Assembly (NCBI GenBank): GCA_934446565.1
Contig: CAKSEO010000012.1
Location: forward strand, 1-60,258
Length of the DNA: 60,258 nt
Origin: an uncultured Oscillospiraceae bacterium
Lineage (GTDB): Bacteria > Bacillota > Clostridia > Oscillospirales > Ruminococcaceae
Direction: 5' to 3'
Under the pieces are notes generated by a model, which had not been told where the DNA came from, did not search any database, and saw nothing but the letters and a program-made list of their open reading frames with translations. Both the position numbers and the translations under genes were made by a program. Shown here one piece after another: positions 1 through 60,258 of the stretch (position 1 is its first letter; every line of letters begins with the position of its first letter).

Positions 1-1
1 C

Positions 2-1099
2 GGTATGGCTATCGTTGACTTCACCAACCCGGCTGCATGCGAGTGGTATAAGGGCAAGCTGCGCGCACTCTGCGAGATGGGCGTAAACGCGTTCAAGACC
101 GACTTCGGCGAGCGTATCCCTACCAAGGACGTTGTTTACTACGACGGCAGCGATCCCTACAAGATGCACAACTACTACACCTATCTCTACAACAAGTGCG
201 TGTTCGAAGTGCTTGAGGAATTCTACGGCAAGGACAAGGCCTGCCTGTTCGCGCGTTCCGCTACAGTAGGCGGTCAGCAGTTCCCGGTACACTGGGGCGG
301 CGACTGCTTCTCCAACTACGAGTCCATGTGGGAGACTCTCCGCGGCGGTCTGTCCCTCTGCATGAGCGGCTTCGGCTACTTCAGCCACGACATCTCCGGC
401 TTTGAGGCTCAGGGTACTCCCGACCTCTACAAGAGATGGTGCGCATTCGGTCTTATGTCCTCTCACTCCAGACTGCACGGCAACAGCTCCTACCGCGTTC
501 CGTGGAACTTCGACGAGGAGAGCTGCGACGTACTCCGCCACTGGACAAAGCTCAAGGGCAAGCTGATGCCTTACCTCTGGACGCAGGCTCACAAGACACA
601 CACCACCGGCGTTCCGATGATGAGAGCCATGGTTATGGAATACTCCGACGATCCCGCTACCCTGTCCCTCGACCGTCAGTACATGCTCGGCGACAACCTG
701 CTGGTTGCTCCGGTATTCAACGAAGAGGGCATTGCTGACTTCTATGTACCCGCAGGCAACTGGACCGATATCCAGAGCGGCAAGGTATACGAGGGCGGCA
801 AGTGGTACTCCACCAAGAACAACTATTTCGAAATGCCTGTACTCGCTAAACCGAACAGCATCGTGGCTTACGGTAACTTCGAGCGCGCTTTCACCTACGC
901 TTACGGCGATAAGGCTGATATCGTTATCTACCAGCTTGAGGACGGCAAGTCCGCTGAAACTACCATCTACGACGCTGACAGCAACGTAGTGCTGACTGTA
1001 AAGGCTGTACGCTCCGGCGATACCATCAAGGTAACAGCAACCGGCTCCGCTAAGGACTACACAGTAAGAAGCGCTGAGGGTCTCAAGGTCGAGATGTAA
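2..1099 (+). CDS. GH31 family glycoside hydrolase, alpha-xylosidase (YicI-like), 3' part only
   Basis: This is the C-terminal part of an enzyme that removes alpha-linked xylose (or glucose) from oligosaccharides such as xyloglucan fragments. The reading frame is open to the left edge, so the ATG at base 5 is internal; about half of a roughly 770-residue YicI-type protein is off the window. Seen here: the nucleophile motif KTDFGERIP (Asp 33 counted from base 5) and the acid/base motif HWGGDCFSNYESM (Asp 100), spaced as in YicI. The later residues form the C-terminal beta domains (LLVAPVF, WTDIQSGKVYEGG). No signal peptide can be judged. Codon use is strongly biased (GGC, AAG, TAC), which suggests high expression. 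A strong terminator follows. Substrate preference, xylose versus glucose, is inferred only from overall resemblance. Confidence 0.9.
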   Translation, partial: GMAIVDFTNPAACEWYKGKLRALCEMGVNAFKTDFGERIPTKDVVYYDGSDPYKMHNYYTYLYNKCVFEVLEEFYGKDKACLFARSATVGGQQFPVHWGGDCFSNYESMWETLRGGLSLCMSGFGYFSHDISGFEAQGTPDLYKRWCAFGLMSSHSRLHGNSSYRVPWNFDEESCDVLRHWTKLKGKLMPYLWTQAHKTHTTGVPMMRAMVMEYSDDPATLSLDRQYMLGDNLLVAPVFNEEGIADFYVPAGNWTDIQSGKVYEGGKWYSTKNNYFEMPVLAKPNSIVAYGNFERAFTYAYGDKADIVIYQLEDGKSAETTIYDADSNVVLTVKAVRSGDTIKVTATGSAKDYTVRSAEGLKVEM

Positions 1100-1120
1100 T
1101 TTACTTACACATAATATTAA

Positions 1121-1155
1121 ATCCCGCCTTTCTCTGAAAGGCGGGATCTGTTTTT
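1121..1155 (+). terminator. Rho-independent terminator of the GH31 gene
   Basis: A 12-bp perfect stem (ATCCCGCCTTTC, loop TCT, GAAAGGCGGGAT at 1121-1147) is followed by CTGTTTTTAT. It lies 21 bp after the GH31 stop codon. Confidence 0.9.
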
Positions 1156-1166
1156 ATCATAAGAAA

Positions 1167-1192
1167 ATTGCTGCGCCTTTTGACGCAGCAAT
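1167..1192. terminator. Convergent terminator for the minus-strand 8-gene operon
   Basis: The stem is ATTGCTGCG/CGCAGCAAT with an 8-nt loop, 5 bp beyond the stop codon of the minus-strand gene at 1198. T-rich sequence lies on both sides, so it may act in both directions. Confidence 0.75.
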
Positions 1193-1197
1193 TTATT

Positions 1198-1725
1198 TTA
1201 TTTATCGTCGTCATCGTCAAGCAGTATCGACGGAGCTTTCTGGCGCTCCTTGACTGCCTGCTTTTCAAGCCACTTGGGTATATTGATGAGCAGTGCAATG
1301 ACTATCGCCAGGACTGTCAGCGATATGCTCGGCATATAAAGCTGCGTAGGTCCTACGGAAAGTTCCGGGTCGGCGGCGTTCGTGACGAACAGATAGTAAG
1401 TCACCAGCATTCCGACCATCGCGATGATATCAATTACCGACGCGATCTTCGAATGCCCCAGTATGATAACAAATGTCCCGACGATGTAAATGCAGGAGCT
1501 TATCAGCCAGGTGAGTATCGCGGGATTTGCGTCCGCGCCGTCGGTTATGCCGCTCGTCCAGACTACTATCGGGCCGAAGATCCCGAACACCAGGCAGCAT
1601 ATTGTCGTGATTATCAGCATGAGGACTTTCAGCGCGATGACAACGCCCTTTGCGGCGCCCTCGCCCTGGTCCGGCACGAAGAATATGAACTCCCCGTGCT
1701 TCTTGTTTTTGTTTTTCTTACTCAT
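1198..1725 (-). CDS. Hypothetical membrane protein, four predicted TM helices
   Basis: A 175-residue integral membrane protein of no family I recognise. It has a lysine-rich N terminus (MSKKNKNKKHG), hydrophobic stretches near residues 27-52, 68-88, 92-112 and 130-150, and an acidic tail (LLDDDDDK). The start codon abuts the stop of the DUF624 gene upstream (0-bp gap), so the two are co-translated and probably functionally linked. It is the last gene of the operon beginning with the sialate O-acetylesterase at 8105. The acidic tail resembles the one on the DUF624 neighbour, which may mean that both cytoplasmic tails have a common partner; that is speculation. Confidence 0.7.
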   Translation of the reverse strand: MSKKNKNKKHGEFIFFVPDQGEGAAKGVVIALKVLMLIITTICCLVFGIFGPIVVWTSGITDGADANPAILTWLISSCIYIVGTFVIILGHSKIASVIDIIAMVGMLVTYYLFVTNAADPELSVGPTQLYMPSISLTVLAIVIALLINIPKWLEKQAVKERQKAPSILLDDDDDK

Positions 1726-2550
1726 TTACTTTATGACCTTTCCGCCCTTGTCCTGCTTCTTGATTACCATAGGAGCTTCCTCGCCGCCGCGATCCTCAAA
1801 GATAACGTCCTCATCCTCATCTTCGTCCTCATCTGGAAGCTCCGGATTACGGAGTCCCTGCTGCTCGTAGAACGGGTTGATTATGAACTTCTGGATAGCG
1901 GGATAGCAGTTGAACACCGACAGGAACGACAGCCATGCCAGCGGCAGTATCGGCAGCATGATGAGCATTGGGATTGTGAACAGACCAAGCAAAGCCAGAT
2001 AAATCAGGAAGAACGCCAGCGTGATGAGATTTCCCTTTATGTTCACGAATGCAAGTATCAGTGAATTCTTGAGTATCTGCGGCATTTTGAGGTTGAGCGC
2101 CGCGATCTGCGGGAAGATGTAGAAATTCATCATAAGCACGATTATCTCAGCCGCCATGACAAGCGCGTAATAAAGCCAGTATGGCTGGTCGGGGTTATCC
2201 ATGTTGGAGCTGAAGAACAGGAAGCTGAAAAATCCCAGCGCGATGCACCACACGTCAAATACGCCTATACCCAGGGACTGCCAGAAATTCTTTTTGAACG
2301 CCTGCCAGAAATCATGGAAGATGAACTGCGGCCTTTCAAGGTAGATATTACGCATGAGCGTCGTCATTGCCGCAGTTGCCGGACCGAAGGTAACTATCGG
2401 AATGCAGAAAACCAGATAGATGAAGTTTATCTGGATAAAAACCCAGAACTTGTTCATGAATATCTCCCAGAAACGGAAGAACGGCTTTTTCTGCTTGCCG
2501 TGCTTTGCTACACCAGAGCCGGCGACATTGTTGTTATAAAATAATCCCAT
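1726..2550 (-). CDS. YesL-like DUF624 family membrane protein
   Basis: A 274-residue multi-pass membrane protein of the YesL/DUF624 family, which is often encoded beside carbohydrate-use and ABC sugar transport genes; its biochemical role is unknown. The family signature is the N-terminal block FWEIFMNKFWVFIQIN followed by the first helix, with IPIVTFGPATAAM right after. About five or six hydrophobic helices fill residues 38-225. The C terminus has an acidic run (DEDEDEDED) and then a lysine-rich end. It sits downstream of CotH and a 35-residue membrane peptide. An AAAGGAAAA ribosome binding site precedes the ATG. The start is well placed because the conserved block is near residue 25. Confidence 0.85.
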   Translation of the reverse strand: MGLFYNNNVAGSGVAKHGKQKKPFFRFWEIFMNKFWVFIQINFIYLVFCIPIVTFGPATAAMTTLMRNIYLERPQFIFHDFWQAFKKNFWQSLGIGVFDVWCIALGFFSFLFFSSNMDNPDQPYWLYYALVMAAEIIVLMMNFYIFPQIAALNLKMPQILKNSLILAFVNIKGNLITLAFFLIYLALLGLFTIPMLIMLPILPLAWLSFLSVFNCYPAIQKFIINPFYEQQGLRNPELPDEDEDEDEDVIFEDRGGEEAPMVIKKQDKGGKVIK

Positions 2551-2571
2551 GTTTTTCCTTTCTCTGTCGGA

Positions 2572-2679
2572 TCAGTATAAGAAGCCCTGAAAGATTATGC
2601 CGATCACCATGATAACCGCCATGACAAGTGCGACTACCCGGAAAATCTTCATCAGGCGCTCGCGTTTCTTCTCGTTCAT
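2572..2679 (-). CDS. Single-pass membrane micro-protein, 35 residues
   Basis: A short gene between CotH and DUF624. The frame starts at 2679 with ATG, encodes MNEKKRERLMKIF and then a single hydrophobic helix (VVALVMAVIMVIGIIF) ending QGFLY, and stops with TGA at 2572-2574. The ribosome binding site AAGGAAATGTT lies directly upstream, and the start is only 11 bp after the CotH stop. Positive charges before the helix predict an inside N terminus. It fits the operon spacing exactly and would otherwise leave a 140-bp gap in a tightly packed operon. No family is recognised. It may be a small regulator or stabiliser of a neighbouring membrane protein. Confidence 0.7.
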   Translation of the reverse strand: MNEKKRERLMKIFRVVALVMAVIMVIGIIFQGFLY

Positions 2680-2690
2680 AACATTTCCTT

Positions 2691-5039
2691 TCACTCTGCG
2701 GATACCACGCGGTATTCGCCGTAATCCTGGAGCGAATAAACATAGCCGTCAGCTATATCCGGTACCGGTACGCTCGCAAGTGTCGTGCCGCTGCTGTCGG
2801 TCAGTATCAGCGTTTCGCCCTTCTTTAGGCTGAAATTCGACTGGAGCTGGTGAAGCGCCTGCTGAGTTTTATTGTTATCGGTGACTATCAGCAGCGTGCC
2901 TCCCGCCGGAACTGTTTCCGCGGGTATCGCCCAGCGCTGGGTGTCCTCCGGCTTGTCCGTGAGGTACAGCCCGGCGGTGGATACCGCCTCGCTGTTCGGA
3001 TTATACAGAACTATGTACCCGGCTTTCGGCTCGGTGCAGATAGTCTTTATCTGCAGCGGAAGTCCGTCCTCCTGCTTTCTCTGTGTGAGGAGCTTCGCGG
3101 ACACCCTGCCGTTTTCGTCCGCCATTTCAGCGGTTATCATAACGGACGTCTGATCGTAGGTCGTACCATTTATCTCCCAGCCAAGGAACTCCCAGCCATC
3201 CGCGATCTCTGTGAAAAGCGGGACCGTTATTTCCCGGTTATAGGAAGCCCACAGGCTCCCCCTGCCCTTTTTCGTCTGGGAGCTGAGTGTCGTCACCGCG
3301 CCCTGTGAGCATGTCACGGATACACTGTACTCATCGCTCTCCCACTCGAAAAGCTTATACATATTGTTGAACACGGAGGTTTTGCGTACCGACGCGAAAT
3401 CGCGTATCTGCTGGCGGCTGTCCGCGAATGTATCCCGGTTCGCCCATTCGGAGGTTATCCCGTGGTCAAGCGCATAGAACTGCTCAATGTCGCTCATTTC
3501 GCAAAGTTCATCGAGCGTTTCGGTTATATGGGTCTCCTCAAATGCGTACGCAACCAGGTCGGACATCGTTGCGGCGAACTTCTGCTTCATGTCGTCGCGC
3601 TGCAACAACGCGATAAGCGCCTTGCTCTCGCCGCTCATATGAGTGCCGTTCAGCAGGTCGCGCAGGGTATTCTGATTCGGACGTTCACCGTAAATGCTCC
3701 AGGCGTACTCCACGTCAAAGAACATGAACCGCCACTTTCCGTCCCGGAAGCCCGTGGCTTCCTCGCCCTCTGCGGGATAATATCGGAACGCCTTGTAGTT
3801 GTTCCCAGGCCAGTCCTTGTTCGCGACAAACACTTCCATTGCGTAATACTGCATGAAATTGTCGATATCCACGAGCTCACAGAATTCCGCGAACGTCTTA
3901 TCGTCCGTCAGATCCCTGTCGTAATATTCAACGACCTTTGCGTAATCCGCCAGAGCACGTTCGCTCCCCTCCTCCGGGGACTCGGTGTTGCTGACTATTT
4001 CGTAATTCTCCTTGTCGCCGCCGAAATAGGTCGCAAGGTAATCCTCGTTGTAATTCTCATGTACCCAGGAGAATCCGTAATACTCGCCGTTAAGGAACAC
4101 CGCTGCCGGCGTGCAGTGCTGAGTCACGGGATATCCGTAATCCTGCGCCAGCTTCTGCGAAAGCTCGTCGCGCACTCCCGCAAACTCACGGTCGTTGGCG
4201 CCGTTGCGCAGCACTATGCGGTCGTACTCCGAAACCGGGACGCCGTCCTGGGTCTCCGCGCCGCTGAAGAACGCATACTTGAACTTCCCGTTATCCGGAT
4301 CGTAGCTCTTGCGCGCTATTAATCTCAGCGACTTCTGGTCAGGAACTCTGGAATAGCCGCCGGACAGCCTTACGCCCGCCGCCTGGTCGATGACCTTATC
4401 TCCGTCGCTCTCGAATACCTCGACGTATATGGGGCGCTCCCATTCCCTGCCGCTCATGTAATAGTTGCCCGGAGCGTTGTAGGGTATCTCCTCGCCGGGG
4501 TGCTCCCTGACGTAATCATCGTAGATCTTTCCAGGAACCGCAATTCCGTACTCGTAGTCATATAGATTGTATGGGTCAGTACTGAGCACGAATATCAGCG
4601 TATTATCGCCGAAGCGCTCGTTTACGTCCTGCCCGGTGACGTAGCTTGTGGTGTAAATACTGCCGCACTCGCCGTCGGACGTCACGCTCACTGCCTTTAT
4701 CGTGTTTGCAGTGACCTCGGTAGATGCGTTAAACTCTATGGGAGCCGTATACAGCGTACCGCTTTCCGGCGTGGGGTCTGAGCCGTCGGTGGTGAAGTAG
4801 ATATCCCCGCGGTCCGCAGAAAGCTCTACTGAAATATTCTCCGAATAGAACCCGGACGGCAGCGAAAAGCTCACCCGGTCTGATATCTTTTCACTGGCGG
4901 GCTTTTCCGTAAACGTCAGCTCGCCGTCTATCTCTGCAGACGCCGTGATGTCCGGCTGACGCTGCGGAAACAGCGTGAACATCAATGCAGCCGCCGCTCC
5001 CAGCAGCACGACGCCGCCAAGTATGATAAATCGCTTCAT
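2691..5039 (-). CDS. CotH kinase family protein with chitobiase-like and lamin-tail domains, membrane-anchored
   Basis: A 782-residue extracytoplasmic protein. The order is: N-terminal signal or anchor helix (about 1-23); a chitobiase/beta-hexosaminidase C-terminal-like domain (about 55-135, with YFTTDGSDPTP); a CotH kinase domain (about 140-520, with NGEYYGFSWVHENYNEDYL and the metal-site-like MFFDVEYAW); a small beta domain (about 570-650, WEFLGWEINGTTY); and a lamin-tail-like domain (about 665-770, YIVLYNPNSEAV). In Bacillus, CotH phosphorylates spore coat proteins. In ruminococci and other polysaccharide degraders, multidomain CotH proteins occur on the cell surface or near cellulosomal genes. 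The accessory domains here favour a surface role. It lies 21 bp after the thioesterase gene and precedes the 35-residue peptide. The substrate is unknown. Confidence 0.88.
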   Translation of the reverse strand: MKRFIILGGVVLLGAAAALMFTLFPQRQPDITASAEIDGELTFTEKPASEKISDRVSFSLPSGFYSENISVELSADRGDIYFTTDGSDPTPESGTLYTAPIEFNASTEVTANTIKAVSVTSDGECGSIYTTSYVTGQDVNERFGDNTLIFVLSTDPYNLYDYEYGIAVPGKIYDDYVREHPGEEIPYNAPGNYYMSGREWERPIYVEVFESDGDKVIDQAAGVRLSGGYSRVPDQKSLRLIARKSYDPDNGKFKYAFFSGAETQDGVPVSEYDRIVLRNGANDREFAGVRDELSQKLAQDYGYPVTQHCTPAAVFLNGEYYGFSWVHENYNEDYLATYFGGDKENYEIVSNTESPEEGSERALADYAKVVEYYDRDLTDDKTFAEFCELVDIDNFMQYYAMEVFVANKDWPGNNYKAFRYYPAEGEEATGFRDGKWRFMFFDVEYAWSIYGERPNQNTLRDLLNGTHMSGESKALIALLQRDDMKQKFAATMSDLVAYAFEETHITETLDELCEMSDIEQFYALDHGITSEWANRDTFADSRQQIRDFASVRKTSVFNNMYKLFEWESDEYSVSVTCSQGAVTTLSSQTKKGRGSLWASYNREITVPLFTEIADGWEFLGWEINGTTYDQTSVMITAEMADENGRVSAKLLTQRKQEDGLPLQIKTICTEPKAGYIVLYNPNSEAVSTAGLYLTDKPEDTQRWAIPAETVPAGGTLLIVTDNNKTQQALHQLQSNFSLKKGETLILTDSSGTTLASVPVPDIADGYVYSLQDYGEYRVVSAE

Positions 5040-5060
5040 GTTTTCTCCGTATGCGGTCTG

Positions 5061-5492
5061 TCAGTCCGCCATGTCCTTTGCAGCCTCGGCTTCAAGCTTT
5101 GCATAAAGCTCCGGCATCGCCTTTTTCAGATTGAGCGGTCGGAACGTGCTGGAATCCACGAACGCATGCGCGCTTGTTCCCTCGCAGCGGATATCCGTTT
5201 CACCTTTTTTCACGGCGGTGTAGCTGAACTCCACCCGCGCCGGTGAAAACCGCGTGATCTTTGTGGTTATAACGAGCGTATCGTCGTAGCCGGTTGGCAG
5301 CCGATACTTACACGATATCCCGGTGACGGGTATCATCACTCCGTGCTGCTCCATTTCGGCATAGCTCATTGCCGCGTTCCTGATATAATCCGTGCGCGCT
5401 ATCTCGAACCATATGGGGTACACCGCGTGATGGGTGACTCCCATGCGGTCGGTCTCGGCATAGCGCACCGTTATCTCTGTAGTTGACGCCAT
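5061..5492 (-). CDS. Acyl-CoA thioesterase, YbgC/4-hydroxybenzoyl-CoA thioesterase family
   Basis: A 143-residue single hot-dog-fold protein that hydrolyses acyl-CoA (or acyl-ACP) thioesters in the cytosol. The family signature is VRYAETDRMGVTHHAVYPIW with the catalytic Asp 15, followed by FEIARTDYIR. Its length is typical. It begins 1 bp after the stop of the short-chain dehydrogenase and ends 21 bp before CotH, so it belongs to the same operon. The actual acyl substrate cannot be told. The pairing with a dehydrogenase hints at lipid or polyketide-like chemistry but is only suggestive. Confidence 0.85.
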   Translation of the reverse strand: MASTTEITVRYAETDRMGVTHHAVYPIWFEIARTDYIRNAAMSYAEMEQHGVMIPVTGISCKYRLPTGYDDTLVITTKITRFSPARVEFSYTAVKKGETDIRCEGTSAHAFVDSSTFRPLNLKKAMPELYAKLEAEAAKDMAD

Positions 5493-5493
5493 A

Positions 5494-6261
5494 TCACAGC
5501 CGCTCCCGTCTGCTCTGTATCATTCTTGCGAAGTACGCCAGAATGAAATCCGGAAGCGCTCTGCCCAGGTATATCCCCGCCTTCATCATCGGAGAGGGCA
5601 CAATGGTGAGCGTACCTGCGAACATCTCGCGCACCGCGTATTCAGCGACATACTCGCTGGACTGAGGCGGCACTGAGAAATTCACCCTAGCCTTGTCCAT
5701 GAACTCGGTCTGCACCGGTCCGGGGCACAGCATTGAAACGCAGACATGGCTGTGATCCGCACGAAGCTCCTCATGGACTGCCTGGGTCATTCTTACCACA
5801 TACGCCTTACTTGCGTAATATGATGAGAAGCAGGGACCCGGAAAGAATCCCGCGCTGCTTGCGGTATTCAGTATAAAGCCGTAATCGCGCTTTCTGAAAT
5901 CCTGCAAAAACAGCTTGAACAGCGTATGGAACGCCTTGATATTCACGTCTATCTCGTCAAGTTCGCGTCCGAGGTCGGTGTCGGTGAATTCGCCGAATAC
6001 TCCGAAACCCGCGTTGTTCACGAGAATGTCGATGTTATACTTCTTCACACGCTCGTGAAGCTCTATGCACTGCCTTGTATCGGATATATCCGCGGCGATG
6101 ATGTGCACCTTCACGCCGTATTTTTCAACAAGCTCTGACTTCAGCTCCTCCAGGCGGTCGCAGCGGCGCGCGGTGATTATAACGTTTATGCCGTGCTTCG
6201 CCAGGGAACGCGCTATATCTCTTCCGATTCCGGAGCTTGCGCCGGTTACTAATGCTATCAT
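5494..6261 (-). CDS. Short-chain dehydrogenase/reductase (SDR)
   Basis: A 255-residue NAD(P)-dependent oxidoreductase with a Rossmann fold. Seen: cofactor motif TGASSGIG (residues 6-13), LVNNAG, and the catalytic Ser-Tyr-Lys region with Ser in NTASSAG and YYASK. Residues after the first strand (TARRCDRLEEL) suit NADP(H). It resembles the DltE/YqjQ-type cytosolic SDRs. Its ATG overlaps the stop of the DUF896 gene by 4 bp (ATGA), showing translational coupling. The substrate is unknown. Confidence 0.88.
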   Translation of the reverse strand: MIALVTGASSGIGRDIARSLAKHGINVIITARRCDRLEELKSELVEKYGVKVHIIAADISDTRQCIELHERVKKYNIDILVNNAGFGVFGEFTDTDLGRELDEIDVNIKAFHTLFKLFLQDFRKRDYGFILNTASSAGFFPGPCFSSYYASKAYVVRMTQAVHEELRADHSHVCVSMLCPGPVQTEFMDKARVNFSVPPQSSEYVAEYAVREMFAGTLTIVPSPMMKAGIYLGRALPDFILAYFARMIQSRRERL

Positions 6262-6497
6262 TTCTTATCCTCCGTATTCACACCGGGTATCTTCACTTCA
6301 CCTTTTATTGCCTTTACAAGACTTCCGTCCGGCATTTTGTAGTATACGTTATCAAGGTGCTGGGCAAGACCTTTCTTGAAGCCCGCGCGGTATTCGTCGC
6401 GGAGTGCCTGCTGCTCTGCCTTTTCCTCTTCGGTAAGTCCGTGCTCGCGGTGCTTGCGGGCAAGGTGATTTATTCTGTCTATCTTTTCCTTTTCCAT
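6258..6497 (-). CDS. DUF896 (YnzC/UPF0291) family protein
   Basis: A 79-residue cytosolic protein of the DUF896 family, small three-helix proteins found across Firmicutes; the Bacillus member YnzC is linked to the SOS operon. The signature is IDRINHLARKHREHGLTEEE followed by EQQALRDEYRAGFKKGL and HLDNVY. The start is supported by AAAGGAGCATTTTC before the ATG. It sits 15 bp after the sialate O-acetylesterase gene and overlaps the SDR start. Confidence 0.9.
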   Translation of the reverse strand: MEKEKIDRINHLARKHREHGLTEEEKAEQQALRDEYRAGFKKGLAQHLDNVYYKMPDGSLVKAIKGEVKIPGVNTEDKK

Positions 6498-6512
6498 GAA
6501 AATGCTCCTTTA

Positions 6513-8105
6513 TCAGCCCTGATAACCGGGCTTCGTGAGAATGAACGGCGGCATGGGAACATCGTTCTCGCCGTCCCTCAGCGGGATATCATCAGTATAG
6601 TTCGTCCAGAGGTAACGCACTCCGCAGGGATATTCAACGCCAGTGACATGAAGTATCTCCGTACCCTCGCCTGCATTCCACAGTTCTTTGTCGGAGAGCA
6701 CTGCGGTGGCGCTGTGCCACTCGCCGTCGCTGTCCATCAGCTCAAATCCGCTGACCTGCTCAGCGTCGTCCTTTACCTCCAGACAAAGCCCGGTGGATAC
6801 GAACACGTCAACGCTGTCGGTATTCCAGCAGACTTCATATGCTTCCGGATTGAAAGTGGAATATCCGCCCTCCTCCTTGCCGTCTTCGGCGTCAACGAAC
6901 TGCACCTGATAGTATCCATTGAGCGCCGCCAGGCAGAAGCGGTGTCCCGGTGTCTTTTTGTCCTTGGGGTGTATCTCACTGAACTCGCCGCAGTCGATGA
7001 GTACGGCAAGCGCCGTGCCTGCGGTTTCACGAGCAGTCTTTGCCTGTGCCTCGCGTATCTTACACCAGTGCTTGATGTCCTGGTCTGCCTCCCAGCGGTG
7101 CATGGGCAGCTGACCGATAACGAAGAACAATTCATCGTTCCAGTCGTCGCGCCAGCAGCGTATCATCTGGTTGAGCAGCTTGTAATACATATCCGGACGA
7201 TGGTCGTCGCTCTCGCCCTGGTACCAGATAACTCCCGTCATGGTGTAGGGCGCGATACGCTCTACCATGCTTTTGTGGAGGACTCCCGGTGACATGGGGT
7301 TCAGCGGTGAAGCCGGGCCGGGGTACTTGTTCTCCCCGCAGTACTCAAGACATCCGTCCCAGGTGGGATTCGGGGTATTCGTATAGTATTCCGCGCTCTT
7401 GCGCTCCCATTCAGCATGGTACGCCTGGTAATCCAGATAATCCTGGCGGAGCTGCCGCTCGGATTTTCCCTCTATCGCCTTATCGTACTCATCGAAGTAT
7501 ACTGCGGTCTCGCCGTCGGCGTACCCGCGCTTTATCCACGCGCTCGCGGAAGTTCCTCCCCAGTTGCAGCCGATAACTCCGACCGTCATGTTGAGCTTCT
7601 CAGACAGCTCCTTTGCGAAGTAGTATCCTACCGCGCTCCAGCACTTTGCGCTCTCCTTGTTGGAGAAATCCGTCCAGCCCATCTTTTTTTCGCTCTCGAA
7701 GAAGCTTTCGTCCGCGATGGATTTCTTCATCGTGTAATAGAAGCGTACGTTCGGAGTATCGTCGTTTTCAAGACTATCCTTGCCGGTATTGCAGTTCTGA
7801 AGTTCCAGTTCCATGTTGCTCTGACCGCCTGCAAGCCAAACCGCTCCGACAGCAACATTGCTGAATTTAACGGTGTCCGCACCGTCAGTTACCGTAAGCT
7901 CAACGCAGTCCTGCGCGGGCTGCGGAGGGAGCGTTGCAAGCCATCTGCCGTTCTTCACGATGGTGGAGGTCTGCGCGGCTTCCGCGCCGGTTATGCTGAC
8001 TGTCACGACAGTGCCGTCTGTGCCGGTGCCGAATACGCTCAGCGGCTTGCTGAACTGGAGCACCATGTTGTCACTGAATATTCTCGCTGTCTGGAAGTTG
8101 CTCAT
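6513..8105 (-). CDS. Sialate O-acetylesterase-like SGNH esterase
   Basis: A 530-residue protein of the sialate O-acetylesterase (SASA) family, which removes O-acetyl groups from sialic acids or, in plant-fibre degraders, from acetylated polysaccharides. Seen: an N-terminal beta-sandwich (about 1-85), the nucleophile block WLAGGQSNMELEL (Ser near residue 95), MTGVIWYQGESD, and a C-terminal Asp/His region near SEIHPKDKKTPGH. There is no signal peptide: the N terminus is MSNFQTARIFSDN. That suggests a cytosolic enzyme acting on imported oligosaccharides. It is the first gene of the operon running down to 1198, preceded by AAAGGAAACATAG. Confidence 0.85.
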   Translation of the reverse strand: MSNFQTARIFSDNMVLQFSKPLSVFGTGTDGTVVTVSITGAEAAQTSTIVKNGRWLATLPPQPAQDCVELTVTDGADTVKFSNVAVGAVWLAGGQSNMELELQNCNTGKDSLENDDTPNVRFYYTMKKSIADESFFESEKKMGWTDFSNKESAKCWSAVGYYFAKELSEKLNMTVGVIGCNWGGTSASAWIKRGYADGETAVYFDEYDKAIEGKSERQLRQDYLDYQAYHAEWERKSAEYYTNTPNPTWDGCLEYCGENKYPGPASPLNPMSPGVLHKSMVERIAPYTMTGVIWYQGESDDHRPDMYYKLLNQMIRCWRDDWNDELFFVIGQLPMHRWEADQDIKHWCKIREAQAKTARETAGTALAVLIDCGEFSEIHPKDKKTPGHRFCLAALNGYYQVQFVDAEDGKEEGGYSTFNPEAYEVCWNTDSVDVFVSTGLCLEVKDDAEQVSGFELMDSDGEWHSATAVLSDKELWNAGEGTEILHVTGVEYPCGVRYLWTNYTDDIPLRDGENDVPMPPFILTKPGYQG

Positions 8106-8137
8106 ATCTATGTTTCCTTTCGGTTACAGAATTACGA

Positions 8138-8170
8138 ATAAAAAAGGGTGCAGGAACAAACACTGCACCC
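8138..8170 (-). terminator. Intrinsic terminator after ruvX, in the 5' leader of the next operon
   Basis: On the minus strand the stem GGGTGCAG/CTGCACCC (8146-8170) is followed by TTTTTTATTCG. It lies 53 bp past the ruvX stop and ends the pyrimidine-ruvX transcript. It also sits immediately downstream of a promoter for the sialate O-acetylesterase operon. Confidence 0.9.
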
Positions 8171-8176
8171 TATTAT

Positions 8177-8205
8177 ATTTTACCTCTAATGCGCCGGAAT
8201 GTCAA
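8177..8205 (-). promoter_or_regulatory. Sigma-A promoter of the sialate O-acetylesterase operon
   Basis: The -35 is TTGACA (8205-8200) and the -10 is TAAAAT (8182-8177), with a 17-bp spacer. Transcription should begin near 8170, exactly at the first base of the terminator hairpin. Confidence 0.65.
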
Positions 8206-8222
8206 GCATTTTCACCCATTTA

Positions 8223-8651
8223 TCAGTCAGCGTCGGGGTGATTTTTGCGCCATGCGAGGTAGCCGTCAAGAATTACTGCCGCAGCCGCGGAGTCAAGCAC
8301 TTCCTTGCGCTTCTTGCCGCGCTTGTTCACATCGTTCATGAAACCGATAGCCGTGACCGTCGAGGAACGCTCGTCCCACATCACGACGTCCACGCCGACA
8401 AGCCCGCGCAGCTTATCCGCGAACAGCCTGCACTTCTCGGAGCGCGGACCCTCGGTGCCGTTCATGTTTATCGGATTTCCGACAACTATGCGCTCCGCCT
8501 TGTTCTCCTGCGCCGCCTGCGCCACCATCTCGACGCAGCGGTCGAAGTCCTTCATGTTTATCGTGTACAGCGGAGAAGCGAGTATCTCGCTCTTATCGCA
8601 CATCGCAAGCCCGGTGCGGCTGTCACCGTAGTCTACTGCCATTATCTTCAT
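8223..8651 (-). CDS. ruvX: Putative pre-16S rRNA nuclease / Holliday junction resolvase-like YqgF
   Basis: A 142-residue RNase H-fold nuclease of the YqgF/RuvX family, involved in 16S rRNA 5'-end maturation. Seen: MKIMAVDYGDSRTGLAMCD with the first catalytic Asp, IVVGNPINMNG, DVVMWDERSSTVTA, and the C-terminal DSAAAAVILDGYL with the last acidic residue. The length is standard. It follows pyrD by 59 bp with no terminator between, so it probably rides on the pyrimidine transcript. A terminator follows it. Confidence 0.92.
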   Translation of the reverse strand: MKIMAVDYGDSRTGLAMCDKSEILASPLYTINMKDFDRCVEMVAQAAQENKAERIVVGNPINMNGTEGPRSEKCRLFADKLRGLVGVDVVMWDERSSTVTAIGFMNDVNKRGKKRKEVLDSAAAAVILDGYLAWRKNHPDAD

Positions 8652-8710
8652 CAGATATCTCCTGTCAATCTTATTTACTGCGATTTACGCAGGTCGTTTC
8701 CGGCATAAGA

Positions 8711-9622
8711 TCACCAGGGCTTTACCTGACCGACTATCTCCGAAAGATCCTTTATGCCGTTCTTGTCCATGTAGTCGTTAAGTCCCTCGATGACCTTTAT
8801 CGGAGACCACGGGTCGGTGAATATCGCGGTGCCCATCTGAATAGCGGAAGCGCCTGCGAGCATCATCTCTACGGCGTCCTCCCAGGTGGAGATACCGCCC
8901 ATGCCGATTATCGGTATCTTTACCGCATTGTAGCACTGCCATACCATACGCACTGCCACAGGGAATATCGCAGGACCGGAAAGTCCGCCGACATTGTTGT
9001 GGAGTATCGGGCGTCTGTTGCGGATATCAATGCGCATTCCAAGCAGCGTATTTATCAGCGAAATGCTGTCAGCACCCTCGGCTTCCACTGCCTTTGCTAT
9101 CTCGGTGATGTTGGTGACGTTCGGAGTAAGCTTCACGATAAGCGGCTTGCTGGTCGCCGCCCTTACCGCCTTTGTGACGGAGGAAGCGCCCTCGCAGGTA
9201 ACGCCCCATGTCGCGCCGCCAGCCTTGACATTCGGACAGGAAATATTCAGCTCGATCATGTCAACATCGGTGGAATCAAGCGCTTCCGCAGCAGCGATGT
9301 AATCGTCGATGACTGCGCCGGCTACGTTGGCTATAATCACGTTGCCCTCTTCCTTGAGGGTAGGAAGGTAATACTCGATAAATCCATGAACTCCGATGTT
9401 CTGGAGACCCACGGAATTCAGAATGCCTGAGGGAGTTTCAGCTATTCTTGGTGGTATATTGCCCATCTTAGGTTCGATGGTCATTCCCTTGCAGGAAACG
9501 CCGCCGAGCCTTGAAAGCGGGTACAGGTCGGTGAAGCACTCACCGTTGCCATATGTGCCGGAAGCGGCAATGACCGGGTTCGGGAATTCCACGCCGGCTA
9601 TCTTAACGGACAGATCAGCCAT
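8711..9622 (-). CDS. pyrD: Dihydroorotate dehydrogenase B (NAD+), catalytic subunit
   Basis: A 303-residue class 1B, FMN-dependent enzyme oxidising dihydroorotate to orotate in the cytosol. It works with the electron-transfer subunit PyrK. Seen: VIAASGTYGNG, the NISCPNVK substrate-binding block followed by a Cys in GVTCEG (class 1 catalytic cysteine), KLTPN, and GMGGISTWEDAVEM for the FMN phosphate. Its ATG overlaps the 3' end of pyrK by 8 bp. The PyrK partner means electrons go to NAD+ rather than to quinone or fumarate. Confidence 0.95.
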   Translation of the reverse strand: MADLSVKIAGVEFPNPVIAASGTYGNGECFTDLYPLSRLGGVSCKGMTIEPKMGNIPPRIAETPSGILNSVGLQNIGVHGFIEYYLPTLKEEGNVIIANVAGAVIDDYIAAAEALDSTDVDMIELNISCPNVKAGGATWGVTCEGASSVTKAVRAATSKPLIVKLTPNVTNITEIAKAVEAEGADSISLINTLLGMRIDIRNRRPILHNNVGGLSGPAIFPVAVRMVWQCYNAVKIPIIGMGGISTWEDAVEMMLAGASAIQMGTAIFTDPWSPIKVIEGLNDYMDKNGIKDLSEIVGQVKPW

Positions 9623-10391
9623 TGAACTTTACCTCCTTTGCGTCGAATACGGGGCCGTCCTTGCAGACTCTCGCGTAATGCTCCTGACCGTTGCGTACGG
9701 TCAGGCAGGAACATACGACGCACGCTCCGACGCCACAGCCCATTCTCTGCTCCATGGAGATCTTGCAGGGCACGTTGTTTTCCGCGCATACCTTTGCGAT
9801 GGCGTTAAGCATGGGCATAGGACCGCATGCGCACACCAGGTCGGCGCCGGAATTCTTCAGCGTGCTCTCCAGCGGAGATGTTACCATTCCGTTGTAGCCA
9901 ACGGAACCATCGTCGGTGCATATTGCGGTATTCGCGCCGTACTTCTCGAACTCGTCCGCGAGGATTATGCGGCTGTAATCCCGGAAGCCCAGGATAGCAG
10001 TCGCGCGGTCGCCGAGCTTCTTAGCTAGACCCAGCAGCGGAGGAACTCCGATACCGCCGCCGACCAGCACTACCCTGCGGGCGCTGTCGGGTACCTTGAA
10101 GCCGTTGCCGAGCGGGCCGAGTACGTCCAGGTTATCTCCGGGGTTGAGCCTTGAAATGGCCTCGGTGCCCTTGCCCCTTACCTCAAACACAAAGCGGATA
10201 GTGCCCTTGGAACGACTGAACTCGCATATGGAAATGGGACGGCGCAGCGTAAATCCCGGCGCGGTGATATTTGCGAACTGACCGGTGTGAGCGGCTTTGG
10301 CAGCCTCCGGTGCTAGTATCGTGATTGAATAGGTGTCCCGGGAGAGGGTCTTTTTCTCGATTATCGGGTACCTGTCGCAGTAGTAGCTCAT
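9615..10391 (-). CDS. pyrK: Dihydroorotate dehydrogenase B, electron transfer subunit
   Basis: A 258-residue ferredoxin-reductase-like subunit carrying FAD and a [2Fe-2S] cluster; it passes electrons from PyrD to NAD+. Seen: FAD site RRPISICEF, NAD site VGGGIGVPPLLGLAKKLG, and the cysteine set GCGVGACVVCSC with the later Cys in YARVCKDGP. The start is 1 bp downstream of the stop of the unknown membrane gene. It is a paralogue of NfnA at 22403 in this window, but the pyrD context settles its job. Confidence 0.94.
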   Translation of the reverse strand: MSYYCDRYPIIEKKTLSRDTYSITILAPEAAKAAHTGQFANITAPGFTLRRPISICEFSRSKGTIRFVFEVRGKGTEAISRLNPGDNLDVLGPLGNGFKVPDSARRVVLVGGGIGVPPLLGLAKKLGDRATAILGFRDYSRIILADEFEKYGANTAICTDDGSVGYNGMVTSPLESTLKNSGADLVCACGPMPMLNAIAKVCAENNVPCKISMEQRMGCGVGACVVCSCLTVRNGQEHYARVCKDGPVFDAKEVKFNG

Positions 10392-10392
10392 G

Positions 10393-11016
10393 TTAGCTCC
10401 TTTCGGTATCGTTTGAATTTTCGGGTGCGGGCTCCTCCGGAGTTTCCTCCTTTACCACCGCCCGAACGTGCACAGCGCTGTCCTCCGCGGACTGCACCGG
10501 TTCGGCAGCCTTTGCCATAAGGTGACGGAACACGCATATCAGCAGCACCAGCACCACAAGGTCAAGCACAAGCTGCACGGATATCCAGCTTTCCTCGGAC
10601 ATCAGCATCTTGTTGTGCGTTATCATCATCATTTCGCTGATGAACATAAGCGCGGGTATCTTGCACAGCGAAACGCAAAGCGCGTACATATCCCGCAGCT
10701 TCTGGGCGCTGCGCTTGGTGATGTTCAGCCAGCTCATCTTGTGGCTGGTCAGCACCAGGATAATATAAACTGCAAACACCGCCAGAACAGCCGCCGGGAA
10801 CACCAGGGTTATCCAGTGCTTCCAGCCGATCGTTGGGTCAGCCAGTGCCAGCTTTTCGATATTGTCGCCGATGTTCTGGCGCAGGTTGTCCTCATACACC
10901 GTCATAAACATGTACTCGACGGAGAGGATAAATACTGCCAGTCCCACCGAAAAAACATCGGTGATGAACCGCGGTATCTTGTAGCTGTGTTTTACGGGGT
11001 ATTTGCCGAATTTCAT
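10393..11016 (-). CDS. Hypothetical membrane protein inside the pyr operon
   Basis: A 207-residue membrane protein with four predicted helices near residues 14-36, 66-90, 108-130 and 140-165, and a 40-residue charged, proline-rich C-terminal tail. No family is recognised. It lies between carB (111-bp gap) and pyrK (1-bp gap), in the same direction, so it is probably transcribed with the pyrimidine genes. It has no similarity I can see to uracil permeases (UraA/PyrP), which have many more helices. Its role is unknown. Confidence 0.7.
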   Translation of the reverse strand: MKFGKYPVKHSYKIPRFITDVFSVGLAVFILSVEYMFMTVYEDNLRQNIGDNIEKLALADPTIGWKHWITLVFPAAVLAVFAVYIILVLTSHKMSWLNITKRSAQKLRDMYALCVSLCKIPALMFISEMMMITHNKMLMSEESWISVQLVLDLVVLVLLICVFRHLMAKAAEPVQSAEDSAVHVRAVVKEETPEEPAPENSNDTERS

Positions 11017-11051
11017 TCAATTTTCCTTTCGCAGGGTCAAATAACACTGTA

Positions 11052-11071
11052 GGGGCGGGACTCCCCGCCCC
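11052..11071. repeat. GC-rich inverted repeat between carB and the membrane gene
   Basis: An 8-bp perfect inverted repeat, GGGGCGGG/CCCGCCCC, with a 4-nt loop. No T-run follows on the minus strand, so it is a poor terminator. It could pause transcription, protect mRNA ends, or be a remnant of a dispersed palindrome. Confidence 0.55.
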
Positions 11072-11127
11072 AGCCCGGACAATCTGCTGATCTTCTTTGA
11101 CCGGATATAATTTATGCGCTGAGATTA

Positions 11128-14100
11128 TCAGATCTTGGTGATATCAACAAGCTCTACGTCGTTGATGGTCTTGTGCATCTCCAGGCAATCGAGCAGCGCG
11201 TTCGCGGTGTCGATGGCTGTAAGGCACGCGATGGAGCGCTCAACAGCCTTGCGGCGCATCTTTACGCTGTCGCGGGACGGCTGTCTGCCGGTCTCGGAGG
11301 TGGAGATTACATACTGTATCTTTCCGCTCTCCAGAAGCTGGATAACGTCCGGATCGCCCTTGCCTATTCTGTAGGCATGGCTTGCCGCGATCATATTTCT
11401 GTTGAGCACGGAGGCAGTGCCGCTGGTAGCGTATATCTTGAATCCAAGAGCCTCAAAGCGGCTTGCGATCTCGATTATCTCGTGCTTGTCGCCGTCCTTG
11501 ACGGATATCAGCACGCCGCCCTCGTGGTACAGCTTGTAGCCTGCGGCGATAAGTCCCTTTAACAGAGCCTCGCTGAATGTCTTTGCGATACCCAGGCACT
11601 CGCCGGTGGACTTCATCTCCGGACCGAGCTGGTTATCAACGTCGTTGAGCTTCTCAAAGCTGAATACCGGCACCTTGACTGCGATGTAATCGCCGACAGG
11701 GTACAGACCGCTCTTGTAGCCCATGTCCTTCAGCTTTGCGCCGAGGATTATCTTAGTCGCGATGTCCACCATGTTCACGCCAGTTACCTTACTGATATAC
11801 GGAACGGTTCTGGAAGAACGCGGGTTGACCTCGATAACGAATACCTCGTGGTCGTAAACAACGTACTGGATATTCACCAGACCGACTACATGCAGGGCCT
11901 TTGCGAGCTTCTCGGTGTAGTCGATGATAACGCGCTTGATGTGCTCTGAAAGCGTCTGTGCGGGGTAGATGGAGATGGAGTCGCCGGAGTGGATACCTGC
12001 GCGCTCGATGTGCTCCATGATACCAGGGATAAGGAAGTCCTCGCCGTCACAGATAGCGTCTACCTCGACCTCGGTACCCATCATGTACTTATCGATGAGC
12101 ACGGGGTTCTCCAGCTTGTGGCTGGTGATTATCGTCATGTACTCGGTGACGTCGCTGTCGCAGTGCGCGATTATCATATTCTGACCGCCGAGAACGTAGG
12201 ACGGGCGGAGCAGTACCGGATATCCAAGCTCGTTGGCTGTCTTGAGCGCTTCCTCGGTGGTGAATACTGTGCTTCCCTTAGGACGCGGAATATTGCACTT
12301 TTCAAGCAGCTCATCGAACAGCTCCCTGTCCTCTGCTGCGTCAACGTCAGCCGCGGAGGTACCAAGAATACGCACGCCAAGAGCGGTGAGGTGCTTTATC
12401 AGCTTGATGGCAGTCTGTCCGCCGAACTGAACTACAACGCCGTAGGGCTTCTCAGTTGCGATGAGGGCTTCAACGTCCTCCTTGGTCAGCGGGTCGAAAT
12501 ACAGTCTGTCGCCGGTGTCGAAGTCGGTGGAAACAGTTTCCGGGTTGTTGTTGCAGATTATCGCCTCACAACCCTCTTCTTTCAGCGTCCATACGCAGTG
12601 AACGGAGCAGTAGTCGAACTCGATACCCTGACCGATTCTGATAGGACCGGAGCCGAACACGATGACCTTCTTCTTGTCGGTGGGGTGCTGTTCGATGAAC
12701 TCAGCCGCTTCGTTCTCGCGGTCGAAGGTATTGTAGAAGTAAGGAGTGCTTGCAGAGAACTCAGCCGCACAGGTATCTACCATCTTGTATACTGCAAGGC
12801 GGCGCTCCTTTATCTTCTGCCCGGAAATGCGCTCGATGGTGCTGTCGAGGTAGCAGTACTTCTTCGCCATGTCGTACTTTTCCTGGGTCAGCTCGCCCTC
12901 AGCCAGCCACTTCTCCAGCTGTACGAGGTTGTTCAGCTTGCTGATGAACCACTTGTCTATCTTTGTGATGCTGTGGATAACGTCGATGGAAATACCGCGC
13001 TTGAGTGCTTCAAATACGCAGAAGGAACGGTCAACGTCAATGTCCTCCAGCTTCTTCATTATCTCCTCGTCGGTGAGCTTTACGAAATCCTCCTTGGTCA
13101 TGGTGTCCATGCCAAGCTCGATGGAGCGTACGGCTTTCATCATGCCGGCTTCAAAGCTCGGAGCGATGGCCATTATCTCGCCTGTAGCCTTCATCTGGGT
13201 GCCGAGGGTCTTTTTCGCGTAAACGAACTTATCGAACGGCCACTTCGGGAACTTTACTACCAGATAGTCAAGCGCCGGCTCAAAGCATGCGTAGGTCTTG
13301 CCAGTTACCTGGTTCACTATCTCGTCGAGGGTATAGCCGACGGCGATACGTGCAGCAACCTTTGCGATAGGATATCCTGTCGCCTTGGAAGCCAGCGCGG
13401 AGGAACGGGAAACTCTCGGATTTACCTCAATTACTGCATAATCGAAGCTGTCGGGCTTGAGCGCGAACTGGCAGTTGCAGCCGCCCTCTACCTTGAGCTC
13501 CTGGATTATATTGATTGCCGCGGTACGCAGCATCTGATATTCCTTATCGGCAAGCGTTACGCAGGGAGCGACAACGATAGAGTCGCCGGTGTGAACGCCG
13601 ACCGGGTCGAAGTTCTCCATGGAGCAGACTGTGATTACGTTGCCCTTGCTGTCGCGCATTACCTCAAACTCGATCTCCTTCCAGCCGGAGATGCACTTCT
13701 CGACCAGTATCTGTGTGATAGGAGAAAGGCGCAGACCGTTAGTCGCGATCTCATGAAGTTCATCGGGAGTCTGCGCGATACCGCCGCCGGTGCCGCCCAG
13801 AGTGAACGCAGGTCTTACGATTACCGGGTAGTGGATAACTTCGGCAAAGTCCATTGCGTCCTCAACGGTCTCAACGACCTTGGACGGAATGCAGGGCTGA
13901 CCTATCTTCTCCATGGTGTCCTTGAACGCCTGTCTGTCCTCTGCCTTGTGGATAGTTTCGGGATTGGAGCCGAGCAGCTTTACGCCGTGCTCAGCCAGGA
14001 ATCCGCACTCAGCAAGCTCCATGGAGAGCGTCAGACCGGTCTGACCGCCGAGGTTGGAAAGCACGCTGTCCGGCTTTTCGATCTCGATTACTCTCTTTAC

Positions 14101-14319
14101 GACATCCAGGGTCAGCGGCTCGATGTAAATTTTGTCCGCCATGTGCTTGTCCGTCATGATAGTAGCAGGGTTGGAATTTATAAGTACGACCTCCAGACCC
14201 TCCTGCTTGAGTGCGCGGCACGCCTGTGTGCCCGCATAGTCAAACTCCGCAGCCTGTCCGATAACGATAGGACCGGAGCCTATAACCAGTACTTTCTTGA
14301 TATCACTTCTTAACGGCAT
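11128..14319 (-). CDS. carB: Carbamoyl-phosphate synthase, large subunit
   Basis: A 1063-residue cytosolic enzyme making carbamoyl phosphate from bicarbonate, two ATP and ammonia delivered by CarA. The two homologous ATP-grasp halves are visible: VLVIGSGPIVIGQAAEFDYAGTQ starts the first and VIVFGSGPIRIGQGIEFDYCSVH the second (about residue 555). ATP-grasp residues appear in EVNPRVSRSSALASKATG and EVNPRSSRTVPYISKVTG. The C-terminal MGS-like allosteric domain (about 930-1063) carries ALGFKIYATSGTA. Length is normal. It overlaps the end of carA by 10 bp. Confidence 0.97.
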   Translation of the reverse strand: MPLRSDIKKVLVIGSGPIVIGQAAEFDYAGTQACRALKQEGLEVVLINSNPATIMTDKHMADKIYIEPLTLDVVKRVIEIEKPDSVLSNLGGQTGLTLSMELAECGFLAEHGVKLLGSNPETIHKAEDRQAFKDTMEKIGQPCIPSKVVETVEDAMDFAEVIHYPVIVRPAFTLGGTGGGIAQTPDELHEIATNGLRLSPITQILVEKCISGWKEIEFEVMRDSKGNVITVCSMENFDPVGVHTGDSIVVAPCVTLADKEYQMLRTAAINIIQELKVEGGCNCQFALKPDSFDYAVIEVNPRVSRSSALASKATGYPIAKVAARIAVGYTLDEIVNQVTGKTYACFEPALDYLVVKFPKWPFDKFVYAKKTLGTQMKATGEIMAIAPSFEAGMMKAVRSIELGMDTMTKEDFVKLTDEEIMKKLEDIDVDRSFCVFEALKRGISIDVIHSITKIDKWFISKLNNLVQLEKWLAEGELTQEKYDMAKKYCYLDSTIERISGQKIKERRLAVYKMVDTCAAEFSASTPYFYNTFDRENEAAEFIEQHPTDKKKVIVFGSGPIRIGQGIEFDYCSVHCVWTLKEEGCEAIICNNNPETVSTDFDTGDRLYFDPLTKEDVEALIATEKPYGVVVQFGGQTAIKLIKHLTALGVRILGTSAADVDAAEDRELFDELLEKCNIPRPKGSTVFTTEEALKTANELGYPVLLRPSYVLGGQNMIIAHCDSDVTEYMTIITSHKLENPVLIDKYMMGTEVEVDAICDGEDFLIPGIMEHIERAGIHSGDSISIYPAQTLSEHIKRVIIDYTEKLAKALHVVGLVNIQYVVYDHEVFVIEVNPRSSRTVPYISKVTGVNMVDIATKIILGAKLKDMGYKSGLYPVGDYIAVKVPVFSFEKLNDVDNQLGPEMKSTGECLGIAKTFSEALLKGLIAAGYKLYHEGGVLISVKDGDKHEIIEIASRFEALGFKIYATSGTASVLNRNMIAASHAYRIGKGDPDVIQLLESGKIQYVISTSETGRQPSRDSVKMRRKAVERSIACLTAIDTANALLDCLEMHKTINDVELVDITKI

Positions 14320-15413
14320 GACTTTTTACCCTCCATCAGATCAATAAACTCGTCGAACAGGTAGGCGGTATCCTTGGGGCCGCCACATGCCTCCGGGTGG
14401 AACTGCACTGTGAACGCAGGCGCGTTGTGATAACGCACGCCCTCGCAGGTGCCGTCGTTGCCGTTTATGTGACTTACCTCGCCCGCCTCGGCAGGAACGC
14501 TGTCGCTTACGACTGCGTAGCCGTGGTTCTGGGAAGTAATGAATGTTCTGTCAAGCGCGAGATCCTTGACCGGCTGGTTGCCGCCACGATGACCGTATTT
14601 CAGCTTCTCGGTCTTAGCGCCGTTCGCAAGAGCCAGGAGCTGATGTCCCAGGCAGATTCCGAATGTGGGTATCTGGGCCGGGATAAGGTCGTGGAGGGTC
14701 TGGATAGCCTCGGTATTGTCCGCAGGGTCGCCGGGGCCGTTCGAGAGCATTATGCCGTCCGGATTCAGCGCCTTTATCTCGTCTGCGGTGGAGTTCCACG
14801 GCATTACAGTCACATTACATCCGCGCTTTACCAGCTCGCGGCGGATATTGAACTTGTAGCCGTAATCCATCAGCACTACATTATATTTTGCGTTCTCAGC
14901 GGGATAGTATTCCTTAGCCTTTACGCTGACTTTCGGAACTACCTTTCCGACATTATACTCGCGTATCTGCGCAAGGAGCGCTTCCCTGTCGAAATCGCCA
15001 TGGACTATCGCGCCGTTCATTACGCCGCTCTCACGGATTATCTTCGTGAGGTGACGGGTGTCGATATCGTAGATACCGATGATGTTGTACTTCTTGAGGT
15101 AGCTGTCAAGGTCGCCCTCGCAGCGGAAGTTCGACGGGTCCTCGCACTGCTCTCTTACGATGTAGCCGCTGACAACGCTCCCGTTGGACTCAGGGTCGAT
15201 GGAGTTCACGCCGTAGTTTCCTATCAGCGGGAATGTCTGGGTGACGATCTGTCCGCAGTAGCTGGGGTCGGTCAGTGTTTCCTGGTAGCCTACCATCGCA
15301 GTGGTGAATACTATCTCACCGACAACTGAGCCGTCCGCGCCGAACGCCCTGCCCTCGAACTCTGTGCCGTCCGCAAGAATGAGCGTCGCTTTCTTTTTGT
15401 TCTCGAATATCAT
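14310..15413 (-). CDS. carA: Carbamoyl-phosphate synthase, small (glutaminase) subunit
   Basis: A 367-residue class I glutamine amidotransferase that supplies ammonia to CarB. Seen: an N-terminal CarA domain (LILADGTEFEGRAFGA, GYQETLTDPSY) and a C-terminal glutaminase domain with the catalytic Cys in TFGICLGHQLLALA and the His/Glu pair in VQFHPEACGGPKDT. The start is supported by GGAGGAGAAGAA before the ATG. Upstream, between it and pyrF, lies a 233-bp gap holding a dispersed repeat. Confidence 0.96.
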   Translation of the reverse strand: MIFENKKKATLILADGTEFEGRAFGADGSVVGEIVFTTAMVGYQETLTDPSYCGQIVTQTFPLIGNYGVNSIDPESNGSVVSGYIVREQCEDPSNFRCEGDLDSYLKKYNIIGIYDIDTRHLTKIIRESGVMNGAIVHGDFDREALLAQIREYNVGKVVPKVSVKAKEYYPAENAKYNVVLMDYGYKFNIRRELVKRGCNVTVMPWNSTADEIKALNPDGIMLSNGPGDPADNTEAIQTLHDLIPAQIPTFGICLGHQLLALANGAKTEKLKYGHRGGNQPVKDLALDRTFITSQNHGYAVVSDSVPAEAGEVSHINGNDGTCEGVRYHNAPAFTVQFHPEACGGPKDTAYLFDEFIDLMEGKKSCR

Positions 15414-15479
15414 TTCTTCTCCTCCATGTACTTACCATGTATATAATTTATATCTGTGAATGTAACACGGGACGTTTTT

Positions 15480-15618
15480 AAATTCGGAATTCTTAATTCA
15501 GAATTCGGAATTATGGTGTCCTGCTTCGCAGGACGTTATTAAAACTCGATACGATCGGATAACCGCCGCGAAAGCGGCACCGAAATTCCGAATTACGCAT
15601 TCCGAATTCCGAATTGTA
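15480..15618. repeat. AATTCGGAATT-bordered dispersed repeat, copy A
   Basis: The left arm (15480-15513) and the right arm (15592-15618) both contain several AATTCGGAATT/AATTCCGAATT units. Inside are a hairpin GTCCTGC-TTC-GCAGGAC (15518-15534) and a hairpin CCGC-GAAA-GCGG. Bases 15547-15573 are shared, in reverse orientation, with copy C at 57002-57028. The element lies between carA and pyrF and has no coding potential. The rest of the 15414-15646 gap shows nothing else. Confidence 0.8.
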
Positions 15619-15646
15619 ATTTGACTGTTTCAGCTTAACAGCTGCA

Positions 15647-16582
15647 TCACTTAGTGATTACGATCTTTCCTACTATACCCATGATCTCGTCTCTCATGCG
15701 GATAGCTTCACGGCGTGCTGCCTCTGCGTACTCGTGCTCGTCGCACTTTTCCTTCTGGTAAGCGCACATGATCCCTCTGGAGCTGTTGACGATACCGCCC
15801 AGACCGTTCTTATCGAACGCGCCCGCGATGTCCTTTGCGCCTGCGCCCTGAGCGCCGTAGCCCGGGATAAGGAAGAATGTGGTCGGAAGAACGTCACGGA
15901 GGTACTTGAGCTGCTCGGGGTATGTCGCGCCGACTACAGCGCCCACTCCGGAATAGCCGTAAACGCCGGGAAGATCCTCGCCCCACTTCTCGCACATATG
16001 ACCCATGGTTTCATAGATAGTCATGCCGTCGATCTTCTTGTCCTGAAGCTCGCCGGAGCTGGGATTGGAGGTCTTTACGAGCACGAAGATACCCTTGTCG
16101 TTGTCGCGGCAGGTGGCGAGCAGCGGCTTGATGCCGTCGCTGCCGAGGTAGCCGTTGACGGTCAGCGCGTCACCGAGGAACGGCTCATATGTCTGGCTGC
16201 CGACCTGCACCTTACCGAGGTGAGCCGCAGCGTAAGCCTCCATCGTTGTACCGATGTCGTTGCGCTTGCCGTCGGTGATGACGTACATTCCCTTGCTGCG
16301 CGCGTACTCCTGGGTCTTGTAGAGGGTCTTTACGCCTGCCGGGCCGTACATCTCGTAGTAAGCCGCCTGGGGCTTTACAGCAGGAACGATGTCGTACAGT
16401 GCGTCGATGAGCCCCTTGTTGAACTCCAGCAGAGCCTTTGCTGCGCCCTTGAGCGTTTCGCCGTACTTCTCGAAGCACTTCTCCTTGATGTACTCCGGAA
16501 CGTAGGCAAGCTTGGGGTCAAGACCTGCAACGGAGGGGTTCTGGGTCTTTTCGATCTTTTCGATGAGTCTGTCGAGTGACAT
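15647..16582 (-). CDS. pyrF: Orotidine-5'-phosphate decarboxylase, long (type 2) form
   Basis: A 311-residue enzyme converting OMP to UMP, the last step of de novo synthesis. The long subfamily is recognised by NPSVAGLDPKLAYVP near the N terminus, the catalytic block VITDGKRNDIGTTMEAYA (Asp-Lys-Asp arrangement), LTVNGYLG and FLIPGYGAQGAGAKD. The ATG follows AAAGGAAGAAACAC. It lies 20 bp after pyrC in the same operon. Confidence 0.95.
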   Translation of the reverse strand: MSLDRLIEKIEKTQNPSVAGLDPKLAYVPEYIKEKCFEKYGETLKGAAKALLEFNKGLIDALYDIVPAVKPQAAYYEMYGPAGVKTLYKTQEYARSKGMYVITDGKRNDIGTTMEAYAAAHLGKVQVGSQTYEPFLGDALTVNGYLGSDGIKPLLATCRDNDKGIFVLVKTSNPSSGELQDKKIDGMTIYETMGHMCEKWGEDLPGVYGYSGVGAVVGATYPEQLKYLRDVLPTTFFLIPGYGAQGAGAKDIAGAFDKNGLGGIVNSSRGIMCAYQKEKCDEHEYAEAARREAIRMRDEIMGIVGKIVITK

Positions 16583-16602
16583 GTGTTTCTTCCTTTCTAT
16601 CC

Positions 16603-17880
16603 TTAGTCGATACCGTCGGTATAGACTACTTTTCCGTCTAATACTGTGTACTTTACCCTGCCCTTGAGGGTCATTCCCTTGAAGCAGGTGTTCTTAGATT
16701 TCGAGTGGAGCTTTGCCGGGTCTACCACCCACTCCTCGTTGGGGTCGAAAATGCATATATCAGCGATATCTCCGGGCTTCAGGGAGCCGCCGGGTATCGA
16801 CAGGATACGCCTCGGATTCACGCACATCAGCGTGACTATGCGCTGGAGCGATATCTTTCCGGTGTGGTACAGCGCAGTCAGGGTCGCCGCAAGCGACGTT
16901 TCCAGTCCTACTACGCCGTTGGGAGCTTTTTCGAAATCCGCCTTTTCCTCCGGCGCATGGGGAGCGTGGTCGGTGATTATGCAGTCGATAGTGCCGTCTA
17001 TAACGCCCTCGGTTATCGCCTGGACGTCAGCCGGGGTACGCAGCGGAGGATTCATTCTGTAGTCCGCGTCGCGGCTGCGCAGCAGCTCGTCCGTCAGCAT
17101 GAAGTAATGCGGGGCGGTTTCGCAGGTGACCATCGTGCCGAAGCGTGCCGCCGTGCGGATGTTCTGCATGCTCTGCGCGGTGGAAACGTGCGCGATGTGT
17201 ATCGGCACCTCGAGGTCAGCCGCGAGTGTTATCTCGCGCTCGGTTATTATATCCTCGCTCAGGCGGTGGATACCCTTAACTCCAAGCTCCCTGGAAACTT
17301 CGCCGCAGTTCATGATACCGCCGTTGACGATATCCAGGTCCTCGCAGTGGGAGATGACCTTCATTCCGGCGTAGTGCGCCTTTACCATAGCCTCCGCCAT
17401 TATGCGGGCGTTCTTCACGGGTCTGCCGTCGTCGGAAACCGCAACGCAGCCTGCCTTGTGAAGCTCCTCAAAATCGCACATCTCGACGCCGCCGAGTCCC
17501 TTGGTGATGCTTCCCACCGGGTAAACACGTGTCTTGGCGTTCTTCGCCTTTTCGATGATATACCGCACCGTTTCCGCATTGTCGATGGTCGGATTGGTGT
17601 TCGGCATGCATGCTACCGCGGTAACTCCGCCCGCAGCCGCCGCATTGCCGCCGGTGATGATATCCTCCTTGTGAGTCTGACCCGGATCGCGGAAATGAAC
17701 GTGCATATCGCATATTCCCGGAATGACCGTCAGCCCGGCGCAGTCAACGACCTGCGCGTCCGGTGCGGAAATGTTTTCCCCTACCTCGCGGATCAGGTTG
17801 TCGTGGATCAGGATATCCGTTTTCCCCTCAAATCCGCTGGCACTGTCCACCACATAGCCGTTTTTCAGTAAAAGATCCAT
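16603..17880 (-). CDS. pyrC: Dihydroorotase, class I
   Basis: A 425-residue zinc amidohydrolase that cyclises carbamoyl-aspartate to dihydroorotate. Seen: metal ligands DMHVHFRDPGQTHKEDI, later His in HCEDLD and AHVSTAQS, and the catalytic Asp in ITDHAPHAPEEK. The substrate loop MNPPLRTP is present. The length and the HVHFRDPGQ motif fit the class I (Bacillus-type) enzyme. It precedes pyrF. Ribosome binding site TAAGGAGGGCAGA. Confidence 0.95.
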   Translation of the reverse strand: MDLLLKNGYVVDSASGFEGKTDILIHDNLIREVGENISAPDAQVVDCAGLTVIPGICDMHVHFRDPGQTHKEDIITGGNAAAAGGVTAVACMPNTNPTIDNAETVRYIIEKAKNAKTRVYPVGSITKGLGGVEMCDFEELHKAGCVAVSDDGRPVKNARIMAEAMVKAHYAGMKVISHCEDLDIVNGGIMNCGEVSRELGVKGIHRLSEDIITEREITLAADLEVPIHIAHVSTAQSMQNIRTAARFGTMVTCETAPHYFMLTDELLRSRDADYRMNPPLRTPADVQAITEGVIDGTIDCIITDHAPHAPEEKADFEKAPNGVVGLETSLAATLTALYHTGKISLQRIVTLMCVNPRRILSIPGGSLKPGDIADICIFDPNEEWVVDPAKLHSKSKNTCFKGMTLKGRVKYTVLDGKVVYTDGID

Positions 17881-17917
17881 TCTGCCCTCCTTATTGTTGG
17901 TTCGTATTTAATTCCCG

Positions 17918-18475
17918 TTATTCTGCGGGACATTGCGTATATATCACAACTTTATCGCAGCCGTCAAGCTCCTTGACGAGCACCTTGACGGTCTCCTCGC
18001 GGGAGGTCGGGAGATTCTTCCCGATGTAGTCCGCGCGTATCGGCAGCTCCCTGTGACCCCTGTCGACCAGCGCCGCGAGCTGTATCAGCTCCGGGCGTCC
18101 ACGGGACATTATCCCGTCTATCGCCGCCCTGGCGGTGCGTCCGGTAAAAATAACGTCGTCTACGATTATCACGCGTTTGTTCGTTATATCGAACGGTATC
18201 TCGCTGCTGTCCGGGGAACTCCCGCGGGGCTTGTCGTCGCGGAACGGCGTGATATCCAGCAGACCCACCGGTATCTCTTTACCGTCTATCTCTGAAAGCT
18301 TTGCGGCAATGCGCTTCGCAAGGACTGCTCCGCGTGAAAAAAGCCCGATAAGGCAAAGACCCTCAGTCCCCTTATTGCGTTCGATCATCTCAAACGAAAT
18401 ACGGGTTACTGCCCTCGCCATCGAGCTTTCGTCCATTATTTCCGCTTTCTGGATAAGACCCTCAACGGTACACAC
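17918..18475 (-). CDS. pyrR: Bifunctional pyr operon regulator / uracil phosphoribosyltransferase
   Basis: A protein of about 185 residues that binds pyr mRNA when UMP is high and promotes termination; it also has uracil phosphoribosyltransferase activity. Seen: IQKAEIMDESSMARAVTRISFEMIERN, LIGLFSRGAVLA, and the PRPP loop VIIVDDVIFTGRTARAAID. The frame stays open upstream to an ATG at 18538, but that runs through the terminator hairpin. I choose GTG at 18475, 11 nt after the GGAAGG at 18492-18487 and matching family length. GTG at 18484 is the alternative. As the first gene of the operon it regulates its own leader. Confidence 0.93.
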   Translation of the reverse strand: MCTVEGLIQKAEIMDESSMARAVTRISFEMIERNKGTEGLCLIGLFSRGAVLAKRIAAKLSEIDGKEIPVGLLDITPFRDDKPRGSSPDSSEIPFDITNKRVIIVDDVIFTGRTARAAIDGIMSRGRPELIQLAALVDRGHRELPIRADYIGKNLPTSREETVKVLVKELDGCDKVVIYTQCPAE

Positions 18476-18501
18476 TGCTATCACTACCTTCCGAAATCTC
18501 A

Positions 18502-18690
18502 CAAATAAAAAGCCCGCCGTATTCGCGGCAGGCTGCAATGAATGTGTACAAAATGCACTGCTCCCGTCATGGTGCAGCGCTCCCCATACGAACTCACAAC
18601 CTTGCCGGCATCACGGTGCCGCCTTAAAAGCCATCGAATTCTGCTGTTATATCCGGAGCGTTCAAGCTTTCCGCTCCATCGTTACTAGTT
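18502..18690 (-). promoter_or_regulatory. pyr operon leader with attenuator terminator
   Basis: About 180 nt of untranslated leader lie between the promoter and pyrR. It ends in a classic terminator: stem 18534-18526 with 18519-18511, then TTTTTATTT, 8-10 nt before the pyrR ribosome binding site. Upstream hairpins include GGAGCG/CGCTCC (18675-18653 area) and GCGCTGC/GCAGTGC. The segment reading TTCGATGGCTTTTAAGG resembles, imperfectly, the GAGGCU-N-AAGG loop bound by PyrR. Attenuation by PyrR is inferred from context; the anti-terminator pairing was not computed. Confidence 0.7.
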
Positions 18691-18719
18691 ATTATATACT
18701 ACTTCGCCTGATTTGTCAA
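18691..18719 (-). promoter_or_regulatory. Consensus sigma-A promoter of the pyr operon
   Basis: TTGACA (18719-18714), 17-bp spacer, TATAAT (18696-18691), a perfect consensus match. Such a strong promoter fits control by downstream attenuation rather than at initiation. Confidence 0.9.
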
Positions 18720-18764
18720 TAGGATTTTCCCGGCAGGGAAAGTAAATTTAATTCCCCGCATATA

Positions 18765-18793
18765 TTGAATTATTGTGCAAAATGTGATATACT
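18765..18793 (+). promoter_or_regulatory. Sigma-A promoter for the sirtuin gene
   Basis: TTGAAT, 17-bp spacer, TATACT, 40 bp upstream of the ATG. It is divergent from the pyr promoter, about 45 bp away. Confidence 0.7.
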
Positions 18794-18833
18794 GTGAATC
18801 AAAGCGATACAAACACGCAAGGAGGCATTCATA

Positions 18834-19544
18834 ATGGACCTGCAATCTGTAATCGACGAGGGAAAGCGAATAGTGTTCTTCGGCGGCGCGGGAGTTTCCA
18901 CTGAAAGCGGCATTCCCGACTTCCGCTCCCAGGACGGACTTTACAATCAGAAATACAAGTTCCCGCCGGAGCAGATAATTTCCCACAGCTTTTTCACTGC
19001 GAATCCGGAGGAGTTCTACCGCTTCTACCGCGACCGTATGATATACCCAGCCGCAAAGCCCAATGCAGCTCACCTCAAGCTGGCGGAGCTGGAGCGCGCC
19101 GGCAAGCTCTCCACCGTGGTCACGCAGAACATCGACGGGCTGCACTCCGACGCGGGCAGCAGGAACGTGATAGAGCTGCACGGCTCGGTACGCCGCAACC
19201 ACTGCATGAAGTGCGGGAAGCCCTACGGACTGGACTTCATCACCTCCGCCGAGGGAGTGCCGCGCTGCTCCTGCGGCGGTATTGTAAAGCCCGACGTGGT
19301 GCTGTACGAGGAGCCGCTCAACGAATCCGACATCAACGCCGCTATAAACGCGATATCCGAAGCTGACGTGCTCATCATCGGCGGAACTTCCCTTGCGGTA
19401 CAGCCGGCAGCGGGACTGATACGGTTCTTCAACGGCAGGCGTCTTGTGGTCATCAACAAATCCCCGACATCCGCCGACAGCGAAGCCGACATCGTAATAA
19501 ACGGCAGTATCGGAGAGACCCTCGGTTCAATATCAGTAAACTGA
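18834..19544 (+). CDS. cobB: NAD-dependent protein deacylase, SIR2 family
   Basis: A 236-residue sirtuin that removes acetyl or acyl groups from lysines using NAD+. Seen: FFGGAGVSTESGIPDFRS (NAD-binding loop), TQNIDGLHSDAGS with the catalytic His in ELHGSVRRNHC, four zinc cysteines (CMKCGKPY and CSCGG), and GGTSLAVQPAAGL. The length is that of the class U/III bacterial enzymes. Ribosome binding site CAAGGAGGCATTCATA. It lies 18 bp before the zinc-ribbon gene, so it may head a three-gene operon. Confidence 0.93.
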   Translation: MDLQSVIDEGKRIVFFGGAGVSTESGIPDFRSQDGLYNQKYKFPPEQIISHSFFTANPEEFYRFYRDRMIYPAAKPNAAHLKLAELERAGKLSTVVTQNIDGLHSDAGSRNVIELHGSVRRNHCMKCGKPYGLDFITSAEGVPRCSCGGIVKPDVVLYEEPLNESDINAAINAISEADVLIIGGTSLAVQPAAGLIRFFNGRRLVVINKSPTSADSEADIVINGSIGETLGSISVN

Positions 19545-19562
19545 CATCTAAGAGGAGCATAA

Positions 19563-20666
19563 ATGGAAATCAAAACCGTTACATACCAATGCCCGAACTG
19601 CAACGCGGCGCTTGAATACAACAACGCCCTCGGGAAATTCAAATGCCTTTTCTGCGACAGCGAATTCACCGAAGACGACATCAAAAAGCGTTTCGCCGAG
19701 AACGAGAGTTTCGAGCTTTCTCAGGATAACCTCGAAGCCGAGCAGGAAGCCGCTCAGGACGAATCCAACCGGCAGGCGGAGGAATTCTCCGGCGCGTCTG
19801 CGCTGTATACCTGCCCGAACTGCGGCGCTGGAGTCATCTGCGACAGCCTTACCGCATCTACACGGTGTCACTTCTGTCACACTCCGGTAATACTCACCGG
19901 TCGGCTCTCCGGCGAGTTCAAGCCGAACGTGATAATACCGTTCACCAAAACCCGCGAGCAGGCGGAAGCGGCATTCAAAACGTACTGCAAGGGTAAATTT
20001 CTGCTTCCGAAAGGCTTCACGAGCGAAGCGCAGATACAGAACATCACCCCGCTTTACGTCCCATACTGGCTGAAAAGCGGCAAGGTTGACGCGCTGTACG
20101 AGGGCGAGGGTCACAAGGTGCATTCCTGGCGCGTGGGAGATATGCGTTACACAAACACCAAGATCTTCAATGTGATACGCCGCGCCGACATGACATTCGT
20201 CAGGGTTCCCTGCGACGGCTCAAAGCGCATCGACGACAGCCTGATGGAAAGCATCGAGCCGTTCAATTATTCCGGTATCAAGCCGTTTTCGATGAGCTAC
20301 CTTTCCGGCTGCGGAGCTGAAAAGTACGACGTCACCGCCGAGGAAGCCGCTCCGAGCATCGACCGCCGGATCAATACCGCAGCCGCAGAAGTCCTCCGCG
20401 CCGACATATCGGGCTACAGCTCCGTTATGGAAAAGCGCAGCAATGTGCATTTCACCACGCAGCAGACGGTCTACGGGCTGCTTCCGGTGTGGTTCCTGAA
20501 TTACACCTATAAGGGCAAGGATTACCCGTTCGTTATGAACGGTCAGACCGGGTCGAGCTTCGGAGTGCTCCCGGTGAGCGGGCTGAAAAAATTCCTGTTC
20601 GGCGCGGGGTTGTTCGTTGTTCTGGGAGTGCTTCTCTCGCTGTTAGGAGGTGCCATCTTTGCGTAA
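19563..20666 (+). CDS. Zinc-ribbon protein with C-terminal membrane helix
   Basis: A 367-residue protein with two zinc ribbons: Cys 10, 13, 28, 31 (CPNC-x14-CLFC) and Cys 84, 87, 102, 105 (CPNC-x14-CHFC), separated by a glutamate-rich stretch. A long middle domain contains PLYVPYWLKSG and LPVWFLNYTYKGKDYPF, followed by a single hydrophobic helix at about 343-366. It belongs to the poorly known TFIIB-like zinc-ribbon proteins of Firmicutes, which are unlikely to be transcription factors given the membrane anchor. It is translationally coupled to the TPM-domain gene downstream (8-bp overlap from the TTG start), so the two probably act together at the membrane. Confidence 0.75.
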   Translation: MEIKTVTYQCPNCNAALEYNNALGKFKCLFCDSEFTEDDIKKRFAENESFELSQDNLEAEQEAAQDESNRQAEEFSGASALYTCPNCGAGVICDSLTASTRCHFCHTPVILTGRLSGEFKPNVIIPFTKTREQAEAAFKTYCKGKFLLPKGFTSEAQIQNITPLYVPYWLKSGKVDALYEGEGHKVHSWRVGDMRYTNTKIFNVIRRADMTFVRVPCDGSKRIDDSLMESIEPFNYSGIKPFSMSYLSGCGAEKYDVTAEEAAPSIDRRINTAAAEVLRADISGYSSVMEKRSNVHFTTQQTVYGLLPVWFLNYTYKGKDYPFVMNGQTGSSFGVLPVSGLKKFLFGAGLFVVLGVLLSLLGGAIFA

Positions 20667-21444
20667 GTTACTGAAAAGACTGCTCCCGCTGCTGACCTGC
20701 GCTGTGATATTCGTCATGTCCGGAGCGTTCAGCACTGCGGTTTCCGCCGACGGCGGCTACGGCTACTTCGGCGCGCTTGAGGACAACCAGGACGCGCTTT
20801 CCGACCAGCAGGAACAGGAGCTCCTCGCGCTGCTGGACAGCACCGCCCGGGAGATACACGCGAATGTCGGAGTTATCCTCGGCAATTACGACCTCGACGG
20901 ACTTTCCGAGCGCTCCTACGCGAAGGATTTCCACAACCGCAGCTTCGGCGAGTACAGCGACTCCATCGTGCTCATGCTGGTACAGGCTGGAAGTGGAAAA
21001 GTTGACCAGGTATACTGCACTGACCGCGCCTACGATATGTACCAACCCCGTATCGACAGCATCTTCGACGCAGTGTACGATGGTCTGGACAGCTCCGGCG
21101 GCGATAATTACTATGCGGCGATAACGGAGTTCTGCTCCTACCTCAGATCGCACGATTCCGTGCCGATAGGATTTGAGATCAACATCGGACATATCGGTGG
21201 TCTTATCATCGCGCTGATAATAGCGATTAGCGTGGCTAACGGGCAGGCAGCGTCATACAAGAAGCGCGCGCCAGTGTCAGCGCGTGCCTACATTGATAAC
21301 AACGCTACGCGCTTCACACAGCGCAGCGACGTATTCGTCCGGGAATACACCACATCTCATCGCGTAAGCAGCTCCTCCAGCAGTCACCACGGAGGCGGCG
21401 GAGGCGGTCATCGCAGCGGAGGTGGCGGCGGCAGGCGCAGATGA
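20659..21444 (+). CDS. TPM-domain membrane protein
   Basis: A protein of about 261 residues with a signal peptide (RKLLKRLLPLLTCAVIFVMSG), a TPM domain outside the membrane (about 35-170; EQELLALLDSTAREI, YAKDFHNRSFGEYSDSIVLML), one TM helix (about 183-200) and a cytoplasmic tail ending in glycine/histidine repeats (HHGGGGGGHRSGGGGG). TPM proteins are linked to photosystem assembly in plants and to membrane phosphatase-like roles; the bacterial function is obscure. I prefer TTG at 20659 as start, 8 nt after AGGAGG (20645-20650). A GTG at 20650 overlaps the ribosome binding site itself. A terminator follows. Confidence 0.78.
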   Translation: MRKLLKRLLPLLTCAVIFVMSGAFSTAVSADGGYGYFGALEDNQDALSDQQEQELLALLDSTAREIHANVGVILGNYDLDGLSERSYAKDFHNRSFGEYSDSIVLMLVQAGSGKVDQVYCTDRAYDMYQPRIDSIFDAVYDGLDSSGGDNYYAAITEFCSYLRSHDSVPIGFEINIGHIGGLIIALIIAISVANGQAASYKKRAPVSARAYIDNNATRFTQRSDVFVREYTTSHRVSSSSSSHHGGGGGGHRSGGGGGRRR

Positions 21445-21449
21445 TTTTT

Positions 21450-21485
21450 CCCCTGCATTCCGTTCGCGGATAGCAGGGGTTTCTT
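21450..21485 (+). terminator. Terminator after the TPM gene
   Basis: Stem CCCCTGC (21450-21456) pairs with GCAGGGG (21473-21479), followed by TTTCTTG. Confidence 0.8.
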
Positions 21486-21521
21486 GTCTGCGCCATTATC
21501 GGCACAGTTTACGATAAACGG

Positions 21522-21550
21522 TTGACACCGTCCAGGTTTGATATTATAAT
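21522..21550 (+). promoter_or_regulatory. Consensus sigma-A promoter of the rhomboid gene
   Basis: TTGACA (21522-21527), 17-bp spacer, TATAAT (21545-21550), 30 bp before the start codon. Confidence 0.9.
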
Positions 21551-21579
21551 ATAGTCAGTTCATATTCCAGGAGGATATC

Positions 21580-22170
21580 ATGCCAATCAATAAACCAAAA
21601 TTCAAGCTTTCCTATAACTGCCCTGTAGTGCTGACATACGCGGCAATATGTCTCGTTATGGTCGGGATAAACGCTCTGACCGGCGGATGGCTCAATCAAA
21701 ACATCATGGTGTGCTGGGGACACCCCTCACTGCTCGACCCCATGACATACGTCAGGTGCGTTACATACTTCTTCGGTCACTCCGGCTGGGAGCACTACGC
21801 CAGCAATATGCTGCTCATGCTGCTGGTCGGTCCCGTCGTGGAGGAGAAATACGGCAGCGGCAACCTCGCGTTCATGATAATGGTGACTGGAATCGCCACC
21901 GGAATAATCAACTGCATTTTCTTCGACACCGGCGTCATCGGGGCGAGCGGCATCGTGTTCATGATGATAATCCTCAGCGCGTTCACCAACGTTAAAAAGG
22001 GCGAGATACCCCTGTCGCTGATACTCGTTGCGGCGATATACCTGGGCCGCGAGATTGTCAGCGCGTTCACTCCGGACTCTGTATCTCAATTCGGGCACAT
22101 CATAGGCGGTCTGTTCGGGCTTTTCTGGGGGATCTACTACTACAAGACCAAATTCAGCAGACAGTACTGA
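21580..22170 (+). CDS. Rhomboid-family intramembrane serine protease
   Basis: A 196-residue, six-helix integral membrane protease with little beyond the core fold. Seen: the His/Asn side of the site in FFGHSGWEHYASNM (Asn 76), the catalytic Ser 123 in IGASGIVFM, and the catalytic His 173 in QFGHIIGGLFG. It cleaves transmembrane segments of other proteins; targets are unknown. It has its own consensus promoter and is a stand-alone gene. Ribosome binding site CAGGAGGATATC. Confidence 0.9.
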   Translation: MPINKPKFKLSYNCPVVLTYAAICLVMVGINALTGGWLNQNIMVCWGHPSLLDPMTYVRCVTYFFGHSGWEHYASNMLLMLLVGPVVEEKYGSGNLAFMIMVTGIATGIINCIFFDTGVIGASGIVFMMIILSAFTNVKKGEIPLSLILVAAIYLGREIVSAFTPDSVSQFGHIIGGLFGLFWGIYYYKTKFSRQY

Positions 22171-22263
22171 CTTCGTCAAGCATTCAGCCTGTCCAAAATA
22201 ACAGAGCCTATAAATACGCTGACGCTATATGTAAAACGGCATGTGTATATTGCACAAATAAAA

Positions 22264-22335
22264 TTGTGATAATACACAAATCACCCCAGTTACCATAATT
22301 AACTCTTGCAAAACATACCTCAAACATGTTATAAT
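22264..22335 (+). promoter_or_regulatory. Promoter region of nfnAB with a Rex-like half-palindrome
   Basis: TTGCAA (22306-22311), 18-bp spacer, TATAAT (22330-22335). About 30 bp upstream, TTGTG-N6-CACAA (22264-22279) resembles a redox-sensing Rex operator but is 2 bp shorter than the usual 18-bp site. The rest of the 232-bp gap shows only a small GCCC/GGGC hairpin (22352-22365 area) in the leader. Confidence 0.55.
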
Positions 22336-22402
22336 GGTTTGTAAAGACGGACATGCCCACTTCCGGGCGCAGCCGCCAAATTATTCAGGAGGACACAGGA
22401 GA

Positions 22403-23245
22403 ATGTACAAGATTCTTACCAAGAAAATCCTCAACCCCACAGTTACTCTCATGGAAGTTGACGCTCCGATGATCGCCAAGAAGGCTGAACCCGGACAGTT
22501 CATCATCCTCAGAGTTGACGCAGAGGGAGAGAGAATCCCGCTGACGATCGCGGATTTTGACAGAGAAAAGGGCACCATCACGATCATCTTCCAGATCGTA
22601 GGCGCTACCACTGAAAAGCTGAACCACCTCGAAGAGGGCGAGTTCATTCACGACTTTGTCGGACCTCTCGGCGTTCCGAGCCACACAGACGGTCTGAAAA
22701 AGGTCGCTGTCGTAGGCGGCGGCGTAGGCTGCGCTATCGCATACCCCATCGCTAAGAAGCTCCACCACCTGGGCGCTGAAGTTCACAGCATCGTTGGTTT
22801 CAGAAACAAGGATCTCGTTATCCTTGAGGACGAGTTCAAGGCAGCTTCCGATGTAATGAAGCTCATGACCGACGACGGCAGCCACGGCGAGAAGGGTCTC
22901 GTTACCAACGCACTTGAGGAACTCATCAAGGCTGGCAACCAGTACGATGAAGTCATCGCTATCGGTCCGCTGGTAATGATGAAGTTCGTATGTAAGCTCA
23001 CCAAGGAGTACGGCATCAAGACCGTAGTTTCCATGAACCCGATCATGATCGACGGAACAGGCATGTGCGGCGGATGTCGTCTGACCGTAGGCGGCGAGAC
23101 CAAGTTTGCATGCGTTGACGGTCCTGACTTCGACGGTCACCTTGTTGATTTCGACGAGGCTATGGAGCGCGGTACGATGTACAAGGAATTCGAGACCAGA
23201 AAGCGCGAAGAGGTCTGCAACCTCTACAAAAAGGAGGTAAAGTAA
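22403..23245 (+). CDS. nfnA: NADH-dependent reduced ferredoxin:NADP+ oxidoreductase, subunit A
   Basis: A 280-residue subunit with FAD and a [2Fe-2S] cluster. With NfnB it couples NADH and reduced ferredoxin oxidation to NADPH formation by electron bifurcation. Seen: PGQFIILRVDAEGERIPLTI (FAD), VAVVGGGVGCAIAYPIAKKL (NAD), and the cluster cysteines in GTGMCGGCRLTV and FACVDGP. The frame extends to 22334, but the ATG at 22403 has AGGAGG (22387-22392) before it and starts like other family members (MYKILTKKILNPTV). The glutamate-synthase-like partner immediately downstream excludes a PyrK role. Annotation pipelines often call it sulfide dehydrogenase-like. Confidence 0.9.
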   Translation: MYKILTKKILNPTVTLMEVDAPMIAKKAEPGQFIILRVDAEGERIPLTIADFDREKGTITIIFQIVGATTEKLNHLEEGEFIHDFVGPLGVPSHTDGLKKVAVVGGGVGCAIAYPIAKKLHHLGAEVHSIVGFRNKDLVILEDEFKAASDVMKLMTDDGSHGEKGLVTNALEELIKAGNQYDEVIAIGPLVMMKFVCKLTKEYGIKTVVSMNPIMIDGTGMCGGCRLTVGGETKFACVDGPDFDGHLVDFDEAMERGTMYKEFETRKREEVCNLYKKEVK

Positions 23246-23246
23246 G

Positions 23247-24635
23247 ATGCCTAACATGAGCCTTAAAAAGAACGAAATGCCCGTTCAGGACCCGAATGTC
23301 CGCAACAAGAACTTCAAGGAAGTAGCGCTCGGCTACACTGAGGAACAGGCTGTTGACGAAGCTAACCGCTGCCTGCACTGTCCCAAGAAGCCCTGCCAGA
23401 GCGGATGTCCCGTATCCATCAACATCCCCGAGTTCATCGCTAAGATCAAGGATCGCGATTTCGAGGGCGCTTACCAGGTCATCCACCAGTCCAGCTCCCT
23501 CCCCGCTGTCTGCGGTCGTGTATGCCCGCAGGAGACACAGTGCGAGAGCAAGTGCGTTCGCGGCATCAAGGGTGAGCCGGTAGCTATCGGCCGTCTTGAG
23601 AGATTCGTTGCCGACTGGCACAATGCACATGCAACAGAAGCTCCCGCAGTTCCCGCTCCGAACGGCCACAAGGTCGCTATCATCGGCGCTGGTCCTTCCG
23701 GACTTACATGCGCCGGCGACCTCGCTAAGCTCGGCTACGATGTAACTGTATTCGAAGCGCTCCACCTCGCAGGCGGCGTGCTCGTATACGGTATCCCTGA
23801 GTTCAGACTTCCGAAGTCCATCGTTCAGCACGAAGTTGACAACCTCACCGCTATGGGCGTTAAGGTAAACACCAATGTCGTTGTAGGTCGCACTATCGAA
23901 GTTGACGAGCTGTTCGAACAGGGCTTTGAGGCTATCTTCATCGGTTCTGGCGCAGGTCTGCCGAGATTCATGAACATCCCCGGCGAGAACTTCAAGGGCG
24001 TTTACTCCGCAAACGAGTTCCTCACCAGAGTCAACCTCATGAAGGCGTACAAGCCCGAGAGCGATACTCCTATCAAGAAGAACACCAGCGTAGCAGTAGT
24101 CGGCGGCGGTAACGTTGCAATGGATGCAGCACGCTGCGCAAAGCGCCTTGGCGCGGAGAACGTATACATAGTATACCGCCGTGGCCTTGACGAAATGCCT
24201 GCCCGTAAGGAAGAGGTAGAGCATGCAATGGAAGAGGGCATTATCTTCAAGACCCTCAACAACCCTGTAGAGATACTCGGCAACGAGCACAAGTTCGTCA
24301 CCGGTATGAAGTGCGTTGAGATGGAGCTCGGCGAGCCCGACGCTTCCGGCCGCCGCAGACCTATTGAAAAGCCCAACAGCGAGTTCGTTCTCGATGTTGA
24401 CTGCGTTGTAATGTCCATCGGTACTTCCCCCAACCCGCTCATCAGAAACACCACAAAGGGTCTGGACACCAACAAGCACGGCTGCTTCATCGCAGACGAG
24501 AATGGTCAGACTTCCCGCGAGGGCGTATTTGCAGGCGGCGACGCTGTAACAGGCGCTGCTACCGTAATCCTGGCAATGGGCGCAGGCAAGACTGCTGCCA
24601 AGGCTATGGACGAGTACATCAAGAGCAAGAACTGA
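23247..24635 (+). CDS. nfnB: NADH-dependent reduced ferredoxin:NADP+ oxidoreductase, subunit B (glutamate-synthase-like)
   Basis: A 462-residue flavoprotein with two [4Fe-4S] clusters. Seen: the N-terminal cysteine-rich domain (NRCLHCPKKPCQSGCPVSI, then CGRVCPQETQCESKCVRG), the FAD site VAIIGAGPSGLTCAGDLAKLG, the NADP site VAVVGGGNVAMDAARCAKRLG and GVFAGGDAVTGAATVILAMGAG. It is homologous to the small subunit of glutamate synthase, but no large subunit is nearby and it pairs with NfnA 1 bp upstream. The codon bias indicates strong expression. It matters for NADPH supply in an anaerobe. A strong terminator follows. Confidence 0.92.
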   Translation: MPNMSLKKNEMPVQDPNVRNKNFKEVALGYTEEQAVDEANRCLHCPKKPCQSGCPVSINIPEFIAKIKDRDFEGAYQVIHQSSSLPAVCGRVCPQETQCESKCVRGIKGEPVAIGRLERFVADWHNAHATEAPAVPAPNGHKVAIIGAGPSGLTCAGDLAKLGYDVTVFEALHLAGGVLVYGIPEFRLPKSIVQHEVDNLTAMGVKVNTNVVVGRTIEVDELFEQGFEAIFIGSGAGLPRFMNIPGENFKGVYSANEFLTRVNLMKAYKPESDTPIKKNTSVAVVGGGNVAMDAARCAKRLGAENVYIVYRRGLDEMPARKEEVEHAMEEGIIFKTLNNPVEILGNEHKFVTGMKCVEMELGEPDASGRRRPIEKPNSEFVLDVDCVVMSIGTSPNPLIRNTTKGLDTNKHGCFIADENGQTSREGVFAGGDAVTGAATVILAMGAGKTAAKAMDEYIKSKN

Positions 24636-24641
24636 TTTCTA

Positions 24642-24676
24642 AAAAACGGGTGCTCCGTGCGGAGCGCCCGTTTTTT
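24642..24676 (+). terminator. Terminator of nfnAB
   Basis: A long stem, ACGGGTGCTCCG with GGAGCGCCCGT and a short loop, flanked by AAAAAA and TTTTTT. It starts 6 bp after the nfnB stop. Confidence 0.92.
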
Positions 24677-25054
24677 AAATTCGGAATTATGAATTCGTAA
24701 TTCGGAATTAATGTGCGCGCTTCGCGCGGAAATCTAAAAAACAAAAGGCAAAGCAGTTTGAAACCTGCTTTGCCTCAGCTTGTCGAAAAAATCGAATTTG
24801 CCCGCGAAGCGGGCTTTTGAAATCCGTTTTTTGCTCCGGGTTTCCCGGGGCAAAAAACACTTCTATCCGCACAAGTGTGCGGTTTGTCGGCAACGCCGAC
24901 AAACCGTGCGCGCAGGGCGGATGTTCGTCGGAAAAGTCACTTTAGTGACTTTTTCGACGGTCTCAGGCAAAGCAGTTTCAAACCTGCTTTGCCTTTTGCT
25001 TTGTATAACTCTTTTAGCTCCGTCCCTTCGGGCAGGATACTTAATTTCGGAATT
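24677..25054. repeat. Hairpin-dense repeat region, AATTCGGAATT-bordered copy B
   Basis: A 378-bp non-coding block bordered left by AATTCGGAATT units (24677-24709) and right by TAATTTCGGAATTA (25041-25054). Between them are consecutive perfect hairpins: CGCGC-TT-GCGCG type (24714-24727); AGGCAAAGCAG/CTGCTTTGCCT at 24746-24775 and again at 24965-24994; CCCGC/GCGGG (24801-24813); TTTTTTGC/GCAAAAAA (about 24829-24858); CCGCAC/GTGCGG (24868-24883); GTTTGTCGGC/GCCGACAAAC (24882-24904); AAAAGTCAC/GTGACTTTT (24932-24953). GTCGAAAAA (24782) and TTTTTCGAC (24950) pair across the centre. The right border contains the stop codon of the downstream minus-strand esterase. Confidence 0.85.
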
Positions 25055-26255
25055 ACATCAGCGACTTGATGTACTCGGTCAGTTCAGCCGCTGCGATGTC
25101 ATGGGTCTTTGCAGTGGGGTGCCAGTCGGCTGCGTAACCGTTTGCGTTGCCGTCCTGGGTCTTGTACTGGAATGTGGAAACGTTGGTGTCGCCGGTTTCC
25201 TCTGTGTACTTCTCAGCCGCCTTCTTTACGCCTACCATCAGGTCAGCGCCCATTACTCCGAGGGAGCAGATGATGTGCGCGTCCGGATTCTTTTCACGGA
25301 TGACCTTGAGGAACTCAACATACTGGTCGATGTAATCCTGTACCTTTTCCTTGTCGCCCTTGGTGTAGCTTGCGTCGTTAGTGCCGAGATTGATAACCAC
25401 ATAATTCGGCTGGAACTTGCTGAAATCCCAGTCGAGGTCTGACACGTTGAACATACCGTTGTAGTTGCCCCAGCTCTTCGCGAACTTGGTGTAAACATCA
25501 GGAACAAGCTGGCTCGTTACCTTGTTTCCATCGTTGGAGTAACCGGAAATGATTCCGTTGCCGCTGTAGGAAACCAGGCTGTAGTCAGCGTCGAGCGCCT
25601 GCGCGGTCTTGAATGCGTATGCCTTAGTAGCATCCTCAGTGGAGCACTTGAAGTGATGATCGCGATCCTCGTCGTCAACGCCGTAGCCGCAGGTGATAGA
25701 GTCGCCGATGAATTCGATCTTGAGATCCTTTTCTGCTGTGGGCTTAGCCTCGCCGATGGAAGTGATGCTGATATCCTTGATACCCATGGTGGATTCCTGT
25801 GCCTCGGAGAGTTTCAGCAGCTTTACGGTGGTTTCAGCAGCCTCGTCTGCGGTGAAAACAGTGACCGTAGCTTCTGCGGAATCAACCAGGTTATCCATCG
25901 TCTGCTCGCCGTTGATGTAAACAGCATATCTTGCCTGTTTCTCAACATTTGTAGTCATGTTGTCGCCAACTATGGTGAAAGCTGCGCTGGTTCCCGTGAA
26001 TGTGAACTCAACTCCGCTTGCGGAAAGAGCCAGCCAGCGGATGCCCTCCGCCTCGCCAGTTCTGCCGATAAGCTTAACGTGCTGCTCGTCTGCCGAGAAA
26101 TTCTTCTGGGAAAGTTCCATGGTAGTGTCCTCCGTAGTGATATTTGTGCCGTTGTCCCCTGAGGGAGTCCCGGGCAGTTCCGGTTTTGCCGAACAGCCAG
26201 TCAGCATCATCATGATCGCTGTAACAACGCTTGTCAACGATTTTGTGATCTCCAT
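25053..26255 (-). CDS. CE2-like acetyl (xylan) esterase lipoprotein, SGNH/GDSL fold
   Basis: A 400-residue secreted lipoprotein. The lipobox is LTGC at Cys 21; a threonine-rich linker follows. An N-terminal beta-sandwich (about 45-155, with VKLIGRTGEAEGIRWLALS) precedes an SGNH hydrolase domain (about 175-400) with the nucleophile Ser in IEFIGDSITCGYGV, Gly in YSGNGIISGY, Asn in VINLGTNDASY and Asp-x-x-His in AADWHPTAKTH. This two-domain layout is that of carbohydrate esterase family 2, which deacetylates plant polysaccharides. The stop codon lies inside the border of the adjacent repeat. The substrate is inferred. Confidence 0.88.
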   Translation of the reverse strand: MEITKSLTSVVTAIMMMLTGCSAKPELPGTPSGDNGTNITTEDTTMELSQKNFSADEQHVKLIGRTGEAEGIRWLALSASGVEFTFTGTSAAFTIVGDNMTTNVEKQARYAVYINGEQTMDNLVDSAEATVTVFTADEAAETTVKLLKLSEAQESTMGIKDISITSIGEAKPTAEKDLKIEFIGDSITCGYGVDDEDRDHHFKCSTEDATKAYAFKTAQALDADYSLVSYSGNGIISGYSNDGNKVTSQLVPDVYTKFAKSWGNYNGMFNVSDLDWDFSKFQPNYVVINLGTNDASYTKGDKEKVQDYIDQYVEFLKVIREKNPDAHIICSLGVMGADLMVGVKKAAEKYTEETGDTNVSTFQYKTQDGNANGYAADWHPTAKTHDIAAAELTEYIKSLM

Positions 26256-26309
26256 TGTATCCTCCGATGTAATATAAAAGTTGTATTAGGAAATTAAGTA
26301 GAAACGAAA

Positions 26310-26362
26310 ACCGCCCTCCGGCGACCCGTCAGGAAATCCTGACCTGTCAACCGGACGGACGG
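26310..26362 (-). terminator. Terminator of the ribosomal protein operon
   Basis: A stem of about 24 bp, with a few mismatches, around the loop GGATTTCC; on the minus strand it is followed by TTTTCGTTTCT. It ends the rpmG-secE-nusG-rplK-rplA transcript. Confidence 0.85.
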
Positions 26363-26395
26363 TCTAGATCATTTCTTCAGAAGCCCAGTCAGCAA

Positions 26396-27088
26396 TTAAA
26401 CACCGAACTTGATGGTGTTAACCTTAACGCCGGGACCCATTGTGGAAGAAACTGTGCAGCTCTTGATATACTGACCCTTAGCTGCAGCAGGCTTTGCCTT
26501 AGCAACTGCTTCCATCAGAGCATTGAAGTTCTGCTCGAGCTTCTCTGCACCGAAAGATGCCTTGCCGATGGGGCAGTGAATGATGTTAGCCTTGTCAAGA
26601 CGATACTCGATCTTACCAGCCTTAGCTTCCTGAACAGCCTTAGCTACGTCAGGGGTAACAGTACCAGCCTTGGGGTTAGGCATAAGACCTCTCGGACCGA
26701 GGACCTTACCGAGTCTACCAACAACGCCCATCATGTCAGGTGTTGCGATAACAACTTCGAAGTCCATCCAGCCGCCGTTGATCTTAGCAACGGTGTCGTT
26801 GTCAGCGATGTAATCAGCGCCTGCGTCCTTAGCAGCCTGCTCCTTGTCAGCCTTGCAGAATACCAGGGTACGTACCTTCTTACCGGTACCGTTGGGCAGT
26901 ACAACTGCGCCTCTAACCTGCTGGTCAGCGTGACGGGAGTCAACGCCCAGACGAACGTGGAGCTCAACAGTCTCATCGAACTTAGCCTTAGCGGTCTTGC
27001 ATACTAAATCGAGGGCTTCAGCAGACTCGTAAACCTTAGCGGACTCAACGAGCTTGGTGCTCTCTACATACTTCTTTCCGTGTTTCAT
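26396..27088 (-). CDS. rplA: 50S ribosomal protein L1
   Basis: A 230-residue protein of the ribosomal L1 stalk, also a translational repressor of its own operon in many bacteria. Seen: [52 protein letters not shown] and the C-terminal TMGPGVKVN. The frame runs up to 27130, but the start at 27088 has AAGGAGGATTTTTTA in front and matches the family N terminus. It follows rplK. Confidence 0.97.
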
Positions 27089-27157
27089 TAAAAAATCCTC
27101 CTTGTGGTCAAGCGGAATAGATCCTCCCACTGAATTTAGTGTGTTTTAGTAGTGTTA

Positions 27158-27583
27158 TCAGTCAACGACCTCTACGCCCATGGAACGTGCAGTACCAGCG
27201 ATCATAGACATAGCTGTGTCGATGTTAGCTGCGTTCAGGTCGGGCATCTTGGTCTCAGCGATCTCCTGAAGCTGTGCCTTGGTGATCTTTGCGACCTTGG
27301 TCTTGTTGGGAACGCCAGAACCGCTCTCGATCTTGCAAGCCTTCTTGATGAGTACGCTTGCGGGAGGGGTCTTTGTAATGAAAGAGAAGCTCTTGTCAGC
27401 GTAAACAGTGATAACAACAGGGATTATAAGACCTGCCTTATCCTTGGTACGCTCGTTGAACTCCTTGGTGAATGCCATGATGTTAACGCCGTGCTGACCC
27501 AGTGCAGGACCAACAGGGGGCGCAGGTGTTGCTTTACCGGCAGGGATCTGTAACTTGATAAATCCTGTAACCTTCTGTGCCAT
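27158..27583 (-). CDS. rplK: 50S ribosomal protein L11
   Basis: A 141-residue protein of the GTPase-associated centre. Seen: [34 protein letters not shown] and the C-terminal RNA-binding part ending [13 protein letters not shown]. Standard length. Ribosome binding site ATGGAGGATAAAAATC. Gene order nusG-rplK-rplA is conserved in bacteria. Confidence 0.98.
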
Positions 27584-27630
27584 GATTTTTATCCTCCATA
27601 AAAAACTTGAAGTTTGTCTGCGCGTTAGCG

Positions 27631-28155
27631 TCAGATCTTGGCGATAGCTGAAAGCTCAAGCGTAGCCGGGGTGGATCTGCCGAACATGGATACATCGACA
27701 TCAGCAGTGCTGTGCTCGAGATCAATGCTCTTAACGACACCCTCAAAGCCCTCAAGCGGACCGGACTTGATGCTCACTCTGTCGCCAGCGTCGAAAGAAA
27801 CGGAAGTTTCCTTCTCAATAATACCGAGGTTCTTTACCTCTTCTTCGCTCAAAGGAGTAGGCTGCGACCCTGGACCTACGAATCCGGTAACGCCTCTCGT
27901 GTTGCGGCAGATGTACCATGACTCGTTTGTGATGATCATCTTGACGAACACGTAGCTCGGGAACAGCTTTTCTTCGACCTCGACCTCTTTACCGTTTTCC
28001 TTGGTCTGCTTGGTCATTTCAACGGGAAGATAAACCTCCTCGATGATATCCTGAAGATTTCTGTTCTCAACGACCTTCATGATGTCGTTAGCGACCTTGT
28101 TTTCGTAGCCGGAATATGTGTGGAGTATATACCACTTTGCCTCTGTATCAGCCAT
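27631..28155 (-). CDS. nusG: Transcription termination/antitermination factor NusG
   Basis: A 174-residue RNA polymerase-associated elongation factor. The NGN domain begins [43 protein letters not shown] is the conserved NGN end; the KOW domain carries [18 protein letters not shown]. It lies between secE (19 bp) and rplK (47 bp). Confidence 0.98.
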
Positions 28156-28174
28156 GTTAACCCCCTTGAACCTG

Positions 28175-28492
28175 TCAGCCCAGTATCAGCTTGTTGAGGA
28201 ATGCGAAAAGCGAGTCGATACCGAAGATGAACAGACCAGCCACCAGGCAGCATACGATAACAACGATAGTGTTGTTAGTAGTGCTCTTCGGTGTGGGCCA
28301 TACGACCTTCTTGAACTCAGCCTTGCAATCCTTGAAGTACTTTACGATACCCTTCTTGGGCTTCTTTGCGGACGCAGCCTTCTTGGACTTGTCCTTATCC
28401 TTTGACTTCTTGGAGTCTGCGCTATCCTTCACATCGGAAGAATCGGGAGTGTCTTTGCCAACGTTCTTAATCTCGTCGATCTCGTTTGCCAT
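28175..28492 (-). CDS. secE: Preprotein translocase subunit SecE
   Basis: A 105-residue single-TM subunit of the SecYEG channel. The C-terminal half is conserved (IVKYFKDCKAEFKKVVWPTPKST, then the helix TIVVIVCCLVAGLFIFGIDSLF). The N-terminal 40 residues are a low-complexity lysine/aspartate/serine extension that is longer than in the minimal bacterial form. Ribosome binding site TCAGGAGGAGTCAGA. Confidence 0.95.
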   Translation of the reverse strand: MANEIDEIKNVGKDTPDSSDVKDSADSKKSKDKDKSKKAASAKKPKKGIVKYFKDCKAEFKKVVWPTPKSTTNNTIVVIVCCLVAGLFIFGIDSLFAFLNKLILG

Positions 28493-28507
28493 TCTGACTC
28501 CTCCTGA

Positions 28508-28657
28508 TTACTTGGTTTCCTTGTGAAGAGTATGCTTTTTGCAGAAGCGGCAGTACTTGTTCATCTCAAGTCTGTCAGGATCATTCTTCTTGTTCTTCAT
28601 GGTGTTGTAGTTGCGCTGCTTGCATTCTGTACACGCCAGTGTAATTTTAACTCTCAC
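28508..28657 (-). CDS. rpmG: 50S ribosomal protein L33
   Basis: A 49-residue ribosomal protein read from a GTG start at 28657 ([17 protein letters not shown]) to TAA at 28508. It has the zinc-binding type of L33: CTEC and CRFC cysteine pairs, ending [10 protein letters not shown]. The GTG start is supported by TAGGAGGTGCCGAAA. It is the first gene of the operon rpmG-secE-nusG-rplK-rplA. Keeping all four cysteines means it is the zinc-requiring C+ paralogue type. Confidence 0.96.
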
Positions 28658-28791
28658 TTTCGGCACCTCCTATTTTCTTGCCCTTTTCGGGCATTATTGC
28701 CTCCCTCGGCCGCGGGATTGCGGTTTTAAACGGTGGCTCAACTGTATCTATAAAAAGACACAAAAAAATAAGCCCCATTCGAGGTATCACT

Positions 28792-28820
28792 ATTATACCA
28801 CATATATTCCCGCTTGTCAA
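28792..28820 (-). promoter_or_regulatory. Consensus promoter of the rpmG-rplA operon
   Basis: TTGACA (28820-28815), 17-bp spacer, TATAAT (28797-28792). The 135-nt leader contains a weak CCTC/GGGG hairpin followed by TTATTTTTTT (about 28784-28763) and a GCCC/GGGC hairpin (28679-28693), so early termination control is possible. Confidence 0.9.
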
Positions 28821-28850
28821 GGGCTTTTTTCACTTTTTTGAACCATGTTG

Positions 28851-28879
28851 TTGACAAAAACGCGCCTGTGCGTTATCAT
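28851..28879 (+). promoter_or_regulatory. Sigma-A promoter of ispF
   Basis: TTGACA (28851-28856), 17-bp spacer, TATCAT (28874-28879), divergent from the ribosomal protein promoter with 30 bp between the two -35 boxes. Confidence 0.75.
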
Positions 28880-28899
28880 TATATAAAGGAGTGATTCAT

Positions 28900-29367
28900 A
28901 TGGTAAGAATAGGCACAGGCTACGACGTTCACCGTCTTGTCCCGGAGCGCCGGCTGATCCTCTGCGGCGTTGAAGTACCCTCGGAGCTGGGACTTCTGGG
29001 ACATTCCGACGCGGATGTTGCGGTACATGCGCTGATGGACGCGATACTTGGCGCGCTTGCAATGGGCGACATCGGGAAGCTTTTCCCGGACAGCGACCCG
29101 CAGTACAAGGGTGCGGACAGCATGAAACTACTGGAAGAGGTCATCCGACGCATGGAGGGCGCGGGATTCCGCCTGGGAAACCTCGACCTGACGATAATCG
29201 CGGAGCGCCCGAAGCTCGCAAAGCACATCCACGCGATGCGGGAAAGCCTTGCTGCGGCGTTCGGCTGCGATATCTCGCAGGTCAGCGTAAAAGCCACCAC
29301 CGAGGAGGGGCTGGGACTTGCCGGAGCAGGTATCGGCAGCCAGGCGGTTGTACTTCTCGAAAAGTGA
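28900..29367 (+). CDS. ispF: 2-C-methyl-D-erythritol 2,4-cyclodiphosphate synthase
   Basis: A 155-residue MEP-pathway enzyme producing the cyclic diphosphate on the way to isoprenoids. Seen: [14 protein letters not shown] with metal ligands Asp and His, [26 protein letters not shown] and [12 protein letters not shown] at 28900 is preferred: AAGGAG (28886-28891) lies 8 nt upstream. The GTG at 28891 would overlap that site. The gene stands alone with a promoter and a terminator. Confidence 0.96.
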
Positions 29368-29370
29368 TCA

Positions 29371-29400
29371 AAGGCGCAGTCATTAACGGCTGCGCCTTAT
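29371..29400. terminator. Convergent terminator between ispF and the GH3 gene
   Basis: Stem AAGGCGCAG/CTGCGCCTT with a 10-nt loop; it serves ispF (ATTTATT follows) and, on the other strand, the GH3 gene ending at 29404. Confidence 0.8.
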
Positions 29401-29403
29401 TTA

Positions 29404-31455
29404 TTAGTTGATGGACACATCCTGCCTGAGAAGTTCCGAAGCAGTGTCATTCCCCGCGAACAGCGTGAATCTGCCCGAAATCACCTCGCGCGATCCATCT
29501 TGATGGACCGTCTCAAAAGCCGCCGCTGGTAATTGGATTTGCACATTTTTCGTCTCATGCGGCTCCAGTCTCACACGCTGGAACCCGCACAACGAGCGAT
29601 TCGGCACGGAATCATCGCTGTAGCCCTTGATGTAGACCTGCAAGACATCCTCCGCCGGAATATCACTGCGATTCTCAACTTTGACTTCAACGCTGCCATC
29701 AGCATATTTCATCTCCAGGCAGCGAACGTCCGCGTAACTCAGTCCATGCCCGAAAGGATAGAGCACATTCTCATCCGTACAGTAGCGGTATGTCCTGCCT
29801 TTCATGCTGTAATCCCGGATATCCGGGAGCATGTCGGCGGTTTTGTAGAATGTCACCGGGAGCTTTCCGCTCGGGGAGACGTCGCCGAAAAGCAGACCTG
29901 CAAGCGCCCGACCGCCAAGCTGACCGGGATACCACATATCGAGCAGGGCGTCGCACTTGACGCCGACATTCACTGAGCTTCCCGCCGCAAGCACGATGAC
30001 CAGCGGTTTCCCGAGCTTTTCAAGCTTTTCGAGGAGGATACGCTGACTCTCCGGCAGGCGCAGGTCAGGCTTGTCGCCGGAGCTGAACTCGTTTCCGGTG
30101 TCGCCCTCCTCGCCCTCAAGCGTGGCGTCAAGCCCTACGCAGGCAACGACGACATCGGCGCATTCCGCCATTGCCACTGCTTCGGAATACAGGTCGCCGG
30201 GCTGTGCCAGCCCCTGGGTGCGATCCTTGTAAAGGTGGCAGCCCTGGGAATACAGTATGCGTCCGGAAAAGCGCTCCCTTATGCCGTCCAGGAACGTCAC
30301 ATACTCGTCGGCGGTGCCGTTGTAGTTCCCGGTGAGCGCGTCGCGGCTGTCCGCGTTGGGACCTATCACCGCGATAGTCCCGAGCTTGTCCGAGAGCGGA
30401 AGAATGCCGTTATTTTCCAGCAGAACCGCTGAGCGGATGGCGCACTCCAGCGAATGCCGCTTGCTTTCCTCCGTGGAGACCTCAGTCAGCGGGATATCGT
30501 CATATTCCGTCCGGTCAAGCTGACCCAGGCGTATCCGTGTGCGGAGAACGTGCACGCAGGCGCGGCGGATGTCCTCCTCAGTCACCAGACCCTTTTCAAG
30601 CGCCGCCAGAACGTGGAGGTATGTATTGCCGCAGTTCATGTCGCAGCCGGCTTTCAGCGCCATTGCGGCGGACTCCGGCGCGGTGGCGGTTATGCAGTGG
30701 GTGGTGTGGAAGTCCCGGATAGCCCAGCAATCGGAGGTGAAATAGCCGTCGAATCCCCATTCTTTCAGCTTTCCCATCAGGAAAGGGCTGGCGCACGCAG
30801 GCTCTCCGTTAACAAGATTATACGCGCCCATCACGCTCTCAACATGCGCGTCCTTAACAAGCGCACGGAACGCCGGAAGATACGTTTCCTCAATATCCTT
30901 CGCGGAAACCTGCGCGTCAAAGGTGTGGCGCTCTGCCTCCGGACCGCTGTGCACTGCGAAGTGCTTCGCGCAGGCGGCGGTCTTAAGGTACTTTCCGTCG
31001 CCCTGCAATCCGTGGACGTATTCCTTGCCGAGTTCTGAAGTCAGGTAGGGGTCCTCGCCGTAGGTCTCGTGTCCCCTGCCCCAGCGCGGGTCGCGGAATA
31101 TATTCACGTTAGGCGCCCAGAGGGTCAGTCCCTTGTAAATGTCATGGTCGCCGTGACGGCTCGCCGCGTTGTACTTTGCGCGGGCTTCCGTGGAGGTGAT
31201 CTCCGCGCATTTGCGCAGCATATCCCGGTCGAACATCGCGGCAAGTCCTATCGCCTGCGGAAACATGGTGGCAGTACCCGCACGGGCAACGCCGTGCAGC
31301 CCCTCGTTCCACCAGTTGTAGGCGGGCAGTCCCGCCGAGGGTATCGCCGGAGCGTCATATTTGAGCTGCTCCGCCTGCTGCTGAACGGTCAGCGAATCAG
31401 CGAGAGCTTCCGCGCGTTCTTGAGGGGTGAGTGAATTATTGTGATAGTCAGGCAT
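29404..31455 (-). CDS. GH3 family beta-xylosidase/beta-glucosidase, cytosolic
   Basis: A 683-residue exo-acting glycosidase. Domains: a (beta/alpha)8 barrel (about 20-300) with NVNIFRDPRWGRGHETYGEDP, MGAYNLVNGEP and the nucleophile Asp in YFTSDCWAI; an alpha/beta sandwich (about 335-540, IAVIGPNADSRDALTGNYNG); and a fibronectin III-like C-terminal domain (LEMKYADGSVEVKVENRSDIPAEDVLQVY). The EGLHGVARAG and GPNAD motifs resemble the beta-xylosidase branch. No signal peptide, so it acts on imported oligosaccharides. Ribosome binding site ACAGGAGGTAAACA. A palindromic operator-like site lies upstream. Xylose specificity is an inference. Confidence 0.9.
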   Translation of the reverse strand: MPDYHNNSLTPQERAEALADSLTVQQQAEQLKYDAPAIPSAGLPAYNWWNEGLHGVARAGTATMFPQAIGLAAMFDRDMLRKCAEITSTEARAKYNAASRHGDHDIYKGLTLWAPNVNIFRDPRWGRGHETYGEDPYLTSELGKEYVHGLQGDGKYLKTAACAKHFAVHSGPEAERHTFDAQVSAKDIEETYLPAFRALVKDAHVESVMGAYNLVNGEPACASPFLMGKLKEWGFDGYFTSDCWAIRDFHTTHCITATAPESAAMALKAGCDMNCGNTYLHVLAALEKGLVTEEDIRRACVHVLRTRIRLGQLDRTEYDDIPLTEVSTEESKRHSLECAIRSAVLLENNGILPLSDKLGTIAVIGPNADSRDALTGNYNGTADEYVTFLDGIRERFSGRILYSQGCHLYKDRTQGLAQPGDLYSEAVAMAECADVVVACVGLDATLEGEEGDTGNEFSSGDKPDLRLPESQRILLEKLEKLGKPLVIVLAAGSSVNVGVKCDALLDMWYPGQLGGRALAGLLFGDVSPSGKLPVTFYKTADMLPDIRDYSMKGRTYRYCTDENVLYPFGHGLSYADVRCLEMKYADGSVEVKVENRSDIPAEDVLQVYIKGYSDDSVPNRSLCGFQRVRLEPHETKNVQIQLPAAAFETVHQDGSREVISGRFTLFAGNDTASELLRQDVSIN

Positions 31456-31530
31456 TGTTTACCTCCTGTGTATTTTTATATTAATAATACCATTTGTAAT
31501 GTGGTTTGTGCTTATTTGCTGAACACCATA

Positions 31531-31545
31531 TGCATTGTCAATGCA
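31531..31545. promoter_or_regulatory. Operator-like palindrome upstream of the GH3 gene
   Basis: A 15-bp perfect palindrome, TGCATTG-T-CAATGCA, contains a TTGACA hexamer on the minus strand (31541-31536), a candidate -35 with only a weak AAATAA/CAAATA -10. A second half-site CAATGCATGC lies at 31571-31580. Farther up, TATCGTA/TACGATA (31647-31668) forms another inverted repeat. Together they suggest repressor control of the 227-bp gap 31456-31682, which otherwise holds nothing coding. Confidence 0.5.
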
Positions 31546-31682
31546 GATACAATTTTGCCTTGCAACTGCTCAATGCATGCCTGGTTGTATACTTCTCGTA
31601 GATTCAGAGGATCATATAACAAAACGTCGCGCATATTTTTAGTACTTATCGTATAATCTTGTACGATAATACTTGCTGTATA

Positions 31683-32561
31683 TTACGATATCTGTTTAAA
31701 TAGCAGCCGTGTACCCTCGTAGACAGGCTCAATACGTTTCTGCTCCAGCAGCCAGGTAACGTAGCTTCGTACGGTCTGACCAACCAGCAGGTATTGCATA
31801 AGGTACAGCCGGATGTGGTACTTTTCTAGGCATTCTGCAATGAGGTCATCAATAGTTTTCGGAGAGCTGCACATTTTTGCGATGTCGTCAGCCACGTCAT
31901 CTATAGCGGAAAGATTTTCCCGCACAAGTTCCCCGATATCCTCGCATGGCTGGTCATGCGACGGAATGAACAGTTTTCCGCTGAATCCGGAAAGCCGCTC
32001 CAGGGACTCGCGGTGCTGCTCCTGGGAATACACGAATGAAATGCGATGCTTGGAGAGGTCCCTGGCGCTTACCACCGCGTCCGCCGTGAACCACACATCG
32101 TCCCGGGTACGGAAAACAGCCTGTGCCATATCATGGCCGTCCAGCCGCTCATAATCCAACCCCGGCGGGAGCGCGTCCCCTGAAAGCTCCGCGCAGTCAC
32201 AGGGCGGCGGAAGCAACAGCTTGGTGCACATCTCCTGCGTAGTGCTGCCGCCATAGAGCGTCACCGGGATGAGAAAGCTGTGCTTCACAGCCGCTGCGGA
32301 AATTCCCGGAGCGTAGGCGGCACATCCGGTCTGCTCCCGCAGGAAAGCCGCCCCGGCTACATGGTCGGCGTGGGAATGCGTGAGGAACAGCTTTTTCAGA
32401 TTCCAACCCCGCTCCACTATCTGTTCCAGGATCTGCGCAGCAATATCCCTGGAACCTGCGTCTATCATGCAGACCTCGTGTTCTGAATAACGAAAAACTC
32501 CTATATTCGTAGGGGTGGGAGCATACCATGTATCCTCCCCGACCCTGATAAGACTGTACAA
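31683..32561 (-). CDS. MBL-fold metallo-hydrolase
   Basis: A 292-residue metallo-beta-lactamase-fold enzyme. The metal site is in LFLTHSHADHVAGAAFL; further ligands are probably in LDGHDMAQ and IPSHDQPC. The C-terminal 90 residues look helical (YLLVGQTVRSYVTWLLEQKRIEP), resembling a small winged-helix-like tail found in some family members. The start is TTG at 32561, 7 nt after GGAGG. It has its own promoter. The substrate is unknown; hydrolysis of a thioester or similar bond is the usual family chemistry. Confidence 0.85.
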   Translation of the reverse strand: MYSLIRVGEDTWYAPTPTNIGVFRYSEHEVCMIDAGSRDIAAQILEQIVERGWNLKKLFLTHSHADHVAGAAFLREQTGCAAYAPGISAAAVKHSFLIPVTLYGGSTTQEMCTKLLLPPPCDCAELSGDALPPGLDYERLDGHDMAQAVFRTRDDVWFTADAVVSARDLSKHRISFVYSQEQHRESLERLSGFSGKLFIPSHDQPCEDIGELVRENLSAIDDVADDIAKMCSSPKTIDDLIAECLEKYHIRLYLMQYLLVGQTVRSYVTWLLEQKRIEPVYEGTRLLFKQIS

Positions 32562-32590
32562 TTTATTTCCTCCAATTTTACTTTTAGATT

Positions 32591-32619
32591 ATTATACCCC
32601 ATATATTTATAATAGTCAA
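32591..32619 (-). promoter_or_regulatory. Sigma-A promoter of the MBL gene
   Basis: TTGACT (32619-32614), 17-bp spacer, TATAAT (32596-32591), just downstream of the cysK terminator. Confidence 0.85.
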
Positions 32620-32638
32620 GATAATAAAGCAGAAAAAG

Positions 32639-32671
32639 ATCCGCCCCGGAACTTTACAGCTTCGGGGCGGA
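32639..32671 (-). terminator. Terminator of cysK
   Basis: Stem TCCGCCCCG/CGGGGCGGA, then TCTTTTTC on the minus strand, 24 bp after the cysK stop. Confidence 0.9.
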
Positions 32672-32694
32672 CAAATTTGGAAGGAACCTGATGA

Positions 32695-33624
32695 TCAATC
32701 AGCAAACATAGCAGTAGAGAGGTATCTCTCGCCGGTGTCAGGGAGCAGAACAACGATGTTCTTTCCCTTGTTCTCGGGGCGCTTTGCAAGCTGGATAGCA
32801 GCCCACATAGCTGCGCCGGAGGAAATGCCTACCAGCACGCCCTGAGTACGTGCGATACGTCTGCCGGTAGCAAATGCGTCGTCGTTCTCAACAGGGATGA
32901 CCTCGTCGTAGATCTTAGTATCAAGCGTCTCAGGAACGAAGCCTGCGCCGATACCCTGGATCTTATGCGGACCAGACTTGCCCTCGGACAGCACCGGAGA
33001 ACTCTTCGGCTCAACTGCAACGACCTTAACGTCGGGATTCTTGGACTTTAAGTACTTGCCGACGCCGCTGACAGTTCCGCCTGTGCCTACGCCTGCAACG
33101 AAAATATCCACCTTGCCGTCGGTATCTTCCCATATCTCGGGACCAGTAGACGCAACGTGAGCCGCGGGATTAGCCGGGTTAGTGAACTGCGACGGGATAA
33201 AGCCGCCGGGAATTTCCTTTGCAAGCTCGTTTGCCTTCTCAATTGCGCCCTTCATGCCCTTTGCGCCGTCAGTGAGGACCAGCTCCGCGCCATACGCCTT
33301 CATCAGGTTGCGGCGCTCGATGCTCATGGTCTCGGGCATTACGATGATTATACGATAATTTCTCGCTGCTGCTACTGCTGCAAGTCCGATACCGGTGTTG
33401 CCGCTGGTCGGTTCAATAATAACGCTGTCGGGCTTGAGAACCCCACTCTTCTCAGCGTCGTCTATCATCGCTACTGCTACTCTGTCCTTGACGCTTCCGG
33501 CAGGGTTGAAAAGCTCCAGCTTTGCAAATATCTTCGCGCCGGTCTGCTCCTCGGCTTCGATTTTTGTCACCTCAAGCAGCGGGGTGCGTCCTACAAGGTC
33601 AGTGATGGTCTGATATACTTTCAT
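32695..33624 (-). CDS. cysK: Cysteine synthase A (O-acetylserine sulfhydrylase)
   Basis: A 309-residue PLP enzyme making cysteine from O-acetylserine and sulfide. Seen: the PLP lysine in [41 protein letters not shown] for the phosphate, and [11 protein letters not shown]. Length is standard. It is monocistronic, with a consensus promoter and a palindromic operator 265 bp upstream; a MITE-like element lies between promoter and start. Codon use suggests high expression. Confidence 0.96.
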
Positions 33625-33645
33625 GGTCGTTCTCCTTTTCTAAAG

Positions 33646-33850
33646 TTAAAGCAACACCGCACAATTAACGGCTACCGCCTTTGCCAAGCGACGCCTACGG
33701 CTTACGCCGCGCTTGCATATTTTCCGTCATCTTGCGTCGTACTCATTCATACAATCTGACGAAAAATCGAGTTTTGCCAATGAGCGAAGCGTATTATTGG
33801 CAAAACTGACTGCGCAATCGCACGGCAATAATTATGCGGCATTGCCTTAA
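33646..33850. mobile_element. MITE-like element with TTAA flanks in the cysK leader
   Basis: A 197-bp segment flanked on both sides by TTAA (33646-33649 and 33847-33850), a likely target-site duplication. The ends are imperfect inverted repeats (16 of 23 positions match): AGCAACACCGCACAATTAA at the left and the complement of ATAATTATGCGGCATTGCC at the right. Inside is a hairpin GTTTTGCCAAT/ATTGGCAAAAC (about 33772-33807). There is no open frame of note and no transposase. It probably moved with help from an element elsewhere. Confidence 0.7.
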
Positions 33851-33888
33851 ATAATTATCCGACAGGCATCTTTTGAATCTCTAGATTA

Positions 33889-33934
33889 CCTATCAACTTG
33901 ATAGGATTATATCACATTTTTATCTCCCTGTCAA
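33889..33934 (-). promoter_or_regulatory. cysK promoter with Rrf2/CymR-like operator
   Basis: TTGACA (33934-33929), 17-bp spacer, TATAAT (33911-33906), a perfect sigma-A match. A perfect 17-bp palindrome CCTATCAA-C-TTGATAGG (33889-33905) follows directly and covers the expected start site. The position suits a repressor. Rrf2-family regulators such as CymR or IscR bind related sites, but the regulator is not in this window. The remaining 33935-34115 gap holds nothing clear. Confidence 0.75.
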
Positions 33935-34115
33935 GGGGTTATATGGATTTTTTCAAAAAAAAATCTGAAACTTCTGGAATTAATATCCGTTTATAAAAAA
34001 GTCCAGCCTGCAAATAATAATCCCGTGCAGTCAGAAGCTGTCGGAGCGCACCGATCACCTCGCGATTCGTCAGCTTTTGACATGCATACTTTTTAAAATA
34101 AGAAAGGGATACGAT

Positions 34116-34535
34116 ATGAAAAAGCTTTTAAGTCTTGCAGCCGCGCTTGCTGCTGCAGGTGCGCTCACGATAGGTGCGTCTGCGAACGGCGGCATAGTCG
34201 GCGGAGTCGTCAACGCCGGCGAGGACATCGTAAACGGCGTAGTAAACGCAGGAGAGGACATCGTTGGCGGTGTGACCGGAATGAACAACGGCGAAACCGC
34301 CGGTAGCACCTCGGACGCCGGGACCTCCGGAACAGGCACTACCACTCCCGGCTCGACAAACAGCACCACTTCAGGCACCGATACCACGACCGGAACAACA
34401 AATGGAACCGCTAATACGCCCAACATGACTACTCCCGGAAACCCCAACACCGGCGTTACGTTCAACATGGCGGCAGTAGGAGCAGCCGCGCTTGGTCTTG
34501 CAGGCGTTGCGCTCGCATCCCGCCGGGACGACTGA
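34116..34535 (+). CDS. Small cell-surface protein with NPxTG-type sorting signal
   Basis: A 139-residue secreted protein. It has a signal peptide (MKKLLSLAAALAAAGALTI, cleavage near ASA-NGG), a short repeat (VVNAGEDIV twice), a threonine/serine/glycine-rich spacer, and a C-terminal NPNTG motif followed by a hydrophobic helix and RRDD. The C-terminal layout is that of sortase-type wall anchoring with NPNTG in place of LPxTG. The start at 34116 follows AGAAAGGGATACGAT; the frame is open farther upstream. It shares this layout with the next gene. It may be a spacer or structural surface protein. No enzymatic domain. Confidence 0.7.
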   Translation: MKKLLSLAAALAAAGALTIGASANGGIVGGVVNAGEDIVNGVVNAGEDIVGGVTGMNNGETAGSTSDAGTSGTGTTTPGSTNSTTSGTDTTTGTTNGTANTPNMTTPGNPNTGVTFNMAAVGAAALGLAGVALASRRDD

Positions 34536-34561
34536 TTTTAAGTCAGTTAAGTAATTAATGA

Positions 34562-34595
34562 TGCACTTTCGTACATGCGAAAGTGCACCTTATTT
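34562..34595 (+). terminator. Terminator after the small surface protein gene
   Basis: Stem TGCACTTTCG/CGAAAGTGCA with a 6-nt loop, then CCTTATTTTAAGG. The T-run is weak. Confidence 0.7.
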
Positions 34596-34656
34596 TAAGG
34601 TAAAAAAATTATAGGTTTTCACTAAATTTTTTTGTAAATCATGTTCAAAATGACAG

Positions 34657-34685
34657 TTGCTTTTTTTTGAAGTTTATTGTAAAAT
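34657..34685 (+). promoter_or_regulatory. Promoter of the larger surface protein gene
   Basis: TTGCTT, 17-bp spacer, TAAAAT; an AT-rich region upstream (34600-34656) could act as an UP element. Confidence 0.6.
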
Positions 34686-34744
34686 ATAAAAGAGGATTTA
34701 GTGTTTGCTATCCGCTCAACAATTATCTAGGAGGATTTTTTCTT

Positions 34745-35638
34745 ATGAAGTTAAGAAATGTAATCGCTGCCGCTGCTGCTGTCGCAGTTGCTGCAACAAC
34801 CACAATCACATCTTTCGCTGCTTCCGCATTCAAGGGAGCTACAAACACACAGTCTGGCATGTTCGCTTGCCTGCTGTCTGATGACCCCAATGTTCCGCTG
34901 TTCACCGACTACGCTCCTATGTCCGACTTCGTAGGCTTCACTCTCAACGTTAAGGCTGTTGATAAGAGAGCTGTTGAGGCTGGTGTTGCAGAGGGCGCAT
35001 GGATCGCTGGTGCATTCGGCTTCAACTCCCCGTCCACTGGCTGGAAGCAGATTGAGTGGGGCCTTGAGGGTTCTTCCGCTGCTGACAAGCCCTACATCAT
35101 GTCTGCTGGCGCTAAGAGAGGCGAGTACACCCTGTCCTATACTCAGGATACTCCTATCTTCGCTTCCACCGATACATATGCTCAGGTATGGATCCAGAAC
35201 TACGCTGATTCCTATGAGTTCGAGATCGTAAGCTACACTCTGCTGAACTCCAAGGGCGAGGACATCACCAAGGCTGGCGACTCTAAGCCTGCTGAGACCA
35301 CTAAGCCCGCTGAGACCACTAAGCCTGCTGAGACCACAAAGCCTGCTGACGAGACCACTGCTCCTGTAGAGGAGACCGTTGAGGTTTCTATCGAGACTGA
35401 GGAAGTTGAGACTTTCGAGGTTGACACTGCTGAGGTTGATACCGCTGAGGTTGACACTGCTGAAGTTGACACCGTTGAGGTTGACACTGCTGAGGCTCCC
35501 GCTACCGCAGAGGCTCCCGCTGTTGACGCTGACGCTAACAAGGGCAACCCTGACACCGGCGTTGCTGGCGTTGCTGTTGCTGCTGGCGTAGTTGCTCTGG
35601 CTGGCGCTGCTGTTGTAGCTTCCCGCAAGAGAAAGTAA
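34745..35638 (+). CDS. Secreted surface protein with threonine-rich repeats and NPDTG sorting signal
   Basis: A 297-residue protein with a signal peptide (MKLRNVIAAAAAVAVAATTT, cleavage near FAASA), a folded N-terminal domain (about 28-175, WIAGAFGFNSPSTGWKQIEWG, carbohydrate-binding-like in feel but not assigned), then AETTKP repeats (about 180-205), EVDTAEVDT repeats (about 225-262), and a C-terminal GNPDTG, hydrophobic helix and RKRK. The codon bias (GCT, GTT, AAG) is extreme, so this is likely an abundant protein. Start chosen after CTAGGAGGATTTTTTCTT. Wall anchoring is inferred. Confidence 0.78.
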   Translation: MKLRNVIAAAAAVAVAATTTITSFAASAFKGATNTQSGMFACLLSDDPNVPLFTDYAPMSDFVGFTLNVKAVDKRAVEAGVAEGAWIAGAFGFNSPSTGWKQIEWGLEGSSAADKPYIMSAGAKRGEYTLSYTQDTPIFASTDTYAQVWIQNYADSYEFEIVSYTLLNSKGEDITKAGDSKPAETTKPAETTKPAETTKPADETTAPVEETVEVSIETEEVETFEVDTAEVDTAEVDTAEVDTVEVDTAEAPATAEAPAVDADANKGNPDTGVAGVAVAAGVVALAGAAVVASRKRK

Positions 35639-35674
35639 TCAACAATAAGTGACAGATAGTACAAACACTAACCG

Positions 35675-35708
35675 CACCCCCGGATCGAGCGTCCGGGGGT
35701 GTTTCTTT
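35675..35708 (+). terminator. Terminator after the surface protein gene
   Basis: Stem CACCCCCGGA/TCCGGGGGTG with a 7-nt loop, followed by TTTCTTTTG. Confidence 0.92.
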
Positions 35709-35712
35709 TGTA

Positions 35713-35741
35713 TTGACAGCGGTGGAGTCATGTGATACAAT
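35713..35741 (+). promoter_or_regulatory. Sigma-A promoter of the membrane protein-GT2 pair
   Basis: TTGACA (35713-35718), 17-bp spacer, TACAAT (35736-35741), 28 bp before the start codon. Confidence 0.85.
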
Positions 35742-35768
35742 ATCATTATATGAAATGTGAGGTATTAT

Positions 35769-37100
35769 ATGAATAATTTGATTTCTTTTGCCAAAAGAGC
35801 AGCCGTTTTTTTTGCGTCTATTGCCGCGCTGTGGGCGGCGCTGACCGCTGCAGCAGCAATCCCAAACGGTGCACTGCATGAGAACATGCTACAAAGCGCG
35901 GTTTACTTCATGGACAAGGACGCATTCCTGGACAGCGGTCAGATGAGACTTCAGCAGGACAACTATGCCGACGCGATACTGCTGAATGTCACCTGGAACA
36001 TGGGCGTTGGCTCGCCGTTTACCGCCGCACTGGATACAGAGTATTTCGACGGCAACGACGGTGTCAACGACTATGGTGAAAACTGGGGATTCTACAGCGC
36101 CGTTAACGGCACGACCCAGCCCAACACCGATTACACCCGCTACTGGCACGGCGCTGCGGCAGTTATCCGACCGCTTATGCTGCTCACCGATATCAGCGGT
36201 ATCAAGCTTGTCGGGCTCATCTGCGCTTTAGTTCTTCTTGCCGGAAATGCCGCGCTGCTGATGAAAAAACGGCAGTTCTTTGCCGCAGGCGCGCTGACCG
36301 CTGCGTTTCTCTGCGTTCACGTCTGGAACATCAGGCTGTCGCTGGAGTACCAGCCAGCAGTTCTGGTCACGCTGCTGGTGCTTCCGCTGTTTGTACTGTT
36401 CTATCGCAATGACAGCGCGCTTTCGATACTTGCTGTTTTATCCGGCGTGACGATCGCTTTTTTTGACTTTCTCACCGCCGAGACCCTTACGATATTGGTT
36501 CCACTGATTGTAGTTTTCATCATGCGCAAGCAGGATGACGTATTCCCCGGACTGCGCGACAGCTTTATTCTGACGCTGAAATGCGGCTCGGCGTGGCTGA
36601 TCTCCTACGCGGGGACGTTCCTCGCAAAATGGGGGCTTGCTTCTGCGGTCACTGGTGAAAACAAATTTGCGACTGCTCTGACCTCAGCGGAGGTCAGGTT
36701 TGTCGGCGAAGCGGAAACGCTATCACCGGCGGAACAGTTCTTCCTGGCGCCCGCCGCTAATCTGTCTACTCTGTTCGGAGGCGCTGAGCGCGTTGACTGG
36801 ACGGCGTTGGTAAGTGGGCTTATTATCAGCGCCCTGTTGCTCGGAGCGGTGTTCTACCTGTTCCGCAGCCGCGAGCGTTTCGACCTGGATTTCACGCTGA
36901 CTATGCTTATTCTTGGCGCTTTGCCGTTCGTGAGGTTCTTCATGCTGAACAACCATTCCTATCTTCATGAGTTCTTCACCTACCGCGCGCTTGCTTCATC
37001 AATACTCGCCGTGCTTGCTATTCTGTGGTTTTCTGTTGAATTCCGCTCCAAAAAGAAAAATCCCCCTGTAAAAGGAGGTAAAAAGCATGGGCGCGCCTGA
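35769..37100 (+). CDS. Polytopic membrane protein, possible lipid-linked glycosyltransferase
   Basis: A 443-residue protein with about ten hydrophobic helices and a long first extracytoplasmic loop (about 30-130, with DNYADAILLNVTWNMG and TRYWHG). The layout, one helix, a large loop with acidic residues, then many helices, recalls GT-C glycosyltransferases or O-antigen ligase-like proteins, but no family motif is certain. ATG at 35769 follows GAGG with 6-nt spacing. It overlaps the GT2 gene by 14 bp, so both probably build or transfer a glycan on a polyprenyl-phosphate carrier. Confidence 0.6.
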   Translation: MNNLISFAKRAAVFFASIAALWAALTAAAAIPNGALHENMLQSAVYFMDKDAFLDSGQMRLQQDNYADAILLNVTWNMGVGSPFTAALDTEYFDGNDGVNDYGENWGFYSAVNGTTQPNTDYTRYWHGAAAVIRPLMLLTDISGIKLVGLICALVLLAGNAALLMKKRQFFAAGALTAAFLCVHVWNIRLSLEYQPAVLVTLLVLPLFVLFYRNDSALSILAVLSGVTIAFFDFLTAETLTILVPLIVVFIMRKQDDVFPGLRDSFILTLKCGSAWLISYAGTFLAKWGLASAVTGENKFATALTSAEVRFVGEAETLSPAEQFFLAPAANLSTLFGGAERVDWTALVSGLIISALLLGAVFYLFRSRERFDLDFTLTMLILGALPFVRFFMLNNHSYLHEFFTYRALASSILAVLAILWFSVEFRSKKKNPPVKGGKKHGRA

Positions 37101-37782
37101 ACTTGAGCTTACTATCCTGATGCCCTGCCTTAACGAACAGCGCACGGTCGCGCAGTGCGTCCGGATGGCACGGGAATTCCTGACCGAAAATCAGGTAAGC
37201 GGCGAAGTGCTGGTCGCGGACAACGGCAGCACCGACGATTCTCCGGGCCTTGCCTGCGCAGCAGGAGCACGGGTAGTAACCGTAACGGAACGCGGCTACG
37301 GCAGCGCGCTTATCGGCGGTATCAGAGCCTCCCGGGGAAAATACGTCATAATGGGAGACTGCGACATGAGTTACGACCTACGGCACCTGGAGGGATTCCT
37401 GCAAAAGCTGCGTGAGGGCTATCCCCTGGTAATGGGCTGCCGGATGGACAATGTCCAGCCCGGCGCAATGCCGTTTTCACACCGTTACATCGGCGTGCCG
37501 CTGCTGTCGTTCCTTGGGCGGGTGAGATTCCATACGAATGTTCGCGACTTCCACTGCGGACTGCGCGGATTCGACCGGGAAAAGGCGCTCTCGCTTGGAC
37601 TGTCATGCAGCGGCATGGAATTCGCCACCGAACTCATCGGCAAATTTGCGCTTTCCGGCGCGGAGATCGCGGAGATACCGATAACACTAAGTCCGGACGG
37701 GCGCGGAAAGAGATCCCATCTGCGCGCCATTCCGGACGGTCTGCGGCATGTTAATTACATTCTGTTCGGCAGCAGGAAGTAA
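37087..37782 (+). CDS. Family 2 glycosyltransferase, dolichol-phosphate mannose synthase-like
   Basis: A 231-residue GT-A fold enzyme transferring a sugar from a nucleotide sugar, likely to polyprenyl phosphate. Seen: LTILMPCLNEQRTVAQCV, VLVADNGSTDDSPG, GKYVIMGDCDMSYDL (the metal-binding DxD-like site) and RDFHCGLRGFDR. No C-terminal membrane helices, as in the single-domain form. Ribosome binding site AAAAGGAGGTAAAAAGC. Coupled to the membrane protein upstream. It ends 7 bp from the convergent YczE-like gene. Confidence 0.88.
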   Translation: MGAPELELTILMPCLNEQRTVAQCVRMAREFLTENQVSGEVLVADNGSTDDSPGLACAAGARVVTVTERGYGSALIGGIRASRGKYVIMGDCDMSYDLRHLEGFLQKLREGYPLVMGCRMDNVQPGAMPFSHRYIGVPLLSFLGRVRFHTNVRDFHCGLRGFDREKALSLGLSCSGMEFATELIGKFALSGAEIAEIPITLSPDGRGKRSHLRAIPDGLRHVNYILFGSRK

Positions 37783-37789
37783 CGGCGCA

Positions 37790-38464
37790 TCACTTGACGA
37801 GCAGTTTTTCCAGTGGCTTGCGCACCAGACGATTCCAGAACTTTACAACGAATCCGGTCAGCACCGCCGCGATTATCGTACCCTCGCGGGTGCCCATAAC
37901 GTGGAATTCGAAGAATATCAGCGACAGCACGACCGCGATAATAACGCATGAGATATCGAACACGACCTTGACCGTGCCGAATTCCTTATGTATCGTATCG
38001 GAAATCGCCTTGACGAACGCCTCTCCGGAGTTCATCACAACATTCGCGATGACCGAAAGCGAGATGCCGAATGCCAGTACGACAGTACCGATAAGTACCA
38101 GCACAAGCTGTATCAGATAATTGTCCGGCTTGAGGAACGAGAAGATCCACATTCCGAAATCGGTGAACCATCCGAACAGAAACGACAGCGGAAGTTGAAT
38201 GAGCTGTATCCACTGGAAGCGTTTCCGCAGAATTACTATCTGCCCGATAATAAGCACGCAGTTCCAGATTATCAGCCAGTTTCCGAGCGACAGCGCCGTA
38301 AATTTAAGGCTCATCACGTTAGCTACCGAGGATATCGGCGACACTCCAAGCTCCCCCTTTTTGGTGATCGCAACGCCAAGCGCCGAAATAAACAGGCTGA
38401 TGATAAATAACGCGTAGCGTTTCACAAGCTCTTTTACGGGTATCAGGGGTTTTCTGTCTTCCAT
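37790..38464 (-). CDS. YczE/YyaS/YitT-like membrane protein
   Basis: A 224-residue five- or six-helix membrane protein. Family features: SALGVAITKKGELGVSPISSV after the first helix, GNWLIIWNCVLIIGQ, FGISLSVIANVVMNSGEAFVKAIS. Its role is unknown; some members are implied in membrane transport or biosynthesis regulation. It is monocistronic, with a promoter at 38564-38592, and convergent with the GT2 gene. Confidence 0.85.
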   Translation of the reverse strand: MEDRKPLIPVKELVKRYALFIISLFISALGVAITKKGELGVSPISSVANVMSLKFTALSLGNWLIIWNCVLIIGQIVILRKRFQWIQLIQLPLSFLFGWFTDFGMWIFSFLKPDNYLIQLVLVLIGTVVLAFGISLSVIANVVMNSGEAFVKAISDTIHKEFGTVKVVFDISCVIIAVVLSLIFFEFHVMGTREGTIIAAVLTGFVVKFWNRLVRKPLEKLLVK

Positions 38465-38563
38465 TGGTTCTCCTTTTCAACTTCTCCACATAAAAACTGC
38501 GCTAAAGCGTTCCATGTACATTCTCTATCGTCCGTGGAATTTCTATTACTTTTTTACATATCT

Positions 38564-38592
38564 ATTATACCACTGTCGATATCAGCAATCAA
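38564..38592 (-). promoter_or_regulatory. Sigma-A promoter of the YczE-like gene
   Basis: TTGATT (38592-38587), 17-bp spacer, TATAAT (38569-38564). The -35 box touches the stem of the upstream terminator. Confidence 0.8.
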
Positions 38593-38618
38593 GCCCCCGA
38601 TTCACTGAATCAGGGGCT
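38592..38618 (-). terminator. Terminator of the amino acid ABC transporter operon
   Basis: A 12-bp stem AGCCCCTGATTC/GAATCGGGGGCT, with one G-T pair, and loop AGT. On the minus strand only TTGATT follows, so the T-run is poor. On the plus strand TTTCATT follows. Confidence 0.7.
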
Positions 38619-38647
38619 TTCATTATGTGGATTTTTGTGCTATTTTA

Positions 38648-39373
38648 TTAAAGCACTCTTGCCAGGAAGTCGCGCAGGCGCAGATTCTTCGGGTCGGTGA
38701 ATATCTCATCGGGAGTTCCCTGCTCCTGTATCTTGCCATCTGCCATGAACAGCACGCGGCTTGCTACCTCTCTTGCGAATCCCATCTCGTGAGTTACGAC
38801 GATCATGGTCATGCCGCCGTCTGCGAGCTTCTTCATCAGCTCGAGCACCTCGCCGACCATCTCCGGGTCAAGCGCGGACGTAGGCTCATCGAACAGGATA
38901 ACGTCAGGATTCATCGCCAGAGTACGCGCGATGGCGATACGCTGCTTCTGACCGCCGGAGAGCTGCGCGGGATACGCTTCAGCCTTGTCGGACAGCCCTA
39001 CCATTGCGAGCAGCTCGTCTGCGCGCTTGTCGGCCTGAGCCTGGGTCATTATTTTGTTCTTGACCGGAGCTATCGTGATGTTCCGGCGGATAGTCAGGTG
39101 AGGGAAAAGGTTGAAGTGCTGGAACACCATTCCCATCTTCATGCGGACTGCGTTCAGCTCCTTGCCTTTGGCATGTGTTATGTCCTTGCCCTCGAACTCG
39201 ATGGTGCCGCTGGTGGGCTGTTCAAGCAGGTTCAGGCAGCGCAGGAACGTACTTTTACCGGAGCCGGACGGTCCGATAACTACCACCTTTTCTCCCTTTT
39301 CTATTGTTTCGGTGATACCGTCAAGAACGACCAGGTCGCCGAAGCTCTTTTTAAGATTACTTACGCTTATCAT
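38648..39373 (-). CDS. glnQ: Polar amino acid ABC transporter, ATP-binding protein
   Basis: A 241-residue ATPase of the GlnQ/HisP class. Seen: Walker [11 protein letters not shown]-loop region [12 protein letters not shown], signature [16 protein letters not shown], Walker [15 protein letters not shown] and the switch His in VVTHEMGFA. Its start overlaps the end of the permease fusion gene by 17 bp, so a complete importer is encoded by these two genes alone. Probable substrates are glutamine, glutamate or other polar amino acids. Confidence 0.95.
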
Positions 39374-41537
39374 TCGACAGTCTCCTTTCCAGACGGTTTA
39401 CAAGTGCGGACAGACCCACTACCATCAGCAGGTAGATGAGTGCCACAGCGATCAGCGGCAGGAATGCCTCGTAGGTCTGCGAACGGATAGTATCGCCGCC
39501 CTTGGTGAGGTCGTTCAGCGCGATATAGCCGGAAACGGAAGTCTCCTTGAGGAGCACTATCGCCTCGTTGCCGAGCGCGGGGAGGATATTCCTTACAGCC
39601 TGCGGAAGGATTATTGTCACCATCGTCCTGGTGTAGCCGAAGCCCAGCGATGAGCCAGCCTCGAACTGACCGCGGTCAACGGACATGATACCGGAACGCA
39701 CGATCTCGGCAACGTAAGCTGCGGAGTTCAGACCGAACGCGATGACTGCAACAAGTATCTTACTGATGTTAACGGAGCTGAACACAACGAAGTAGATGAT
39801 CAGCAGCTGAACTACCATAGGCGTACCACGGACGACAGTCAGGTAGATGCGGCAGATGAAATTCGGGATCTTGAGTCTGCCGGTGAGCTGGTTCGTGGAG
39901 CGAATCATCGCGATGATGAATCCAAGCACGATACCGATAACTACAGCCAGAACGGTGATAAGCAGCGTATTGCCAAGGCCCTGTACCAGGTATACCCAGC
40001 GGTCCTTGTCGAGGAACGTGCTCTTGAGCTTATCCAGGAAGTTCTCGGAAACTGCGTTGCCGCTCTTGTAGATTATAACCTGGCTCGCCTCGGTGTAGCT
40101 GTCGGAGAAGTTGACGTTCTTCAGACGATCCTCTGTTACGGTCATGCCCGCAACGCCGATATCAGCCTTGCCGGAGTCCACCGCAGCGATAACGGAATCG
40201 AACGCCATATCGTCAATGACGAGCTCCTTGCCGAGGATATCGCAGACGGCTCTCATCATGTCTACGTCGAAGCCGACTATCTCGCCCTCCTCCTTGAGCT
40301 CGTAGGGCGGGAATTCCGCGTTGGTAGCCATTACAAGCTTGCCGTCGTAGGTGACGCCCTCAGGGCTTTCATAGGGATGCTTGCCGTACTCATCGTCAAC
40401 GAGCCAGTTCTGCTCGATCGTGGCAAGCGTTCCATTTTCGCGGAGCTGTGCAAGCGCGTCGTTTACCTGCTGGGTCAGCTCGTCGTTGCCCTTCTTTATC
40501 GCGCAGGCGTACTTTTCAACTGCAAACGGCTTGGGCGAAATAGAAAGCTCCGGATTCTTACTTACAAAGTATTTTGCAGGTGAAGCGTCGATAAGTACGA
40601 CGTCTACCTTACCCTGCTTGAGCGCCTCGATAGCGTCAGCGCCCTTGTTGTACTTCTCAACTGTCGCACCCGCTACGCTCTCGGCGTAGGTCATACCGGT
40701 GGTGCCCATCTGAACGCCGATAGTTTTTCCGGTCAGGTCGGTGGACACGCCCTTTACGATTATGACCTGGCTCGCCTGAGTGTAGCTGTCAGTGAAGTTG
40801 ACATTCTTCAGGCGATCCTCTGTTACGGTCATGCCTGCAACGCCAACATCAGCCTTGCCGGAATCCACCGCAGCGATAACGGAATCGAACGCCATGTCGT
40901 CGATGACAAGTTCCTTGCCGAGAATATCGCACACGGCTCTCATCATATCCACGTCAAAGCCGACGATCTCGCCCTCCTCCTTGAACTCATACGGAGCAAA
41001 CTCGGCGTTGGTAGCCATTACGAGCTTGCCGTCGTATGTAACGTCCGCAGGGCTTTCATAGGGGTGCTTGCCGTACTCGTCGTCAACCAGCCAGTTCTGC
41101 TCGATGAGGGTCAGCGTACCGTCCTCGCGGAGCTGAGTCAGCGCTTCGTTTATCTGCTGGGTCAGAGCGTCGTTGCCCTTCTTGACCGCGACAGCGTATT
41201 CCTCGACTGCGAACGGGTCGTCAAGGGTAACGATGTCGGAATTCTTGCTGACGAAGTACTTCGCCGGGGAAGCGTCGATAAGCACTGCGTCGATCTTTCC
41301 CTGCTTGAGCGCCTCGACAGCGTCCGCGCCCTTGTTGTACTTCTCAACAGTGGCGCCCTCGATACCCTCGGCATATGTCATGCCGGTAGTGCCGATCTGG
41401 ACGCCTATCTTCTTACCGACAAGGTCGTCCGCACAGGTGACGGTGTTCTCCTGCGTGGTGGTCTGCTCCGCCGCGCAGCCGGTGAACATGCACAGCGTGA
41501 GCAGCAGCGCAGACACCGCCGCTAAAAATTTCTTCAT
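39357..41537 (-). CDS. Amino acid ABC transporter: permuted tandem binding domains fused to permease
   Basis: A 726-residue lipoprotein-permease fusion of the GlnPQ kind. Order: lipobox FTGC (Cys 21); unit A (39-260); unit B (268-489); permease (about 500-726, with [10 protein letters not shown] and the EAA loop [21 protein letters not shown]). Each unit begins with what is normally the second lobe ([17 protein letters not shown]...[13 protein letters not shown]), runs through the usual C-terminal helix ([14 protein letters not shown]), and only then has the first lobe ([12 protein letters not shown]...[10 protein letters not shown]). Canonical type II binding proteins have the reverse order. 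The units are about 85-90% identical over 222 residues with a 229-residue offset. The cargo is probably a polar amino acid. Confidence 0.9.
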
Positions 41538-41572
41538 GGTGAGTAACTCTCCTTTTTTTAAAACTATCTATC

Positions 41573-41601
41573 ATTATACAACATTGCCAGCCCAATTGCA
41601 A
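41573..41601 (-). promoter_or_regulatory. Promoter of the amino acid ABC transporter
   Basis: TTGCAA (41601-41596), 17-bp spacer, TATAAT (41578-41573). Just upstream (41600-41624) is an imperfect AT-rich inverted repeat, AAGTATTTTT/AAAAATACCTT, that may terminate the araC-type gene. Confidence 0.75.
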
Positions 41602-41637
41602 GTATTTTTTTGAAAAATACCTTATAAGAATATAAAC

Positions 41638-42585
41638 TCACTTGCTGCGGTACTGCTTGGGAGTCATTCCCGTGTGGGAACGGAACAGCTTGCAGAAATA
41701 CGCGCTGCTGCTGAATCCGCACTCCAGCGCGACTGCCTCCACCGTCATGTTACCGTCCCGAAGAAGCTGCATCGACCTTTCCACGCGGTATTTCAGCAGA
41801 TAGCTCACCGGAGAGGTGTGCAGGTAACTCTGGAAGCACCTCGACGCCTCGCTGCGGCTTATGCTGGCGGCATTCGCGATATCCTGGAGGGACACATCCT
41901 CCGCGTAGTGCTCCTGAATGAACCCGATCATCTTCTGCATGCGTATCTGGAGAACGTGCTCGTTTTTGACCGCCGGAGCAAGCTCCATCTCCCCGCGGTG
42001 GGTGAAAAGCAGCTCCCATGCGCGGCTTATCTCGCGCAATACGCGTATCTCAAAGCATTCACGCTCCCCCGGGGGATTGCGGAAATCCAGCTCCGGCACC
42101 TCGCCGTACCTGCCGACCTCTCCGTACTCCTGGAGCATCGAGAACACTCTGTCAAGGCACTCAAGTATCTCGCACTTCCACTCCGCAGCGCCGTCCAGAA
42201 TAACGTACGGCAGCTGTGAATTCAGCGTTATCGGCATAACGTAATGCGTGTTGATAACGCTGTTGACCGGCGCAATGAACTCCGGCTGGAACACCACGTT
42301 CGGACAGTAGCAGGGCGAACCTCCGACGCTCTCGTAGCTGTGCAGGCAGTTCGTGTTGAGGAATATCCCCTGTCCCGCCTCAAGCGTGATGTCAACGTTC
42401 CCCGCCTGGATATGTACCGTTCCGCTGTGCACTACGAAGAACTCAAGGTTCGGGTGCCAGTGCAGCGGGACGCTGTTCCCCGCGATATGCAGGGAGTTGA
42501 CGTAGTATTGTATGGGAAATTCAGCCTTTCCGTGCTGGACAAGCTCCTGAAAATTTTCCTTTAACGGCATGTGGAATTCTTCCAT
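41638..42585 (-). CDS. AraC family transcriptional regulator with cupin sensor domain
   Basis: A 315-residue regulator. The N-terminal cupin domain (about 30-110) carries VPLHWHPNLEFFVVHSG and ends with NTNCLHSYE. The C-terminal pair of HTH motifs (about 215-312) includes YAEDVSLQDIANAASISRSEASRCFQ and ALECGFSSSAYFCKLFRSHTGMTPKQYR, the classic AraC signature. Ligands are usually sugars. It is divergent from two solute-binding lipoproteins, its likely targets. Start after TTGGAGGTGGGCGG. Its own promoter has direct repeats 21 bp apart. Confidence 0.92.
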   Translation of the reverse strand: MEEFHMPLKENFQELVQHGKAEFPIQYYVNSLHIAGNSVPLHWHPNLEFFVVHSGTVHIQAGNVDITLEAGQGIFLNTNCLHSYESVGGSPCYCPNVVFQPEFIAPVNSVINTHYVMPITLNSQLPYVILDGAAEWKCEILECLDRVFSMLQEYGEVGRYGEVPELDFRNPPGERECFEIRVLREISRAWELLFTHRGEMELAPAVKNEHVLQIRMQKMIGFIQEHYAEDVSLQDIANAASISRSEASRCFQSYLHTSPVSYLLKYRVERSMQLLRDGNMTVEAVALECGFSSSAYFCKLFRSHTGMTPKQYRSK

Positions 42586-42623
42586 CCGCCCACCTCCAAT
42601 TGTGTTCGTTATAATTATCCCTT

Positions 42624-42658
42624 GGGAATATTATAATATAAATCGGGAATATTGTCAA
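42624..42658 (-). promoter_or_regulatory. Promoter of the AraC-type gene with 21-bp spaced direct repeats
   Basis: TTGACA (42658-42653), 17-bp spacer, TATAAT (42635-42630). GGGAATAT occurs at 42624-42631 and 42645-42652, exactly 21 bp apart, the spacing of paired AraC half-sites, and overlaps the core promoter. Autoregulation is likely. Confidence 0.75.
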
Positions 42659-42803
42659 TTGTTCAAAACGATTATAGATAATATAATAATATTATACAGA
42701 ATTGGAGAAAATATTTGTGCATATCTCACAAAGCAAACGATTACATGTTGTTGGTTTTGACCAGTTAAATTAAGTAAATTACTTGCTTCCCGAACGTCAG
42801 ACC

Positions 42804-42815
42804 GCATTGCAATGC
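42804..42815. promoter_or_regulatory. Palindrome upstream of the solute-binding protein genes
   Basis: GCATTGCAATGC is a 12-bp perfect palindrome 57 bp before the start of the first lipoprotein. It shares half-sites with the 15-bp palindrome before the GH3 gene. I see no convincing -35/-10 pair for this gene in the 286-bp gap 42586-42871. Confidence 0.45.
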
Positions 42816-42871
42816 AATTTTGTTCCTCGAATGTGCAACTATTTTCCACATCAAGAAAAGGGAGAAAAACA

Positions 42872-44386
42872 ATGCCTGCTTTCAAGAAAACCATCGCCTG
42901 CACGATGACGGCGGCAATGATACTCGGCCTCACGGCGTGCGACGACGAAGCTCCGAACTCCGGAGTTTCCAACGCAGCGCCGGACGCGCCCGCCGCAACC
43001 ACATCCACCCAGGCGTCCACCACGACAGACCCCAACGCAGGTCTTGACATGACCGACAAGGAGAACAAGGAGCTTGACACTTCCATGGCTCCCCCCAGCG
43101 GCAACGCAGGAACGCTCAAGTACCTCGGATTCTACGATATCACCTCCGACCAGAAAGGCACCGAGCAGTGTCTGATATTCCAGTCGGATGTATACGGCGG
43201 CACGATAGATTACACCAGCGTTCCTTTCGGCGCGGCGTTCTACGATAAACTCGCGAACCTCATCGCCAGCGATGATTCCCCGGATATCGTCACCAAGGAC
43301 GCGATGCTCCGCCCGGGCAATGTTTCCAAGAATCTGTTCGAACCGCTCGACGGAAAGATCGACCTCACCACCCCGCTGTGGCAGGACATCGCGGGCGTTG
43401 TCGAGGATTTCAGCTGGAAGAACAAGCATTACTACTACCCGCACCGCACCACGACACTCTACGCGCTGAACTACAGCAAGCAGACCATCGCTGAAAACGA
43501 CCTGACAGACCCCTACGACCTGTACAGAGCCGGCGAATGGACCTGGGACGCATGGCGCGACATGATGATCGCGTTCTGCGACAAGGACGACGCTCACGTT
43601 GGTTTCTACACCACCAACCATACCATAACGAGCTTCATCGCCACCACCGGCACAACGCTCATCGACGTACAGCCGGACGGCACCATTACAAACAACATAC
43701 TCTCCGCGGATGTTTCCCGCGCTATGACTTTCCTTGAGGGGCTCTGCCGCGACGGTCTGACCTACGACAAGTCATACGGCGACTGGGTTTCCCCGCAGGT
43801 ATTCTCCACCGCGTGCAACAACATCCTGTTCACCTGCACCGAACCGGAGTGGACCTACATAGCAGAGACCGAAAATCTTCAGAACAAGCCCGGCGTTGAC
43901 GATGATATCTTCGACACCGTGTCCGAATTCTCGTTCGTACCGTTCCCGAGGGATCCTGTTGCCGACAAGTACTACACCGAGTACGACACGTTCGGATACC
44001 TCGTCCCCAAGGGCGCAAAGAACATCGACGGCGCGATAGAGTTCATCAACCTCAACAGAATGTACGACATCGACCCCGCTATCCAGGCAAAGGTACGCGA
44101 GGATCACATCAATCCCGAGAAGATATACTTCGAAAAGGGCAAGTATGCAGGCTCCGAGAAGTGGCAGATGAAGTGGGGCGAGCGTGAGTACGACCTGTGG
44201 CGCGAGATGTGCGACCCCTCAAACTTCACGTTCATCAACGAGGACGCCGAGGGCTTCTCCACCGATTTCACAGACCAGATCGGCGAACTTCTGATGGGCG
44301 TTGTCGAGCGTGGCGAGTCCTGGGCTAAGACCAGCGCCGAGTTCTCACCCGTTGCAGACGGCACTATCCAACCGTTCCTCAGCTGA
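42872..44386 (+). CDS. ABC transporter solute-binding lipoprotein, paralogue 1
   Basis: A 504-residue lipoprotein (lipobox LTACDDE, Cys 20), then an alanine/threonine linker and a family 1-type extracellular solute-binding domain. Seen: LANLIASDDSPDIV, GEWTWDAWRDMMIAF, DTVSEFSFVPFPRDP, DTFGYLVPKGAKNIDGAIEFINL, all typical of sugar-oligosaccharide binding proteins. Start at 42872 after AAAGGGAGAAAAACA. The closely similar gene at 44500 follows after 113 bp. No permease or ATPase gene is adjacent, so the membrane part must be elsewhere. Control by the divergent AraC regulator is likely. Confidence 0.85.
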   Translation: MPAFKKTIACTMTAAMILGLTACDDEAPNSGVSNAAPDAPAATTSTQASTTTDPNAGLDMTDKENKELDTSMAPPSGNAGTLKYLGFYDITSDQKGTEQCLIFQSDVYGGTIDYTSVPFGAAFYDKLANLIASDDSPDIVTKDAMLRPGNVSKNLFEPLDGKIDLTTPLWQDIAGVVEDFSWKNKHYYYPHRTTTLYALNYSKQTIAENDLTDPYDLYRAGEWTWDAWRDMMIAFCDKDDAHVGFYTTNHTITSFIATTGTTLIDVQPDGTITNNILSADVSRAMTFLEGLCRDGLTYDKSYGDWVSPQVFSTACNNILFTCTEPEWTYIAETENLQNKPGVDDDIFDTVSEFSFVPFPRDPVADKYYTEYDTFGYLVPKGAKNIDGAIEFINLNRMYDIDPAIQAKVREDHINPEKIYFEKGKYAGSEKWQMKWGEREYDLWREMCDPSNFTFINEDAEGFSTDFTDQIGELLMGVVERGESWAKTSAEFSPVADGTIQPFLS

Positions 44387-44499
44387 CAGAGCTGACCTAC
44401 CCAAGCTAATACTCCGGTTTACCGGATATTATACCCGATGAGCGCTCCCAACGCTCTCCGGAATTATTCATTTCGATTTCATTAAGGAGGAACCACAAA

Positions 44500-46026
44500 A
44501 TGAATACAGCAAAAAGACTCCTCGCATGCGGAATGGCAGCGGCAATGGTTGCCGGTCTGACCGCCTGCGACGACGAAACCCCCGCTAACAGCGGCGCAAG
44601 CAACAATAACTCCGTTGCTGCCCCCGCAGCAGTCACCACAACGACTTCTGCTTCCACAACTACAGACCCTAACGACGCACTCGACCTGACCGACAAGGAT
44701 ACCAAGGAGTTCGACACTTCCCTGTATCAGCCCTCCGGCAATGCAGGCACCCTGAAGTACCTCGGTTATTACGATATCACCGCTGACCAGAAGGGTACAG
44801 AGCAGTGCCTGATCTTCCAGTCCGACCTTTTCGGCGGCAAGATCGAATACACCAGCACTCCCTCCGGCGACGCTTTCTTTGAAAAGCTCTCCAACCTTAT
44901 CGCGGCTGACGACTCCCCTGATATCGTTGAGAAGTCCGCAATGCTCTACCCGGGCAACGTTTCCAAGAACCTGTTCGAACCGCTGGACGGCAAGATCGAC
45001 ATTGATTCCGCTATGTGGAGCGAAATGAAGGATGTTGCTGAATCCTACGCATGGAACGGCAAGCACTACTACTATCCGCACCGCATCACCACTTCCTTCG
45101 CACTCAACTACAGCAAGAAGACCATTGAGGAGAATGACCTCCCTGATCCGTATGAGCTGTACAGAAACGGCGAGTGGACCTGGGACGCTTGGCGTGACAT
45201 GATGATCCAGTTCTGCGACAAGGACGATGACAACATCGGTTTCTACGCTACCGATACTACTGTTGACGCGTTTATCCTCACAACTGGTACATCTCTTGTT
45301 GATACACAGCCCTCCGGCGTTATCACAAACAACCTTTCCAACCCGAACGTAACAAGAGCAATGCAGTTTATCGAGACACTCTGCCGTGACGGCGTATCCT
45401 ACGGCAAGCAGCTCGGCGACTGGGTACCTCCGCAGACATTCGCTACTGAATGCGACCGCCTGCTGTTCCTGTGCATGGAGCCCGAGTGGACCTACATCGC
45501 AGCTACCGAGCAGCTCCAGAACCCCAAGGGCGTTGATAACGATATCTTCGACACCGTTTCTGAGTTCGCATTCGTTCCGTTCCCGAGAGATTCCCAGGCA
45601 GACGCTTACTATCAGGGCTACGACACTTTCGGCTACCTCGTTCCTAAGGGTGCTAAGAACGTTGACGGCGCTATCGAGTTCATCAACCTGAACAGAGCTT
45701 ACGACGTTGACCCGGCTATCCAGGCACAGGTAAAGAAGGATCACTGCCAGCCTGAGAAGATCTACTTCGAAAAGGGCAGCAACATAGGCAAGGAGAAGTG
45801 GCAGATCACATGGGGCGAGCAGGAATACGATCTCTGGAGAGAGATGTGTGATCCCGCAAACTTCAGCTTTGTTACCGAGGACGCTTACGGCTTCAACTCT
45901 GACTTCCAGAGCCAGCTCGCTACCGTTGTTATGGACGTTGTAGAGAACGGCGCTTCCTGGACTCAGACATCTACCGAGTTCTCTCCGATAGTTGACGCGA
46001 TCGTTGCAGAGTACTCCCTCGCATAA
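44500..46026 (+). CDS. ABC transporter solute-binding lipoprotein, paralogue 2
   Basis: A 508-residue lipoprotein (lipobox LTACDDE, Cys 24) with the same architecture as the upstream gene and long stretches of identity (SGNAGTLKYLG, DQKGTEQCLIFQSD, GNVSKNLFEPLDGKID, GEWTWDAWRDMM). By eye the pair is well over half identical. Differences cluster in the middle (DTTVDAFILTTGTSLVDTQ), which may alter ligand choice. Codons are more biased to GCT/GTT than in paralogue 1, suggesting higher expression. AAGGAGGAACCACAAA ribosome binding site; terminator at 46049. Confidence 0.85.
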   Translation: MNTAKRLLACGMAAAMVAGLTACDDETPANSGASNNNSVAAPAAVTTTTSASTTTDPNDALDLTDKDTKEFDTSLYQPSGNAGTLKYLGYYDITADQKGTEQCLIFQSDLFGGKIEYTSTPSGDAFFEKLSNLIAADDSPDIVEKSAMLYPGNVSKNLFEPLDGKIDIDSAMWSEMKDVAESYAWNGKHYYYPHRITTSFALNYSKKTIEENDLPDPYELYRNGEWTWDAWRDMMIQFCDKDDDNIGFYATDTTVDAFILTTGTSLVDTQPSGVITNNLSNPNVTRAMQFIETLCRDGVSYGKQLGDWVPPQTFATECDRLLFLCMEPEWTYIAATEQLQNPKGVDNDIFDTVSEFAFVPFPRDSQADAYYQGYDTFGYLVPKGAKNVDGAIEFINLNRAYDVDPAIQAQVKKDHCQPEKIYFEKGSNIGKEKWQITWGEQEYDLWREMCDPANFSFVTEDAYGFNSDFQSQLATVVMDVVENGASWTQTSTEFSPIVDAIVAEYSLA

Positions 46027-46048
46027 TTCAGAAATCTGAATAAACTTA

Positions 46049-46075
46049 CCCCCGCAGTTGAACTGCGGGGGTTTT
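46049..46075 (+). terminator. Terminator after the solute-binding protein pair
   Basis: Stem CCCCCGCAGTT/AACTGCGGGGG with a 1-nt loop as written, followed by TTTTGTTG. Confidence 0.92.
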
Positions 46076-46105
46076 GTTGTATTAAAATCGAAAGAGAAAC
46101 CAGGA

Positions 46106-47431
46106 TCACTCGATCTCTTCCATAACGCTCTTGTAAGCCGGGCGGATTATCTTGCTCATTCCCACAAGCTCCTCTATCCTGTGCGCCGACCATCCGACAA
46201 CTCTCGCGATAGCAAACAGCGGAGTGTACAGCTCAAGCGGAATACCCAGCATGTCGTAAACGAATCCGCTGTAGAAATCCACATTGGGGCTTACGCCCTT
46301 GTAAATGCGGCGCTTCTCCGCGATGAGCTGCGGAGCTATCTCCTCTATCGCGGAATACAGCGCCATGTCGCTTGTTTTTCCTTTCGCCTCGGCAAGCTTC
46401 TGGACGTAGGATTTCAGTACGCGCTCGCGCGGGTCGGAGATGGAGTACACCGCGTGACCCATTCCGTATATCAGACCCTTTCCGTCGAACGCCTCGCCCG
46501 CAAGCAGCTTCGAGAGGTAATCCCGGACTGCGTCCTTATCCTGCGGGTCGGTGACGTGTGCACGGATGTCCTGCATCATCTGCATGACCTTGAGGTTTGC
46601 GCCGCCGTGACGCGGTCCTTTCAGCGAGGACATCGCCGCAGCTATCGCGGAATATGTATCCGAGCCGGAGGACGTTACAACACGGGTCGTGAACGTGGAG
46701 TTGTTTCCGCCGCCGTGTTCCATATGGAGCATCAGCACGATGTCAAGCACCCGGGCTTCGAGCTCCGTGTACTGCATATCCGGGCGCAGCAGCAGCAGGA
46801 AATTCTCCGCAGTGGACAGCCCGGCTTTCGGACGATGGATATACATGCTTTCGTCGTTTTCGTAGTGGTTGTATGCGTGGTATCCGTACACCGCCAGCAT
46901 CGGAAATACTGCGGTAAGCTGGAGGCACTGCCGGATACAGTTGTCGATGGAATTCGACGCAAGGTCGTCGTCATATGAGGACAGCGTGAGGATACTCTTA
47001 GTCATGGAATTCATGATATCCTTGGAGGGCGCTTTCATGATGACGTCCCGGGTAAAATTGGACGGCAGCGTGCGGCACTCGGTGAGGATGTCGTTGAACT
47101 CCGCGAGCTGCTGCTCGTTCGGCATTTCGCCGAATATCAAGAGGTATGCGGTCTTTTCGAATCCGAACCCGTCAAGCTTTTTTATCAGCGTGTTAACATT
47201 GTAGCCGCGATACCACAGCTCGCCGTCGCATGGTACTCGCTCGCCGTTCTCTTCCTTGAACGAAACCACCTTGGAAATACGCGTCAGTCCGGTCAGAACG
47301 CCCTTGCCGTTTATGTCACGCAGACCGCGGTTCACGCCGTATTCCCGGAAAAGCTCATCGGATATGGTGTCGTGCTCAACGCAGAGCTTCTGCTTTTCGG
47401 CTGCAAAATCGTTTATCTTCTCAAATGCCAT
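46106..47431 (-). CDS. gltA: Citrate synthase
   Basis: A 441-residue citrate/2-methylcitrate synthase-family enzyme condensing acetyl-CoA with oxaloacetate. Seen: GELWYRGYNVNTLI, the catalytic His in LHMEHGGGNNST, LKGPRHGGANLKVM, IYGMGHAVYSISDPR with the second His, and NVDFYSGFVYDMLGIP with the catalytic Asp. No other TCA genes are near, so it probably feeds glutamate synthesis. It lies 29 bp after a marR-type gene and is likely controlled by it. Ribosome binding site GAAGGAGGACACACT. Confidence 0.93.
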   Translation of the reverse strand: MAFEKINDFAAEKQKLCVEHDTISDELFREYGVNRGLRDINGKGVLTGLTRISKVVSFKEENGERVPCDGELWYRGYNVNTLIKKLDGFGFEKTAYLLIFGEMPNEQQLAEFNDILTECRTLPSNFTRDVIMKAPSKDIMNSMTKSILTLSSYDDDLASNSIDNCIRQCLQLTAVFPMLAVYGYHAYNHYENDESMYIHRPKAGLSTAENFLLLLRPDMQYTELEARVLDIVLMLHMEHGGGNNSTFTTRVVTSSGSDTYSAIAAAMSSLKGPRHGGANLKVMQMMQDIRAHVTDPQDKDAVRDYLSKLLAGEAFDGKGLIYGMGHAVYSISDPRERVLKSYVQKLAEAKGKTSDMALYSAIEEIAPQLIAEKRRIYKGVSPNVDFYSGFVYDMLGIPLELYTPLFAIARVVGWSAHRIEELVGMSKIIRPAYKSVMEEIE

Positions 47432-47460
47432 AGTGTGTCCTCCTTCGTCGTGATGTGTCG

Positions 47461-47919
47461 TCAGTTCTTTGCCGTATCATCTTTCTCGGCGCCCCTTGTG
47501 GTGAGCTTTTTCAGCAGTGCGTAAAGCGTCTGCTTTTCCTCCGCTGTCAGCGGCTCAAGGAAGTGGTGCGCCTGGTCCTGCATTTTCCGCCCCAGCCTGT
47601 CGGAGCGCTCCCGCCCGGCGGCGGTCAGCGTTACGATTATCTCGCGCTTGTCCAGCTGATTCTTGCTGCGGGTGATGTAGCCGTCGTGCTCCAGCTTCGC
47701 GAGGGATTCAGACATGGACTGCGGGCTTACCTGGAACAGCTCCGACAGCCGCTTCTGGACTATCTCGCCATCCCTGGCTATCGTCAGCAGTATCCTTTCT
47801 CGCTCAAGCATTGTGCGGTCTCCGCTGAGGAATTCGCTGTTCCCCGCCGAGATGTTGCCGCGCAGGCGCGCGAACCAGTCATGTATCAGCCCGGTGAGCT
47901 GCTCGTCAATATCCTGCAT
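47461..47919 (-). CDS. MarR family transcriptional regulator
   Basis: A 152-residue winged-helix regulator. Seen: RERILLTIARDGEIVQKRLSELFQVSPQSMSESLAKLEHDGYITRSKNQLDKREIIVTLTAAGRE, the standard recognition helix and wing with DKRE. Start at 47919 after AAGAGGTGCACT; the frame is open farther upstream through its own promoter, which cannot be coding. It heads a two-gene operon with citrate synthase. The promoter carries two identical decamers, probable autoregulatory sites. Confidence 0.9.
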   Translation of the reverse strand: MQDIDEQLTGLIHDWFARLRGNISAGNSEFLSGDRTMLERERILLTIARDGEIVQKRLSELFQVSPQSMSESLAKLEHDGYITRSKNQLDKREIIVTLTAAGRERSDRLGRKMQDQAHHFLEPLTAEEKQTLYALLKKLTTRGAEKDDTAKN

Positions 47920-47953
47920 AGTGCACCTCTTTTTTCGGTTCAGATATGGAATA

Positions 47954-48002
47954 TCAAGTACCTTATGATTATACCATACTTTACCGGCATTGTCAAGTAC
48001 CT
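47954..48002 (-). promoter_or_regulatory. marR-gltA promoter flanked by direct repeats
   Basis: TTGACA (47996-47991), 17-bp spacer, TATAAT (47973-47968). TCAAGTACCT occurs at 47954-47963, over the expected start site, and at 47993-48002, over the -35 box. Confidence 0.8.
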
Positions 48003-48069
48003 GAAATAAAACTACGATGTCAGGTTTGTGCACGAATGATGAAAATTATCTATCGACCCCTACTTTGGA

Positions 48070-48098
48070 TTGACAGTTGACGAGAAACGTGATATAAT
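48070..48098 (+). promoter_or_regulatory. Consensus promoter of the diguanylate cyclase gene
   Basis: TTGACA (48070-48075), 17-bp spacer, TATAAT (48093-48098), divergent from the marR promoter. Confidence 0.9.
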
Positions 48099-48140
48099 TA
48101 ATTAATATCTATGAAATCGATATAGTAAAGGGTGACGACC

Positions 48141-49952
48141 TTGGCAAACGAAGAAAGCAAAGCGGAAAAACAGGAAAAGCTCCAGGCGAAACTGGTGGAG
48201 TGCGTCCAGACGCTGTATATCAACGACAACATCGACGACGCGATAAACCAGCTGATGGAAATAATCGCGGATTTCTATGAAGCGGACCGTAGCTATATTT
48301 TCGAGTTCGACAACGACAAGCAGCTCCTGCACAACACCTATGAGTGGTGCGCGGCTGGTATCGAACCAGAAATACAAATGCTCCAGAGTGTCGAGATGGC
48401 AGTTATAGACCGCTGGCTGTACTTCTTCGAGAAGAAGGGCGAGTTCTACATAAACTCCCTCAGCAGCGAGGTCTCCTCAGACTCTCCGGAATACCAGATA
48501 CTCGCCGTACAGGGGATCGAGAGCCTGATGGCAGCGCCCCTGCGAAACGGCAATAAGATGGTAGGACTCATGGGCGTGGACAATCCCCGCGCCAACACCG
48601 ATATGCTCATGCTCATGCGGCTTGTATCGGCTTTTGTCGTAAACGACATGCAGAAGCGCGAAACCCTTGAACAGCGTATCCTCCGCGCGATAGGCAACAC
48701 CTACGTTTCCATGAACATGGTGAATTTCAAGGAGGATTCCCAGAAAGAGATAAAGCACAACGACAAGGTGGCGATGTACGTCAATCACCACCACGGCGTG
48801 GTCAAAATGATGCGCGATGTCATGACCGCCCTCGCCGATGACGAATCCCGCGAGGATGTGCTGAAATTCACCGACCTCACCACTGCGCCGCAGCGCCTGA
48901 TGGAATCCAATATAATCAGCCACGAGTTCCACTCCAAGGACGACCACTGGTGCCGCTGCGAGTTCATGGTGATGAACCGCGACGAGGATGGCAGCGTTAT
49001 CGACGCACTTTTCGCAGTTCAGTATATCGACCACGAAAAGCAAAAGGAGCTGGAATATAGCCGCGCCCTCAAGCACGCGCTGGAAAACCAGAACGAGATA
49101 TACGCGGAAATGCTCCACATGCAGGGCTGCGGAGTCTTAGCTTCCCGCGCAGACACCTGCGAAGTGATATTCATGAACGACGAGGCAAAGCAGCTCTTCG
49201 GCGGCTCCGGCAACGGCAGGCTGCTTTCAGAGGTGCTCAAACCGATAAAGTCGGAGGACGCAGCCGGATTGCTTCAGCAGCTTGACGACCTGCGGCGTTT
49301 CCCGGGGATGTGCAGCTTCGAATTTGCAGTAGACAAGCCCTACAGCGGGCGCATCTACATCAAGTCCACGGCGCGGACTGCGACACTTGCCTGCGGCGAC
49401 CGGATAATGACACTCACGCTGATGGACATCACCGACAAGAAGGATCTTGAGAACCAGCTCACACGCCTTTCCGAGACAGACTCGCTCACCGGTATAGCCA
49501 ACCGCGGCTGCGGAGAACGCCGCGCAGAAAAGATGATAAATGGCGGCGTAAAGGGAATGTTCTGCCTGCTGGATGTTGATAAGTTCAAATCCATCAACGA
49601 CAGCTTCGGGCACACCGTCGGAGACAAGGCACTCATCGCGATTGCAGAATGCCTGCGCCGCAGCTTCACAATAGACGACGTTGTAATGCGTCTGGGCGGC
49701 GACGAATTTGCGGTATACGCTGTCGGAGTTGAAAACGAACAGCACGGCACAAAGCTTATAAGTAACTTCATCTCCAACGTTGAGAAAATAGACATTCCAG
49801 AAATGGCGGGGAGAAAGGTTACGGTAAGCCTCGGTGCAGTACTCTACCAGGGGGGCGACGTCAAGTTCGATCAGCTCTACCCTATGGCGGACAAGGCTAT
49901 GTACAACTGCAAGAACACCCCCGGAAACCAGTTCGGATTCTTCCACGAATGA
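48141..49952 (+). CDS. GAF-PAS-GGDEF diguanylate cyclase
   Basis: A cytosolic signalling protein of about 603 residues. A charged coiled-coil-like N terminus (NEESKAEKQEKLQAKLVECVQ) leads into a GAF domain (about 20-175, EADRSYIFEFD, IESLMAAPLRNGNKMVGLMGVDN), a linker region (about 190-320), a PAS-like domain (about 325-435) and a GGDEF domain (about 440-603: ETDSLTGIANRGCGERRAE, DVDKFKSINDSFGHTVGDKAL, MRLGGDEFAVY). The intact GGDEF motif predicts c-di-GMP synthesis. The inhibitory RxxD site is absent. The start is TTG at 48141 after AAAGGGTGACGACC; GTG at 48132 is possible. No TM helices. Confidence 0.9.
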   Translation: MANEESKAEKQEKLQAKLVECVQTLYINDNIDDAINQLMEIIADFYEADRSYIFEFDNDKQLLHNTYEWCAAGIEPEIQMLQSVEMAVIDRWLYFFEKKGEFYINSLSSEVSSDSPEYQILAVQGIESLMAAPLRNGNKMVGLMGVDNPRANTDMLMLMRLVSAFVVNDMQKRETLEQRILRAIGNTYVSMNMVNFKEDSQKEIKHNDKVAMYVNHHHGVVKMMRDVMTALADDESREDVLKFTDLTTAPQRLMESNIISHEFHSKDDHWCRCEFMVMNRDEDGSVIDALFAVQYIDHEKQKELEYSRALKHALENQNEIYAEMLHMQGCGVLASRADTCEVIFMNDEAKQLFGGSGNGRLLSEVLKPIKSEDAAGLLQQLDDLRRFPGMCSFEFAVDKPYSGRIYIKSTARTATLACGDRIMTLTLMDITDKKDLENQLTRLSETDSLTGIANRGCGERRAEKMINGGVKGMFCLLDVDKFKSINDSFGHTVGDKALIAIAECLRRSFTIDDVVMRLGGDEFAVYAVGVENEQHGTKLISNFISNVEKIDIPEMAGRKVTVSLGAVLYQGGDVKFDQLYPMADKAMYNCKNTPGNQFGFFHE

Positions 49953-49970
49953 TACGATTGTATAAGCGCA

Positions 49971-50018
49971 AAAAAAGTCAGTCAACGCCTTTTCCGGACG
50001 TTTGACTGACTTTTTTAT
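49971..50018. terminator. Bidirectional terminator between the GGDEF gene and sigF
   Basis: AAAAAAGTCAGTCAA pairs perfectly with TTGACTGACTTTTTT across an 18-nt loop. It suits both convergent genes. Confidence 0.92.
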
Positions 50019-50033
50019 TTCACGCCGTCGGGC

Positions 50034-50681
50034 TTATACGAGCTGCTCCCGCAGCTCTTTCAGCAGCCTGCGCTCCCGGCGGCTCACCATCACCTGCGTC
50101 ATGCCGAGCAGCTGCGCCGTTTCGCACTGGGTCTTGCGCCGGAAGTACCGCAGGATAAGTATCTCCCGGTCCTCCCCGGAAAGCCCCTCCAGGCACTGCC
50201 GCAGCGCCAGCCGGTCTATCAGCCTGTCCTCCCCCGAGGCGGACGGCACAGGAAGCGGCTCCCCGTCCTCGCCGCCGTGGTCGAGGGAAACCGGAGGTAT
50301 CCCAGCGCAGAGCGCCTCCGCAGCCTCCTCGGGGCTGACCCCGAGCTCCCGAGCAATGTCCGATATGCGCGGCTCGCCGCCGCACCTGCTGCACAGCTCC
50401 TCCCGCGCCCGCGCCGCTTTCACGGAAAGTTCCTTTAAGCTGCGGCTTATCTTCACGCTGCCGCCGTCCCGGAACAGCCGGCGTATCTCACCCAGTATCA
50501 CCGGCACCGCGTAGGTCGAAAAGCACAGCCCCCGCTCCGGCTCGAAACGGTCCGCCGCTTTCACAAGCCCCACGCAGCCCGCCGCGTACAGCTCCTCATA
50601 CTCCACGCCGCGCCCCCGAAAACGGTTCGCCAGCTTGTGTACCAGCGGGAGGTTGCTCTCGATGAATTCGTCCCGGGTCAC
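50034..50681 (-). CDS. sigF: Sporulation sigma factor SigF
   Basis: A 215-residue sigma-70 family factor directing early forespore transcription. Seen: region 2 (LVHKLANRFRGRGVEYEELYAAGCVGLVKAADRFEPERG, FSTYAVPVILGEIRRLFRDGG), region 3 (EPRISDIARELGVSPEEAAEAL) and region 4 (DREILILRYFRRKTQCETAQLLGMTQVMVSRRERR). Genes spoIIAB and spoIIAA directly upstream identify it as sigma-F rather than sigma-G or sigma-B. It is shorter than the Bacillus protein (about 255). It overlaps spoIIAB by 4 bp. Its GC content is noticeably higher than that of neighbouring blocks. Confidence 0.92.
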   Translation of the reverse strand: MTRDEFIESNLPLVHKLANRFRGRGVEYEELYAAGCVGLVKAADRFEPERGLCFSTYAVPVILGEIRRLFRDGGSVKISRSLKELSVKAARAREELCSRCGGEPRISDIARELGVSPEEAAEALCAGIPPVSLDHGGEDGEPLPVPSASGEDRLIDRLALRQCLEGLSGEDREILILRYFRRKTQCETAQLLGMTQVMVSRRERRLLKELREQLV

Positions 50682-51169
50682 GTCAGGCTCACCACGTCAG
50701 CGGCTGCCTGGTCGTCGCGCTCCGCGGGGCGCGCGTGCACGCTTATCCGCTTTTCCATCGTGACTGTCGTGCCCTTTCCCGGCGCACTCTTCACGCTCAC
50801 CCTGTCCATAAAGCTCTCCATGACCGAGAACCCCAGCCCGCTGCGCTCCTCCTCCGGCGCGGTGGTGAAAAGCGGCGTCATCGCCTGCTCAACGTCCCGT
50901 ATCCCGGCGCCCCTGTCCTTTACGCTTATGTAGAACACCCCGCCGGAATACTGCCGCATCGTCAGCTCCACCATGCCAGTGCAGCTGCGGTAGCCGTGAA
51001 CTATCGCATTAGTCACCGCCTCGGAAACTGCGGTCTTTATCTCGCTTATCTCCCGGACGGTAGGGTCCGCCTGCGCCGCGAAAGCCGCAGCGGCAGCCCT
51101 GGCGTAGCTCTCGTTCACCGACAGCGGCGGGAAACTCAGCCTGCATTCGTTAAGTATCTCGCGTTTCAT
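50678..51169 (-). CDS. spoIIAB: Anti-sigma F factor / serine kinase SpoIIAB
   Basis: A 163-residue GHKL-type kinase that binds sigma-F and phosphorylates SpoIIAA. Seen: N box EIKTAVSEAVTNAIVHGY, G1 box VKDRGAGIRDVEQAM, G2 region ERSGLGFSVMESFMD. The start at 51169 (MKREILNECRLSF) follows AGGGAGGTGGCGCA and overlaps the spoIIAA stop (ATGA); the longer open frame upstream lies inside spoIIAA and is not used. The C terminus is about 15-20 residues longer than in Bacillus. Confidence 0.93.
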   Translation of the reverse strand: MKREILNECRLSFPPLSVNESYARAAAAAFAAQADPTVREISEIKTAVSEAVTNAIVHGYRSCTGMVELTMRQYSGGVFYISVKDRGAGIRDVEQAMTPLFTTAPEEERSGLGFSVMESFMDRVSVKSAPGKGTTVTMEKRISVHARPAERDDQAAADVVSLT

Positions 51170-51483
51170 TGCGCCACCTCCCTTGATTCCACCAGCAGCC
51201 CGGACAGCCCGGACAGCTTTATCACCTCCGCTATCTGCGGACGCGCATTCTTGATGATGATATCTCCGCCGCACGCCCTCACCGCGCGCAGCCTGCCAAG
51301 TATCAGCCCTATCCCCGAGCTGTCCATGAATCCCACGTTCCCCATGTCGATAATCAGCAGCTCCGGCTGGGAACGCTCTATCACGTCGTCAAGCTCCCGG
51401 CGCATCTCCCGGGCGGCGTGGTGGTCGATGTCCCCGGAAAGCGCCGCCGTTATGCGTTTTCCGTCGTTGTATAGCTTTACCAT
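51166..51483 (-). CDS. spoIIAA: Anti-sigma F factor antagonist SpoIIAA
   Basis: A 105-residue STAS-domain protein. In its dephosphorylated form it frees sigma-F from SpoIIAB. The phosphorylated serine lies in the conserved VGFMDSSGIGLILGR. The start at 51483 (MVKLYNDGKRI) follows AAAGGGGGAAAACGA; the frame upstream has an earlier GTG-type extension that is unlikely. It is the first gene of spoIIAA-spoIIAB-sigF. The phosphatase SpoIIE is not in the window. Confidence 0.93.
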   Translation of the reverse strand: MVKLYNDGKRITAALSGDIDHHAAREMRRELDDVIERSQPELLIIDMGNVGFMDSSGIGLILGRLRAVRACGGDIIIKNARPQIAEVIKLSGLSGLLVESREVAQ

Positions 51484-51523
51484 TCGTTTTCCCCCTTTCA
51501 GGTATGATAATAATACCACTTTT

Positions 51524-51658
51524 TTCCTGAGAAAGCTGTCGATATTCCGGCGGGATTCCTGAGTTATTATGAATTATCCAGCGTTTTCCTGAGGATTGGG
51601 AGCGGTTTGCGAGTATTATTGGATATATTGCGCAGAAGCTGCGATTAATGTTGTCGAA
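51524..51658 (-). promoter_or_regulatory. spoIIA upstream region: Spo0A-like boxes and three TTCCTGAG repeats
   Basis: A perfect Spo0A box TGTCGAA lies at 51652-51658 and a one-mismatch copy TGTCGAT at 51537-51543. TTCCTGAG (CTCAGGAA on the coding strand) occurs at 51524, 51556 and 51586, about 30-32 bp apart. CTCAGGAAAA resembles a sigma-H -35 element, but I find no good GAAT-type -10, so the promoter itself is unresolved. Confidence 0.5.
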
Positions 51659-51714
51659 CTGCACAATTTCAAAAAATATATCTGTATAGTTTCAACAAAT
51701 CGTTACATAATTCG

Positions 51715-51743
51715 TTGAAAAATGCGTAACATTATAGTACAAT
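51715..51743 (+). promoter_or_regulatory. Sigma-A-like promoter of the HD-domain gene
   Basis: TTGAAA (51715-51720), 17-bp spacer, TACAAT (51738-51743), 60 bp before the TTG start. Confidence 0.75.
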
Positions 51744-51803
51744 ATAACTATAAACTGCAAGGAAGAATTGGGCAGAAATGCCAAATGAGTTTAAGGTGAT
51801 AAT

Positions 51804-52355
51804 TTGTACAAAGCTATTTTTTCTCGTAAATATATAGACCAGCTGCCGGAATACTACGACTGCGTCAACGACCTGCTGAACACCAGCGCAGTGCAGCAGC
51901 TCGGGGAATACACCCACCACAAGGGCACGACCCGGCTCCAGCACAGCCTTAACGTATCGTACTACAACTTCCTGCTCTGCCGGAAGCTGCATTTCGACGC
52001 ACGCTCTGCGGCGCGTGCGGGTCTGCTGCACGACCTGTTCCTCTACGACCGCAGGGAGCACGAGCCAGTCGAGGGCGAGGGGAATCACGCCGTAGGGCAC
52101 CCGAAAGTGGCATTCTTCAACGCTGCGGAGATGTTCCCGATAAACGACTGCGAGGGCGACATGATCGCCAACCACATGTGGCCGCTGTCGCCGCACATGC
52201 CGCACTTCCGGGAAACCTGGGTGATACAGCTGGTTGACAAGGCATGCGCCATGGGCGAGATAAGCTGCCTCGCGGCGCGTATCAGCCGCAGAAAGCTCCG
52301 GGTGGCGCTGGCGTTTTCGCTCACCATGCTGGTGCGGCTGACTATTCGCCTGTGA
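51804..52355 (+). CDS. HD-domain phosphohydrolase
   Basis: A 183-residue metal-dependent phosphohydrolase-like protein. The HD metal site is visible as His in TTRLQHSLNVSYYNF, the His-Asp pair in RAGLLHDLFLYDRRE, and a later Asp in VIQLVDKACAMG. The start is TTG at 51804 after TTTAAGGTGATAAT. The substrate, perhaps a nucleotide or nucleotide second messenger, is unknown. It is divergent from spoIIA and its last 14 bp overlap the end of the convergent spoIIR, so it sits physically inside a sporulation block. Confidence 0.8.
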   Translation: MYKAIFSRKYIDQLPEYYDCVNDLLNTSAVQQLGEYTHHKGTTRLQHSLNVSYYNFLLCRKLHFDARSAARAGLLHDLFLYDRREHEPVEGEGNHAVGHPKVAFFNAAEMFPINDCEGDMIANHMWPLSPHMPHFRETWVIQLVDKACAMGEISCLAARISRRKLRVALAFSLTMLVRLTIRL

Positions 52356-52944
52356 ACAGCCCCCTGAAGAATTCGTATATCGCAAACCGGAACTCCACGC
52401 GGTTCCCGGTGAAATCCTCCGGCAGTACGTCCGCGCAGCCCTCGCCCGCCCTGTCAAGCGGCGCGCTCGCCAGCGGAATGCACATCGCCGGGTACATCAC
52501 GCACCACCAATTGTGCCCCTCTCCGCTGCCGAGGGTTATCCGCAGCGCCTGGTACTCCCCCGCCGGGAGAGTAGCCTGCTCATACTGCCGCGTCGGGAAC
52601 CACATCTCGGTGAGTTCCGCTCTGGCTCCATAGTCCACGCCCTGCTGCGAAAGGAACTTGCAGCAGGTTTTTTCTATCTCCGGGAGCAGCCCGCGGACCG
52701 TTTCCGCAGCCTCCTCCCGGCTGTGCGCGGAGGTCAGCTGCGCGCCGTACTCCTCCAGCACCATGTCCCGCAGCTCCAGTTTCAGCTCCTGGTCGCGGGG
52801 ACTGTCGCTGTTCGCAGGAATGTGCAGCCGCAGCACCTCCGAGGGTATCTCGTCGCACTCCCGTGCGAACCCCGTGAAGCTCCCCAGGAGCAGCGCCAGA
52901 GCCGCTCCCGCCGCCATTATGATGTCAAGTATCCGTGCTGTCAT
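52342..52944 (-). CDS. spoIIR: Stage II sporulation protein R
   Basis: A 200-residue secreted signal made in the forespore. It activates the SpoIIGA protease, and hence sigma-E processing in the mother cell. Seen: an N-terminal hydrophobic signal (ILDIIMAAGAALALLLGSF), EVLRLHIPANSDSPRDQELKLELRDMVL, and the signature FPTRQYEQATLPAGEYQALRITLGSGEGHNWWCVMYPAMC. The start follows GGAGGTATAACACC. In Bacillus it is a sigma-F target; its proximity to the sigF operon here is notable. Confidence 0.93.
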   Translation of the reverse strand: MTARILDIIMAAGAALALLLGSFTGFARECDEIPSEVLRLHIPANSDSPRDQELKLELRDMVLEEYGAQLTSAHSREEAAETVRGLLPEIEKTCCKFLSQQGVDYGARAELTEMWFPTRQYEQATLPAGEYQALRITLGSGEGHNWWCVMYPAMCIPLASAPLDRAGEGCADVLPEDFTGNRVEFRFAIYEFFRGLFTGE

Positions 52945-53084
52945 GGTGTTATACCTCCAGATTTATGTCTGCTGGAAGTATTGGACGCGCTACTATATTT
53001 TATTCAAAATAAATCGCGTGGTGCGAAACTTTTTCTTCCATTTCTGTGACTACAATCATAAGGAATTCAAGGGAGGGGTAAACC

Positions 53085-54431
53085 ATGCTTAAATATACAA
53101 AACATCTCGCACTGCTTACTTCATTCATACTTCTCTGCGGCTGCACCGGGAATGCTCCGGAATCCCCCCAGGTTCAGACCTCCGAACCGGAACAGCCCCA
53201 GACCCTGGAAATACAGTCCCCAGCGGGGGAAATCCCCACGCAGGAAGCGGAAGCTCCCGCAGGCGGCTCGCAGGAAGCGCAGCCCGCTGAAACCACCCCA
53301 GCGGACGGCTCCGGAGTTGCGCTGGTATCCGGCGGAAATTCCCTGCACAGCGATGTTTTCGAGCTGAACGGCACCTGGTGCGAACTGAACGACCTTCCGT
53401 TTGAGTTAAACAGCTATGAAGTTCCCATGCTCGGGAATGAGGACTTCAACTTCTTCGGCTGCTACGACAAAAAGCTGTATTTCTTCGAAGCCAGCGGGAA
53501 TAACGACGTCTGGTACAGCACCTGGACGCATGACAAACTCTGGTGCTTCGACCCGCAGACCGGCGAGGAGAAGCTGATATATTCCAAAGGGGACGAAGAA
53601 TGTTTATTCTTTGAATTTGTCAACGACCAGTATTTGGTTATGGAATATCAGTCAACTCCGCTAAGCGACGACTGTCTGAAAGTTGTGAACATTCAGACCG
53701 GAGAAACCGTGCTGGATATCCCGGAAAAATCCGGGAATATCCTGTATTACCCGGGCGCGGGCGTGCAGATAGTCTACGATATGATGTACATTACCGGCAA
53801 ATACACCATGCCGGAATTCGGCAAGACCATGGACGTGGGACTTATGCTGGAACTTAACACCGGTACTGTCAGCCTTTGCGGCCTTGACCTGCATTCGGTC
53901 TACTACGGCGTTGGTAACGTCTGCTTCGGCGGCGATGATGTCACCATCACCAGCATAACCGGAGACTCCCGCCCTCATTTCGGCGAATATGGCGAAGACG
54001 ACAGCTCCTACATCTGGTACAATATGAACGGCACCTACTTCATCACCTACGACGTCGAGCGCGACTACGGCGTACTCGGCAGCCGCAGCGAGCTTTTCTG
54101 GACGGACAGGAACGGTTCTGATCACCGCATAGGTCAGACCGCTTTCTCGGTGCAAAACCAGTCAGCCCACTTCAAGATGAACCGCGGCCACATATTCTGC
54201 GCAAAGCTCTCCAAGGAACTGCAGACCACCGTATACAACCCAACCTATGACGAATACGAGCCGGGGTTCAAAAGCTGGATAGTTCTGGGCAGCTGCGATG
54301 GCGATTCCGCGCAGGCGGCGCTGCTGGAGCTTGATGAAGAACCGCAGATATACGCCGACAACGACTGCCTGTATTTTATCTACCCCTACCCCGAAAGCCA
54401 CCGCGTAACGCTCATCTACAAGGAGGGCTGA
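53085..54431 (+). CDS. Lipoprotein of unknown function, paralogue 1
   Basis: A 448-residue lipoprotein (lipobox LLCGC, Cys 19). A 70-residue proline/glutamate/alanine-rich linker precedes a domain of about 340 residues made of short beta-type segments (KLYFFEASGN, LWCFDPQTGEEKLIYS, LKVVNIQTGETVLDI, MYITGKYTM), which suggests a beta-propeller. The motif LNGTWCELNDLPFEL at the domain start matches LNGDWREPEELPFKV in the next gene. No family is recognised. Ribosome binding site AAGGGAGGGGTAAACC. It is 2 bp from its paralogue. Confidence 0.7.
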   Translation: MLKYTKHLALLTSFILLCGCTGNAPESPQVQTSEPEQPQTLEIQSPAGEIPTQEAEAPAGGSQEAQPAETTPADGSGVALVSGGNSLHSDVFELNGTWCELNDLPFELNSYEVPMLGNEDFNFFGCYDKKLYFFEASGNNDVWYSTWTHDKLWCFDPQTGEEKLIYSKGDEECLFFEFVNDQYLVMEYQSTPLSDDCLKVVNIQTGETVLDIPEKSGNILYYPGAGVQIVYDMMYITGKYTMPEFGKTMDVGLMLELNTGTVSLCGLDLHSVYYGVGNVCFGGDDVTITSITGDSRPHFGEYGEDDSSYIWYNMNGTYFITYDVERDYGVLGSRSELFWTDRNGSDHRIGQTAFSVQNQSAHFKMNRGHIFCAKLSKELQTTVYNPTYDEYEPGFKSWIVLGSCDGDSAQAALLELDEEPQIYADNDCLYFIYPYPESHRVTLIYKEG

Positions 54432-54432
54432 C

Positions 54433-55728
54433 ATGAAATACCGCCACATTGCGCTTCTGACCGCGCTTACGCTGCTCTGCGGCTGTTCCGGGAACACTCC
54501 CGGAGTTCCCGCGCAGCCCCCGGAAACCTCCGAGCCGCTCACTGCTGAAAGCTCCGCGCCCGGGACTTCACAGACCGCTTCCACAACTCCGCGCGTGACC
54601 GCCGAAGCAGTCCTGCCCGCCCCGACCGCTGAATCTGCTGAAACCGCCGGGACCTCCGATGAAGCGGCGGACGGCGAACTGTTCCATCTGAACGGCGACT
54701 GGCGCGAGCCGGAAGAACTTCCGTTCAAAGTCACGCGGTACTCTCCCCGGGAGAATTCCGCTCACCCGGAGCTGTGGGAGTACGCTGACGGCGAAAAGCA
54801 GCTTGTATACAACATCACGCTCAATCACATCACTGACGACGGGGTAATGATACTGGAAAAAATAGTCCCGCCGGAGATTTCGGACGACGGTCCTTTCTCG
54901 CAGTATCTCCCCGGGACGGTCACAACGATATACTCCTACGACCCGGCGACTGACGAGCTGAAAACCATCTATTCCGGTAATATAGTGACAACCCGTATTG
55001 AGCAATACAACGATGAATACTGCTGCGCTTTTAATCTACATGATGATTATTCATATGATGTCGTGCTGATATCGCTGCTGACCGGAGAAGCCAGAACGAT
55101 ACCCCATTCCGGAGAGCACATGGTGTACTGCGATTTTTCTTCCGAAATACACATCAGCGGGAATTATGTCTACACCACCGGTTATGTTGACCTGCCAATC
55201 GAAAACGGAACGTTCTTCAAGGAATTCAGATACGATATCTCGACCGACACATGGTCGATATTCAATAATGACGGCGATAAAGAGCCTTGGGACGATATTA
55301 CCTATACTGATGGCTACGATATAAAGTGGGATACCCCGCATGAGCGCGAGCCAGGCGAGCACAGTTATATTGCAGGTTCTTCGTACTATCCGGCTCATTT
55401 CACCAACAGCAGCTCGGAAAACGGCACGGTCTGCACTGCAAGTTTCACCGGCGGCAGCGGCTCGGAAATAACCATCGGTTCGACCACTAATGGAATATAC
55501 ACATTTTATATGACTAACAACAGGATATTCCTCATGGACGTGAGAACCGGAGGAACTGACTACACCATGATAGCCGGAACCTGCCCCACTGGATATTCCA
55601 CCTCCACTGCCGCAGTGATAGCCACGCCTGGCGACCCCATTACCATGCGCGGTATGAAATATATCAAGTCAGACCGTATCTATATCGTGGACTTCCGGAC
55701 GCTGGACTTCATAGAATTGTCATACTGA
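54433..55728 (+). CDS. Lipoprotein of unknown function, paralogue 2
   Basis: A 431-residue lipoprotein (lipobox LLCGC, Cys 17) with the same plan: signal, proline/threonine/alanine-rich linker to about residue 75, then a beta-rich domain (IYSYDPATDELKTIYSG, DVVLISLLTGEARTI, YVYTTGYVDLP, RIYIVDFRTLDFIEL). It is diverged from its neighbour but shares the LNGxW-E-LPF entry motif and several repeat-like strands, so a tandem duplication is likely. Ribosome binding site ACAAGGAGGGCTGAC, inside the end of the previous gene. A nested palindrome follows. The function is unknown. Confidence 0.7.
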   Translation: MKYRHIALLTALTLLCGCSGNTPGVPAQPPETSEPLTAESSAPGTSQTASTTPRVTAEAVLPAPTAESAETAGTSDEAADGELFHLNGDWREPEELPFKVTRYSPRENSAHPELWEYADGEKQLVYNITLNHITDDGVMILEKIVPPEISDDGPFSQYLPGTVTTIYSYDPATDELKTIYSGNIVTTRIEQYNDEYCCAFNLHDDYSYDVVLISLLTGEARTIPHSGEHMVYCDFSSEIHISGNYVYTTGYVDLPIENGTFFKEFRYDISTDTWSIFNNDGDKEPWDDITYTDGYDIKWDTPHEREPGEHSYIAGSSYYPAHFTNSSSENGTVCTASFTGGSGSEITIGSTTNGIYTFYMTNNRIFLMDVRTGGTDYTMIAGTCPTGYSTSTAAVIATPGDPITMRGMKYIKSDRIYIVDFRTLDFIELSY

Positions 55729-55729
55729 A

Positions 55730-55834
55730 CAGGCTGTCGAGAAATCGTCAGATGCTAGAAACCCTTATGACGGCTAGGCTTTTTGCCTGCCGTCATAAGG
55801 GTGACGATGCAGATGGCGATTTCTCGACAGCCTG
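55730..55834. repeat. Nested 105-bp palindrome
   Basis: Outer arms of 18 bp (55730-55747 and 55817-55834, CAGGCTGTCGAGAAATCG) and inner arms of 14 bp (55761-55774 and 55789-55802, ACCCTTATGACGGC) are both perfect; AGGC/GCCT extends the inner loop. The unpaired spacers are 13 and 14 nt, so it can form a symmetric two-tier stem-loop. No T-run follows. Possible small mobile palindrome or mRNA 3'-end structure. Confidence 0.85.
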
Positions 55835-55869
55835 AAAGTATCTCCCGGTTAAAATTTCACAAAAATATA

Positions 55870-55898
55870 TTGAAATAATTTTCCGCTTGTTGTATAAT
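55870..55898 (+). promoter_or_regulatory. Sigma-A promoter of the hprK operon
   Basis: TTGAAA (55870-55875), 17-bp spacer, TATAAT (55893-55898), 52 bp before the start. Confidence 0.85.
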
Positions 55899-55949
55899 AT
55901 AATTGTGGCATTGTACGCCGCAATCAAAAAACGGGAAAGGAACATTTTT

Positions 55950-56921
55950 ATGCCTTTTGATGAGATCAACCGGGAATTTTCGTTCCCCTTGCAGAAAATT
56001 ATCGACGAATACAAGCTTGAAGTGATATACATGCCGGAGGACGGTGGCAACACCCTCATTTCCGACCACGAAATAAACCGCCCGGGACTTCAGTTCGCGG
56101 GATTCTACGAATACTTCGACAAGCAGCGTATCCAGGTCATGGGGCGCACGGAGCATTCCTACCTCTCCACGCTGGAGCCGAACGTACGCCGCGAGCGTAT
56201 CGACAACCTGCTTAGCTACAAGTTCCCCGCGCTCATCGTCACCCGCAACCTGGAGGTGTTCCCGGAGCTGGTGGACAGCGCCAGGGAGCACGAAACGATA
56301 CTCCTGCGCACGGACGAGTCCTCCTCGGTGTTCACCTCCAAGCTGGTAAACTTCCTTAACCTCCAGCTCGCGCCCCGTATCACCCGCCACGGCGTTCTCA
56401 TCGAGATCTACGGCGAGGGCGTGCTCATTCTCGGCGAAAGCGGCGTAGGTAAGAGCGAAACCGCCATCGAGCTTGTAAAGCGCGGTCACAGACTCATCGC
56501 GGACGACGCCGTAGAGATTAAGAAAGCCTCCAACATCACGCTGGTCGGAAGCTCTCCGGATAATATCCGCCACTTCCTCGAGCTGCGCGGTATCGGTATC
56601 ATCAACGCGCGTCAGCTGTTCGGCGTAGGCGCCGTCAAGCTCAACGAGAAGATAGACATGGTAGTCGAGCTTGAGCTGTGGAACCCCGAAAAGACCTACG
56701 ACAGAATGGGCGTGGACACCCACTATATGACCATTCTAGGCGTTAAGGTGCCGCTGCTCACCATCCCGGTAAAGCCCGGACGTAACCTTGCCGTTATCCT
56801 CGAGGTAGCCGCAATGAACAACCGTATGAAGAAGATGGGCTACAACGCGGCAAAGGACCTCCTCCACCAGCTCGGAATAGACTCCGACAGCGAGGAGATA
56901 ATGTCAGACCTCAATATTTAA
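55950..56921 (+). CDS. hprK: HPr kinase/phosphorylase
   Basis: A 323-residue enzyme that phosphorylates HPr on serine in response to glycolytic metabolites and removes that phosphate, governing carbon catabolite repression. Seen: an N-terminal domain (FDEINREFSFPLQKI, GRTEHSYLSTL), the conserved His and Walker A in LIEIYGEGVLILGESGVGKSETAIELVKRGHRLIADD, and the C-terminal signature LTIPVKPGRNLAVILEVAAMN. The start at 55950 follows GGGAAAGGAACATTTTT. The TAA stop is the first three bases of the adjoining repeat border. It groups with glucokinase and rapZ. Confidence 0.95.
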   Translation: MPFDEINREFSFPLQKIIDEYKLEVIYMPEDGGNTLISDHEINRPGLQFAGFYEYFDKQRIQVMGRTEHSYLSTLEPNVRRERIDNLLSYKFPALIVTRNLEVFPELVDSAREHETILLRTDESSSVFTSKLVNFLNLQLAPRITRHGVLIEIYGEGVLILGESGVGKSETAIELVKRGHRLIADDAVEIKKASNITLVGSSPDNIRHFLELRGIGIINARQLFGVGAVKLNEKIDMVVELELWNPEKTYDRMGVDTHYMTILGVKVPLLTIPVKPGRNLAVILEVAAMNNRMKKMGYNAAKDLLHQLGIDSDSEEIMSDLNI

Positions 56922-57078
56922 TTCGGAATTCGTAATTCGGAATTCTGAATTAATGTCCCGCTTTCGCGGGACAGACAGGGGAATTCGGAATTAATGTCCA
57001 TTTTCGCGGCGGTTATCCGATCGTATCGTATTAAAATCCGTCCGCGAAGCGGACACCGAAATTCCGAATTCCGAATTT
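56920..57078. repeat. AATTCGGAATT-bordered dispersed repeat, copy C
   Basis: The left border holds three AATTCGGAATT-like units (56920-56952) and the right border AATTCCGAATTCCGAATT (57060-57077). Internal hairpins: GTCCCGC-TTT-GCGGGAC (56955-56972) and GTCCGC-GAA-GCGGAC (about 57040-57055). Bases 57002-57028 are the exact reverse complement of 15547-15573 in copy A. It lies between hprK and glk; the hprK stop codon is in its left edge. Confidence 0.8.
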
Positions 57079-57099
57079 TCAAGAAAGGTGTTAATCAAA

Positions 57100-58059
57100 A
57101 TGAAATACAATATCGGTATCGACCTCGGCGGTACTAACATCAAAGTCGGACTGGTCGATGAAAATTACAATATCGTAGCAAAGGCAACCTGCAAGACTGA
57201 CCTCCCCCGCCCTGCGGAGAAGATTGCGGATTCCATCGCGGAAACCGTCTGGAAAGCCCTCAACGAAGCTAAGGTCACGATAGACGAGCTGAATTCCATC
57301 GGTATCGGCACACCCGGCACCGCCTCCCGCAACACCGGCGTGGTGCTGTACTCCTGCAACCTCGGCTTCCGCAACACAGACCTGCGTGCACTCGTCGGCG
57401 CACGTCTCGGAAAGGATGTCTACGTTGAAAACGACGCCAACGCCGCTGCATTCGGCGAGGCGCTGGCGGGCGCAGGCAAGGGCTACAGGGACGTCGTCGT
57501 TGTCACCCTCGGCACCGGCGTAGGCGGCGGTATCATCATCGACGGCAAGATATACACCGGATTCAACTACTGTGGCGCAGAGCTCGGCCACACCGTTATC
57601 CAGTACGGCGGCAGACCCTGCAACTGCGGACGCAAGGGCTGCTTTGAGGCGTACTCCTCCGCAACTGCGCTCATAAACATGACCAGGGAAGCCATGGAAG
57701 CGGACAAGTCAAGCAAGATGTGGGAGATTTGCTCCGGCGACATCAATAACGTTGACGGAAAGACCGCATTTGACGGCTGGCGTGCAGGCGACAAGAGCGC
57801 GTCCGGCGTTGTGGATATGTACATATCCTACCTCGGCTGCGGGCTCACCAACATCGTCAACACATTCCAGCCCGAAATGCTCCTCATCGGCGGCGGTATC
57901 TGCAAGGAGGGTGACAACCTCACCAAGCCCCTCGAAAAGATAATAGCTGAGGAAAGCTACTGCGTAGACCCCAAGCAGTCCACCAAGCTCGGCATCTGCC
58001 AGCTCGGAAACGACGCGGGCATCATCGGCGCGGCATTCCTCTACACCCTCGCGGAGTAA
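57100..58059 (+). CDS. glcK: ROK family glucokinase
   Basis: A 319-residue ATP-dependent glucose kinase, forming glucose 6-phosphate. Seen: NIGIDLGGTNIKVGLVD (ATP/phosphate loop), VYVENDANAAAFGEALAG with the catalytic Asp, LGTGVGGGIIIDGKIYTG, and the ROK zinc motif GHTVIQYGG-x3-CNCGRKGCFEAYSS. The start at 57100 follows AAAGGTGTTAATCAAA; the frame extends 12 bp upstream without support. It sits after hprK, in the same direction, separated by the repeat. Confidence 0.93.
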   Translation: MKYNIGIDLGGTNIKVGLVDENYNIVAKATCKTDLPRPAEKIADSIAETVWKALNEAKVTIDELNSIGIGTPGTASRNTGVVLYSCNLGFRNTDLRALVGARLGKDVYVENDANAAAFGEALAGAGKGYRDVVVVTLGTGVGGGIIIDGKIYTGFNYCGAELGHTVIQYGGRPCNCGRKGCFEAYSSATALINMTREAMEADKSSKMWEICSGDINNVDGKTAFDGWRAGDKSASGVVDMYISYLGCGLTNIVNTFQPEMLLIGGGICKEGDNLTKPLEKIIAEESYCVDPKQSTKLGICQLGNDAGIIGAAFLYTLAE

Positions 58060-58068
58060 GGAGCCGAC

Positions 58069-58272
58069 ATGTTCTTTCTCTCACAGGACGGGCTCCGGCT
58101 CGTTGAAAGCAGCCATCTGTACATAAGCGAAGATTCCATCTTCGCTGTGATAAACGGCAGCGAGGATATCGAGCTCGCACACTACGAGGTCTACGGCGCC
58201 GCGCAGGAAGCTCTGCGCAGCGTTTACGCGGCTATCGAGGACAGCGAATCCGTGTTCTCTTTCGCGGAATGA
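58069..58272 (+). CDS. Small hypothetical protein
   Basis: A 67-residue acidic, soluble protein beginning MFFLSQDGLRLVESSHLYIS. The pattern of alternating strands and a helix (YEVYGAAQEALRSVYAAIED) suggests a small alpha/beta fold. No family is recognised. The start follows TAAGGAGCCGAC, 9 bp after the glucokinase stop; the end abuts the murB region. The good ribosome binding site and tight spacing support a real gene in the operon. Confidence 0.75.
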   Translation: MFFLSQDGLRLVESSHLYISEDSIFAVINGSEDIELAHYEVYGAAQEALRSVYAAIEDSESVFSFAE

Positions 58273-58328
58273 CAGCAGCGTTTACGGCATATACTACTTA
58301 CGATCATACTAATACCGGAGGTCACATT

Positions 58329-59231
58329 TTGGACTATTCCAGACTAATTTCCGCATGCCGCGAAAACTCTGTCCGCTATGAGGAAAACGCGGTGCTCGCG
58401 CCCTACACCTCAATGAAGATAGGCGGAGCATGCGACCTGCTCATAAAAACGCACGACGAAAAACAGCTGCTGACCGCACTGAAAGCCTGTCGCGAAAATA
58501 ATATCCCTCACTTTATCCTCGGACGCGGGAGCAACCTGCTTGTAAGCTCCAGTGGCTACCGCGGAGCTGTCATCCTGCTCTCCTCCGAAAATCCACAGGT
58601 AACGGTCCGCGAGAATACCCTCACCGCATGGGCGGGTACACCGCTGCACGCGCTGTGTAACACCGCGCTGGAGCAATCCCTCACCGGGCTGGAATTCGCC
58701 TACGGTATCCCCGGCTCCCTCGGCGGAGCGCTCTACATGAACGCCGGAGCCTACGGCGGCGAAATGAAGAACGTTGTTACCTCCTGTCGCTACATCGGCG
58801 CGGATATTGAGATACACGAGATGTCCGCCGCTGATATGCAGCTTACCTACCGCCACAGTGTTTTCAGCGGCGGCGATATGGTGATAATCTCGGTGACGAT
58901 GGAGCTTGCACCAGGCGATAAAGCTGCGATAAAGTCCCGTATGGACGAGCTCATGCAGCGCCGCCGCGACAAACAGCCGCTTAATTACCCGAGCTGCGGC
59001 AGCACATTCAAGCGCCCGGAAGGCTACTTTGCAGCCGCGCTCATTGAGGAATGCGGACTGAAAGGACTGACGATAGGCGGCGCACAGGTCAGCGAAAAGC
59101 ACAGCGGTTTCGTGATAAACCGTGACCACGCTACATTCGAGGACGTTATGGCGGTCGTTGACGAGGTGAAACGCGTCGTCCTCGAAAAGAAGGGCGTGGA
59201 GCTTGAATGCGAAATGCTGATACTTCAGTGA
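58329..59231 (+). CDS. murB: UDP-N-acetylenolpyruvoylglucosamine reductase
   Basis: A 300-residue FAD enzyme that makes UDP-MurNAc for peptidoglycan. Seen: TSMKIGGACDLLI, GRGSNLLVSSSGYRG, GLEFAYGIPGSLGGALYMNAGAYGGEM, the catalytic Ser in NYPSCGSTFKRPEG and AALIEECGLKGLTIGGAQVSEKHSGFVIN. This is the type II (short) form. An ATG at 58269 overlaps the previous stop, but TTG at 58329 has GGAGG (58317-58321) 7 nt upstream and gives the family N terminus, so I choose it. It precedes rapZ. Confidence 0.95.
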   Translation: MDYSRLISACRENSVRYEENAVLAPYTSMKIGGACDLLIKTHDEKQLLTALKACRENNIPHFILGRGSNLLVSSSGYRGAVILLSSENPQVTVRENTLTAWAGTPLHALCNTALEQSLTGLEFAYGIPGSLGGALYMNAGAYGGEMKNVVTSCRYIGADIEIHEMSAADMQLTYRHSVFSGGDMVIISVTMELAPGDKAAIKSRMDELMQRRRDKQPLNYPSCGSTFKRPEGYFAAALIEECGLKGLTIGGAQVSEKHSGFVINRDHATFEDVMAVVDEVKRVVLEKKGVELECEMLILQ

Positions 59232-59268
59232 TGTCTGGCTTTCTCTTACCCGGAAAAGGAGTTTTCAA

Positions 59269-60126
59269 ATGGAATTTGTTATAGTGACCGGGCTTTCCGG
59301 CTCTGGTAAATCATCGGTTATGAAAGCGCTTGAGGATATCGGGTTCTTCTGCATCGACAACATGCCGCCGCAGCTGATACCGGATTTCGCCTCGATGTGC
59401 AACGACAACGCCGAGATAAGCAAGGTCGCGATAGTAACCGATATACGCGGTGGCGCGATGTTCTTCAAGCTTGAGGAGTGCATAACCAAGCTGCATATCC
59501 GCGGGATAGACGTCAAGGTGCTGTTTCTGGAAGCGTCCCGCGAGGTACTGATGAAACGCTACAAGGAGACTCGCCGCAAGCACCCGCTGGACGAGGTTTC
59601 CGGCGGCGACATCGGAAAGGCGATAGACGCGGAGGCAGAGCTTCTCAGCAAGATACGCCTGAACGCGGATTACATAATAGATTCCACCATGCTAAGCACC
59701 GGTCAGCTCAAGGAGCAGATAGCGGGGTTGTTTCTGGAGAAAGCCTCGGACGGAATGATAGTAAGCTGCATGTCGTTCGGATTCAAATACGGCTCTCCTC
59801 AGGAAGCTGACCTCGTGTTTGACGTGCGCTGCCTGCCGAATCCTTTCTACATTCCGGAGCTGAAGCACAAAACCGGGCTTGATAAGGAAGTGCAGGATTA
59901 CGTCATGAGCTTCCCGCAGTCGCAGGAGCTCCGGGACAAGCTGTTCGATCTGATATCGTTCCTGATACCACATTACGTCACCGAAGGCAAGAGCCGACTG
60001 GTGATTGCATTCGGCTGCACCGGTGGAAAGCATCGTAGCGTAACGTTTGCGGAGCTTACAGCGGCATACCTCAGGGAAAAGGGACTTAGAGTAAGAACAC
60101 TCCACCGCGACGCGGAAAAAAAGTGA
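59269..60126 (+). CDS. rapZ: RNase adapter RapZ / YvcJ-like P-loop protein
   Basis: A 285-residue nucleotide-binding protein. Seen: Walker A VTGLSGSGKSSVMKALED, GFFCIDNMPPQLIP, VLFLEASREVLMKRYKETRRKHPL, and the C-terminal signature FDVRCLPNPFYIPELKHKTG and FGCTGGKHRSVTFAE. In E. coli it guides RNase E to GlmZ; in Firmicutes (YvcJ) it hydrolyses GTP/ATP and sits before yvcK and whiA, which probably lie beyond the window. Ribosome binding site GGAAAAGGAGTTTTCAA. Confidence 0.95.
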   Translation: MEFVIVTGLSGSGKSSVMKALEDIGFFCIDNMPPQLIPDFASMCNDNAEISKVAIVTDIRGGAMFFKLEECITKLHIRGIDVKVLFLEASREVLMKRYKETRRKHPLDEVSGGDIGKAIDAEAELLSKIRLNADYIIDSTMLSTGQLKEQIAGLFLEKASDGMIVSCMSFGFKYGSPQEADLVFDVRCLPNPFYIPELKHKTGLDKEVQDYVMSFPQSQELRDKLFDLISFLIPHYVTEGKSRLVIAFGCTGGKHRSVTFAELTAAYLREKGLRVRTLHRDAEKK

Positions 60127-60132
60127 TATTAC

Positions 60133-60158
60133 AGCCGCCATACTAGTGTATGGCGGCT
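60133..60158. terminator. Palindrome after rapZ, possible terminator
   Basis: An 11-bp perfect stem AGCCGCCATAC/GTATGGCGGCT with loop TAGT, followed by CAGTTTGTTG. The weak T-run leaves termination uncertain. Nothing further is recognisable in 60159-60258, which ends in a GGACTAGTCC palindrome. Confidence 0.6.
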
Positions 60159-60258
60159 CAGTTTGTTGAAATTCGATGGTTAAAAACTATAATTTATGTT
60201 TGTTAGGAACATTGTAATTTGCATCACTAATTGGGAGAGTCAAGAGGGGGACTAGTCC

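Follow-up and report, generated by a model that had tools for sequence, protein, structure and literature searches.

Probable circularly permuted type II substrate-binding domains in tandem on an amino-acid ABC permease of the Ruminococcaceae

The 726-amino-acid protein described here very probably belongs to a type I amino-acid ABC importer as its membrane subunit, with two circularly permuted type II substrate-binding domains (SBDs) one after the other on each chain. Its gene (39357-41537, minus strand, ATG start) lies in a window of 60,258 nucleotides, the whole stretch of DNA that was analysed (contig CAKSEO010000012.1, positions 1 to 60,258, from an uncultured Oscillospiraceae bacterium). 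We confirmed that its parts follow one another as lipobox, lobe 2, lobe 1, lobe 2, lobe 1 and permease, using one HMM per lobe, seeded with this protein and its canonical relative P0024 and refined on the matches. Unit 1 consists of lobe 2 with its C-terminal helices (residues 37-149; 41091..41429; 165 bits) and lobe 1 (residues 171-263; 40749..41027; 155 bits), and unit 2 again of lobe 2 with C-terminal helices (residues 266-378; 40404..40742; 166 bits) and lobe 1 (residues 400-492; 40062..40340; 154 bits), after which a short linker leads to a type I polar amino-acid ABC permease domain (residues ~515-722; 39372..39995) recognised by PF00528 and TIGR01726, all on the minus strand. These positions agree within a few residues with the lobe coordinates given in an earlier note on the same DNA. 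The permease domain scored 65.3 bits against TIGR01726 (cut-off 42.2) and is 42% identical to 4yms_C over 194 residues (model alignment), and PF00497 (SBP_bac_3) matched the protein with 247 bits.

A signal peptide with lipobox, read from the sequence, covers residues 1-21 (41475..41537, minus strand) and ends in FTGC21, in which C21 is the presumed lipidation site and is invariant in 13 out of 13 aligned two-unit sequences, the query counted. The ribosome-binding-like AGGAGAG (41547..41553, minus strand), read directly, stands 9 nt upstream of the ATG. The neighbouring ABC ATPase gene (38648..39373, minus strand), identified as an ORF matching PF00005, overlaps the end of the permease-fusion gene with its start by 17 nt, while upstream an AraC-type regulator gene (41638-42585, minus strand) ends 100 bases from the start codon (41538-41637). 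Elsewhere in the window, a gene for a DUF6198 membrane protein (37790-38464, minus strand) lies downstream of the ATPase gene on the same strand, and two adjacent genes of the plus strand (42812-44386 and 44500-46026) encode similar lipoproteins of 524 and 508 aa matching SBP_bac_1 and SBP_bac_8. The tRNA and Rfam search of the window gave zero matches at the gathering threshold.

The two units are identical at 561 of 690 aligned bases of DNA and differ chiefly in lobe 2, with 100 identical residues among the 131 aligned positions of lobes 2a and 2b (76%) and 90 among the 96 of lobes 1a and 1b (94%). Both contain a set of motifs (20 protein letters, not shown) and VLID. The residues that we take to form the type II pocket are E, F, Y, G, T and R in lobe 1 and T and D in lobe 2; of the 35 two-unit proteins, a set that counts P0179, 31 have the pocket letters, EFYGTR in lobe 1 and TTD in lobe 2, in each of their units. 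Because the pocket positions are conserved in both units, both should bind ligand; the putative ligand is probably a polar or basic amino acid. Lys/Arg/Orn was the only substrate-binding model to score above its own cut-off among the 25 matches listed, with a score that sums several stretches.

The lobe-2-first order is a real and common arrangement, found with and without a permease, in relatives that carry from one to three permuted units. Two protein searches yielded 1624 and 7582 matches, and the best 120 of each, 240 listed proteins, were classified with the query by lobe HMM. These 241 comprised 61 proteins with lobe 2-1 alone, 59 with lobe 2-1-permease (mostly near-copies of the window gene), 32 with two units and a permease, 18 with three units and a permease, 11 canonical tandems with a permease, 58 three-lobe orders and two others. 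Most of the one-unit fusions in this set have ~496 aa and are ~90% identical to the query over ~60% of it; since such proteins may be collapsed repeats of the window gene, the claim for one-unit fusions rests on loci from GTDB. The earlier note had proposed a search for homologues with the same order, and they abound: among the best 80 GTDB loci for the permuted query, a sample hence enriched by design, the lobe-2-first order is present in 65 (one of them, L025, with a partial lobe 2) and the canonical order in 15. The 80 loci include 34 in which a standalone lobe 2-lobe 1 gene lies beside a permease gene, 27 one-unit, 2 two-unit and 2 three-unit fusions. Among cultured strains, Ruminococcus bromii YE282 has the permuted order in a standalone protein, and Roseburia porci and Ruminobacter amylophilus DSM 1361 have it in fusions. 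A collinear permuted match was found in at least 19 of the 150 genomes sampled from the R. bromii family, at least 9 of 56 of the Ruminobacter family and at least 22 of 120 of the Roseburia family (21 loci and R. porci classified). In Dorea phocaeensis, Muricomes intestini and Hungatella hathewayi the permuted query splits in two swapped pieces, and the genes are canonical. In the 12 standalone proteins that were aligned, the chain stops no more than ~7 residues from the hinge strand.

Some members of the family are strongly altered. One GTDB locus (L145:765-3812) encodes a permuted SBD-permease protein of 1016 aa, read as three units, whose lobes are very diverged (13-58 bits for the five found). 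In Roseburia porci a one-unit permuted fusion gene (L082:1486-3051) is decayed, its lobe 1 being interrupted by an in-frame stop and its end disrupted; the genome also has an intact fusion of this kind at another place (L087).

An error of sequencing or assembly at the 5' end, with loss of an upstream lobe 1, had been named in the earlier note as the case that would undo its reading. Chimera-like metagenome proteins do occur in this family and near-identical repeats may cause units to be miscounted, yet an artefact has next to no probability as the source of the lobe order: the start codon, the ribosome-binding-like site and the signal peptide are all in place, the gap to the AraC-type gene measures 100 bases, and the same order recurs in other assemblies, in the cultured R. 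bromii, Roseburia porci and Ruminobacter as well as in the 65 GTDB loci. Proteins with three lobes (lobe 2-1-2 in 47 of the 241, lobe 1-2-1 in 11), for instance P0145, P0155, P0156, P0127 and P0147, are probable metagenome assembly chimeras, with real recombinants possible. We considered them as evolutionary intermediates and rejected the idea, several of them sharing one N half with different C halves (e.g., P0145 and P0155); three-lobe orders are absent from the best 80 GTDB loci. They were left out of the trees, except for the first canonical unit of P0127 and P0147. Another candidate that was set aside, P0002 (942 aa), repeats a permease piece and looks misassembled.

As to which lobes pair, the earlier note had offered two readings, and the one in which each unit is a true circular permutant, its lobes pairing within the unit, is favoured by single-unit relatives, two structure models, linker lengths and a decay that proceeds by units. 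Single-unit relatives, both standalone proteins and one-unit fusions, have one lobe 2 and one lobe 1 each and, without any other lobe available for pairing, support the true permutant. The structure model of one standalone protein, P0215 (pLDDT 88, pTM 0.82), fits TmArgBP 123-247 with its residues 24-148 (VIA-align; 38% identity, 2.5 Å) and the isolated domain 1 of TmArgBP with its residues 120-254 (VIA-align; 43% identity, 2.4 Å). Its whole-chain fits, such as that to AncCDT-1 (168 residues, 3.3 Å, 15% identity), follow chain order and in the model can only lay lobe 2 on lobe 1 of the target, a superposition that works because the lobes are pseudo-symmetric. P0215 is thus predicted to combine PBP-like packing with permuted connectivity. 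For the 726-aa protein, the earlier note had looked to a structure prediction of the full chain. The AlphaFold2 model obtained (pLDDT 75; 13 sequences in its alignment) gives two-lobe fits within each unit, a result weakened by a pTM of 0.40 and by five rows spanning both units. Pairing was read in it from fold alignments, by the first and last residues of each row only: of 50 listed rows, 13 fall within residues 22-265 (3.2-5.2 Å) and eight within 269-496 (3.1-3.7 Å), and since these align 158-213 residues, both lobes of a unit are involved. A further 21 rows lie on the permease and one on a single lobe.

The other reading of the earlier note, in which a canonical domain made of residues 168-380 sits inside a split domain made of the first lobe 2 and the last lobe 1, appears improbable. 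The best-scoring match of canonical full-length chains (TmArgBP and AncQR) is indeed this middle stretch, collinear with canonical proteins, but any 2-1-2-1 order inevitably predicts such a match. The five rows that span both units (5tpi, 2ql3, 7erq, 9nlm and 8sbh) extend from unit 1 as far as residue 495-496 (3.6-4.9 Å); known by their end residues only, they stay unassigned and might conceivably combine lobe 2a and lobe 1b of the model. Against this, the only two rows of the 50 in canonical order over residues 167-340 (TmArgBP, 43% identity) stand at 15-16 Å rmsd, and Foldseek rows in canonical order at ~15-28 Å. The gap between lobe 1 and the following lobe 2 is two residues in the 726-aa protein vs seven in 46 of 49 canonical cases; overall it ranges from 2 to 25 over 76 inter-unit permuted cases and from 7 to 9 in the 49 canonical ones, in counts that include near-identical rows and from which the 58 three-lobe rows were dropped. 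For one-unit relatives the nested scheme is impossible. Decay, moreover, tends to follow units: in 19 of 20 three-unit proteins, which are largely one lineage with likely duplicates (P0097/L036 and P0120/L038), unit 1 has lost some of its lobe-1 pocket residues and has a lobe-2 score below that of unit 2. Most of the lobe-2 pocket letters (T and D) survive in the decayed first units, where lobe 2 shows its decay in a lower profile score only. All three units of P0003 are intact, P0116 has an intact unit 2 between decayed units 1 and 3, and P0117 has a truncated first lobe 2.

Pairing between the two chains of the importer, lobe 2 of one with lobe 1 of the other, seems very improbable. The importer is presumably a dimer, single-chain prediction is blind to such a swap, and TmArgBP reportedly forms domain-swapped dimers. 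Nevertheless, P0215 is predicted as one compact two-lobe chain at the pTM given above, and the gap from lobe 2 to lobe 1 in permuted proteins is near constant (20-22 residues in 302 of 313; 14-21 in 19 cases of canonical tandems; rows counted as for the other gap), which would be expected if the linker closes one molecule. Pairing within units remains the favoured reading.

In the trees we call class A the lobe-2-first proteins, cut at the hinge crossover, and class B those cut inside lobe 2. Within the close family only, the free tree has two changes of arrangement, and a single group of all permuted proteins was not rejected, with a fit 14.75 log units better (AU p 0.69, seven rows left out). 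A single origin of the permuted order, which fits the close family, was rejected once distant lobe-2-first proteins were added. Three such proteins (L092:1489-2343 of the cultured Roseburia porci, L143:805-1641 and L146:749-1597) are nested among canonical relatives: a canonical Treponema protein, L049_3630, is the partner of L143 and L146 (support 100/97), and L092 falls with the canonical L091 and with L025 (100/99 for the trio, 100/88 for L092 with L025). Their placement by sequence points to independent rearrangements. The main tree held 83 rows, thinned and with very long rows left out, namely 38 of class A (two of them the same gene), 21 of class B and 24 canonical. It shows seven arrangement changes, of which supported branches force at least five for class A; the trees being unrooted, gains and returns look alike in these counts, and long branches and distant alignment weaken their exact values. 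One class A clade as opposed to canonical proteins was rejected (log-likelihood 220.9 lower, AU p 1.8e-49), and the order therefore changed more than once. A quick tree of 162 rows agrees, with seven changes for class A and at least four forced, and a permease-only tree gave four changes with weak support.

Class B proteins, which were uncovered through matches covering the end of the query only, run from the C-terminal part of lobe 2 through lobe 1 to the N-terminal part of lobe 2, with the cut downstream of the helix that comes next after the pocket aspartate. The loci contain 28 such ORFs (L141, L142, L147-L171 and L204), corresponding to 26 distinct genes (L141/L168 are the same gene, as are L142/L147). 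They occur in 25 of 150 genomes of the R. bromii family and make up 109 of the 120 best listed proteins for an L204 query. Class B forms two groups on the tree, yet a single origin was not rejected (p 0.199), and the L204 group is placed together with L123/L176, a class A gene (99/98). L204 has the layout lobe 2c-1-2n. P0179, with lobe 2c-1-2-1, is arranged as a tandem class A protein would be after losing part of its N end, which suggests that duplication plus trimming leads to permutation, with the proviso that P0179 is one metagenome protein and could be a chimera. On balance we consider it rather likely that type II permutation is recurrent, mostly in gut Clostridia among the proteins examined here, with at least two cut points and several changes, and with tandem duplication plus trimming of the ends as the probable route. 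If so, termini at the hinge would give importers another membrane tether and let units repeat on one permease.

In each unit of the importer the chain passes from lobe 2 through the C-terminal helices and a linker of ~20 residues to lobe 1, the old N and C termini being joined and the new ones lying at the first hinge crossover, and the lobes of one unit are predicted to pair and fold as an ordinary two-lobe binding protein. The two units may have arisen by in-register duplication of a one-unit ancestor. Two chains would form the pore, giving four binding domains per importer. In canonical fusions the permease follows the C-terminal helix; here the lipid anchor, on lobe 2, and the permease tether, on lobe 1, would both lie near the hinge. 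The amino acid would be caught in the cleft and delivered as in GlnPQ.

Binding proteins of the type II fold feature in textbooks and serve as a starting point for engineering biosensors, and these families indicate that evolution itself kept permuted ones, cultured bacteria such as R. bromii included. Since canonical, class A and class B versions coexist, how connectivity affects folding, the motion of the hinge and docking on the transporter can be tested directly. The 726-aa protein, a standalone protein of class A and one of class B all match PF00497, and the domain label alone therefore hides the rearrangement. The closest solved sequences to each lobe, TmArgBP (6svf and 4prs) and AncQR (4zv1), belong to type II proteins of canonical order. 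Among the best 60 of 82 PDB matches of P0215, the top-scoring stretch is confined to one half of the protein in 59; with the remaining one, the tandem 6h30, it crosses from lobe 2 of SBD1 into lobe 1 of SBD2.

In a literature search by titles and the openings of abstracts that took in little subscription literature and no preprints, Tp0684 (MglB-2) of Treponema pallidum was the only natural permuted ABC binding protein found, with none of type II. Its report describes a naturally circularly permuted ABC-type binding lipoprotein of type I that binds ligand, glucose, and proposes the subclass Type Ic, or Cluster Bc (PMC4990184). Tp0684 is a type I sugar protein with permuted strands of the N-lobe, whereas both lobes of the window protein resemble, in sequence and in fold, the type II binding proteins for amino acids, which places it outside Type Ic; the predicted models of P0215 and of the 726-aa protein (P0001) have two lobes around a cleft, as in type II. 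With GlnPQ-type importers, exemplified by Lactococcus lactis GlnPQ (PDB 6h30), which is reported to have two linked SBDs, the window protein shares tandem SBP_bac_3 domains N-terminal to a polar amino-acid permease and a separate ATPase, encoded by the neighbouring gene. It departs from them in running 2-1-2-1 instead of the canonical 1-2-1-2, so that it is from the hinge end of lobe 1 that the chain leads on to the permease, and would represent a variant of the GlnP-type importer with a new lobe order.
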